From assembly GCA_007117455.1 (NCBI GenBank), contig SKGM01000009.1, forward strand, positions 1 to 40,540: 40,540 bases of DNA, read 5' to 3'. A program made the translations under genes and the position numbers. A model generated the notes under the pieces. The model was not told the origin of the DNA and made no database searches. It saw nothing but the letters and a program-made list of their open reading frames with translations. The stretch's first letter is position 1. The number at the start of each line of letters is the position of its first letter. Positions 1-40,540 of this stretch are shown piece by piece. The stretch comes from Candidatus Methanomethylophilaceae archaeon. GTDB lineage: Archaea; Thermoplasmatota; Thermoplasmata; Methanomassiliicoccales; Methanomethylophilaceae.

Positions 1-993
1 GGCAAGGAGCTGCTCCTTGCTCTGCTCGTAAACAGCCTTCGGGTTCGGGTTGATCATCAGCTTGGTGTCAACCGATCCCATGACGGTGGATACGTCCTGG
101 AATTCAGACTTCAGGAGCTCAGAGGGGAACACCTTGGATCCATTGTAGCCCACGTGGGTAACGGTGAAGGGAGACCATACCAGGTTGTCCCTGAAGACCT
201 TGTAGGAGGTCTCGTGGTTACCGCACATGTGGTAGAATATCTGAGGTCCAGCACCGCGCCTGAAGCACTGGTCCACATAGTGGGCCATCTTCTTGGCGGA
301 GAATTCCTCGACCTGCTCGTCGGCGAATATGTCGTTGTTCGCAAGGACCGATCCCACGATCAGCATGGCCATGCCATACTTGTCGGACAGGAGGTCGGCA
401 CCGTTGATAGAGGTCTCCACGTAGGTGTCCACGAGCTTGTGAGCAAGCTCAGGCTCCGTGAAGGTCCACATGATGAACTCTTCGACTCCGATCAGCTCAG
501 AGGCTGCTCCAACCAGGTCGAATCCGTAGGATATCGGAACCAAGGTGTGGGGCAGATTCTCAGCGACGTAGTCGTACAAGTTGTAGAACAACGGCATCGT
601 CCAACCCTTCTGTAGATCTTCTTTGCTTATGGGCTCAGCCTTCTCGACATCCTCAGGGCCCCAGATGGCGCCGGTCGGGATGGGGGGAAGGGTCTCTTTG
701 TACTCCAGGGTCAACCCCAGCTCAGTTACCCACGGGAGCGAGAAGAACCAGTGGGTGACCGGCAGAAGGTCGTAGAGTTCAGAGATGTAGCCCACACAGT
801 GGATTCCCAGCTCGGGCTTCTCATAGAAGTCCCTGATGGTGAAACCACAGGCCACGGCAGCATGCGATAGGATGATTGGATCCACATCGATCCTGTCGTG
901 GAAGTTGTCTACGAAGGGACTTGCAAATCTCTTGGCGGCATTAGCATGCCAGCCGTCGAGATCGTTTTTTGGAAACAGCTCTTCGTAACCCAT
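1..993 (-). CDS. UroD/MtaA-family corrinoid methyltransferase, partial (3' end outside window)
   Basis: The reading frame opens at ATG 993 and runs without a stop to the left edge (331 codons), so the C-terminus is missing. The protein resembles the uroporphyrinogen-decarboxylase superfamily that contains the methylcobamide:coenzyme M methyltransferases MtaA and MtbA. Near residue 275 it carries FYHMCGN, which matches the HxC(G) zinc-ligand motif of those enzymes; the third zinc ligand would lie beyond the edge. Family knowledge suggests transfer of a methyl group between a corrinoid protein and a thiol or pterin, in the cytoplasm. The acceptor cannot be told from sequence. A TATA element lies about 36 nt upstream of the ATG. 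It is longer than classical MtaA (about 340 aa), so it is probably one of the many uncharacterised members. True UroD is a less likely reading because of the HxC motif. Confidence 0.75.
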   Translation of the reverse strand, partial: MGYEELFPKNDLDGWHANAAKRFASPFVDNFHDRIDVDPIILSHAAVACGFTIRDFYEKPELGIHCVGYISELYDLLPVTHWFFSLPWVTELGLTLEYKETLPPIPTGAIWGPEDVEKAEPISKEDLQKGWTMPLFYNLYDYVAENLPHTLVPISYGFDLVGAASELIGVEEFIMWTFTEPELAHKLVDTYVETSINGADLLSDKYGMAMLIVGSVLANNDIFADEQVEEFSAKKMAHYVDQCFRRGAGPQIFYHMCGNHETSYKVFRDNLVWSPFTVTHVGYNGSKVFPSELLKSEFQDVSTVMGSVDTKLMINPNPKAVYEQSKEQLLA

Positions 994-1023
994 TGCAATC
1001 CCTAGTCATGTTACATTAATCAG

Positions 1024-1034
1024 TGTATTTATAC
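1024..1034 (-). promoter_or_regulatory. TATA box of the methyltransferase gene
   Basis: Read on the minus strand the sequence is GTATAAATACA, a good archaeal TATA element. A start point about 26 nt downstream would fall near 1003, giving a leader of about 10 nt before ATG 993, with a weak AGGGAT ribosome-binding sequence. Confidence 0.55.
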
Positions 1035-1051
1035 GTTGCCATGTCTTGTTC

Positions 1052-1067
1052 GCAACTTTGTTGCAAC
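1052..1067. promoter_or_regulatory. GCAAC/GTTGC inverted repeat, candidate operator
   Basis: GCAAC-TTT-GTTGC forms an inverted repeat at 1052-1064, overlapping the self-complementary GTTGCAAC at 1060-1067. A further GTTGC occurs at 1035-1039 and GTTGCAA at 1131-1137. The cluster sits just upstream of the methyltransferase TATA box, a normal position for an activator or repressor site. No cognate regulator is evident in the window. Confidence 0.3.
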
Positions 1068-1080
1068 CTAAGAAAAAAAA

Positions 1081-1105
1081 ACCTTAATTATAAGAAAAAT
1101 AAGGT
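1081..1105. repeat. Inverted repeat ACCTTA/TAAGGT around a TATA-like element
   Basis: ACCTTA (1081-1086) and TAAGGT (1100-1105) are perfect 6-bp arms. The A/T-rich spacer contains TTATAAG, which could serve as a plus-strand TATA box for a transcript starting near 1115, immediately before the small ORF at 1121 and the exonuclease gene. Confidence 0.3.
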
Positions 1106-1120
1106 TCTCAAGAGGTAAAA

Positions 1121-1228
1121 ATGAAACAATGTTGCAAAAATTTGATGTATCATTCATATAATGAGTATGATTCTTCCATAGAACCTGAGAGAAATCTGGG
1201 AAATCATTATCGTCATACTGTGACATAA
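1121..1228 (+). CDS. Possible 35-aa peptide upstream of exonuclease III
   Basis: ATG 1121 is preceded by AGAGGT at a spacing of 5 nt, and a TATA-like element lies about 30 nt upstream. The peptide starts MKQCCKN and is rich in polar residues, with no membrane segment. It ends 21 nt before the ATG of the exonuclease gene. It could be a leader peptide or a chance frame. No family is recognised. Confidence 0.25.
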   Translation: MKQCCKNLMYHSYNEYDSSIEPERNLGNHYRHTVT

Positions 1229-1249
1229 CTCTTTGGGGTGATTATGAAA

Positions 1250-2011
1250 ATGAGGCTTGTTTCTTGGAACGTCAACGGACTGCGCTCGGTCGGGAATAAA
1301 GGGTTCCTGGATTGGTTCGAGGAGGAGAGGCCGGACATATTGTGCCTCCAAGAGACCAAAGCCTGGAGGGAACAGTTGGATGCTAGGCTGACAGATGTTG
1401 ATGGTTATGAACTCCATATGTCAAAACCTGAGAAGAAGGGGTACTCGGGAGTGGCCACCTACACATCGAAACCTCCTCTGGATACCTCCTATCTTTTCTC
1501 AGAACGTTTCGATGCCGAGGGTCGGCTCTGCATCAACCGCTTCCCGGAGTTCACACTGCTAAACGTTTACTTCCCCAACGGCAAGGCGTCGGAGGAGCGG
1601 TTGAGATACAAGATGGATTTCTACGAGGAGTTCCTGAACCATTGTAAGGGATTGCTTGATGATGGTGAGAGCGTGATAGTATGCGGCGATGTGAACACCG
1701 CCCATAAGGAGCTGGACCTGGCCAGACCGAAGGAGAACTCCGACATCTCAGGGTTCCTCCCGCAAGAGAGGGATTGGATCGACCGGTTCCTTGAATTGGG
1801 TTTCGTGGACAGCCTCAGGGATTTCGATGACCGACCAGACCTCTACACCTGGTGGTCGATGAGGACCCGTGCCCGGGAGAGGAACGTCGGCTGGAGGATC
1901 GATTATTTCCTGGTCAGCGAGGATCTGAGACCGGTCATGAAGGGTGCCGGGATAATGCCTGAGGTCATGGGCTCGGACCATTGCCCCATCTATCTGGACC
2001 TTGACCTCTGA
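1250..2011 (+). CDS. xth: Exodeoxyribonuclease III (AP endonuclease)
   Basis: Mg-dependent nuclease of the exonuclease/endonuclease/phosphatase fold that nicks DNA at abasic sites and has 3'-phosphatase/3'-5' exonuclease activity in base-excision repair. All family motifs are visible: SWNVNG near the N-terminus, LQETK (metal-binding Glu), CGDVNTAH, DYFLVS and GSDHCPI (catalytic His) at the C-terminus. At 253 aa it has normal family length. ATG 1250 was chosen because the family starts M-(K/R)-LVSWNVNG and GGTGAT lies 7 nt upstream. GTG 1238 and ATG 1244 are in frame but would place that site inside the gene. The 3' end overlaps the convergent ATPase gene by 22 nt. Confidence 0.93.
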   Translation: MRLVSWNVNGLRSVGNKGFLDWFEEERPDILCLQETKAWREQLDARLTDVDGYELHMSKPEKKGYSGVATYTSKPPLDTSYLFSERFDAEGRLCINRFPEFTLLNVYFPNGKASEERLRYKMDFYEEFLNHCKGLLDDGESVIVCGDVNTAHKELDLARPKENSDISGFLPQERDWIDRFLELGFVDSLRDFDDRPDLYTWWSMRTRARERNVGWRIDYFLVSEDLRPVMKGAGIMPEVMGSDHCPIYLDLDL

Positions 2012-3699
2012 TATACCACGATGGTACGCAGACGGTTCAATGCCGCCACCAGCTCATGGGGCCGGAAGGTCGCCCTCTCCCCGTTGACCTCACCCAGGCG
2101 GTCGAGGCTCTTGTCGGATATGAGTTCGATGACCTTCTCTGCCAGCTCCCTCATGGACGTCTCACCGTCCATCATCCTCCACGCGACCACCATAGCATCG
2201 GCCACGGCCCGGGTCTGGGATATGTCCACCAGTTGCTCCAGGGAGGAAAGTTCCACATCCTCCCTGCCGAAGACCACATGGTGCACGTCCTTTACCGATA
2301 CCCCTATGTCCTTGCTGCCGCGGCTGGGGTCGAGGCTTTTTGACAGGGGGACACGGTCGGCAGGAGGCTGGAATCCACAGACCTCGGCCTCCCGTCCGCT
2401 TGGGAGACTGGCTGCTATGTCCTTGGCCTCGGCTGTCACGTCAGATGCCAGGTAGGAGGACATCATCACCACGGTATCAGCGATCTCCAGAAAATCACCG
2501 GAGCCCCCGACCACCAGCACGCAGGAGCATCCTTGGGAATCCATCATGGGACGGACCCGGTCGACGAAGGGTCGTATGGGCTCGTTGTCCTTGCTCACCA
2601 GGGCCTGCATGCGACGGTCCCGGGTCATGAAGTTGCTCGCTGAGCTGTCCTCATCGATTAGTAGAAGGGATGCCCCCGTCTCCAAGGCCTCCATGACGTT
2701 CGTGGCCTGGGATGTGGACCCGCTGGCATTGTCGGTGCAGAACTCTTCTGTCACTGCGCCTCCCGGCAGATGGCCGATGAAAGAGGATATGTCCACCCTC
2801 TCCACACGCCTACCGTCCTCGGATCGGACCTTGACAGCGTCTGGAACTGTCACCGTCAACTCCCTGCCGTCCCCGGGTATGTGGTCATAGACACCGTGCT
2901 TTATGGCATCCAGGAGTGTGGATTTACCATGGTATCCTCCGCCCACTATGAGGGTCAGGCCCTGTGGCACCCCCATACCTGTGACCAGGCCGCTGTTGGG
3001 GGTTTCGATGCTTACCCTCAAGGAAGGTGGTGAGCGGAATGGGACCGCATCACGCAGAGGACCTGGGTCCACGCCGCTCCTCCTCGGCAGCGAGGACCCG
3101 TCGGCGATGAAGGCCACCAGGCCCTTGGACACGAGTGCCATTCTCAGAGCCTGGGCGTCCTCGACACAATGGAGGTGCCTTTGCACCAACTTCTCTTTGT
3201 ACGAGGAGTATAGAAGCGACTCCTCCACAATGGAGGGCAGAAACTCCGTCAAGAGTCTTATGGCGTTTTCGCCGGCTACCTTCCTGCCGTTGGCGGGCAG
3301 CCCCGCAGTGAATCTGACCTCCGCGAATGCTTTGTTGACCACCACAGAGCTCCTCTCCAGGACCTCCTGGCCGGGGCGGGGTATGGATACCCGGCCGCTA
3401 CCGCCGCTTCCCATCCCACCACGGGCGTGCCTCCTACCGGATTCCCAGAAACGGCGTGCCACCAGGTCTCGCAATGCCACCTCCCTCGTTTTAGTGTCAT
3501 AGGACCAGCCGGGGAAGCCTGCGACCGACTGAGGAATACGTAAACGCATACGGCTGGGGGCGGCGAACGGGTCGCCTTGGACGTGGTCTATGAAAAGGAC
3601 CGCCTCACCGATGGTGAACTCGCCCTTGAGGTCCTTGTAGGATCGGTAACCCTTGCCGTCCATGCGGCGGATCTCAGAAACAAGATCGCGGGCGGTCAA
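1990..3699 (-). CDS. COG3044-type predicted ATPase of the ABC class
   Basis: A 569-aa soluble protein of the poorly characterised ABC_ATPase (COG3044) family. The N-terminal ~250 residues are the family-specific domain. They are followed by a Walker A loop GGGYHGKST and a Walker B segment LLLIDEDSSASNF, a family hallmark in which Asp-Glu-Asp replaces the usual Asp-Glu. No transmembrane segments are seen, so this is not a transporter subunit. The role is unknown. The TTG start at 3699 is supported by GGGGAG three nt upstream, and it overlaps the stop of the preceding PPC-domain gene (TTGA), implying translational coupling. Confidence 0.85.
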   Translation of the reverse strand: MTARDLVSEIRRMDGKGYRSYKDLKGEFTIGEAVLFIDHVQGDPFAAPSRMRLRIPQSVAGFPGWSYDTKTREVALRDLVARRFWESGRRHARGGMGSGGSGRVSIPRPGQEVLERSSVVVNKAFAEVRFTAGLPANGRKVAGENAIRLLTEFLPSIVEESLLYSSYKEKLVQRHLHCVEDAQALRMALVSKGLVAFIADGSSLPRRSGVDPGPLRDAVPFRSPPSLRVSIETPNSGLVTGMGVPQGLTLIVGGGYHGKSTLLDAIKHGVYDHIPGDGRELTVTVPDAVKVRSEDGRRVERVDISSFIGHLPGGAVTEEFCTDNASGSTSQATNVMEALETGASLLLIDEDSSASNFMTRDRRMQALVSKDNEPIRPFVDRVRPMMDSQGCSCVLVVGGSGDFLEIADTVVMMSSYLASDVTAEAKDIAASLPSGREAEVCGFQPPADRVPLSKSLDPSRGSKDIGVSVKDVHHVVFGREDVELSSLEQLVDISQTRAVADAMVVAWRMMDGETSMRELAEKVIELISDKSLDRLGEVNGERATFRPHELVAALNRLRTIVVYQRSRSR

Positions 3700-4151
3700 T
3701 CTCTCCCCTCCGGCTCCAGCAACGCGAAGCCGTTGACCGGGTCAGTGACCCGTACCGCCTCCACGCCGACGATCTCATGGATGATGACCTCCATGATCAA
3801 CCATACTTTCACTCCGGCCCTGACACAGCCGGTGACCGTCCTCCCATCGCGCCCGCAGGACGCGTGCATGTGTAGCGATGGTCTGCCCTGATCGTCAGGG
3901 AACAGGGTGCCCACTCCACTCAACTCATGCACCCCGCTCAGTGAGTGTCGCAACGGCTCGACCGGCGACGCCCTGCCGTCCTTGGGCCCGACAATCAGTT
4001 GCGACCCGTCATCCGCACCCCCTACGGCCAGTACGGATGCGGCGCTTATCGACTCGGCGGCAGCGAAACGTTCAACGGACTCGTGGAGGACCTCCCCCTC
4101 CTCAAGGCGTAGGACGAACGATCTTCCCGCCGAACCGGAGGCTGTCCTCAT
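3696..4151 (-). CDS. PPC (DUF296) domain protein
   Basis: A 151-aa protein consisting of one PPC/DUF296 domain, the fold found in plant AT-hook proteins and in stand-alone archaeal and bacterial proteins of unknown function. The segment LHMHASCGRDGRTVTGCV matches the conserved His-containing metal-site strand of the family, and the protein begins with the typical 'sfvlrLeeGEvl' pattern. ATG 4151 lies 10 nt after the stop of the upstream small gene; TTG 4160 is an alternative. It is the middle gene of a three-gene minus-strand operon. A nucleotide- or DNA-related role is only a guess from the family. Confidence 0.8.
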   Translation of the reverse strand: MRTASGSAGRSFVLRLEEGEVLHESVERFAAAESISAASVLAVGGADDGSQLIVGPKDGRASPVEPLRHSLSGVHELSGVGTLFPDDQGRPSLHMHASCGRDGRTVTGCVRAGVKVWLIMEVIIHEIVGVEAVRVTDPVNGFALLEPEGRD

Positions 4152-4161
4152 GCAAACCAAC

Positions 4162-4491
4162 TCAGCGGTACTTGCTGTAGCGGTCCAGAAGACGGCTCAC
4201 CCGGGAGTACTCCTCCTCGGTGAGTCCTTCTGCAGAAATGAAATCCTTGGCGTAGATCTTGGCGTCCTTTATGGATGTACGGGACGCCTTGGCGATTAGG
4301 CTTGCTAGGAATGAGTTCTGAACCGATGGATCCATGGCACTCTTCTCCAGGATCTCCTTCATATCGTACTTGAACGGCCCAATGCGACGGTTGCTCAGCA
4401 TTGACTGGCGCTTGCTGTCGCGGTTCTTCGGTTTAGCAGGGCTGAACTTTCGGGGAGGCCTCCTGGTAGAGTTTTTAGTATTCACACTCAA
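4162..4491 (-). CDS. Small basic protein of unknown function
   Basis: 109 aa. The first ~40 residues are strongly basic and probably disordered (many Lys/Arg/Pro/Ser), and the rest is predicted helical with a polar, Lys/Glu-rich character. This resembles small nucleic-acid-associated archaeal proteins, but no family is recognised. The TTG start at 4491 is chosen because GGAGT lies 8 nt upstream; GTG 4485 is an alternative. It heads the operon with the PPC protein and the COG3044 ATPase, and it shares a palindromic promoter region with the divergent deoxyribosyltransferase gene. Confidence 0.6.
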   Translation of the reverse strand: MSVNTKNSTRRPPRKFSPAKPKNRDSKRQSMLSNRRIGPFKYDMKEILEKSAMDPSVQNSFLASLIAKASRTSIKDAKIYAKDFISAEGLTEEEYSRVSRLLDRYSKYR

Positions 4492-4522
4492 AGCAATTAC
4501 TCCAATTGGCGGAACACATATC

Positions 4523-4536
4523 TTTAAGTACTTAAA
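4523..4536. promoter_or_regulatory. Perfect 14-bp palindrome, bidirectional TATA element
   Basis: TTTAAGTACTTAAA is its own reverse complement. Its centre is 23 nt before ATG 4553 on the plus strand (leaderless distance) and 39 nt before TTG 4491 on the minus strand. One element could therefore serve both divergent transcripts. Confidence 0.5.
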
Positions 4537-4552
4537 TCATTGCCCCCTAACC

Positions 4553-5014
4553 ATGACTGGACACCCCCGAACCATCTATTTGGCGGGGCCTCTCTTCTCG
4601 GATTCTGAGAGGAGGTTCAACGAGGAGGTCGCAGCCTTCCTTACCGCCCGAGGTCACCAGGTGATGCTGCCTCAGTTCTCCTGCCCGCCTTTCCATGAGA
4701 TGCTTGAATCGGGGATGTCCCCGTCCGAGGCCCTCAGAAAGGTCTTCGATGCTGACATGGACATGCTCAGAGGGTGTGACGTGCTCCTTTTCGTACTCGA
4801 TGGCAGGGTCCCGGATGAGGGGGCCTGCTTCGAACTCGGTTGGGCCTATGCCCATGGAATGGACCTTGTCGGCCTGAAGACCGATTCCAGAAGTTCCATC
4901 GAGGGGTTGGACAACGCCATGATAGCCGTCCCCTTGGAGGGCAGGATAGCCCATGACCTGAAGTCATTGGCCGATATCATAGACGGTCTCCAGGGCGGTC
5001 ATCGGGACAGATAG
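4553..5014 (+). CDS. Nucleoside 2-deoxyribosyltransferase family protein
   Basis: 153 aa. It begins with TIYLAGPLFSDSE, the YLAGPLF substrate-loop signature of the family. It carries DEGACFELGWAYA, in which the Glu of the (T/A)xFE(L/I)G motif is the usual catalytic nucleophile. Members transfer deoxyribose between nucleobases or hydrolyse (deoxy)nucleoside monophosphates, acting in nucleotide salvage or pool cleaning. Substrate specificity cannot be read here. The frame is open further upstream, but ATG 4553 fits both the family N-terminus and the leaderless distance from the palindromic TATA element. Confidence 0.85.
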   Translation: MTGHPRTIYLAGPLFSDSERRFNEEVAAFLTARGHQVMLPQFSCPPFHEMLESGMSPSEALRKVFDADMDMLRGCDVLLFVLDGRVPDEGACFELGWAYAHGMDLVGLKTDSRSSIEGLDNAMIAVPLEGRIAHDLKSLADIIDGLQGGHRDR

Positions 5015-5047
5015 AAATATGCGTCTCTACCATAGATGGGTGATATG

Positions 5048-5359
5048 ATGGTGGACATCGAGAACATCAAGGACATGGTGGAGTACCAGAAGGGCTCTGT
5101 GGTCAGCCGTACTGTGATCAAGAAGGATGTGGGCACGGTCACCCTCTTCTCCTTCGACAAGGATCAGGGCCTGAGCGAGCATAGCGCCCCATTCGATGCG
5201 TTGGTCAACGTCATCGATGGCAGGGCCGAGATCACGATAGGTGGGGAGCCCCATATGGTCTCCGAGGGGGAGATGGTCATAATGCCGGCGGACATACCCC
5301 ATGCCCTGAGGGCCATCGAACCATTCAAGATGATGCTGGTTATGATCCGACAGGCCTAA
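5048..5359 (+). CDS. Single-domain cupin protein
   Basis: A small (103 aa) one-domain cupin with the pattern SEHSAPFDALVNVIDG (first cupin motif) and MPADIPHALRA (second motif with His), typical of metal-binding stand-alone cupins of unknown substrate. Three in-frame ATGs lie close together (5036, 5045, 5048). GGGTGAT at 5038-5044 favours the last, though 5036 cannot be excluded. The gene converges on and overlaps by 4 nt the small helical protein gene downstream. Confidence 0.75.
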   Translation: MVDIENIKDMVEYQKGSVVSRTVIKKDVGTVTLFSFDKDQGLSEHSAPFDALVNVIDGRAEITIGGEPHMVSEGEMVIMPADIPHALRAIEPFKMMLVMIRQA

Positions 5360-5733
5360 CGTCTGAGATCGTCCATGAATCCCATGACATTGGTCACGCT
5401 CTTGGCCATAAGGCGGGCCAGCTCCTCCCATTCCACTTTTGCCAAAGGACTTTGCGGGTCACAGATGTGAAAGAGCATCCTGATCAGGGACTCCTTACCC
5501 TTCTCATCCTCATCCAACCATATGCTGCGGAGCGTGCTCTCCTCTTCGCTGCCTGAGGGGAATATGATCAAGAGGTTGTCGATGAGCCGATTGGTCATGT
5601 AGATGGTCTGTTGGTCGTCCATGCCCGAGTGTCGGGCCTCCTCGATCATGTTGCCTATGAAGAGCTTGGTCCTCTTCCAATCGTTCATGTCCCCATAGTC
5701 AGGCAGAGGCAGTTTATGGCGACCTTCCTTCAT
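5356..5733 (-). CDS. Hypothetical small acidic helical protein
   Basis: 125 aa, acidic and predicted all-helical, with no Cys cluster, membrane segment or recognised domain. ATG 5733 lies about 29 nt from a TTTTTAT element (5758-5765, minus strand), consistent with a nearly leaderless message. ATG 5748 would be only ~14 nt from it. The same T-rich stretch is the tail of the structured RNA immediately upstream, so the gene could also be read through from that RNA's promoter. No function can be assigned. Confidence 0.6.
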   Translation of the reverse strand: MKEGRHKLPLPDYGDMNDWKRTKLFIGNMIEEARHSGMDDQQTIYMTNRLIDNLLIIFPSGSEEESTLRSIWLDEDEKGKESLIRMLFHICDPQSPLAKVEWEELARLMAKSVTNVMGFMDDLRR

Positions 5734-5758
5734 GGTGACTAGATGCATAATTCAGGAT

Positions 5759-5965
5759 AAAAAGATGCGAGTGGTACAGGCTCATCCAAATGGGAAGAGG
5801 GCGCAGCCGTGGCCGGAGCGGCCGGACGGAATCCTCTAGGGGGATGGATCGAGCTCCGCCCTACGACTGCCCTTATCGATATAAGAGCCCTCTTCCCGAG
5901 ACGGACTCTTGCGCAGGCCGTTACGAGGGCCCGGCATACCGCCTCCAATCCTATCTCCACCCGCA
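5759..5965 (-). ncRNA. Structured non-coding RNA of about 205 nt, family not identified
   Basis: A GC-rich stretch between divergent genes folds only as the minus-strand transcript. The 5' end GCGGGTGG (5964-5957) pairs with CCACTCGC (5774-5767), and this stem is extended by ATAGG/CCTGT (5954-5950 with 5780-5776). An 11-bp perfect helix joins GGGAAGAGGGC (5897-5887) to GCCCTCTTCCC (5802-5792). Inside are a hairpin CTTAT-ATCG-ATAAG and a near-unpaired-base-free three-way junction (5863-5868 with 5805-5810; 5855-5861 with 5824-5830; hairpin 5811-5823). Several helices contain G-U pairs that would be A-C mismatches on the other strand, which fixes the strand. A TATA element centred near 5991 is 27 nt upstream of the 5' stem, and a U5 tract follows the 3' stem. 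Conserved RNase P and SRP motifs were looked for and not found. Confidence 0.62.
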
Positions 5966-5985
5966 ATGAAAACATCTCACGGCCG

Positions 5986-5996
5986 TTCTTAAATGC
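5986..5996. promoter_or_regulatory. TATA element between the structured RNA and the TrmB gene
   Basis: TTCTTAAATGC on the plus strand reads GCATTTAAGAA on the minus strand. On the minus strand a start ~26 nt downstream coincides with the 5' stem of the structured RNA (5964). On the plus strand a start near 6017 would precede the TrmB-like gene. Confidence 0.45.
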
Positions 5997-6035
5997 TTTA
6001 CGATGAGGGGCCGAAAGTAGGCGTTGATTCCAGCA

Positions 6036-6434
6036 ATGTTAAAAACCTATCCAGCCATTGCTAGGCACGATAACGTGAACATCCAGCATCTTCTGTCCGA
6101 CCAGGCGGGTTGCTCCGATGTCCTGAAATGCGCTTTCAGTCTCGGCGATCCTGAATTGGACGTGTACCGTGCACTGCTATCTAACGGGCCGATGCGCTCC
6201 GATGAGCTGGCCGACTTCATGGGAAAGGGGCCCTCCACGATATACCGCAGCCTGCAGAGACTGGTGTCCTGCGGCATGGTCTTAAGGGAATCCAGGAACA
6301 TTCCTGCGGGAGGTAGTTACTTCATCTACCGGGCGAAGGACAGGGAACAACTACGGGAGGAGGTGAGGGGCTGCATGGAGAGGATGATGGAGAGGGTCGA
6401 GAGGTTGCTTGACCGCTTCGAGGAGGATCTCTGA
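6036..6434 (+). CDS. TrmB-like HTH transcriptional regulator
   Basis: 132 aa. Residues ~36-100 form a winged helix of the TrmB/MarR type: LGDPELDVYRALLSNGPMRSDEL leads into a recognition helix with STIYRSLQRL. It is followed by a basic wing and a C-terminal helix rich in Met, Glu and Arg (coiled coil, probably the dimer interface). It lacks the large sugar-binding domain of TrmB proper. ATG 6036 is the first ATG after the TATA element; TTG 6024 and GTG 6075 are possible. Its stop overlaps the ATG of the aldo/keto reductase gene by 1 nt, so it is likely the local or autoregulator of that two-gene operon. Confidence 0.75.
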   Translation: MLKTYPAIARHDNVNIQHLLSDQAGCSDVLKCAFSLGDPELDVYRALLSNGPMRSDELADFMGKGPSTIYRSLQRLVSCGMVLRESRNIPAGGSYFIYRAKDREQLREEVRGCMERMMERVERLLDRFEEDL

Positions 6435-7573
6435 TGCGCTACCTTCCCTTCGGCCCAGAGGGCCGTCGGCTATCCGTCTTAGGTCTGGGATGCATGCGTC
6501 TTCCAGTTCACGGAGAGGGGTACTCCCCCATAGATGAGGAGGCATCCATCGCATTGCTCCGTCGGGCAGTGGACTTGGGCGTCAACTATCTGGATACCGC
6601 ACCGACATACCATGACGGCACCAGTGAGTCCTTCGTCGGGAAGGCGTTGTTGGGAGGTTACCGGGAAAAGGTCGCCATCGCCACCAAGATGAGTCGGAAA
6701 TGTGTCAGCTCCCGCGAGGAGTGCCGCGCCCTCATTCAGGACCAGCTGCGGAGACTGCAGACCGAACACATCGACCTCTATCTCCTGCACAATGTCACCA
6801 AGGACAGCTGGCGCTTCTTCGATGAGGTGGGCGCCTTGGACCTCATCGAGAGGGCCAGGGAAAGGGGGGAGTTGGGTATGGTGGGCTTCTCCAGTCATGA
6901 GGAGGCGGAGTTCTTCAAGGATCTGGTGGACGCTCATGACTGGGACTTCTGCCAGATACAGTTCAACTACGCCGATCGGTACATCCAGGCCGGGGAGTCG
7001 GGTTTGGAGTATGCTCGCTCCAAGGGATTGGAGGTCGTGGTGATGGAGCCTCTCAAGGGAGGCATGCTCGCCCGGGACGATCTCCCCTATATGCAGACGT
7101 TCAAGGACTCTGGCAGAGACTGGTCCCCGGCTGAGTGGTCCTTGCGTTGGATTTGGAACCGACCGGAGATTTCCGTCGTGCTGAGCGGCATGAACACCCT
7201 TGGACAGCTGGAGGAGAACTGCCGCGTGGCCATGGAAAGCGGCCCAGGCATGATGGGGGCTGAAGACCTGATGGTGATCGATCAGGCGAAGGAGGCATTG
7301 GATGAGGCGGTCAGTGTGGCCTGTAGCGGTTGCGCCTACTGCCTTCCCTGCCCCGAAGGGGTCAACATACCTCGGATGTTCACACTGTACAACAACCACG
7401 TGCTGGGCGGAGGGCACACCTGGGGGAGGAACATGTACAACTTCTCCACCGCTGCGGGGGAGAGGGCGGGTAACTGCATCTCGTGTGGTGAGTGCGAGGA
7501 ACGGTGCCCCCAGGACCTCAAGGTGTCCGAGCTCATGCCTCGGATACATGAGGAGTTGGGCTCTGACGGTTAG
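6434..7573 (+). CDS. Aldo/keto reductase family oxidoreductase with C-terminal [4Fe-4S] ferredoxin domain (COG1453)
   Basis: 379 aa. Residues 1-~280 are an aldo/keto reductase TIM barrel (start LGLGCMRLP, then NYLDTAPTYHDGTSE and IDLYLLHN). The C-terminal ~90 residues carry CSGCAYCLPCPEGVNIP and CISCGECEERCPQDL, enough Cys for two cubane clusters, as in the COG1453 group. The combination implies electron transfer between ferredoxin-like carriers and an unknown carbonyl substrate in the cytoplasm. Length is normal for the group. It is co-translated with the preceding TrmB-like regulator. Confidence 0.88.
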   Translation: MRYLPFGPEGRRLSVLGLGCMRLPVHGEGYSPIDEEASIALLRRAVDLGVNYLDTAPTYHDGTSESFVGKALLGGYREKVAIATKMSRKCVSSREECRALIQDQLRRLQTEHIDLYLLHNVTKDSWRFFDEVGALDLIERARERGELGMVGFSSHEEAEFFKDLVDAHDWDFCQIQFNYADRYIQAGESGLEYARSKGLEVVVMEPLKGGMLARDDLPYMQTFKDSGRDWSPAEWSLRWIWNRPEISVVLSGMNTLGQLEENCRVAMESGPGMMGAEDLMVIDQAKEALDEAVSVACSGCAYCLPCPEGVNIPRMFTLYNNHVLGGGHTWGRNMYNFSTAAGERAGNCISCGECEERCPQDLKVSELMPRIHEELGSDG

Positions 7574-7582
7574 GGTAAACGG

Positions 7583-7592
7583 TAAATACTAT
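7583..7592 (+). promoter_or_regulatory. TATA element of the permease/phosphatase operon
   Basis: GTAAATACTA lies 42-51 nt before ATG 7634. A start point ~26 nt downstream falls inside the inverted repeat at 7603-7626, the arrangement expected for a repressed promoter. Confidence 0.4.
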
Positions 7593-7602
7593 GTCAAGGA
7601 TA

Positions 7603-7626
7603 CAATTTCAAAATAAATTGAAATTG
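7603..7626. promoter_or_regulatory. 9-bp inverted repeat, probable ArsR-type operator
   Basis: CAATTTCAA (7603-7611) and TTGAAATTG (7618-7626) are perfect complementary arms separated by six A/T bases. They lie between the TATA element and the permease ATG. ArsR/SmtB repressors bind such A/T-rich dyads, and an ArsR-family gene closes the module at 9099-9455. Confidence 0.6.
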
Positions 7627-7633
7627 GTGTCCT

Positions 7634-8683
7634 ATGTTGACCGTATTGATAGACACGGTGATGGCCGGCCTCTCGAATGTCGCTTACTATCTCTCAGCTC
7701 ATGTCCTGACCTGTCTGATACCCGCCTTCTTCATCGCTGGCGCCATAGGGGCCTTCGTCCGCAAGGAGGCGGTCCTGCGCTATTTCGGAGCGGGGGTCCG
7801 GAAGACCCTGTCGTATAGTGTCGCCTCGGTCTCAGGGATTGTGCTGGCGGTGTGCAGTTGCACGATACTTCCCCTCTTCGCCGGGATATACAAGAAGGGG
7901 AGCGGCATCGGCCCCGCCACCGCTTTCCTGTTCGCCGGTCCGGGAATCAACATACTGGCCTTGATATACACCGCTCAGATCCTGGGCTGGGACCTCGGAT
8001 TGGCACGTGCCGGTTTCGCAGTGGGGATGGCCATCATCATAGGGCTCATAATGGCCACAGTCTTCCGGGACATCGGAAGAGCCGAGGGATTGGCCATGAC
8101 ATCCTCCCAAAGTGGTCTGAGCCGAGAGACCCTGACCCTCTTCGTGCTTCTGATAGTGATTCTGGTGATCGGTTCGGCATCCATCGATTGGGCGGTGAAG
8201 ATTCCAGTTATGCTGCTGCTCATCGCTGCGGTGGCGGTATTGGTACTGAAGCGCTTCGACCGTGATGAGACCGTGGAATGGGGTTATGAGACCTGGGACC
8301 TGACCCGGAAGATATTCCCACTCCTGATAGCCGGCACGTTCCTGGTGGGTGCTATAGCCCTATGGCTTCCGCCTGAGACCTTCGAACCCTATCTCGGTGG
8401 AAACGATCCCATCTCCGTCCTGCTGGGTTCATCCCTGGGCCTGATACTATACATGCCCACCCTACTCGAGGTGCCCATCGTGGGTACCACTTTCGGCTAC
8501 ACGGCAGGGAACATCGGACCCGGGCCGGCTTTGGCGCTCTTGCTCGCCGGACCCACTGTGAGCCTGCCGAGCATCGTCGTGCTGCAGAGGATACTGGGGG
8601 CAAAGCGTACCCTGACCTACGTCATGCTGGTCCTGTTGTTCTCTACGGTGGCCGGCCTGATATACGGAAACCTGATGGTGTGA
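7634..8683 (+). CDS. COG0701-type permease (ArsP / SO_0444-like metal or metalloid efflux)
   Basis: 349 aa with about eight to ten hydrophobic segments. The first half contains CSCTILPLFAGIYKKGSG (C74-x-C76), the Cys-containing membrane motif of ArsP/YraQ-type permeases, followed by AFLFAGPGINILALIYT. A matching repeat lies in the second half (TLLEVPIVGTTFGYTAG). ArsP exports trivalent organoarsenicals, while SO_0444-like members are linked to Cu/Zn. Which ion is moved here is unresolved. It is followed 6 nt later by an arsenate-reductase-like gene and faces an ArsR gene, so a metalloid-resistance operon is the best reading. Confidence 0.83.
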   Translation: MLTVLIDTVMAGLSNVAYYLSAHVLTCLIPAFFIAGAIGAFVRKEAVLRYFGAGVRKTLSYSVASVSGIVLAVCSCTILPLFAGIYKKGSGIGPATAFLFAGPGINILALIYTAQILGWDLGLARAGFAVGMAIIIGLIMATVFRDIGRAEGLAMTSSQSGLSRETLTLFVLLIVILVIGSASIDWAVKIPVMLLLIAAVAVLVLKRFDRDETVEWGYETWDLTRKIFPLLIAGTFLVGAIALWLPPETFEPYLGGNDPISVLLGSSLGLILYMPTLLEVPIVGTTFGYTAGNIGPGPALALLLAGPTVSLPSIVVLQRILGAKRTLTYVMLVLLFSTVAGLIYGNLMV

Positions 8684-8689
8684 TGAATT

Positions 8690-9106
8690 ATGGATGACAA
8701 AGATGTCGTGAGGAAGGTGCTGATTGTGTGCACCCACAACGCTGTACGTTCGCAGATGTCCGAGGCGGTGGTAAACCGTCATATCGAGGGGTGGAGCGCG
8801 GTGAGCGCCGGTTCGGACCCCCGTCGCCCGCATCCACTGGTCCTGGAGATCCTTGAGGAAGAGGGCTATGAAACCGCCGGTTTGAGATCCAAACACATCC
8901 AGGAGGTACTGGATGACAGCTTGGACCTGGTGGTGTTCGTGTGTGGGGAGGCAGACTCATGCGTGATTCTGAACACCGATGTCAGAAGGGTCAGATATCC
9001 CCTCCCGGACCCTGTCGCCGAGGCTGTCGATGACCTGTCGCGCCGGCAAGGGATCAAGGATCTGTTGACCAGACTGAGGGATGATCTCCCCGGCATTCTC
9101 AGATGA
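8690..9106 (+). CDS. Low-molecular-weight phosphatase family protein, arsenate-reductase-like
   Basis: 138 aa. The P-loop VCTHNAVRS (C14-x5-R20) and a late PLPDP containing the general-acid Asp define the LMW protein-tyrosine-phosphatase/ArsC fold. The HNAVRSQM variant is the form found in thioredoxin-type arsenate reductases and their archaeal relatives. Resolving Cys residues of the Staphylococcus ArsC type are not obvious: a single Cys pair (VCGEADSC) lies near residues 84-89, roughly where ArsC has C82/C89, so reduction of arsenate is plausible but unproven. It is in the same operon as the permease and overlaps the convergent arsR gene by 8 nt. Confidence 0.78.
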   Translation: MDDKDVVRKVLIVCTHNAVRSQMSEAVVNRHIEGWSAVSAGSDPRRPHPLVLEILEEEGYETAGLRSKHIQEVLDDSLDLVVFVCGEADSCVILNTDVRRVRYPLPDPVAEAVDDLSRRQGIKDLLTRLRDDLPGILR

Positions 9107-9455
9107 GATTGGACCTACCGAATTCCGTAATTCGATAGATCCTCCAGTTCTGCTCACGATAGAACTCCACCAAGCCCTGCGACTCCAGTTTGGAAAGATG
9201 GTATGATAGTTTGGAGTCCGCCAGGCCCAAGGCCCTCTTGAGCACGCAGGGGCAGCATTCGCTGATCGCCAGCATGTGCAGGAGCTTCAACCGGTTTGGG
9301 TCTGATAAAGCCTTATGGAGGTTGACCTCCCTTTTTATGCTATCTTGGTCGGGAAGGTCGCTGACCAGGCCTTCGATGCCCCCCCTCCGCCGCAGGGATT
9401 CCCCGACGGACTCCGGGAGGCTCATATCTTCAAAGTCACAATCACACTTACCCAT
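9099..9455 (-). CDS. ArsR-family metal(loid)-responsive repressor
   Basis: 118 aa with the winged-helix core KALSDPNRLKLLHML and ADSKLSYHLSKLESQGL. Cysteines cluster in C4-D-C6 near the N-terminus and in SECCPCVL (C67, C68, C70) at the edge of the DNA-binding domain, a good set of soft-metal ligands. ATG 9455 was chosen because GGTGAT precedes it and a TATA element sits 34-43 nt upstream. The longer frame to 9515 would translate through that promoter. It most likely controls the permease/phosphatase operon through the inverted repeat at 7603-7626. Confidence 0.85.
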   Translation of the reverse strand: MGKCDCDFEDMSLPESVGESLRRRGGIEGLVSDLPDQDSIKREVNLHKALSDPNRLKLLHMLAISECCPCVLKRALGLADSKLSYHLSKLESQGLVEFYREQNWRIYRITEFGRSNLI

Positions 9456-9488
9456 CCCTATCACCACTTCATTATCGATTACCATACC

Positions 9489-9498
9489 GATATAAAAT
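9489..9498 (-). promoter_or_regulatory. TATA box of the arsR-like gene
   Basis: ATTTTATATC on the minus strand. A start point about 26 nt downstream (near 9468) leaves a leader of ~13 nt with GGTGAT before ATG 9455. Confidence 0.5.
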
Positions 9499-9517
9499 CT
9501 GTACTCAACCATCATCG

Positions 9518-9530
9518 TTTATTATAAGTA
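9518..9530 (+). promoter_or_regulatory. TATA box of the vor operon
   Basis: TTTATTATAAGTA is centred about 32 nt before ATG 9556, predicting a short leader of roughly 6 nt. Confidence 0.5.
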
Positions 9531-9555
9531 TCCAGGAATCTGTACCGCCGAGAAT

Positions 9556-9789
9556 ATGACAACAGCCAGCCCAGGATTGCCACGACCCGTCATTCTGGTG
9601 GAGGAGTGCAAGGGATGCGGCAGGTGTGTGCATGCCTGCCCCAAGAAGGTCCTGCACATCTCCGACACCGTCAACGGCATGGGATACCGCATAGCGGAGT
9701 ATGCCGGCGAGGGGTGCGTTGGATGCGCCATCTGCTTCTACAACTGTCCAGAGCCTTTCGCCATCGAGGTCCACAAGGAGGGGGAGTGA
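9556..9789 (+). CDS. vorC: 2-oxoacid:ferredoxin oxidoreductase, ferredoxin-like (delta) subunit
   Basis: 77-aa 2[4Fe-4S] ferredoxin with [12 protein letters not shown] and [12 protein letters not shown], each a CxxCxxCxxxCP motif. As the small subunit of a VOR/KOR-type complex it passes electrons from the catalytic subunits to free ferredoxin. It is first in the vorC-vorB-vorA operon, only 1 nt before the next start. The three-subunit arrangement, with a fused beta-gamma subunit next to an HTH-cupin and an acyl-CoA synthetase, matches the ketoisovalerate oxidoreductase loci of methanogens. Confidence 0.88.
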
Positions 9790-9790
9790 A

Positions 9791-10843
9791 TTGAGGAAGT
9801 TCATCAAAGGAAATGAGGCGGTGACCATCGGAGCGATCTATGCTGGTTGCGACGCATACTTCGGATATCCGATCACGCCTGCCAGCGAGATAGCCCATGC
9901 GGCGGCGATGCACTTCCCGCCCTTGGGGAAGGAGTTCCTACAGGCGGAGTGCGAGACGGCGGCCATCAACATGATGTACGGAGCGGCCGCGGCTGGGAAG
10001 TTGTCCATGAGTGCCTCATCCGGTCCCGGTATGAGTCTGATGCAGGAAGGCATGTCGTATCTGGCGGGCGCCCAGCTACCAGCGGTGGTAGTGGATATAA
10101 TGAGGACCGGCCCTGGACTGGGCAACATAGGTCCTGAACAGGGAGATTACAACCAGGCGGTCAAAGGGGGAGGGCATGGCAACTACCGCACCATAGTACT
10201 CGCACCGAACTCGGTGCAGGAGATGTGCGACCTTACGATCAAATGCTTCGAGCTCTCGATGAAGTACCGAAATCCAGCGCTACTACTGGCAGACGCCGTC
10301 CTCGGTCAGATGATGGAGTCCCTGACCATACCCGACGGAATGTTGGAGAAACAGGATTTCAGTTCATGGTCAGTACGTGGTGACGCCGTGACCAGGAAGA
10401 ACCTGGTGTGCTCCATATACCTGGAGCCCGACCTTCAGGAGAGGCACAACTGGATGCTCCAGGAGAAATACGAGAGTATGCGCTGTGAGACCATGGCTGA
10501 GAACTATCTCTGCGACGATGCGGACCTGGTCCTCACCGCATACGGTAGCTGCTCGAGGATCTGCCGCTCAGCGGTGGACATGCTGAGGGATGAGGGGTTC
10601 AAGGTAGGGCTGTTTCGTCCCATCAGCCTCTATCCGTTCCCGGAGGAGGAGATGAACTCCGCCATGGGAGGGAAGGATGTACTGGTCGTGGAACTGAGCA
10701 ACGGGCAGTACCGTGATGATGTCCGCCTCCACCTTCGGGACTGTGATGCGGTCATTGGGCTGGCTAACCGCATGGGGGGGAACCTGATAAGCGTTGAAGA
10801 GGTCCTCTCCAAAGCCCGGGATATGCTGGAGGGATCCCCATGA
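9791..10843 (+). CDS. vorB: 2-oxoacid:ferredoxin oxidoreductase, alpha subunit
   Basis: 350 aa. N-terminal [15 protein letters not shown] and [11 protein letters not shown] are the pyrimidine-domain signature of 2-oxoacid:acceptor oxidoreductase alpha subunits, and the C-terminal part is the transketolase-C-like domain. Together with VorA it oxidatively decarboxylates a 2-oxoacid to an acyl-CoA, reducing ferredoxin. Branched-chain (2-oxoisovalerate) specificity is inferred from synteny and from size equal to methanogen VorB, not from active-site residues. The TTG start at 9791 follows GGGGAGTGA. A much longer open frame upstream overlaps vorC and is rejected. Its stop overlaps vorA by 4 nt. 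Confidence 0.88.
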
Positions 10844-12243
10844 TCATACGTTCCAAGGGTTTCTACGATGAATTCGAGAGGAAGGGCGGTCGTAGAAGGA
10901 CCACCCATTATTGCGCGGGATGCGGGCACGGGATAATCCAGAAGCTTATTGCCGAGGCGATGGTGGACCTGGGGATCCAGGATGATACCGTATTCGTCAG
11001 CCCGGTCGGTTGCGCGGCCTTCTGCTACTACTACCTGGATTGCGGCCATGTCGCCGGACCCCACGGCAGGGCGGCGGCGGTCGCCAGCGGGCTGGTCAGG
11101 GCGATACCGGACAAGGTCGTCATAGCCTATCAGGGAGATGGGGACCTGGGCGCGATCGGGTTCAACAATGCGTTCCAGGCCGCAAACCGCGGTGACGGTT
11201 TCGCCCATTTCTTCGTCAACAACGCCCTCTATGCTATGACCGGAGGTCAGCTGGCTCCGACGACGTTGCCGGGACAGAAGACCACGACCTCACCTTACGG
11301 CAGGGATGTGGTCAACACCGGCGAGCCACTGAAGGTTTGCGAGGTCTTCAATCAGCTGGACCGCCCCGTGTACATCGAGAGGGTGTCGGTGGCGGACAGC
11401 AAACGCATCAAGCAGGCCCGTAAGGCCATCCGCAAGGCGTTGGAGATCCAGAAGGAGGGCAAGGGTTACGCTTTCGTGGAGATTCTCTCCCCCTGCCCGA
11501 CCAACATGCGGGCCGACTCGGTGGGGGCGGCCGAATTCGTCACCAAGGAGATGGAGGGGTATTTCCCACTGGGTGTTTTCAGGGACCGTTCCGATGCGGA
11601 GACGGCCTGTTGCATGGAGGTCGCACCCAAGACCGTGGAGGAGATCGTCGATGCCGACTACGCCGGTGATGTCATTGCCGATATGCCCGAGCTACGGGAG
11701 AGAAGGTACAAGTTCTCCGGATTCGGAGGCCAGGGCATACTCAGCCTGGGACTGGTGATAGCCGATGCGGCGAGCGAGATGGGGAGACATGTCTCCTGGT
11801 TCCCTAGCTACGGGCCGGAGCAACGTGGTGGCTCGGCCTCCTGCTCAGTCGTGGTCAGCGGACGGGAGATAGGTTCACCGACCATCGACCATCCGGATGT
11901 ACTGGTCGCAATGAACCAGCCTTCATTGGAGCGTTTCCTGCCCACCCTTCGTCAAGGCGCGGTGCTGATATACGAGTCCTCGGTGCCTTTGAACGTGGAG
12001 GTTCCGGAGGGGGTAAACGTCCACCCCTTCCCGGCGGCCAGGATCGCCAGCGAGAACGGTGTGGCCAAGGCGGCGAACACCGCTCTTCTGGGATGCATGG
12101 TGGAGCTCGGACTTCTGGATATGCCGGAGGCGGAGATCGCCGAGGCACTGAGGAGGAGCTTCTCCGCCAAACCCAAGCTCATCGATAGCAACATGGCGGT
12201 CTTCGAGGCGGCCAAGGAGTACGCCCGCAAGGAGCTCTCCTGA
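10840..12243 (+). CDS. vorA: 2-oxoacid:ferredoxin oxidoreductase, fused beta-gamma subunit
   Basis: 467 aa. Residues 1-~265 are the TPP-binding beta subunit: HYCAGCGHG with Cys for the proximal cluster, [12 protein letters not shown] as the TPP/Mg motif, and LSPCPTN. Residues ~288-467 are the gamma subunit: [12 protein letters not shown], then [15 protein letters not shown]. The two are joined by a short linker near residues 270-287. The same fusion and length are known for methanogen VorA. It is the catalytic core of the operon. 2-Oxoglutarate or indolepyruvate as substrate are alternatives, but those enzymes usually keep beta and gamma separate or have a different order. Confidence 0.88.
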
Positions 12244-12274
12244 ACTCAAACACCTTCCCATAAACACCATGCGT

Positions 12275-12286
12275 CGGCCCATGCCG
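12275..12286 (+). other. Short hairpin in the vorA-HTH intergenic space
   Basis: CGGC-CCAT-GCCG can form a 4-bp stem. No U-tract follows, so it is not a convincing terminator. It may slow transcription or do nothing. Confidence 0.2.
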
Positions 12287-12306
12287 GCGAACAGGGGGAA
12301 CGGAAA

Positions 12307-12867
12307 ATGGGAAACAAGGACACACTCGGACAGAGGATCGAGAACTACCGTGAGCGCTTGAAGCTCTCTAAGGAGGAACTGTCTAAGAACGCCGGCATAG
12401 ACCTGGAGCTCCTCCAATCCATCGAGGCTGATGAGGTCTGCCCCGCCATCAATGTGATGGTGAGACTTTCAAGGGCCTTGGGTCAACGCCTGGGGACCTT
12501 CATGGACGACCAGGAGGTGGAGGACCCGTTGATCGTACCGGGCGACGAGAGGACCGAGAACGGTTCGAGCCATAAATGTCAGGTCTCCGGTCATTATCGC
12601 TACTTCCCCCTGGGGATGGGTAAGAGTGACCGCCATATGGAGCCTTTCTTCATAGTGGTGGAGCCCAGTGATGAGAAGTCGCTGTCCTCCCATGAGGGCG
12701 AGGAGTTCATCATCGTGAATTCAGGGGAGGTGGAATTGATTTACGGTAATGAGACCCACCATCTGAAGGCCGGCGACACCATGTACTACAACTCGCTGGT
12801 CCCCCACCACCTAGGGGCCAAGAACGGGAAGGCGGAGATATTCGCCACCATATACATGCCGTTCTAG
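12307..12867 (+). CDS. XRE-family HTH regulator with C-terminal cupin domain
   Basis: 186 aa. Residues ~8-62 are a helix-turn-helix of the XRE type (GQRIENYRERLKLSKEELSK then LLQSIEADEVCPAIN). Residues ~110-184 are a small-molecule-sensing cupin (SHEGEEFIIVNSGEVEL, then KAGDTMYYNSLVPHH with metal-site His). Such HTH-cupins sit next to acyl-CoA synthetase and ketoacid oxidoreductase genes in methanogens and probably sense an acid or acyl metabolite. The gene lies between vorA and the synthetase on the same strand and likely regulates this cluster. Confidence 0.85.
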   Translation: MGNKDTLGQRIENYRERLKLSKEELSKNAGIDLELLQSIEADEVCPAINVMVRLSRALGQRLGTFMDDQEVEDPLIVPGDERTENGSSHKCQVSGHYRYFPLGMGKSDRHMEPFFIVVEPSDEKSLSSHEGEEFIIVNSGEVELIYGNETHHLKAGDTMYYNSLVPHHLGAKNGKAEIFATIYMPF

Positions 12868-12876
12868 GTGAGGATC

Positions 12877-14529
12877 ATGAAACGGGAATCCATAACCGAG
12901 GACCTGACCTTGGGCCAGTTGCTGGACCGTACGGTAGATGCGAATCCGGAAGGCGATGCCATAGTCTATGTCGACCGTGGGTACCGTCAGACCTGGAAGG
13001 AGTTCTCCGACACCGTAGACCGGGTGGCCAAGGGGCTGATGGCCCTCGGCGTCAAGAAAGGTGAGAAGGTCGCGGTCTGGGCCACCAATGTGCCACATTG
13101 GGCGACCCTCCAATTCGCCACCGCCCGCATCGGTGCCGTCCTCCTGACCATAAACATCAACTACAAGTCGGCGGAGATAGACTACATCCTGAAACAATCC
13201 GACTGTGAGAACATATTCATCATCGACGGGTTCCGTGACAGTGATTACGTATCGATACTCTACGAGCTGATACCCGAGCTCCGGGAGCAGCCCCGTGACA
13301 GGTTGTCATCAGAGACCTATCCCCATCTAAAGAGGGTGGTGTTCATGGGCCCAGAGAAGCATCGGGGCATGTACTCCATGCCAGAGGTCATGGCCATGGC
13401 CTCACAGACCACCGATGCCGATTACCAGGACCGCCAGGCGTCACTCGACTGCCATGATGTCGTGAACATGCAGTACACCTCTGGCACCACAGGGTTCCCC
13501 AAGGGTGTGCAGCTCACCCATCACAACATCGGCAACAACGGCTATTGGATAGGGTACAATCAGAATTTCGGGCCTGACGACCGGGTATGCATCCCCGTTC
13601 CCCTGTTCCACTGCTTCGGATGCGTGCTGGGAGTACTGGCCTGTGTGAACCATGGCGCAGCGATGGTGATACTGGAGAAGTATGATCCTCTGACCGTGAT
13701 GATGTCCATAGAGAAGGAGGGCTGCACCGCGCTCTACGGCGTGCCGACGATGTTCATCGCCGTGATGGACCATCCGATGTTCGAGAAGTTCGACTTCAGC
13801 AGCCTGCGTACGGGGATCATGGCCGGATCACCCTGCCCCGTGAAGACCATGGAGGACTGCGTGGAGAAGATGAATATGTCGGAGGTCACCATCGTATACG
13901 GTCTGACAGAGTCTTCACCGGGTATGACCCAGATTCGTTACGACGAACCATCGCTGGTGAGGAAGTGCACCACAGTTGGCAAGGCCATGCCCGGAGTGGA
14001 GGTCGCCGTCTTCAATCCGGAGACCGGCGAGCAGTTGGGTCCTGGTGAGGCCGGTGAGCTCTGCTGTCGCGGATACAACGTGATGAAGGGTTACTACAAG
14101 ATGCCCGAGGCAACGGAGAATACCATCGACAAGGATGGCTGGTTGCATTCCGGCGACATCGGCATGATGGACGAGGATGGTTACTTCAGCGTCACCGGTC
14201 GACTCAAGGACATGATAATACGCGGCGGGGAGAACATCTACCCCAAGGAGGTCGAGGACTTCCTGTATCGCATGGAAGGTGTTCAAGACGTACAGGTAAT
14301 CGGCGTCCCCAGCCAGAAATACGGTGAGCAGCCGGGGGCATTCATCATCCCCCGCCAAGGGGCCGACCTGAAGCCGGAGGACATCACCGGCTTCTGCCGC
14401 GGGAAGATCGCATTCTACAAGATACCGAAATATGTCGCCTTCGTGGAGGAATATCCGATGACCGCCTCGGGGAAGATCCAGAAGTACCGCCTCAGGGAGA
14501 TGGCGGCGGAGTTGTGGCCGGACGCCTGA
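12877..14529 (+). CDS. AMP-forming acyl-CoA synthetase (AMP-binding family)
   Basis: 550 aa, the normal length for medium/long-chain acyl-CoA synthetases. Motifs are YTSGTTGFPKGVQLTH (P-loop), YGLTESSP (A5), WLHSGDIGMMDEDGY (A7), GRLKDMIIRGGENIYP (A8 hinge) and near the C-terminus ASGKIQKYRLRE with the catalytic Lys (A10). It activates a carboxylic acid with ATP and CoA. Coupled with VOR it could recycle branched-chain or aromatic acids: acid to acyl-CoA to reductive carboxylation, as proposed in methanogens. ATG 12877 is preceded by GGTGAGGATC; GTG 12868 is rejected because it overlaps this site. Confidence 0.9.
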   Translation: MKRESITEDLTLGQLLDRTVDANPEGDAIVYVDRGYRQTWKEFSDTVDRVAKGLMALGVKKGEKVAVWATNVPHWATLQFATARIGAVLLTININYKSAEIDYILKQSDCENIFIIDGFRDSDYVSILYELIPELREQPRDRLSSETYPHLKRVVFMGPEKHRGMYSMPEVMAMASQTTDADYQDRQASLDCHDVVNMQYTSGTTGFPKGVQLTHHNIGNNGYWIGYNQNFGPDDRVCIPVPLFHCFGCVLGVLACVNHGAAMVILEKYDPLTVMMSIEKEGCTALYGVPTMFIAVMDHPMFEKFDFSSLRTGIMAGSPCPVKTMEDCVEKMNMSEVTIVYGLTESSPGMTQIRYDEPSLVRKCTTVGKAMPGVEVAVFNPETGEQLGPGEAGELCCRGYNVMKGYYKMPEATENTIDKDGWLHSGDIGMMDEDGYFSVTGRLKDMIIRGGENIYPKEVEDFLYRMEGVQDVQVIGVPSQKYGEQPGAFIIPRQGADLKPEDITGFCRGKIAFYKIPKYVAFVEEYPMTASGKIQKYRLREMAAELWPDA

Positions 14530-14565
14530 CACCAGGCTTATGTACTGCGAGCAGATGGGAGGGGC

Positions 14566-15357
14566 ATGCGGGAAGGCACCATGGTGACCGGTGAGGGTGA
14601 CCTGAGGATCCATTATAAGGTCAGCGGGGATGGCGAGCCCTTGGTGCTCATAACCGGCCTGGGAGGCGATATGCTGTTCTGGAGATCGGCGGTGCGCGCC
14701 TTGGAGGTTGACTTCAAGGTGATCGTCTTCGACAACCGCGGCTCTGGATCCACCCAATACCCTGCGGGTGGTTTCAGTGTGTCCGATATGGCGGACGATG
14801 TCGCCCTCTTGCTGGACCATCTCGACGTCCGATCATCCCATGTATTGGGATGGTCCATGGGCGGCAACATCGCCCAGGAGTTCGCCCTCCGCCATCCGCA
14901 CAGGGTGAGGACCCTCTGCCTCGCGTCCACCTACATGCGCCGCCCCTCCCGTTCCAGCTTCGCCATCGGCCGGATAATCGACGCCGGCAGGAAGCTGGGC
15001 GGAGATGCCGTGATGTCCCTCATGAACGCCCTGTGCATGTCCGAGGCGTATTATCAGGAGAGGGAGGGAAAGGTTAACGGCAACGGGCGTCAGGTCTATG
15101 ACATCGAGGGCATGGCCCTTCAGAAGGCGGCCCTGGACGCTTATGACATCAACGGCCGGATCGGGAGCATCAGCGTGCCGACCCTTGTCATCCACGGAGA
15201 GGACGACATCATGGTGCCCATCCGTTTCGGTGAGGAGATGGCGGAATGCATCGAAGCCTCGGAGATGGTCCGTGTGCCGGGCGCAGGTCACATACTCAGG
15301 CCCGAGGACTACGTGGAGGGGCTCAGGGATTTTATCGGCCGTCAGCGCCAGGACTGA
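14566..15357 (+). CDS. Alpha/beta-fold hydrolase
   Basis: 263 aa. The nucleophile elbow GWSMGG places Ser97, the oxyanion strand is ITGLGGDMLFW, and the remaining triad residues are likely the Asp in IHGEDDIMVP and the His in GAGHIL. It belongs to the large esterase/lactonase/haloperoxidase-like group with a short cap between residues ~130 and 200. Substrate is unknown. Its position directly after the acyl-CoA synthetase makes an ester, thioester or lactone plausible. ATG 14566 follows GGGAGGGG. Its 3' end overlaps the convergent kinase gene by 16 nt. Confidence 0.83.
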   Translation: MREGTMVTGEGDLRIHYKVSGDGEPLVLITGLGGDMLFWRSAVRALEVDFKVIVFDNRGSGSTQYPAGGFSVSDMADDVALLLDHLDVRSSHVLGWSMGGNIAQEFALRHPHRVRTLCLASTYMRRPSRSSFAIGRIIDAGRKLGGDAVMSLMNALCMSEAYYQEREGKVNGNGRQVYDIEGMALQKAALDAYDINGRIGSISVPTLVIHGEDDIMVPIRFGEEMAECIEASEMVRVPGAGHILRPEDYVEGLRDFIGRQRQD

Positions 15358-16811
15358 CTCGGCACCTCGATGATGAACCTTGCACCCTTACCAGGTTCAC
15401 CCTTCTCAGTTATGGTCATGCCGTTCGCGGTCAGGATCTCACGTACAAGGAACAGCCCTTGACCGCTACCGCGGCCCCGTCCCAATCTGAATATTTCCTC
15501 CTTCTCATCGATATCAATGCCATGCCCGTCATCCTCGAAAACCAGGATGAGGTTTCCATCTTCCACTGTTGCGGAAATCTCAAGGGCGGTCATGCCCTCG
15601 GCATGGGCGATGGAGTTGCCGATCAGGTTGTAGAATGCCTTCTCGATCAACTCATCTGAGAGAATCTCGTAACCCGGGACATCCACGCTTATCTGAACGT
15701 CATCCTGGATGAGGTTCCGCTTGGAGGCTTCGATAATCGTTTCCAGGTTCCTCCAGGAGGGTTGCAGCGTTCCCAGCATCTCGAAGTTCCTCTGCATATC
15801 GAAAAGAGCCCGCATTTTGGTTAGGGACTCCTTCATGACCTCACCGTGCTCCGGTTTCATGGGGACGTTCTCATCGAAGAAAAGATTGGCGTATCCCTCC
15901 AGAACCATCAGATGATTCATCACGTCATGCCTGGTGGCCCTTCCCATGATGTCCAATTTCCGATTGGCGATCTCAAGACTTTTCCGTTGCTCGACCGCAT
16001 CAGTGACGTCCCTGATGACCACCGGCCTCCTTGCCAGGCCGTTGTTCTCTGCAACCGAGGTCTCAAGATGTCGCTTTTTGCCATTGGGTTCGGTTATGCT
16101 TATCGTGCTGATGCCCGTCTGAAGTTGCTCCTGGGCGATCCCCAGCATATCATACAGAGTAGTTCCTATCGGATTCGGGTCATCCAAGAGGGCCTTACCT
16201 ACATCATTGACGAAAACCACGCGGCCTTGTTCATCGATCAGCATTATGGCGTCGAACGCCCCCTTGGCTATCTGTTCGAGGGTACGCTTGGCATCCTCCA
16301 AACCGCCCAAGGCCTGACTGTTCTTCAATGATATGGCCGCCAGTTCCGCGAATCTTGTGGCGAGGTCTAAGTCATGTTTGTTGAAACCACCCTCTTTGTT
16401 GGACAATCCCAGAAGGCCCACTGCCTTATCTTCTATCAATAAGGGTGCGAAAAGCACATTCTCCAACCTGACATGGCCGGATGGCATGTATCTGACATAG
16501 TCATCCCTGTCCATGAAACCGTTGACATAAGATGATATCATGTCACGATAGACCTCGGACCTGAATCCGCGTATGGGCATGGGGAGGTAGGAGTCGACGT
16601 CACATTCATCACCACCGGCGTCCAGGAAAAGGACCTCATTCTCACTTCCATCCTCATTTAACAATGCCACGTATCCCGCCGTAGCACCTGTGACCTCCTT
16701 GCAGCGGTCGAAAATCTCCCTGGCACAGGATTCGAAATCCTGGTGTACAGATAGGGCGTAGGCTGCTTCCACCAAGGCCTCCATCTCTTTTGATGTGAAC
16801 CGACGCTTCAT
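15342..16811 (-). CDS. Soluble GAF-PAS sensor histidine kinase (orphan)
   Basis: 489 aa without membrane segments. Residues ~20-165 form a GAF domain, ~180-275 a PAS domain (AFDAIMLIDEQGRVVFVN), then a phospho-acceptor helix with TRHDVMNHLMVLEGY (His295). Residues ~375-487 are the ATPase with NLIGNSIAHA (N box), DDGHGI (G1) and GRGSGQGLFLV (G2). The HDxxN H-box belongs to the archaeal/HisKA-7-like type. No response regulator is adjacent. A TATA element (TTTTTTTATATCC, 16844-16856, minus) suggests its own promoter downstream of the symporter gene. The cytosolic signal is unknown. Confidence 0.87.
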   Translation of the reverse strand: MKRRFTSKEMEALVEAAYALSVHQDFESCAREIFDRCKEVTGATAGYVALLNEDGSENEVLFLDAGGDECDVDSYLPMPIRGFRSEVYRDMISSYVNGFMDRDDYVRYMPSGHVRLENVLFAPLLIEDKAVGLLGLSNKEGGFNKHDLDLATRFAELAAISLKNSQALGGLEDAKRTLEQIAKGAFDAIMLIDEQGRVVFVNDVGKALLDDPNPIGTTLYDMLGIAQEQLQTGISTISITEPNGKKRHLETSVAENNGLARRPVVIRDVTDAVEQRKSLEIANRKLDIMGRATRHDVMNHLMVLEGYANLFFDENVPMKPEHGEVMKESLTKMRALFDMQRNFEMLGTLQPSWRNLETIIEASKRNLIQDDVQISVDVPGYEILSDELIEKAFYNLIGNSIAHAEGMTALEISATVEDGNLILVFEDDGHGIDIDEKEEIFRLGRGRGSGQGLFLVREILTANGMTITEKGEPGKGARFIIEVPSQSWR

Positions 16812-16843
16812 AAGCTTAACGGGGTTGATATTGCTATTGAGGA

Positions 16844-16856
16844 TATAAAAAAATTC
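16844..16856 (-). promoter_or_regulatory. TATA box of the histidine kinase gene
   Basis: The minus strand reads TTTTTTTATATCC, about 40 nt before ATG 16811, predicting a leader of roughly 12 nt. It indicates that the kinase can be transcribed separately from the upstream symporter gene. Confidence 0.45.
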
Positions 16857-16868
16857 CTAAACCGCCCC

Positions 16869-18143
16869 TCAGATGAACTGGAAGATTATCACGACCAAGA
16901 GGACCGGCGGTACCAGGTATTTCACCAAAGGCAGTATCAGCTTGCCCCAGAACGGGTCCACCTCAACGATCAACTGGCTATCCTCTATGTACCATGCGAA
17001 TATCAGTGCGGTCAACAAGGCGGCGATGGGTATCCCGAGTGTACCGAATGTGTAATCGATCACATCCAGTACCCTTTCGCCACCGATGCGCAGGTCCGCA
17101 GCGCTGTAACTCAATGTCGCCAAACCACCGATCACCAACAGGGCCGCGGAAACCATGTAGGCGGCTTTCGGCCTCGTCAAAGAGGTGTTGTTGATTATCG
17201 CTGCCACCGGGACCTCCATCATGGAAACCGCCGAGGTCAATGCGGCGGCGAAAAGAAGGCCGAAGAACAAGATCGCCAGCAACCAACCTATGGATATCGC
17301 TTCGAATGCCAAGGGGAGGGTGGTGAACGCCAGTTCCGCGCCCATAGCAGGATCCAGGTCTTGAGCGAAGACCACAGAGAATATCACCGTTCCAGATAGA
17401 ATGGCGGCACCCACATCGGCGATGGTTATGATGCCCACAGACTGAGGGATGCTGATGTCATGGCCCATGTAGCTGGCATAGGTCAGTATGAGACCATACC
17501 CCACGGCCAAAGAGAAGAACGCTTGACCGAAAGCCGCCACCCACACGTCGGCCCTGGTCATCATCTCAAAATCGGGTGTGAAAAGATAACGGAGGCTGTC
17601 CACGAAGCCATCGGTGGTAATCGAGTAAACCACCAGGATGCCGAGTATCAGGAACTGAAGAGGGACAAGGCGGGTCACAACCCTCTCGATGCCCTCCCTT
17701 ATCCCTTTAGCGACTATCAACATCGTCAGTACAAGGGAAATGAGGAAGAACAGTATCGGCCACCATGAGGATGAGAAGTCGGAGAAGTCGGCTTCGATCG
17801 GAGTCACCGATATGGTCAAGAATGCCAAGGTCCATCCGGTGATGACCAGGTAGACTCCAGTGAGTACTATCAGGACCACGGCGATGGCTGCACCGATGGG
17901 CAGGAAACAATCCTTCAACTCCCGGAAGGCGGATAGAACATCACTCTCCAGATGCCTCCCCACTGCCATCTCCAGCATCATCAGGGGGATAGCCAGGAAT
18001 ATGACCGCAAGCGCGAACGGGAGCATGAATGCTCCACCGCCATAATCCCCTGCGATCGCTGAGAACCTCCAGATGTTGGCGATGCCCACCGCGGAGCCTA
18101 TCGTTGCCAGTATGAACGCCCGCTTAGATGACCACTTCTCCAT
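16869..18143 (-). CDS. Neurotransmitter:sodium symporter (SNF) family transporter
   Basis: 424 aa with about eleven transmembrane segments. TM1 carries IGSAVGIANIWRF and the following loop AGDYGGGAFMLPF, the Na+/substrate-site signature of the LeuT-type SNF family. Prokaryotic members import amino acids or related compounds with Na+; specificity here is not readable. ATG 18143 fits the family start (MEKWSSKRAFILATIGSAVG pattern) and follows GGTG at about 9 nt; GTG 18152 is the alternative. A TATA element and a TTGACCA direct repeat lie upstream. Confidence 0.9.
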   Translation of the reverse strand: MEKWSSKRAFILATIGSAVGIANIWRFSAIAGDYGGGAFMLPFALAVIFLAIPLMMLEMAVGRHLESDVLSAFRELKDCFLPIGAAIAVVLIVLTGVYLVITGWTLAFLTISVTPIEADFSDFSSSWWPILFFLISLVLTMLIVAKGIREGIERVVTRLVPLQFLILGILVVYSITTDGFVDSLRYLFTPDFEMMTRADVWVAAFGQAFFSLAVGYGLILTYASYMGHDISIPQSVGIITIADVGAAILSGTVIFSVVFAQDLDPAMGAELAFTTLPLAFEAISIGWLLAILFFGLLFAAALTSAVSMMEVPVAAIINNTSLTRPKAAYMVSAALLVIGGLATLSYSAADLRIGGERVLDVIDYTFGTLGIPIAALLTALIFAWYIEDSQLIVEVDPFWGKLILPLVKYLVPPVLLVVIIFQFI

Positions 18144-18178
18144 CCCTAACACCGCCTGCAGACCAAGGTCAGGAACAA

Positions 18179-18208
18179 TTGACCACGGTTGACCAGTAAA
18201 ATATTTGT
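18179..18208 (-). promoter_or_regulatory. Promoter of the symporter gene with TTGACCA direct repeat
   Basis: The plus strand shows TTGACCA-CGG-TTGACCA (18179-18195), two perfect 7-bp direct repeats 10 bp apart (one helical turn). A minus-strand TATA element AAATATTTTAC (18197-18207) lies just upstream of them. The repeats would cover the start-point region and look like a repressor site; the regulator is unknown. Confidence 0.4.
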
Positions 18209-18213
18209 GGTCC

Positions 18214-18759
18214 TCAGCGCACTATCGCGGAAATCTCCTTGAAATCCGCGCTACCTGCCCTCTTCAACATCTGGAACAGGGCGGTCTCAACGCTGCTGAC
18301 CACAACCCCCGCCTGGCGGGCAGTGGCCATTGCGATATCCTTATCGGAGTCCTTACGGGAGCATATCGCATCGGCGACCAGATGGACATCGTATCCTTTA
18401 TCCAATAAGCTCAGGCAGGTCTGAAGGACGCAGACATGGGCCTCCGCGCCGCATACCAGCACCTGATCCCTGCCGGTGGCCTTCAAGGAATCCAGGAAGG
18501 ATCTCTCACCGCAGCAGTCGAAATCCAACTTCTCCACCCCCTTTGGGAGATGGGGGATAAGATCCTCCACCGTGGGTCCAAGGCCCCGAGGGTATTGCTC
18601 GGTGACCAGGATTGGGACGCCCAGGACGGAGCACCCTTTTATCAGTCGAAGAGCGGCTGCGATGACCTCTTGTCTGAGGGGCATGGCGGCCATCAACCTA
18701 TCTTGGAGGTCGATCACCACCAGCACCGCCCTATCCACATCAACAGTGAAACCGGACAT
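18214..18759 (-). CDS. Isochorismatase-family cysteine hydrolase
   Basis: 181 aa. The catalytic triad Asp17 (VVIDLQD), Lys77 (GVEKLDF) and Cys110 (AEAHVCV) is complete. It is closest in pattern to the YcaC/nicotinamidase-like branch of the isochorismatase superfamily, which hydrolyses amides or similar bonds. The true substrate is unknown. It lies 71 nt upstream of the Na+ symporter gene on the same strand, so substrate uptake followed by hydrolysis is possible. Confidence 0.85.
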   Translation of the reverse strand: MSGFTVDVDRAVLVVIDLQDRLMAAMPLRQEVIAAALRLIKGCSVLGVPILVTEQYPRGLGPTVEDLIPHLPKGVEKLDFDCCGERSFLDSLKATGRDQVLVCGAEAHVCVLQTCLSLLDKGYDVHLVADAICSRKDSDKDIAMATARQAGVVVSSVETALFQMLKRAGSADFKEISAIVR

Positions 18760-18791
18760 CCCTATCCTCCATTTATTTCATCTACTCTGGA

Positions 18792-19304
18792 TCAGAACCC
18801 CCGCTGCCCTGACTCATCCCCCATGATGCAGTAATGGGAATGTTTGAGGCCCATCAGGTCCCGTACAGGGCAACCTCCGCACAAGCATTCCGGTGCTTCG
18901 GTTATGCAAGGGCTCTCACCCTCGCAGCAGAACAGACCCTCCCCGCCACTTTCACAAGCGACATACGACGGACAGTTCTTACAAACACAGGATTCCCGAT
19001 TGTCCTCGATGACCTCCTGATACTCCTCAGGGTTCAACATGGAAAGCAGTCTGCGGGTCTCGGTCCATTTGTCGTCCTCCACCTCGGAGGGCGCGGTAGC
19101 AGCCTCAACGTCATCTATCATCGGCGGATCTGGTATATGTGGATCCTCCATGGTCGGTTGCTCGTCTACCTTGGGCGGCCGGGGTATCGCGGCTTCCTCC
19201 ACGTTATCCACAGCCTGAGGCTCCTGATCCTTTCGGACGAGTTCTGTCGATTCGTTGTTCTGCTTCTTCTTGAAGATGTCCAATAATCGGCTGATGAACG
19301 ACAT
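18792..19304 (-). CDS. DUF2769-type Cys-rich protein
   Basis: 170 aa. The first ~100 residues are low-complexity, acidic and Pro-rich. The C-terminal ~65 residues contain about a dozen Cys in the DUF2769 pattern: CVCKNCPSYVAC, LFCCEGESPC, CLCGGCPV and a final HYC. DUF2769 proteins occur mainly in methanogens and relatives and probably bind metal or Fe-S; no activity is known. ATG 19304 is 6 nt inside a TTG (19310). A TATA element TTATTAATAGG (minus, near 19342-19352) is positioned for a short leader. Confidence 0.8.
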   Translation of the reverse strand: MSFISRLLDIFKKKQNNESTELVRKDQEPQAVDNVEEAAIPRPPKVDEQPTMEDPHIPDPPMIDDVEAATAPSEVEDDKWTETRRLLSMLNPEEYQEVIEDNRESCVCKNCPSYVACESGGEGLFCCEGESPCITEAPECLCGGCPVRDLMGLKHSHYCIMGDESGQRGF

Positions 19305-19510
19305 ATGCAATACCGTTCCAAATGAAGAATGCCTCCCCTATTAATAACCAACCCAGGATACTGCAACGGGTGTTGGAATTGACATCATTGAGACGAGTAC
19401 CAATACATAGGCATCATATTCTATTGGATGGATGATTAATCCATTATAATGGACCCTCATGACAGTTATTCTTGTTAATTCATTTATATACATATCAAAA
19501 AACAAGGATT

Positions 19511-19532
19511 TATTACCATATTATTGGTAATA
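19511..19532. promoter_or_regulatory. 8-bp inverted repeat TATTACCA/TGGTAATA, candidate metal- or tetrapyrrole-responsive operator
   Basis: TATTACCA (19511-19518) and TGGTAATA (19525-19532) are perfect arms around a 6-nt A/T spacer. The dyad is centred about 30 nt downstream of the TATA element at 19483-19495 and so would cover its start point. Geometry is the same as the ArsR-type dyad at 7603-7626, though the sequence differs. Confidence 0.4.
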
Positions 19533-19533
19533 T

Positions 19534-19629
19534 GTGAGAAAAAAATCAATTTGTGTACTCTTCATAATAGATATAGCTATCTGTTCTTTTTTGTCAATTG
19601 TTATACATTCCCATGAGAAGTGGGCATAA
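19534..19629 (+). CDS. Possible 31-aa membrane peptide
   Basis: A GTG-started frame begins with Arg-Lys-Lys, then has about 19 hydrophobic residues and a polar tail, like a single-span peptide. It starts ~20 nt after the start point predicted from the TATA element at 19483-19495 and directly after the inverted repeat. There is no good ribosome-binding sequence, and AT-rich DNA easily yields hydrophobic codons, so it may be chance. Confidence 0.2.
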   Translation: MRKKSICVLFIIDIAICSFLSIVIHSHEKWA

Positions 19630-19690
19630 TGACCAAATCCTTTGTAATTAAATAATATAATTGTCAGATTATTAAAATTAATGCCATAGG

Positions 19691-19700
19691 TTTATTAATC
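19691..19700 (+). promoter_or_regulatory. TATA box of the chelatase operon
   Basis: TTTATTAATC is centred about 28 nt before ATG 19724, predicting transcription from the first base of the leader ORF. Confidence 0.45.
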
Positions 19701-19723
19701 CTCCACCAGTGATTTTCGTTTCG

Positions 19724-19798
19724 ATGATGGTAGGATTGGAGACTTGTGAGGAGGATTCGTATCGGCATCGACCTTGTTACCCCTGGGGGTCCGCTTGA
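19724..19798 (+). CDS. 24-aa leader peptide overlapping the chelatase ATPase start
   Basis: The frame runs from ATG 19724 to a TGA at 19796-19798 that overlaps the ATG of the next gene (TGATG), the usual sign of translational coupling. The peptide contains two Cys, one His and several acidic and aromatic residues (ending RHRPCYPWGSA). A TATA element ~28 nt upstream would make it leaderless. It may set translation of the chelatase operon. No homolog is recognised. Confidence 0.35.
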   Translation: MMVGLETCEEDSYRHRPCYPWGSA

Positions 19799-20835
19799 TG
19801 TCGAGAAGGCCGGTATACCCCTTCACAGCCATAGTTGGCCAGGAGGATATGAAGGAGGTCCTCCTCCTCAATGTGGTGAACCCAGCCATAGGCGGGGTGC
19901 TCATCAGAGGGGAGAAGGGTACCGCCAAGTCCACTGCAGTGCGGGCTTTGGCGGAGCTCCTACCTGCCCGAGATGTGGTCAAGGGATGCCCTTTCCACTG
20001 CGCCTGGGACGACCATGACCGCCTATGCTCCAGTTGTCAACAGTCCCTGACCGATGGCGCCGTCCTGGAGAAGGAGACGGTTCCCATGAAAGTGGTAGAG
20101 CTTCCATTGTGCGCCACAGAGGACCGTGTGGCGGGAACCCTGGACATCAGCCACGCCATAAGCACAGGTATGAAGAAGTTCGAACCCGGCATATTGGCCG
20201 AGGCCAATGGCAACATCCTCTACGTCGATGAGGTCAACCTATTGGACGACCATCTGGTGGACCTTCTGCTCGATGCCGCCGCCATGGGCGTCAATTTCGT
20301 CGAGCGGGAAGGGGTCTCATTCTCCCACCCCGCCAATTTCATACTGATCGGGACCATGAACCCCGAAGAGGGGGACTTGCGACCTCAGCTCCTGGACCGC
20401 TTCGGTCTGGTGGTGGACGTGCATGGGGAGAGGGATGCCGTCAACAGGGTCGAGGTCATAAAGAGGAGGATCGATTTCGAGGGCAGCCCTGATGGGTTCC
20501 TGGAGAGTTTCCAAGAGCAACAGGAAGATATGAGGGCCTGTCTGATACAAGCGAGACAGAGGATGGCCGAGTCGGAAGTCAATTCCGAGATTTTGGAGGC
20601 GGCGGTGGAGATATCGCTACATCTGGGAGTCGACGGGCACCGTGCCGACCTCACACTTGTCAAGGCCGCAATGGCCTGGGCCGCATTGGAGGGGAGGGAT
20701 GTGGCGGGTACGAAGGACGTACTGAAGGTCGCCCGTATGGCGTTACCCCATCGAATGCGCCGACAACCGTTCGAGGAATCGAAACTGGATATAAGGGAGT
20801 TGGACCAATGGTTACAGGAACGATTCAGCTCCTAA
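19798..20835 (+). CDS. ChlI/BchI-like AAA+ ATPase subunit of a Mg/Co-chelatase-type complex
   Basis: 345 aa. It starts with the family pattern [13 protein letters not shown], followed by Walker [10 protein letters not shown] (residues 38-46), a Cys motif CPFHC plus CSSC (C64, C68, C77, C80) seen in archaeal and cobalt-type members, Walker [13 protein letters not shown] near residue 140 and a sensor GTMNPEEG. It powers metal insertion by the large CobN-like subunit. ATG 19798 is coupled to the leader ORF; TTG 19774 is an alternative. It overlaps the next gene by 28 nt. Function as ATPase is sure; the metal is not. Confidence 0.88.
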
Positions 20836-22646
20836 GGGGCATATATCCTTTCCCAGCTGTCGTCGGACAGGACAGGGTTAAGAAGGCCCTATTATGCGCT
20901 GCGGTGTCTGATGACCTTCGCGGCGTTCTCATCACTGGTAATGCCGGTACCGCGAAGTCCACGGTGGTCAGGTCCTTGAGGTCTGTCGTACCGTCCATGC
21001 AGATACACAACCTGCCTCTGAATGTTAGCGAGGACCGTCTCATCGGTGGGATCGATGTGGACCACGCCATCAAACATGGTGAGAAGCGGTATCAAGCGGG
21101 GATACTGAAGGACGTTGATGGTGGGCTCCTGTACATGGATGAGATAAATCTCTTCGATGACCGTATCATACAGCGCGTACTGGATGTGATGGAGGAAGGC
21201 GAGAACAGGGTCGAGAGGGAAGGGGTTTCGGGAAGACATGGTTGCCGGTTCGCCCTGGTGGGGACGATGGATCCAGCGGAGGGCGCGTTGTCGCCGCATC
21301 TACTTGACCGTTTCGACATCTGTGTCAGCATGGAACAGATGGTGGATCGCGAATCGCGGTTGGAGGTCCTGAGGAGGAGGCTCCTACATGATTCCAGACC
21401 TCAAGAGCTGGCCTTGACCCATGAAAGACAGATGTTGGAGGTCATGGAGGATGTCAAGGATGCACGTGAGAGGCTCCCATACATCCTCGTGCCGGAGGGA
21501 TTCTACGATGCCGTTTCGAGATTGACGATGGAGCTGGGAGTCCAAGGGCACAGAGGGGATCTGGCGATGATCAGGACCGCCAAGGCCTTAGCGGCATTGG
21601 ACAAGAGGGACCAGGTCTGCTTCGATGACCTTCATGAGGCCGCCGCCATGTGTCTTAACCATCGCCGCCGGGACCCGGAGGAGGATGAGGGGAGTCCCAA
21701 GAGTCAGGAGCCCCGCGAGGAGAGGGAACCCACTGAGCAGGATGATAATCAGATGGAATGGGAACCTCCTAGCCCGAACAATGATAGCGGGGCGGGGAAC
21801 GAGGATGTGTTCTCCATAGGGGATCCGTTCGTGGTCATAGACTACCTTAAGAACGTAGACCGCAGGATGGACCTTGGTAAGAGAAAGGGTAAAAGAGGAA
21901 GCACTGGGGAGTCCAAACATCCTGGACGTTGTAAATCATTCCGCCTTCCCAAGGGAGAGGTTACGGATATCGCCCTGGTGCCGACACTTCGGGCCGCTGC
22001 ACCTTATCAGGTGCAGAGGAGACGGGATGACATGGCGATAGTGCTGGAGAAGTCTGACTTCCGGGAGAAGGTCAGGGTCAGCAGGAACGGGACCACACTC
22101 CTCTTCCTGGTCGATGCCAGCGGTTCCATGGGTGCGAGGAGGAGGATGGTGGCTGTTAAAGGAGCCATACTGTCATTGTTGAAGGATGCCTATCAGAAGC
22201 GTGATGCGGTCGGCCTTATGGCTTTCCGTCGCGACAGTGCCGAGCTTCTGCTACCTCCGACCAAGAGCGTGGACCTTGCTTACAATAGGCTCAGGGAGAT
22301 GCCCACGGGCGGAAGGACCCCTCTGGCCCTGGGGCTCTCCAAAGCCGCCTCGCTCCTTAGCTCCGACCGTTTGAATGCCGACGATGACCTGGTGATGGTG
22401 ATCGTGTCCGATGGCAAGGCCAACGTTCCCCTTGGAGAGGGGGATGCGTTCTCGGACGCAATGGCCATCGCCGACAAGGTCTCCGGACTTCCGATGAGAT
22501 TCGTGGTTGTCGATACTGGTGCTGGGTATCCCCGAATAGACCGGGCACAACGTCTGTCTCGGGCCCTGGGGGCCACCTATTTCCGCCTGGAGGATCTGAA
22601 CGCGGACCGCCTGGCCCACTCCATACGCATGGCGGTGCATGGTTGA
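20808..22646 (+). CDS. ChlD/BchD-like chelatase subunit (AAA+ plus VWA domain)
   Basis: 612 aa. Residues 1-~285 repeat the ChlI-type AAA+ module with an intact Walker A (GNAGTAKST, 44-52). Residues ~290-375 are an acidic, Pro/Glu/Asp-rich then basic linker. Residues ~425-612 are a VWA domain with the MIDAS motif DASGS (Asp436), GGRTPLALG and VSDGKAN. In the family the D subunit bridges the I-subunit ring and the large H/CobN subunit. Unlike many D subunits the ATPase motifs look complete. It is second in the chelatase operon, with 18 nt to cobN. Confidence 0.9.
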   Translation: MVTGTIQLLRGIYPFPAVVGQDRVKKALLCAAVSDDLRGVLITGNAGTAKSTVVRSLRSVVPSMQIHNLPLNVSEDRLIGGIDVDHAIKHGEKRYQAGILKDVDGGLLYMDEINLFDDRIIQRVLDVMEEGENRVEREGVSGRHGCRFALVGTMDPAEGALSPHLLDRFDICVSMEQMVDRESRLEVLRRRLLHDSRPQELALTHERQMLEVMEDVKDARERLPYILVPEGFYDAVSRLTMELGVQGHRGDLAMIRTAKALAALDKRDQVCFDDLHEAAAMCLNHRRRDPEEDEGSPKSQEPREEREPTEQDDNQMEWEPPSPNNDSGAGNEDVFSIGDPFVVIDYLKNVDRRMDLGKRKGKRGSTGESKHPGRCKSFRLPKGEVTDIALVPTLRAAAPYQVQRRRDDMAIVLEKSDFREKVRVSRNGTTLLFLVDASGSMGARRRMVAVKGAILSLLKDAYQKRDAVGLMAFRRDSAELLLPPTKSVDLAYNRLREMPTGGRTPLALGLSKAASLLSSDRLNADDDLVMVIVSDGKANVPLGEGDAFSDAMAIADKVSGLPMRFVVVDTGAGYPRIDRAQRLSRALGATYFRLEDLNADRLAHSIRMAVHG

Positions 22647-22664
22647 GAGTCAGGAGGTGTATGA

Positions 22665-25600
22665 TTGTCACAAGTCAGTCAGTCGCAGGATCTTAGATTA
22701 GTCAACATCTGCTCCGGAGGCTCCGGCGGCGATGCCCTCACCAAAGCTGCAAATGTCGTCGTGGAAAACGGTTTTCCCCTCATTTTGCAAGAGTTTGCCT
22801 CAGAACAGATGGACGGTGATGAGCGAGGATTCCGTTCCGCATGCGATGCGGTAGCCTCCGCAGACCTGGTCGTTCTCCGTCTGCATGGAGGCATACCGTA
22901 TTTCAAGAAGTTCGAACGGCTCCTGGAATCCATACCCGCTGCGGTACCGGTTTTCCTTCAGAGTGAGGTACCGGAGGAGATGGGTGACCACCGTGACCGC
23001 TTCCCGTTCCCTGACGAGGATTTCAGACGCCTCGTCGCATACGTCAAACTAGGCGGTCAGGTCAACGAGGAAGGTCTTCTGCTATGGGCGGGTAATAATC
23101 TGTCCGGATGGGATGTCGAACCTCCTGAACCACTCCGCCCTCGTACTGAGGGAATATACCATCCGGACCATCCTTTGGACATAAGCAGGGAGGATTACAT
23201 CACAAACCTTGACCCTGATCGCCCCACCGCCGGCCTTATGTTCTACCAGGGGAATTGGCTCAGTGGTAGTCTGGACGCGGTGGATTCCATGATCAGGGCA
23301 TTGGAGTCGCAAGGGCTGAATGTCATACCAGTCTTCTACACCGCATCACCGGACCCGGTATCCGGCTCGATAGGGGCGAGGGGTACGGTGGAGACCTACC
23401 TGCAATCGGAGAATGGATCTCTGGTGGATGTCCTGGTCATGACCATGGGATTCTCTCAGTTGAGACTCTCCGACCCTGGCGATGGTACAGTTCCGGAAGG
23501 TGACAATTTCTTCATCGGTCTGGACGTTCCTGTCATCCAGGCCGGGTTCACCTATTCATCTCAGGATGAGTGGAAGGGGAACAAACAGGGAATAGGCGCT
23601 TTCGAGATGTCGGGCAACGTTATCTGGCCTGAGTATGACGGTCAGATAATCGCATCTCCGATAGGGGCTATGGAGTTCGATCCGGTCAAGGGGAAGGACC
23701 TGAGGCCCATAGAGGAGAGGGTGGAGGCCATGGCCAGGGTCGCCAAGGGATGGGCGGTTCTGAATCGGATACCTGTGGAGGACAGGCGGGTGGCGGTGAT
23801 CCTCTACCAGAACCCTCCCCGTCGGGACAGTCTTGGGGGGGCATATGGGCTGGACACCCCTCAGAGCGTCGTCAACATACTCAGTGGCATGAAGACTGCT
23901 GGTTACACTGTTGAGGAGGTCCCGGAGGACGGGAACAAGCTGATATCACGTATGCTGAGCGGCCTGGCGAACGATGAGGATTGGTTATCCGCAAGGGAGA
24001 TGCGGGAACGGGCTGCGGGAACGGTCTCCAAGACCATCTACGACTCCTGGTTCGATGCTGTGCCTGAAGCCTGCAGGGAGGAGATGGTCAGGGATTGGGG
24101 AGAGCCCCCTGGTAATCTATTCGAGATCGACGGTAACATCGTCATTCCGGGCATCCAGAATGGGAATGTGTTCCTGGCCATACAGCCTACCCGAGGCATG
24201 CTGGAGAGTTCTCAGGATGATTATCACAATGAGGACCTGGTGATACCGCATCATTATCTGGCCTACTATCGGTGGCTGAAGTATGTGTTCAAGGCAGATG
24301 CCATCATCCATATGGGCACCCATGGTACACTGGAGTGGCTTCCTGGCAAATCCCTGGCACTGAGCGGCGAATGCTATCCCGACCTGGTATTGGATGATAT
24401 GGTGAATGTCTACCCATATCTGATGAGCAATCCTGGAGAGGGCATGCAGGCAAAACGGCGCAGCAGGGCGGTGATAGTAGACCATCTCCCCCCTGCGCTG
24501 GCCAGAGCGGGAGGGTATGAGGAACTTGAGACATTGGACCATGACCTGCAGTCCTATTTCCATGCCGTCCAAGGCGGATCCTCTCAGAAGGGGGGGCAAG
24601 TCCTTACCAGGATCCACGGGGCTGTCAGATCCAGTGGACTACTCTATGACCTGGGGCTTGATGAGGACATCGATGAGGAGACCCTCAGGCCATACCTTCA
24701 AAGGCTTTACGATTACATCAGTGAGGTCAAGGACTCATTGATCAAGGACGGACTGCATGTGTTTGGAAGTCCACCAGACGGGGATAGGATTGATGAGATG
24801 GTCTACGCCCTTACCCGGCTGGCGAACGGTCCAGTCCCATCATTGAGGGTCTCTTTGGCCTCGGCCAGGGGGATCGACCTGAAAGAAGCAATGGCCCGGC
24901 CTTCGTCGATGGACAGCAGCGGGAAGCTCAATGGAGAACTGGTCGATATCGTTGATGATGAATGCATGGATGTCGTCAGAGAGCTGAGGGGCATCGATTA
25001 TGATATGGATGCGGCTCGCAGTCTGCTGAAGGCCAGGGACCTGGACGACGAGCACGTCATCAGTACGGTTGATTATATCTGTGGATTCCTCGCCCCCAGT
25101 ATAAGATTGGCGACCTTTGAGGTGGAGGGCTTGCTGGATGCTCTCAGTGGAGGATACGTCCCCCCGGGGCCGAGTGGTGTTCCTTCCCGCGGATGCGCTC
25201 ATCTTCTACCCAGTGGCAGGAATTTCTATTCCATGGACCCTCGAATCATTCCGACCCCTGCTGCCTGGGAAGTTGGAAGGAGTATGGCACAGCAAATGAT
25301 AACCAGGCACATCGAACAGAATGGAGCCTACCCAGAATCCATCGGCATGGTGGTTTTCGCCACCGACACCATGAAGACGGGAGGGGATGATATCGCCTAC
25401 ATACTCTGGCTGATGGGTCTTAAACCAGTCTGGGCCGAGGATGGAGGCAGGGTGATTGACTTGGAGGTCATACCTCTTGAGGAGCTGGGAAGACCGAGGA
25501 TCGATGTCACTCTGAGGGTAAGCGGCCTGTTCCGGGATGCGTTCCCGAATCTCATGGACCTTATCGACCAAGGTGTGGAGACCATCGCCAACCTGGATGA

Positions 25601-26420
25601 GTCGCCGGAGAAGAACTACCTCTGCAAGCACCTCCAGGAGGATCTGATAAGGTCCCTGCAGGAAGGACTTGGCGAGAGGGAGTCGCGTAACAAGGCCTTG
25701 ATAAGGGTTTTCGGCTGCCCTCCCGGAACATACGGAGGGGGAGTCAGTGAGTTGATAGAATCATCCTCCTGGGAGAAGGTGGATGACCTGGCGGATGCTT
25801 TCATCTCCTGGGGGGGTTATGCCTATGGTGGCGGCCGTAACGGGGCGGAGGCCAAGGACTCCCTGAGGCACCGCCTATCGAACGTGGATGTTACAGTGAA
25901 GAATCATAGCTCCCGTGAATTGGACATGTTAGACAATGATGATGATTACATCTATCATGGCGGGATGATCGCAGCTGTGCGGTCTTTGAAGGGAGATGCG
26001 CCTGAATCCTTTGTGGGGGACAGTTCCAACCCCGAGGACCCCCGGCTTCGCACTGCGGCCGAGGAGGGGAGATTCATATTCCGCAGCCGACTGCTGAATC
26101 CTAAATGGATCGAGGGCCTGAAGAGACACGGCTACCGAGGGGCGCAGGAACTATCGGCCGCCATAGACTACACCTTTGCCTGGGACGCAACGGCTAACAT
26201 CATAGACCCTTGGATGTACCAGTCCATGGCAGAGGGTTATCTGTTCGATGAACAGAACCGCGAATGGATACAGGACAACAATCCACACGCCCTAAGGCAC
26301 ATGTCCGGCAAGTTACTGGAGGCCATTGACCGAGGGATGTGGTCCCCCGATGAACAGACCCGCGACAGGCTGGAGGGCATGTTCCTTGATACCGAGGAAC
26401 TGCTGGAAGGGGATGAGTGA
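22665..26420 (+). CDS. cobN: CobN-type chelatase large subunit
   Basis: 1251 aa, the full length for CobN/BchH. The conserved core motif HMGTHGTLEWLPGKS lies near residues 549-563, and the C-terminal part has YTFAWDATANIIDPWMY, as in CobN. It binds the tetrapyrrole and inserts the metal, with energy from the two upstream ATPase subunits. In archaea the trio is usually assigned as cobaltochelatase for cobamides; nickel or a modified substrate cannot be excluded. The TTG start at 22665 is fixed by AGGAGGTG five nt upstream; the ATG at 22661 is in another frame and stops after 11 codons. The corrinoid-dependent proteins at both ends of the window fit a need for cobamide. Confidence 0.92.
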   Translation: MSQVSQSQDLRLVNICSGGSGGDALTKAANVVVENGFPLILQEFASEQMDGDERGFRSACDAVASADLVVLRLHGGIPYFKKFERLLESIPAAVPVFLQSEVPEEMGDHRDRFPFPDEDFRRLVAYVKLGGQVNEEGLLLWAGNNLSGWDVEPPEPLRPRTEGIYHPDHPLDISREDYITNLDPDRPTAGLMFYQGNWLSGSLDAVDSMIRALESQGLNVIPVFYTASPDPVSGSIGARGTVETYLQSENGSLVDVLVMTMGFSQLRLSDPGDGTVPEGDNFFIGLDVPVIQAGFTYSSQDEWKGNKQGIGAFEMSGNVIWPEYDGQIIASPIGAMEFDPVKGKDLRPIEERVEAMARVAKGWAVLNRIPVEDRRVAVILYQNPPRRDSLGGAYGLDTPQSVVNILSGMKTAGYTVEEVPEDGNKLISRMLSGLANDEDWLSAREMRERAAGTVSKTIYDSWFDAVPEACREEMVRDWGEPPGNLFEIDGNIVIPGIQNGNVFLAIQPTRGMLESSQDDYHNEDLVIPHHYLAYYRWLKYVFKADAIIHMGTHGTLEWLPGKSLALSGECYPDLVLDDMVNVYPYLMSNPGEGMQAKRRSRAVIVDHLPPALARAGGYEELETLDHDLQSYFHAVQGGSSQKGGQVLTRIHGAVRSSGLLYDLGLDEDIDEETLRPYLQRLYDYISEVKDSLIKDGLHVFGSPPDGDRIDEMVYALTRLANGPVPSLRVSLASARGIDLKEAMARPSSMDSSGKLNGELVDIVDDECMDVVRELRGIDYDMDAARSLLKARDLDDEHVISTVDYICGFLAPSIRLATFEVEGLLDALSGGYVPPGPSGVPSRGCAHLLPSGRNFYSMDPRIIPTPAAWEVGRSMAQQMITRHIEQNGAYPESIGMVVFATDTMKTGGDDIAYILWLMGLKPVWAEDGGRVIDLEVIPLEELGRPRIDVTLRVSGLFRDAFPNLMDLIDQGVETIANLDESPEKNYLCKHLQEDLIRSLQEGLGERESRNKALIRVFGCPPGTYGGGVSELIESSSWEKVDDLADAFISWGGYAYGGGRNGAEAKDSLRHRLSNVDVTVKNHSSRELDMLDNDDDYIYHGGMIAAVRSLKGDAPESFVGDSSNPEDPRLRTAAEEGRFIFRSRLLNPKWIEGLKRHGYRGAQELSAAIDYTFAWDATANIIDPWMYQSMAEGYLFDEQNREWIQDNNPHALRHMSGKLLEAIDRGMWSPDEQTRDRLEGMFLDTEELLEGDE

Positions 26421-26504
26421 AACATTGCTGACTGTGTTATCAAACATTATTTGAATCGCCGACACCCTCTTCGTCCAGATCGATCGTATCAAGAAGGTGT
26501 GGAG

Positions 26505-27692
26505 ATGAAAAAAGTCGCTTTCCTTACCCATACGTTGGATGGTGGCGGGGCGGAGAGGGTCATATCGAATCTCAGCCAGAGATTGAGTTCCAAGTATGAT
26601 GTTGTCATCATGCTACTTGACGGCTCAAAGGTATCCTACCCTCATGGAGGGAGGCTGGTGGATGTATGGTCAGACCACGCCTTGGATCATGACAACACCT
26701 CACGCGACTTCAACCCGCTTCAACTCATTCAGATGCTCCGATCCCTCAGGAAGGCCTTGAGGGAGGAGAGGGTGGATTTACTGATCAGTTTCTTGGAGAT
26801 TCCGAATCTGCTTAACTTTTTGACGAATGGGAGTCATCGTCGCATAGTCTCCGTACGGAACCATATGAGTGGAAAGAACAAGGGTTTGCTGGGCAGGCTG
26901 GCATTGAATCTTGTGCATAGATTCACTGAACGCACCATCGCGGTTTCCGAGCTTATACGAATCGACCTCATTGAGAACTTCGGTGCAGACCCGGAGAGGA
27001 TATCAGTCATCAATAACCCGGTCGATAAGGAAGCGATCGACGATCTGAAGAAAGGTGACATCGGTATCGATGATGAGATTTGGAGAGGCCGCCCGGTGAT
27101 CATCAACATCGGTCGGCTCACACCCTCGAAGGGGCAAGACCTACTCATCCGGGCTTTCTCAAAGGTCCAGGATACTTTCCCTGGAGCCAGATTGGTCATC
27201 CTCGGGGAGGGGCCGGAAGAATCGAGACTGAAATCAGTGATAGAGATGATGGGTCTGAAGAATCGTGTCGTGTTGCTCGGTTTCCAGAAGAATCCTTACG
27301 CTTTCCTTTACCGCTCGGACCTCTTCGTACTATCTTCTCATCACGAGGGTTTCCCTAACTCTATGTTGGAGGCCATGGCCTGTGGACTTCCGGTTGTCAG
27401 CGTCGATTGTCCCTCAGGTCCAAGGGAGATACTGGCACCCGATGGCGATATGACTCTTGTGACGGAAGATACGGAGATGGCGAGATTCGGCATACTGACC
27501 CCCCCTTGGACTGAGGGTGATTCGGCAGAGGAATGCCTGGTTGAAGCCATCAAATCGATATTGAGCGACGATGAACTCAGGGAAAGTTATTCACTCCTTT
27601 CAATCGAGCGGGCAGGTGACTTCTCAATCGATGCGGCGGTGTCCCAGTGGGAGGATGAGATATCCTTGATTCTTAAATCGAGTGATATTTGA
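26505..27692 (+). CDS. Glycosyltransferase family 4 protein
   Basis: 395 aa with a GT-B fold. The N-terminus reads TLDGGGAERVISNL, a typical acceptor-domain loop. The C-terminal domain has INIGRLTPSKGQDLLI, ILGEGPEESRLK, GFQKNPYAFLYRSDLFVLSS and the EGFPNSMLEAMACGLPVVS nucleotide-sugar site. It transfers a sugar to a glycan or glycolipid at the inner membrane face. ATG 26505 has GGTG upstream; the open frame to 26451 lacks support. It opens the surface-polysaccharide region. Confidence 0.9.
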   Translation: MKKVAFLTHTLDGGGAERVISNLSQRLSSKYDVVIMLLDGSKVSYPHGGRLVDVWSDHALDHDNTSRDFNPLQLIQMLRSLRKALREERVDLLISFLEIPNLLNFLTNGSHRRIVSVRNHMSGKNKGLLGRLALNLVHRFTERTIAVSELIRIDLIENFGADPERISVINNPVDKEAIDDLKKGDIGIDDEIWRGRPVIINIGRLTPSKGQDLLIRAFSKVQDTFPGARLVILGEGPEESRLKSVIEMMGLKNRVVLLGFQKNPYAFLYRSDLFVLSSHHEGFPNSMLEAMACGLPVVSVDCPSGPREILAPDGDMTLVTEDTEMARFGILTPPWTEGDSAEECLVEAIKSILSDDELRESYSLLSIERAGDFSIDAAVSQWEDEISLILKSSDI

Positions 27693-27837
27693 GTCTGCAT
27701 TGAAACCGATAGTTTTTCATTAGCACTTCCAAACCTTAAACTCCAATGACTGCAGCGGGGATACGACTGCCCCCAACAAGTCTGGACCAAAGGAATGATA
27801 ATCTTCTTGGATTTTGCCTCAGATGGTTGGAAATCCC
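27693..27837. other. Convergent intergenic spacer
   Basis: Short spacer between the convergent GT4 and nitrilase-family genes. A GGGG-ATACGACTG-CCCC hairpin lies near 27757-27773, but without a clear T-tract on either side. Nothing else is evident. Confidence 0.25.
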
Positions 27838-28674
27838 TCAAACATAACCATTATGGAAACGATCCGATATCAAATCCGAGTAAAGTTCCGGCCTCCTCTC
27901 CGCCAGGAAGAAGTTGTCGCCCATTGTCCCCCTGGTCCTTGCCTTGGAGGAATCTTCAGCTGAAAGGTCGGTGATTAGGATTTTCTCATCGTACGAGTAG
28001 TCTTCTTTGAGAATATCGCCTTTGCAACCGAGGACCATCACTCCCCCTCCTGCACCCGAAACTTCATCCCTCAATGCGTTGCATGCGATTATGTAAACGG
28101 AATTGTCTCCCGCCCTTGCGGGAAGGTATCTGTTCCATATCCTCCTTCGTTGTTCACCGCCCGGGCCGGAGGCGTAAGGCATCAGGACTATCTCAGCACC
28201 GTTCAGTGCCAGGACTCCGATCACTTCAGGGAAACGGGATTCCCAGCAGATGCTAATGCCCACCTTACCGAAAGAGGTCTCAAAGACGGGCAGGGCCTCC
28301 CCCTTTGTGAAGTACTCACGTTCATGGTGCCCCAGATGCGTTTTCCTGTAAGAGCCGATTATCGCCCCATACTCGGCAAGCATATGAGTGATGTACTTAC
28401 CACCCTCTGACGATTCGACATAACCGGCGGAGACGCAGATGCCATGCTTCGCGCTCAACTCCCTGATCGATTCCACGATGTTGCCACGAGGGGTTTCAGC
28501 GTATTCCAAGGAATCCGGTATCCGATATCCGATGGTTGACATCTCTGGAAAACAAACCAGGTGGGCCCCTTCTTCTTTGGCCGATGCGCAGAAACCATCC
28601 ATCTTTGACAGATTGCCTTCGATGTCTCCGAATACAGGGCGGAAATTGACTGTGGCAACCTTGATGTCCCTCAT
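27838..28674 (-). CDS. Carbon-nitrogen hydrolase (nitrilase superfamily)
   Basis: 278 aa with the complete triad: Glu44 (FPEMS), Lys111 (YRKTHL) and Cys143 (SICWESRFPE). The family hydrolyses amides, nitriles or carbamoyl groups, or acts as N-acyltransferase. The pattern fits the omega-amidase/carbamoylputrescine group, but substrate is unknown. ATG 28674 is 22 nt from a minus-strand TATA element (TTAATTATTAAG, 28691-28702), so the message is probably leaderless; GTG 28692 would overlap that element. Confidence 0.87.
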   Translation of the reverse strand: MRDIKVATVNFRPVFGDIEGNLSKMDGFCASAKEEGAHLVCFPEMSTIGYRIPDSLEYAETPRGNIVESIRELSAKHGICVSAGYVESSEGGKYITHMLAEYGAIIGSYRKTHLGHHEREYFTKGEALPVFETSFGKVGISICWESRFPEVIGVLALNGAEIVLMPYASGPGGEQRRRIWNRYLPARAGDNSVYIIACNALRDEVSGAGGGVMVLGCKGDILKEDYSYDEKILITDLSAEDSSKARTRGTMGDNFFLAERRPELYSDLISDRFHNGYV

Positions 28675-28690
28675 CGTTTTTGAAACGCGC

Positions 28691-28702
28691 ACTTAATAAT
28701 TA
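28691..28702 (-). promoter_or_regulatory. TATA box of the nitrilase-family gene
   Basis: TTAATTATTAAG on the minus strand, centred 22 nt before ATG 28674, the distance expected for a leaderless message. Confidence 0.45.
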
Positions 28703-29017
28703 ATCGTATCCAGGCATGTTTCGTATTGATGAGTTAACGCACGAGGGATATGGGATATCGTTTCCATGACTAAGCGAAAAATGAGTTTTGGAATCCAATC
28801 CCGTATCTAATATTTGGATTGGAGTTTGTTATGATTATCAGAAGTCGGAACACCATTGATGGAGAGAGCCTCGGTGGGCATTTATACATTTTTATAATTA
28901 TCGGAATAAAATACAGTTATCAGTTAGGATGCGACTTGGAAATCGAACAGGATGTATCGGGCTTCGCAGCTGGGTCTATGAAATATATTAAAACTAATAT
29001 ATCTATTCAAGGTATTA
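28703..29017. other. AT-rich intergenic region before the ParB-like gene
   Basis: About 315 bp, lower in GC than the flanking metabolic genes. It contains a weak candidate small frame (28831-29028) and a TATA-like stretch TATATTAAAACTAATA near 28983-28998, placed ~26 nt before ATG 29018. No RNA gene or repeat was recognised. Confidence 0.35.
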
Positions 29018-29028
29018 ATGAGAGTTAA
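28831..29028 (+). CDS. Possible 65-aa protein of unknown function
   Basis: ATG 28831 is preceded by GGAG at 6 nt, and its stop overlaps the ATG-containing start of the next gene by 11 nt, which would allow coupling. The peptide has one short hydrophobic stretch (YIFIIIGI) and no recognised domain. AT-rich context makes a chance frame quite possible. Confidence 0.22.
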   Translation: MIIRSRNTIDGESLGGHLYIFIIIGIKYSYQLGCDLEIEQDVSGFAAGSMKYIKTNISIQGINES

Positions 29029-29829
29029 AATCTATTTGTATACTGGCTATTATATATTAAGAAAGGATGGTATCCTCGAGTTTACAAAGCGGCTCATCAA
29101 ATTCTTCCTTTCCCCCCTGAATGATAGGATATTTGTTTACAAAACGAATAGTCTATATCGTAAGAATAAGAGAAAATACGATGCTGTGGCCGACCCGTAC
29201 ATGCTGATATCCGTAAATCCACAGGAAAAGGTGTATGTGAAGGATGATTTCAGTAAAGATTGCTTGGGAAAGATCTTGGATGGGGATTGGGACGATTTCA
29301 ATGAGAAGAAGACGATAAGTAAACATTCGGCATACAAGGGCCTTAAAGAAAGGTTTTGTGAGGGCAAGTCTTGGGAAGAAACTGATTATGTTTCAAGAGC
29401 AAGCAGGATGATAGATAAAATTGGAGCACACTGGGGCTATACCGATATCGATTCGTTCATCAGAATAAGATGTGCTTATCTGGAGAATCTGTTCTACAAA
29501 ATCAAACGGAAGGATACCGCTCTAACACTGATAATCAACATGAAAAAGCATCACCAGAACCCAGGCACAATTACTATTACTCCGCTCTTGAACCCCTAGT
29601 TATGATTGGTAGACGGGGTCAAAAATATTTGGTTAGCGGAAGGCATCGTTTTGCTATTGCCAGAATACAGGGGATAAAATCGATTCCATGCAATGTCCTT
29701 GCTAGGCACAAAGAGTGGCAAGAATTGCGGGATGCGATATACAATAAACCATTCTCGGAGCTGAGCCCCGAAGAGAGGAGTTATTTGGACCATCCTGATA
29801 TGCAGGACCTGGTGGAGAATGCCGATTGA
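29018..29829 (+). pseudogene. ParB-like nuclease-domain protein of glycan clusters, frameshifted
   Basis: The first part (29018 to ~29506) encodes the N-terminal region typical of these proteins: YKTNSLYRKNKRKYDAVADP, then GKILDGDWDDF, YKGLKERFCEGKSWEET and RCAYLENLFYKIK. The conserved C-terminal ParB-like part continues in the -1 frame: TEGYRSN, MIGRRGQKYLVSGRHRFAIA and LARHKEWQELRD, ending at 29829. Restoring one A in the AAA at 29504-29506 rejoins them as YKIKTEGYRSN, as the family expects. The family is common in archaeal polysaccharide clusters and its role is unknown. The shift could be a real inactivation, an assembly error or recoding. A TATA-like element ~26 nt upstream suggests it was leaderless. 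Confidence 0.75.
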
Positions 29830-29900
29830 GTTTAGATTCTAGTTGATCTTTTCAATAATGGTTAGTTGTATTCCTTAATCCTTCAACCAAATTTTACCAT

Positions 29901-29913
29901 AAAAAAAATTTTG
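29901..29913 (-). terminator. U-tract after tRNA-Leu
   Basis: Read on the minus strand, the tRNA and its CCA are followed within a few nt by AAAATTTTTTTT, a T8 run suited to archaeal intrinsic termination. Confidence 0.5.
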
Positions 29914-29917
29914 TTGA

Positions 29918-30022
29918 TGGTGCGGGGGGTGGGATTCGAACCCACGAACCCCTACGGGACGGGATTTCCTACAAATCCTTCGTCTTAAGTCCCGCGCCTT
30001 TGTCCAGCTCGGCTACCCCCGC
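29918..30022 (-). tRNA. tRNA-Leu (UAA) with an 18-nt intron and encoded CCA
   Basis: The minus strand folds as a type II tRNA: acceptor GCGGGGG/CCCCCGC, D arm GCC-GAGCTGGACAAA-GGC, anticodon stem CGGGA/TCCCG with loop CTTAAGA (anticodon UAA), long variable arm with CCC-GTA-GGG, and T arm GTGGG-TTCGAAT-CCCAC. Discriminator A (29921) is followed by genomic CCA (29920-29918). An insert of 18 nt (29983-29966) interrupts the anticodon loop after position 37, the canonical archaeal site. The spliced tRNA would be 84 nt plus CCA. A TATA element (minus) ~26 nt upstream, near 30046-30056, fits the 5' end. Confidence 0.95.
29966..29983 (-). other. tRNA-Leu intron (position 37/38)
   Basis: The 18-nt insert lies between G37 and A38 of the anticodon loop. 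GGATTT within it can pair with AAATCC spanning its 3' junction, giving a compact hairpin that presents the splice sites to the bulge-helix-bulge endonuclease. Exact ends are ambiguous by one or two bases. Confidence 0.8.
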
Positions 30023-30259
30023 TCAGAACCTTCAATCTAACCAACATTGATTAAACCTTTCCTAAGTCTCCGAATTATTTTGTAGATCGGAGGTCTGAAC
30101 TCATAATCCTAGATTCGTATCTGGATGCATATTACTGTTCGTCAATCCTATTTTGATTACGAATACAATGGTTCATTGGGGCTGGAAAACACAATACCGT
30201 CAGTGTCATACTAATCGGCTGTTCCATATCTTGTTAAGTTAATGGATAAGTGGTTGAGA
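30023..30259. other. Intergenic region holding the tRNA-Leu promoter
   Basis: About 237 bp. The minus-strand TATA element GGTTTAATCAATG near 30044-30056 belongs to tRNA-Leu. The rest shows no frame, hairpin or repeat that I can support. Confidence 0.35.
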
Positions 30260-31522
30260 TCATCCTCTCTTAATCTCGTCATGAACATACCTAAGATAAT
30301 CATGGTACACCTTCGGAGAGTACAGGTTCTTCACGACCCTCTCGTTGTTCGCTCCCAAAGAAAGTAACAGTTCCCCGTCATCACAAAGGCGAGTAAGCAA
30401 GACCTCGAGCCCCTGGAGGTCATCTTTCTCGAAAACGTACCCATTGTATCCATCGATGATACACTCCTGAAGTCCAGCATCGCTACTGATCATTACGGCC
30501 GCCCCATTAGCCATGGCCTCCAGCACGGAATAACCAGCAGATTCCCTAAGAGCAGTCAGCAGGAATAGATGGTTATTCCTATACTCCTTGAGTACATCCT
30601 CATGGGGGATGTCGGTCATAATCGTTACATGATCCTCCAATGATTTCTCATAAACCAAGGACCTCACTTCCTCGAGATGGTCTCTAGTTTGCGGTTTATC
30701 AGCATTACCGATGATTGTTAAGTGAACATATCGGCCTTTGGAGAGGAGGTTGGAAACTATGCATATCGTCTCGATGATTCTCTTTCGAGGCTGGAATTCT
30801 GATACCATCATTATCCGGGTCTCATGAAGTCTGCTTAGTTTGTTGTTATTTTCTCCCATCCATTTGATCACCAGGGGTATGTGATATGTTGGATAGGAGG
30901 CCCTCCTGTTCCTTCTAATTGAAAGCGGCATGTGCTCACACCTGATCGGCGAGGCTCCAAGTTGTCCTTTAAGAAAATCCGAGGATGTTGCCTCTTCCAT
31001 GACATATTCATGGCATAACCTGCCCTCACCATCCTCAAAGCTGTCTTCATTCACTCTCATTCCAGATATGGGAGTGATTTCACATTCCACTAAATTGTTC
31101 TTGATGGGTTGGACACAATAGTCAAAAAGCCTGCCTAATGAGGTGCTCCTGACCTCTCCTACAATACGGTCCTGAGTGTACAATATGACGTCAACATCTA
31201 GGACCTTCAAGGCGATAAGACATAACCAAGGATACAGCCCTTGCATTCTTATTATGGATATGTCAGGATTGAAGGCCTTCACTTCCCGCATTAATTTCAG
31301 GAAAGGAGGGATGCTGTGATAAAACAATCTTCCGCTGGCCTTCTGCAAGATTTTGATAAGAAAATTATCCCCTATCAAGATTGGATCGATAATGTCACGG
31401 TTCTCGGTTTTATGACTGTACCTTGAAATGAACTTAACCTCAATGTCATTGTCCAAAAGGCTTTTTGTCGGGTAATATTGATTGGTATGGAAGCGTGGGG
31501 CTATGTACAGGACTCTTTTCAT
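30260..31522 (-). CDS. GT-B fold glycosyltransferase (family 4-like)
   Basis: 420 aa. The C-terminal domain carries IMMVSEFQPRKRIIETI, LTIIGNADKPQTRDHL, and the nucleotide-sugar site ALRESAGYSVLEAMANGAAV, where the second Glu of the Ex7E motif is present. The N-terminal domain is divergent. The gene is less GC-rich than the metabolic genes. ATG 31522 starts the family-like MKRVLYIAPRFHTNQYYP, with GAGG 7 nt upstream and a TATA-like element (CATAATAAAAAA, minus) ~24 nt upstream. ATG 31534 and 31573 are in-frame alternatives. Confidence 0.85.
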   Translation of the reverse strand: MKRVLYIAPRFHTNQYYPTKSLLDNDIEVKFISRYSHKTENRDIIDPILIGDNFLIKILQKASGRLFYHSIPPFLKLMREVKAFNPDISIIRMQGLYPWLCLIALKVLDVDVILYTQDRIVGEVRSTSLGRLFDYCVQPIKNNLVECEITPISGMRVNEDSFEDGEGRLCHEYVMEEATSSDFLKGQLGASPIRCEHMPLSIRRNRRASYPTYHIPLVIKWMGENNNKLSRLHETRIMMVSEFQPRKRIIETICIVSNLLSKGRYVHLTIIGNADKPQTRDHLEEVRSLVYEKSLEDHVTIMTDIPHEDVLKEYRNNHLFLLTALRESAGYSVLEAMANGAAVMISSDAGLQECIIDGYNGYVFEKDDLQGLEVLLTRLCDDGELLLSLGANNERVVKNLYSPKVYHDYLRYVHDEIKRG

Positions 31523-31742
31523 ATCATGCCTCATTTTTTTTATTATGTCCTGGATTGGTGTTGATTCAAGCATTACATACCTAGTAAAGAATTATTTCCA
31601 TGGATGAGTTCGTAAATGATTCACCATTCTTTCACGATTGATTTGATTTCCCAGTACAGAGTTGAAGTGGTTATCATCTCAATCAATTGCTAACACATTA
31701 TTAATCGAAGAAAAGCTGTTCCTCGAACGGAGATGCCGTGAT

Positions 31743-32660
31743 ATGCCAGAAATTTCCGTGATAATTCCTCTTTATAACAAAGGCAGTACGATCTCCAGAG
31801 CAATCGATTCCGTCCTATCCCAGACTGTAAAAGATTTCGAGGTAATTATCGTAGATGGTGGCTCTTCGGATGGAGGTCCAGATATTGTAAGGGGATATGA
31901 GGATGAACGTTTGATTATGCTAGAACAGTCGGGGAGGGGGGTTTCCCAGGCTAGAAACCAAGGCGTTGATGTCTCTGAATCCACCTTAATCGCGTTCCTG
32001 GATGCTGATGATGAATGGCATGAGGATCATCTGGAGACCATACTAAGATTGAAAAGGGACCATGATGAAGCGGCAATATTCGCGACTGCAGTCATAGATG
32101 TCTATGACCAGGAGGAACGAGTCAGGAGATACACCGGCATGGATGAAGAACCTTGGGAGGGTTTAATCCCCAGTTATTTCCATACTGCTGCCCGAAACCT
32201 ACCTGTAATCACTTCTGCAATGGGGATGAAGAAGGATATCTTCTTAGAGGCAGGAGGCTTCCGAGTTGACCTATGGAGGGGAGAGGATACCTATCTATGG
32301 GCTAAGGTGGCACTGAACCATCCCATCGCATTCTCCTGGCATGGAAAGGTCTTGTACCATTATGATGGTGAAAATCGCATTACCCGGGAAGTAAAGTCTG
32401 TTGAAATGCATCCCTTCGTAATTGAGGCCTTGGATCCTGATTTCAAACATTCAGTTGGACAGGATGTGTACGATGCTGTCTCTGAATACGTTACCAAGGT
32501 CATGGCAGAGTACATTTCCCAAAACATTCTCGCAGGCGATTACGACCGATCTGCTAAGGATTTCCTCAGATACCTGTCGATGGGAAGGATAAGAGCCAAC
32601 CACATCCACACTATCATCAAGAGCCTTCTACACAGATTCGGGTTGTACACGATACCTTGA
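31743..32660 (+). CDS. Glycosyltransferase family 2 protein
   Basis: 305 aa. The N-terminal GT-A domain is clear: PEISVIIPLYNKGSTISRAI, then VIIVDGGSSDGG, RNQGVDVSESTLIAFLDADDEW with the metal-binding DxD, and the later EDTYLWAKV acceptor/catalytic ED motif. No transmembrane anchor is seen. It probably extends a surface glycan together with the other glycosyltransferases. ATG 31743 fits the family start; the frame is open to 31662 without support. It is divergent from the 31522 gene. Confidence 0.9.
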   Translation: MPEISVIIPLYNKGSTISRAIDSVLSQTVKDFEVIIVDGGSSDGGPDIVRGYEDERLIMLEQSGRGVSQARNQGVDVSESTLIAFLDADDEWHEDHLETILRLKRDHDEAAIFATAVIDVYDQEERVRRYTGMDEEPWEGLIPSYFHTAARNLPVITSAMGMKKDIFLEAGGFRVDLWRGEDTYLWAKVALNHPIAFSWHGKVLYHYDGENRITREVKSVEMHPFVIEALDPDFKHSVGQDVYDAVSEYVTKVMAEYISQNILAGDYDRSAKDFLRYLSMGRIRANHIHTIIKSLLHRFGLYTIP

Positions 32661-32981
32661 TGGTTATGGATTATGTTGTTGGGATATTCATTCTATTGGT
32701 CTTGATAAAATAACTATCCCATACGCTATCCAGTGATTCATCTTTCATCGGCCTACCGCGATTGAAATGAATCTAAACCTGTTTTATGATTCATTCATAT
32801 GTTGGGAAAAAATCATGATTTTTCTGCACTGGGTGGTTATTTATTCTTGAACCGGGGACATCTGAACCATTTACAGGGATGTTGATTCTTGAGATACTAA
32901 GGTCTTTCATATGCTTATGATCTAATTACGATTTCCCATTAATGGATAAGTTAATTGTACGGCTTCGACAATCATACCGAC
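32661..32981. other. Intergenic region without recognisable gene
   Basis: About 320 bp, AT-rich, marking the end of the low-GC glycan region. A TATA-like GATAAGTTAATT (32945-32956) is the only element that can be proposed, 26-37 nt before ATG 32982. No RNA, repeat or convincing frame was seen. Confidence 0.4.
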
Positions 32982-33371
32982 ATGGGTTACGAAATCCTCG
33001 GCGATGAGGAACTGGAGGGTCTGTTGAGGAAGGTCTTCCGAGATAACCCCCTCCTGCGTTCCCAGGCCGCACTGTCCCGAGCACTCTCGGCCGAGTTGGA
33101 CGGTCGCGATGCCAGAGTAAGCGGTAACCGCCTACGCCGGATGGCATTGGAGTCCGGTCTGGCAAAATTAGAGATCATCTACCGTCGCTCGGATAGAGGG
33201 ATGGAGCAGGGTTGCTGCCCGGTGTGCGCCTCCGGCTTGGAGGAGTTGGAGAACAGCACCCTTGAGGGTGGCTCGGTGGTCATAGCCAGGGTATGTCGTA
33301 ACTGTGAGTTCAAAAGCGGCGTCCGCAGTCAAGAGCCAGGACGTTACGTATTCCACGCCAGGAAAGGATGA
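32982..33371 (+). CDS. Conserved small protein with N-terminal helical domain and zinc ribbon
   Basis: 129 aa. Residues ~1-65 look like a winged-helix or helical domain with Arg-rich GNRLRRMALESGLA. Residues ~80-115 contain CCPVCASGLEEL and VCRNCEF, a CxxC...CxxC zinc ribbon. This combination suggests nucleic-acid binding, but I do not recognise the family. ATG 32982 is near the leaderless distance from GATAAGTTAATT; a TTG 27 nt earlier is possible. It sits 3 nt before the next small gene, forming a two-gene unit. Confidence 0.65.
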   Translation: MGYEILGDEELEGLLRKVFRDNPLLRSQAALSRALSAELDGRDARVSGNRLRRMALESGLAKLEIIYRRSDRGMEQGCCPVCASGLEELENSTLEGGSVVIARVCRNCEFKSGVRSQEPGRYVFHARKG

Positions 33372-33374
33372 TAG

Positions 33375-33650
33375 ATGAACGATGATGATATCGAGAGACG
33401 GGTCTCCCTTCTGAGGGAGGCCGAGGCGAAGTTGTTGGAGAGCATGGACCTTGTGGAGAAAGCCACACGGATGAGTCCAGTTAGTTTGCGCGCTCAGGAC
33501 GACCTGTTGCCCCGGATCAAGGATTGCATCGGATCCTTGGAGAACGCTTCGGTCCACAACCTGATCAAAGACCTGGAGTACATGGGCGAGGACCACCCCA
33601 TATGGACGAGGCCTCTGACCTCGGTGAAGTACATAGGTCGAAGGGACTGA
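33375..33650 (+). CDS. Small helical protein of unknown function
   Basis: 91 aa, helical and charged, with a likely coiled coil over residues ~1-35 (RRVSLLREAEAKLLESMDLV) and a Trp/Arg/Tyr-containing tail. No domain is recognised. It starts 3 nt after the zinc-ribbon gene, with GATGAT-type spacing and no separate promoter, so the two are probably co-translated. Confidence 0.6.
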   Translation: MNDDDIERRVSLLREAEAKLLESMDLVEKATRMSPVSLRAQDDLLPRIKDCIGSLENASVHNLIKDLEYMGEDHPIWTRPLTSVKYIGRRD

Positions 33651-33691
33651 ATTAAGCTTAATTATGTTCAGATTGATGGCGGTTGGTTAAG

Positions 33692-34612
33692 ATGAGACTC
33701 TGGGATTTCACCAAGGTGCACGGCTCCTCCATACCGCTAAGCCAAAGGATAGGCGAAGCCATGGGTTTGGAGGAGGGTAACCAGGTCTATAGTGTGCTGT
33801 TCAAGTATGACCAGGGGGACAGTCGGAGCTATGAGCTCATACTGTCATCATTCGGACCGGACAGCTACCGGAACCTGTCCCATGTGACCATCCACATGCG
33901 GGATGTCCCCGGAGCCTTGGCTCAGGCTGCCAAGTTCCTATCTGACCGCGGCGTGAACATATTGAACTCCGTCTCCCTAAGTGTGATATCAGACCTGGGG
34001 ATGGTCTGGAAGATCCTGGTGGATCTTGGTTACACCTGCGAGCTCGATCTGATCGAGGAGGACTTCTTGAGCCTGGTGAAGAAAGGAGATGAGAGGGTAA
34101 GCAAATTGGACCATATCGAGGTCCAGCGTTCAGATATCGCCAGGATATTCAGCCGCGGCAGCTCGTTCCGCTCTGGAAGCGGGGGGAAGATGGAACAGAG
34201 GAGGGCGGGACCCGACCCTATCGTCGACAGTAACTATTCCCTTCCAGGATGTTTTCAGGAGATACTCGGGGATGTCGATGGCAACACCGTGATGATGGTC
34301 GCGGACCCCGATAACTGGCTCCTAACGGTGACATTCCTACGAAAGGAGTCCCGACTGGTCAGGATATCCTTGGCAATCCCGGACAGCCCAGGTGCGATAC
34401 ATAGGGTCTCCGACTCCCTGGCGAACATGGGGATCAACCTGTTGTCCGTTTTCACCAAGGTGCAGGTGTACCATCAGCGCATGGTACTCGATGCAGTGGC
34501 TGACATCAGCCGATGTGATGAGCCTGAGGGGCTGGAATGGAGGATACTCGAATCCTTGAACCGCATGGATGGCGACTATGTGCTGCAGGAGTACTCCTCC
34601 ATTGAGCTCTAG
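33692..34612 (+). CDS. Protein with two ACT domains
   Basis: 306 aa. Residues ~8-35 (SSIPLSQRIGEAMGLEEGNQV) resemble an AbrB/SpoVT-type swapped-hairpin sequence. An ACT domain follows at ~62-105 (TIHMRDVPGALAQAAKFLSD) and a second at ~223-290 (RISLAIPDSPGAIHRVSDSL). ACT domains bind amino acids or other small ligands and control enzymes or transcription. The protein has no catalytic domain, so a ligand-sensing regulator is likely. It precedes the acetyl-CoA synthase operon on the same strand, but that operon has its own TATA element. ATG 33692 is preferred to TTG 33683. Confidence 0.78.
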   Translation: MRLWDFTKVHGSSIPLSQRIGEAMGLEEGNQVYSVLFKYDQGDSRSYELILSSFGPDSYRNLSHVTIHMRDVPGALAQAAKFLSDRGVNILNSVSLSVISDLGMVWKILVDLGYTCELDLIEEDFLSLVKKGDERVSKLDHIEVQRSDIARIFSRGSSFRSGSGGKMEQRRAGPDPIVDSNYSLPGCFQEILGDVDGNTVMMVADPDNWLLTVTFLRKESRLVRISLAIPDSPGAIHRVSDSLANMGINLLSVFTKVQVYHQRMVLDAVADISRCDEPEGLEWRILESLNRMDGDYVLQEYSSIEL

Positions 34613-34622
34613 TTTGAGACCA

Positions 34623-34634
34623 TTTTAAATAATC
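34623..34634 (+). promoter_or_regulatory. TATA box of the acetyl-CoA synthase operon
   Basis: TTTTAAATAATC lies about 16 nt (centre) before the TTG at 34644. A start point ~24-26 nt downstream would fall at or just inside the annotated start, so the message is either leaderless or uses a start slightly downstream. Confidence 0.4.
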
Positions 34635-34643
34635 CGGAACGTC

Positions 34644-37604
34644 TTGGAACCTAGGTCGGTCTTCTACCGTGATGAAGGTGATCTGCTGAAAGGATCCGGC
34701 TGCAATGGACGATATCATAAGGGTGCCCTGGAACTGTTGGATGAGTGTGATGAGGCGGTAGCTCTCGAGGCGTTGCGGATTCTTGGCTGTCCGGGCGGCC
34801 CTGATGTCGTTCGTTCAGGACTGGAGGGTGGCGGCATTCTGCGCACGATGCTGCCGAAAGGTGCGGTCGAACGCATGGAGGAAAATCTTTTTTTCGGCGA
34901 GCATCCGAGAGAGGGACCATTGGGTCCATTGATCGAATCCGCCTCGGAGAGCTTACTTGATTGGGACAAGGAGATACTGACTTCAGCCCTCCGGGATGCG
35001 GCGGGGGTGTCTGAAGGGATGCTCGCATCCTTGGAGGACTGTCTGGCCTCCCAGTCGGACTCCGATGCCTTCGGCAGATTGTTCGAGTTGTTCGGAGAGG
35101 GGCGCGGGAGCATCGTAATCTCATTGAGCGGCTCACCGGAGGCGGTAAAGGTCACAGAGTCCCTCAGTCAAGAGGGTGCTGTGCCAGTGTTATGCTTCAA
35201 CCCCGATGATTATGCCGCCTCCTTTACTCCCAGCGACCCGTGGGTCCTTGATGGTCTTGGCGAGGCCTTCCGGTTCTTGGCTTCTTTGATCAGGGTTTTC
35301 GATGGCTTTGATGTCCCGGCATGGGCGGTCGTGGAAAGATTGGATGAGGCGGCCGCCCTATCCGCCATGGGGATCAAGGTCATGGTCGTCGGAGACCATC
35401 CAGAAGGATTGGAGCGTTCCCTGCTAGAAGGCTGCGCCACCGATATCCTTGGAGCCCCGGTTGTATTCCAGGATGACGACGGATTGAAAGATGAACCGAC
35501 TCTACAGGGACTCATCGATCAGGCTCTGATAGGAGCCAAGGTGGTTTCCGCCATCGCCATCCTGAGGCTTGCGGGAGCTGAAGAAGGTGATCTCCAATAC
35601 CCTGAGACAGGGTACGGACTGCCTTGTTTCACCGCTTGGAGGGGTGAGAAGGAGATCGACGTTGTGAAGGGTAAGGATCTCATAGAGGCGATGGCGTCGG
35701 GCATCCCATCCACAGGAGGTATCGAGGATGCTCTTGAGGCCGGCGAGACAGCGATGTATGCCTGCGAGCTTCTTGAGGCCCTCCGTTACCGTGACCATCC
35801 GGAGTTGGTTTCCCAGGAGGGTGTTGGTTTCGTCCCTGACCGGGTTCTCAGGGAATTGGGCCTTTCCTTCGTGGATGACAGCATACCCGGCTGCGCCCTC
35901 CTGATGGGCAGGGCACCGGACCATGACCACCTCCGGACGCTAGTCAGGGAGTGTCAGAACCGCGGCCTCGTGATAATGGTGGCCGATGATGCTGCAGTGC
36001 AACTTGATGAATCCGGTCTCAGATCGAGTTGGGGCCGGATGTTGTATCCTCTGAGCAAGCAGACTGCAATTATCCATGCGATCAATTTCGCACTCCGTGC
36101 TGCTCTGTCCTTCGGCAACATCGCTCCTGGAGACCGGGACAGGCTAAGCTCCTACCTGGAGAAGAGGCCTAAGGTGGTCATCATCCACATGGGGCCATTG
36201 GACCCAGTGAGGTCCGCCCTGGCCTTCGCCGCCATAATGCACAAGGCGGTGATAGTCACCGACATCCCAGTACCGGAGGTCCCCGACCTCCTGGAGAGGC
36301 GGACGGAGCCGTTGTCCATGCTACAGAAGGGGATGGAGATGCGCGACATAGTGGTCCAATCCCGCGGAGTGGACGTCCCCGTTCCATACGGTCCGGCATT
36401 CGAGGGGGAGGTTATCCGCAAGGAGGATATGCGTGTTGAGATGGGAGGAGGGAGGTCCACATCCTTCGAGCTGCTCATAACCAGGGATGAGGATGCCGTA
36501 CATGACGGAGAGGTCGTCTTGGTGGGTGAGGACATCGACGGCCTGCCTCCTGGCTCGGTGATTCCTTTCGCCATAATCATTGAGGTGTACGGAAAGAACA
36601 TGGAGCCGGATTTCGAGGCTGTGCTGGAGAGGAGGGTGCATCAGTTCCTCAACTATGGCGAGGGGGTTTGGCACAGCGGACAGAGGGATATGGATTGGCT
36701 AAGGATAAGCAACGATGCTTATGAGTCAGGCTTTCGAGTCCGGCACATAGGTGAGATACTGATCGATCGACTGAAGAACGAGTTCGGGGGTATCGTCAGC
36801 CGGATACAGGTCACTCTGGTGACCGAAGGCGGAGAGGTCGAGAGGAGGTTGGAGGAGGCAAGGGAGGTCTATGCTCAGCGCGAAGCCCGGATGTCAGGCC
36901 TGAAGGACGATTCAGTGGAGGTGTTCTACACCTGCACACTTTGCCAATCCTTCGCTCCTGACCATGTGTGCATAATCTCCCCAGAGAGGCTGGGACTCTG
37001 TGGCGCCATAAACTGGTTGGACGCCAAGGCCAGCAACCGCATAGCCGCCCATGGCCCCAATCAGCCTATTGATAAGGGCAGGGAGGTGGATTCCCTGAAG
37101 GGGGAGTGGGAGGGTCTGAACGAGACGGTGATCGCTCTGAGCAATCGGAAGGTCGAGAGGGTCTGCATGTACAGCCTCATGGATGCCCCCATGACCTCCT
37201 GCGGTTGCTTCGAAGCCATCGTGGCCATGTCCTCAGACATGCAGGGCGTGGTGATAGTGGACCGCGAGTACACAGGCATGACACCCGTGGGGATGAGGTT
37301 CTCGACCCTGGCGGGCTCCATCGGCGGGGGACGACAGACCCCCGGATTCATGGGCATAGGAAGAAAATATATAACGAGTGACAAGTTCTTGGCAGCTGAA
37401 GGAGGTCTCGCCAGGGTTGCCTGGATGCCTCGTGGTCTCAAAGAGCGGCTTGCCGCGGAGATCACGGAGGCCGGAATCGCCATGGGCATCCCCGACCTCT
37501 TGGACAGAATTGCCGACGAGACGGTGTGTGAGGATGCCGCCGGTCTCTTCGAGTGGATGCAGAAGGTGGACCATCCCGCCCTGGGAATGCCGCCGATGCT
37601 GTGA
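34644..37604 (+). CDS. acsB: Acetyl-CoA synthase (bacterial-type AcsB/CdhC) with a ~258-aa N-terminal extension
   Basis: 986 aa. Residues ~259-986 align with full-length bacterial AcsB (729 aa in Moorella), including the CODH-contacting first domain that archaeal CdhC lacks. The A-cluster ligands are complete: Cys764, 767, 776 and 786 (CTLCQSF..HVC..GLC) for the cubane and Cys853-Gly-Cys855 for the nickel site, with spacing identical to Moorella. It joins a methyl group from the corrinoid protein, CO and CoA, or runs in reverse. Residues 1-~258 are extra; parts (~200-275) loosely resemble the C-terminal Rossmann domain of CO dehydrogenase, without its cluster Cys. TTG 34644 is the first possible start after an in-frame stop at 34626, so the N-terminus is not certain. 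Confidence 0.92.
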   Translation: MEPRSVFYRDEGDLLKGSGCNGRYHKGALELLDECDEAVALEALRILGCPGGPDVVRSGLEGGGILRTMLPKGAVERMEENLFFGEHPREGPLGPLIESASESLLDWDKEILTSALRDAAGVSEGMLASLEDCLASQSDSDAFGRLFELFGEGRGSIVISLSGSPEAVKVTESLSQEGAVPVLCFNPDDYAASFTPSDPWVLDGLGEAFRFLASLIRVFDGFDVPAWAVVERLDEAAALSAMGIKVMVVGDHPEGLERSLLEGCATDILGAPVVFQDDDGLKDEPTLQGLIDQALIGAKVVSAIAILRLAGAEEGDLQYPETGYGLPCFTAWRGEKEIDVVKGKDLIEAMASGIPSTGGIEDALEAGETAMYACELLEALRYRDHPELVSQEGVGFVPDRVLRELGLSFVDDSIPGCALLMGRAPDHDHLRTLVRECQNRGLVIMVADDAAVQLDESGLRSSWGRMLYPLSKQTAIIHAINFALRAALSFGNIAPGDRDRLSSYLEKRPKVVIIHMGPLDPVRSALAFAAIMHKAVIVTDIPVPEVPDLLERRTEPLSMLQKGMEMRDIVVQSRGVDVPVPYGPAFEGEVIRKEDMRVEMGGGRSTSFELLITRDEDAVHDGEVVLVGEDIDGLPPGSVIPFAIIIEVYGKNMEPDFEAVLERRVHQFLNYGEGVWHSGQRDMDWLRISNDAYESGFRVRHIGEILIDRLKNEFGGIVSRIQVTLVTEGGEVERRLEEAREVYAQREARMSGLKDDSVEVFYTCTLCQSFAPDHVCIISPERLGLCGAINWLDAKASNRIAAHGPNQPIDKGREVDSLKGEWEGLNETVIALSNRKVERVCMYSLMDAPMTSCGCFEAIVAMSSDMQGVVIVDREYTGMTPVGMRFSTLAGSIGGGRQTPGFMGIGRKYITSDKFLAAEGGLARVAWMPRGLKERLAAEITEAGIAMGIPDLLDRIADETVCEDAAGLFEWMQKVDHPALGMPPML

Positions 37605-37615
37605 GGTTGGTTCAG

Positions 37616-38542
37616 ATGGCTAAGGTTCCTTTGCCCAAGGAGAAATGGAGCGGAAACATTGGAAGCGTCAGTCTCGGTGACGGTGGTGTGCGAGCCGGAG
37701 GTGGAAAGGGGATGCCTTTCCTGTCCTTCGAGGACCGATCATATCCTCGGGCCCTTATCGCCGGTGAGGTCATGGACGATGTCAGTGATTTTCCGCAGAT
37801 TGTACTGGACCAGTTCGGTGAGGCGGCCTCCGATCCAGTCTCATGGGCTGAGGAATGGAAGGCACGGGGGGCGGACCTCATATGCCTTCGCTTGCTGAGC
37901 ACCGATCCGGACCGTGGTGACGCATCCCCTGAGGATGCGGCCCGGACAGCTCGGGAGGTGGCGGATGCGACAGGCCTTCCCCTGATAGTCTACGGATGCG
38001 GGATCGCTGATAAGGATGCTGACACCATGGAGGCGGTGAGCGCCTCCCTTGCGGGTCACCGCTCCATCCTGGCATATGTGGAGGAGGATTCCTATAAGAG
38101 GATATCCGCCGCCGCCATGGCCAACAAGCACTCCGTTCTCGCCTTCTCCAATCTGGATATCAACCTAGCAAAACAGATGAACATACTTCTGAGTGATTTC
38201 GGCGTGGACCGTTCCGATATGGTGATGGATCCTCTGATGGCCCCGCTCGGGATGGGCATGGAATACTCCTACTCGGTCAATGAGAGGATCATGCTCGCCG
38301 CGCTGTCCGGGGACCGGATGCTACAGGTTCCGATGGTCTGTGATGCCAGCCAGGCCTGGCAGGTCCGTGATTGCTCCGATGACGACCCTTCCTTGGGTGA
38401 CGTTGCCGAGAGGGCCGCATGGTGGGAGTTCACCACCGCCCTCGCAGCCCTTCTGTCCGGGGCGGACATACTGATACTCAGGGGCCATGATGCAATGGCC
38501 CTGGTGAAGGAGGCCATCGATGACCTGGGAGGCGGTGCCTGA
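37616..38542 (+). CDS. acsD: Corrinoid iron-sulfur protein small subunit (AcsD/CdhD)
   Basis: 308 aa, a TIM-barrel subunit close in size to bacterial AcsD and shorter than archaeal CdhD. It starts with the family pattern PKEKWSGNIGSVSLGD, followed by GGKGMPFLSFEDRSYPRALIAGEVMD and WKARGADLICLRLLSTDPD. With AcsC it forms the methyl-carrying corrinoid protein that feeds acetyl-CoA synthase. ATG 37616 fits the family start and has GAGG upstream. A longer frame would overlap acsB by over 50 nt. Its stop overlaps acsC by 1 nt. Confidence 0.92.
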   Translation: MAKVPLPKEKWSGNIGSVSLGDGGVRAGGGKGMPFLSFEDRSYPRALIAGEVMDDVSDFPQIVLDQFGEAASDPVSWAEEWKARGADLICLRLLSTDPDRGDASPEDAARTAREVADATGLPLIVYGCGIADKDADTMEAVSASLAGHRSILAYVEEDSYKRISAAAMANKHSVLAFSNLDINLAKQMNILLSDFGVDRSDMVMDPLMAPLGMGMEYSYSVNERIMLAALSGDRMLQVPMVCDASQAWQVRDCSDDDPSLGDVAERAAWWEFTTALAALLSGADILILRGHDAMALVKEAIDDLGGGA

Positions 38543-39867
38543 TGCCCACCGCAATCGAGTTCTTCAAGTTCCTGCCCAAGACCAACTGCGGTGAGTGTGG
38601 GCAGGCCACCTGTCTGGCATTCGCGATGCAGTTGGCCAACCAGAAGGCGACTATCGACGCCTGTCCATATGTTGACGGTGGCGCCAAGGAGAAATTGGAG
38701 GAATCCAGCGCCCCTCCGGTACGAGCCATCACCATAGGATCGGGTGACAGGGCTGTGAGCATGGGCGGGGAGACGGTTTTGTACCGTCACGAGAGACGGT
38801 TCGTGAATCCGACCGCCTTCGCCATCAGCATATCAGACACCTGCTCCGCCCAGGAGATGGAGCAGGAGGTCTCCAAGTACCTGGATATGGCCTTCGAGAG
38901 GGTGGGCACGGTATTCAATATAGACATGTTCGTACTCCGGGACGACTCCGGGGACCCGGAGTCCTTCCGGACGGCGGCTGTAAGATTGAGATCCCTGACC
39001 GACCTTCCCCTGGTGCTTGAGTCCTCATCCGCCGACGTATTATCCTCCGCAGCGGCGGAGCTCAGGGATGTCAGACCATTGATCTACGGTGCGGGCCAGG
39101 ACAACATCGAGGCTATGGTGGCGGTCGCCAAGGAGAACTCCTTGCCATTGGCCTTGATCGGTAACGACCTGGACCGCATGGCGGAAATGGTGGAGGTCGC
39201 CCGCAAGGGAGGCGTGGAGGACCTGATCCTGGATCTGGGATCCTCCAGCATGAAGCATATCCTGGAGAGCAACACCGTCGCCCGCAAAGTATCTCTGAGG
39301 AGGACCTTCAAGGGCCTGGGATATCCTCTGATGAACCTGGTGGGCTCTGGCCCGGCTGCGATGATGAAGGCCTCCTTGGCCGTTATGAAATACAGCAGCC
39401 TGGTGGTCTTCGACTCCCTGGAGGCGCAGCAGGCCCTGCCGCTCATGACCCTGAGGCAGAACATCTACACCGACCCTCAGGTGCCGATACAGGTTAAGGA
39501 GGACCTTTACCCGATATCCGACCCTGGCGAGGAATCCCCCATACTGTTCACCACCAACTTCTCCCTGACCTATTTCACGGTGAGGGCGGACATCGAGAAG
39601 TCCAGACAGCCAGTATGGCTTCAGGTGGTGGATACCGAGGGCCTCTCGGTACTGACCGCTTACGCCGCCGGCAAGTTCAGCCATGAGCATGTCGCAACGG
39701 CCTTGCAGGCCAGCGGCGCCCTGGACCGCTCAAAGGGCCCGATCGTGACCCCCGGTATGGTCGCCAAGCTGAGTGGTAAGCTGGAGGAGGCCCTGGGTAG
39801 GAAGGTGATGGTCGGTACGATGGAGTCCAGCGCCCTGCCCAAGTTCCTCAAGAACCTCCGCCAGTGA
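38542..39867 (+). CDS. acsC: Corrinoid iron-sulfur protein large subunit (AcsC/CdhE)
   Basis: 441 aa. The N-terminal [4Fe-4S] domain has Cys16, 19, 24 and 41 (TNCGECGQATC plus DAC), the low-potential cluster that reactivates the corrinoid. The middle is a TIM barrel and the C-terminal ~110 residues the cobamide-binding domain (YFTVRADIEKSRQPVWLQVV, DTEGLSVLTAYAAGKF). It carries the methyl group between the pterin methyltransferase and acetyl-CoA synthase; the pterin methyltransferase gene itself is not in the window. It overlaps acsD by 1 nt and the convergent cooC-like gene by 20 nt. Confidence 0.94.
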   Translation: MPTAIEFFKFLPKTNCGECGQATCLAFAMQLANQKATIDACPYVDGGAKEKLEESSAPPVRAITIGSGDRAVSMGGETVLYRHERRFVNPTAFAISISDTCSAQEMEQEVSKYLDMAFERVGTVFNIDMFVLRDDSGDPESFRTAAVRLRSLTDLPLVLESSSADVLSSAAAELRDVRPLIYGAGQDNIEAMVAVAKENSLPLALIGNDLDRMAEMVEVARKGGVEDLILDLGSSSMKHILESNTVARKVSLRRTFKGLGYPLMNLVGSGPAAMMKASLAVMKYSSLVVFDSLEAQQALPLMTLRQNIYTDPQVPIQVKEDLYPISDPGEESPILFTTNFSLTYFTVRADIEKSRQPVWLQVVDTEGLSVLTAYAAGKFSHEHVATALQASGALDRSKGPIVTPGMVAKLSGKLEEALGRKVMVGTMESSALPKFLKNLRQ

Positions 39868-40540
39868 TCCTGGCGGCCAGTTTGGAGACCGCTACGGCCG
39901 AAACCGAGCCTTCCAATCCCATCAGCGGGTCCCCGTCCATGTTGCGCTGCATGATGGCCTCATCGTATGGTATCAGATTGTAATCCCTGACGCCCATCCC
40001 TTTGAGCCTGTCCCGGACAACATCCCTGTGAGAGTCCTGGACGGAGTTCACGACCAGGATGGTCTTTCCCGCATTGATCTCCAGCTCCCGGGATAATTCC
40101 AGTATGCGCATCGCGCTGCGCAGACCGGCGGCAGTGGGGTCAGACACCACCAATAGCACGTCCGCAACCGGCACGGTGCCACGTGAAAGATGCTCCATCC
40201 CCGCCTCGTTGTCTATGAGCACGTGACGATAAACTCCGACCAAGGATTGCAGGACATCACGGAGAACGGAGTTGGCGAAACAGTAGCACCCCTTACCCTG
40301 CGGCCTGCCCATGACCAGAAGGTCCGACCCCTTGCCTTCGGTCAGGGACTCCCGGGCCTTATGGGACAGGAGGTCGTGCTTGGCCATGCCAGGCGGTGCA
40401 TCCCGAATGGAGTCCAAGGCATCGGAGAGCATGGATTCTGGTTGCAAGCCCAGTTTCTCACCCAGATTGCTGTTGGGATCCGCATCGATGGCCAGCACCG
40501 GCGGTTCTCTGACCGATAGGTGCTGGATTAGAAGACTGGA
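39848..40540 (-). CDS. cooC: CooC/AcsF-type nickel-insertion ATPase, partial (5' end outside window)
   Basis: The frame is open to the right edge, giving 230 residues without the N-terminal P-loop. Visible motifs are LAIDADPNSNLGEKLG (switch I), QGKGCYCFAN (the CxC metal-binding pair of CooC dimers), HVLIDNEAGMEHLSRG (Walker B/switch II) and VVSDPTAAGLRSA. CooC proteins use ATP to load nickel into CO dehydrogenase, and AcsF into acetyl-CoA synthase. Placement beside acsB-acsD-acsC fits either. The gene is convergent with acsC and overlaps it by 20 nt, so it is in a separate transcript whose other genes lie beyond the edge. Confidence 0.92.
   Translation of the reverse strand, partial: SSLLIQHLSVREPPVLAIDADPNSNLGEKLGLQPESMLSDALDSIRDAPPGMAKHDLLSHKARESLTEGKGSDLLVMGRPQGKGCYCFANSVLRDVLQSLVGVYRHVLIDNEAGMEHLSRGTVPVADVLLVVSDPTAAGLRSAMRILELSRELEINAGKTILVVNSVQDSHRDVVRDRLKGMGVRDYNLIPYDEAIMQRNMDGDPLMGLEGSVSAVAVSKLAARITGGGS

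Follow-up and report, generated by a model that had tools for sequence, protein, structure and literature searches.

Between the divergent genes for a TrmB-type regulator and a DUF3243-like protein, the window (the whole 40,540-nt stretch of DNA analysed here, a contig of an archaeal MAG that is 68% complete, with 1.14 Mb in 70 contigs) contains a site that had been proposed to encode a structured RNA on the minus strand. The locus raises two questions: is there an RNA gene here, and if so, what kind of RNA does it specify? The source belongs to Methanomethylophilaceae, a family within the order Methanomassiliicoccales. Few noncoding RNAs are known in this order, and our full-text literature search returned no paper on noncoding RNAs of Methanomassiliicoccales. 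The RNA and its flanking genes are placed as follows.

5356–5748, minus strand: gene for a DUF3243-like protein (Pfam PF11588), likely start ATG 5734, adjoining the RNA in 7/7 genomes
5767–5964, minus strand: structured RNA, ~198 nt from the first to the last base of its terminal stem, P1 (fold z-score, homologs in seven genomes, and a covariance model match)
6024–6434, plus strand: divergent gene for a TrmB-type HTH regulator (PF01978), adjoining the RNA at 7/7 loci

A conserved fold on the minus strand

The minus strand from 5970 to 5755 folds with an MFE of −105.9 kcal/mol (z = −4.73; 0/200 shuffles were as good), compared with z = −1.51 for the plus strand of the same site. All of the elements described in the original prediction are present in the MFE structure: the terminal stem with its AUAGG/CCUGU extension, the 11-bp helix, the CUUAUAUCGAUAAG hairpin, and the three-way junction. 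The component helices are these.

5957–5964, minus strand: 5′ strand of P1, GCGGGUGG, pairing with 5774–5767 in the MFE structure
5767–5774, minus strand: 3′ strand of P1, CCACUCGC, from the MFE structure and cross-species duplexes
5898–5945, minus strand: hairpin arm P2, GAGGCGG (5945–5939) with CCGUCUC (5904–5898)
5792–5897, minus strand: long arm P3, 11-bp helix of 5897–5887 with 5802–5792, and side hairpin UCUUAUAUCGAUAAGG
5870–5864 with 5809–5803, minus strand: P3 inner helix, GCAGUCG with CGGCUGC (alignment helices 3–5)
5857–5853 with 5819–5815, minus strand: P3 upper helix, GGAGC with GCUCC (alignment helices 3–5)

Homologs in seven genomes keep this fold. A DNA search of 41 relatives gave matches in each of the genus's six genomes and in G014, and a covariance model, R1, applied to 147 genomes of the order recovered the same seven and no others among the limited set of candidates scored per genome; its match in the window spans 5945–5792 and scores 154 bits. 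The carriers comprise the six genomes of the genus together with UBA9915, from one further genus of Methanomassiliicoccales, and in each of them the RNA is single copy and syntenic. No copy of the RNA was found in the viral contigs or the plasmids searched, nor in the TrmB and DUF3243 neighborhoods of other genera that we checked. A blastn match in G038 (locus L008) falls within the gene for A-type ATP synthase subunit A and was discarded as a chance similarity.

The proposal of a structured RNA gene on the minus strand is supported by these homologs, by the difference in folding between strands, and by compensatory changes. In the seven-sequence alignment 95.7% of cells are paired, and this falls to 44 to 54% when partners are slid by one to three columns. 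The original prediction had called for a test of covariation among relatives; in the seven genomes we observe 13 pair changes on both sides, versus 5.1 in shuffles (0/500), which is supportive and not formal proof because the sequences are related (n = 7, six from one genus). Pairing is complete in P2 (helix 1 of the alignment; 100% of cells), in which two pairs are changed on both sides, from A-U to G-C and from C-G to U-A, and the 11-bp helix of P3 is kept in 7/7 genomes, though two species each carry a single mismatch in it. P1 lies within the MFE structure of all seven species, and the prediction for this stem holds in part across relatives: four species have a strong stem, with duplexes of −20 to −23 kcal/mol (the window species, and G001, G005, and UBA9915, which keep it strong with P1 sequences that differ), and the other three, G002 to G004, a weak one (duplex −5 to −7 kcal/mol).

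G-U pairs had been proposed as the mark of an RNA read from the minus strand, and this proved correct: there are 22 G-U cells versus 5 A-C cells (p = 7.6e-4, the cells not being independent), or 13 versus 5 counted by pair, an excess indicating that the minus strand is the RNA. Strand specificity is seen in the overall G-U/A-C bias; folding energy shows it clearly for the window, UBA9915, and G005, marginally for G001, and not at all for G004. No reading frame across the site is open in all species.

The apical loop, the promoter pattern, and the 3′ end

Two features that the original prediction did not contain are the near-invariance of one loop and a conserved element upstream of the promoter. 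The loop lies at the tip of the long arm.

5821–5846, minus strand: apical loop of P3, CAUCCCCCUAGAGGAUUCCGUCCGGC, 26 nt, proposed docking site

It is identical in 6/6 genomes of the genus, and one base differs in UBA9915. Averaged over sequence pairs, the loop is 97.9% identical, versus 81.8% for paired columns and 53% for the remaining unpaired columns, although the invariance is in part due to the close kinship of the sequences. Because selection is strongest there, the loop is likely the working part of the molecule. In 400 genomes of the class, a set that does not include the UBA9915 genome, no loop with three or fewer mismatches was found outside the genus. We note separately that a Clostridia MAG has an exact copy of the 26-nt loop (L037:1435–1462, minus strand) in a coding gene, where it encodes PPIPLEDSV; the host gene appears by eye to specify an HTH and S24/LexA-like repressor, and the RNA context is absent. 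This match covers just 26 to 28 nt of the loop and scores 12 bits, and we rejected it as a homolog; it is probably a coincidence, though an unlikely one for random DNA.

The sequences flanking the structure on either side are as follows.

5988–5994, minus strand: TATA box ATTTAAG, read directly, ~27 nt before P1, with a BRE-like GTAAAGC just upstream
6011–6018, minus strand: conserved upstream element ACTTTCGG, 16–17 nt before the TATA box
5759–5763, minus strand: U5 tract, inside TTTTTATC, a TATA-like box ~20 nt before ATG 5734 of the DUF3243 gene

The TATA element was expected ~27 nt before the 5′ stem; it can be read in the window, and its position and spacing to P1 are equivalent at 7/7 loci. 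An independent noncoding RNA should have a promoter of its own, set at a constant distance from its structure, and such a promoter is present here as a sequence pattern. Each of the six genomes of the genus has the combination ACTTTCGG-N14-20-TWWAAG exactly once, at the RNA gene. ACTTTCGG is absent from the contig end read in G012, where TrmB is present and the RNA is not, so that in this one genome the element goes with the RNA and not with the regulator. Situated between the RNA and the TrmB gene on the opposite strand, ACTTTCGG may serve as a dedicated regulator site.

Two parts of the original prediction find no support in the homologs. The first was the U tract after the 3′ stem, which would suit a terminator, but U5 is not conserved and overlaps the TATA-like box of the DUF3243 gene; TTTTTATC, with an ATG ~20 nt on, looks like a leaderless promoter of that gene, and its counterpart in G002 to G004 is TATTTATC. 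No U-run directly follows P1 in G001 or G005. In UBA9915 a U7 follows the RNA, and the DUF3243 gene starts ~140 nt beyond it, behind a TATA-like box of its own. The second was a possible switch between two conformations, in which AAGAGUCC would pair with GGGCUCUU. Only in the window species does this alternative reach 8 bp, and when forced into it the window RNA is 14 kcal/mol less stable (−89.4 versus −103.5 kcal/mol for the MFE).

Known RNA families and the role of the RNA

The original prediction could not match the RNA to RNase P, SRP, box C/D, or H/ACA RNAs and asked for an Rfam search; no family among the Rfam models reaches significance with the window RNA, which supports a place outside those families. 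Separate SRP RNA genes are present in 6/6 genomes of the genus and RNase P RNA genes in 4/6. As guide RNAs the homologs were also rejected: box C (RUGAUGA) occurs in 0/7, CUGA occurs in 4/7 without a box C partner, and an ACA within the last 15 nt is seen in 0/7, the 3′ end of the RNA not being fixed. Archaeal SRP RNA (RF01857) and RNase P RNA (RF00373) resemble the window RNA in being stable, structured, singly encoded archaeal RNAs; they are a few hundred nucleotides long and work in ribonucleoproteins, but neither has a sequence or model match to the window RNA, and both occur elsewhere in the genus. A side observation concerns tRNA: positions 29921–30022 (minus strand) of the window match the Rfam tRNA model at 50.9 bits over 102 nt, against 71 model positions, and are not called by ARAGORN; this is probably an intron-containing tRNA gene.

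The HgcC family (RF00062) and the Pyrococcus abyssi noncoding RNAs (PMC3124441) are independent, structured, intergenic noncoding RNAs of archaea. The window RNA is likewise an intergenic, structured archaeal RNA gene, but it belongs to another lineage and has no Rfam match; the HgcC model matched nothing but the unrelated locus L008, by chance and below threshold. Leaders of the riboswitch type share with it a three-helix junction, an invariant unpaired region, and a position upstream of a gene; the window RNA differs from them in having its own promoter pattern at P1 and a neighboring gene with its own TATA-like box.

We lean, with a modest degree of confidence, toward a structural noncoding RNA of ~200 nt that is transcribed independently, occurs in one small clade within Methanomassiliicoccales, and uses its invariant loop to dock a protein or ligand. 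Transcription would start at the 5′ strand of P1, from the BRE/TATA promoter with its dedicated upstream element, and the product, presumably stable, would fold into the three-way junction, with the long arm P3 displaying the 26-nt apical loop. One specific protein or ligand would then most likely dock on the loop, and the RNA would be the scaffold of a ribonucleoprotein. If the helices merely hold the loop, they are free to drift with compensatory changes.

The main rival is that the RNA is a cis-acting leader of the DUF3243 gene, a riboswitch or protein-responsive element with the junction and loop as the controlling aptamer. The combination of junction and invariant loop does resemble an aptamer, a transcript from the TATA box of the RNA could extend into the gene, and it is the fixed synteny, with the RNA directly upstream of DUF3243 and on the same strand in 7/7 genomes, that keeps this reading alive. 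However, at each locus DUF3243 has its own TATA-like box ~20 nt before the ATG, an arrangement expected of a leaderless mRNA; in UBA9915 the U7 and ~140 nt separate RNA and gene; G012 has AKR-TrmB and DUF3243 on one contig, separated by ~3.6 kb with intervening genes, and no RNA beside either; and neither an expression platform nor any conserved alternative pairing that would sequester the start site was found in the homologs. Given the layout of the promoters and the arrangement of RNA and gene in UBA9915, we prefer a structural RNA, and regard a leader as unlikely.

Rather less likely still is a trans-acting antisense regulator, whose exposed C-rich loop (AUCCCCCUAGAGGA) would pair with G-rich mRNA starts or rRNA. 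Some bacterial regulatory RNAs use C-rich loops as seeds, and a multitude of targets would suit the invariance of the loop. Yet its complementarity to 16S and 23S rRNA is no better than chance (the 23S was found by a conserved motif in L102, the window's own genome having no LSU), and the partial genomes searched, G001 over 1.36 Mb and G004 over 0.65 Mb, contain no extended complementarity. When the start regions of 426 ortholog pairs were compared against shuffled loops, gene starts had no excess of 8-nt matches and conserved 7-nt matches were no commoner than with the shuffled loops; moreover, the invariant 26 nt exceed the length that a seed needs. Size and stability would be of the right order for a diverged member of a known family (SRP, RNase P, C/D or H/ACA guide, or tRNA-like), but the lack of a significant Rfam family, the separate SRP and RNase P genes, and the unconserved C, D, and ACA boxes make this highly improbable. 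We give least credence, almost none, to a fortuitous hairpin or to an element that is coding or acts at the DNA level: GC-rich DNA folds well and ORFs of 65 to 78 amino acids cross the site in the window, but the frames are not conserved, indels are not multiples of three, and the reading is largely refuted by the compensatory changes and frame loss, alongside the G-U bias.

The RNA, whose transcription is predicted, adds a candidate to the RNA families that Rfam lacks; as a family it is real, uncatalogued, and narrow in distribution. That the outer arms vary while one tip stays constant suggests a working RNA not known before. More tentatively, at somewhat less than an even chance, we propose that it belongs to an undescribed class of archaeal ribonucleoprotein RNAs, restricted to a single branch of Methanomassiliicoccales, that have a specialised promoter element and bind a partner through the invariant loop. 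With a loop that is better conserved than its own helices, a promoter element of its own, and fixed synteny, this clade-specific RNA is a well-defined, testable object.

Neighboring genes and source genomes

The DUF3243 protein could be the partner of the RNA, yet it is present in G012, where no RNA was found. Its predicted fold is a helical bundle, with a weak match in sequence and fold to Bacillus subtilis YflH (3d0w), and the fold and similarity searches with this protein gave no hint of RNA binding.

The other MAGs bearing the element were deposited as Methanomassiliicoccaceae or Methanomethylophilaceae (PWNH01, PWJQ01, SKHQ01, PUJZ01, and PWHV01), together with UBA9915 (DUKW01). Several of these relatives appear from their isolate names to originate from soda-lake sediment (compare PMC6146748). 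The RNA and its two neighbors are also part of a larger conserved block, in the order AKR-TrmB, RNA, DUF3243, cupin, and deoxyribosyltransferase-like gene, that is present in the genus and in UBA9915 (4334–7573 in the window; L036–L042).
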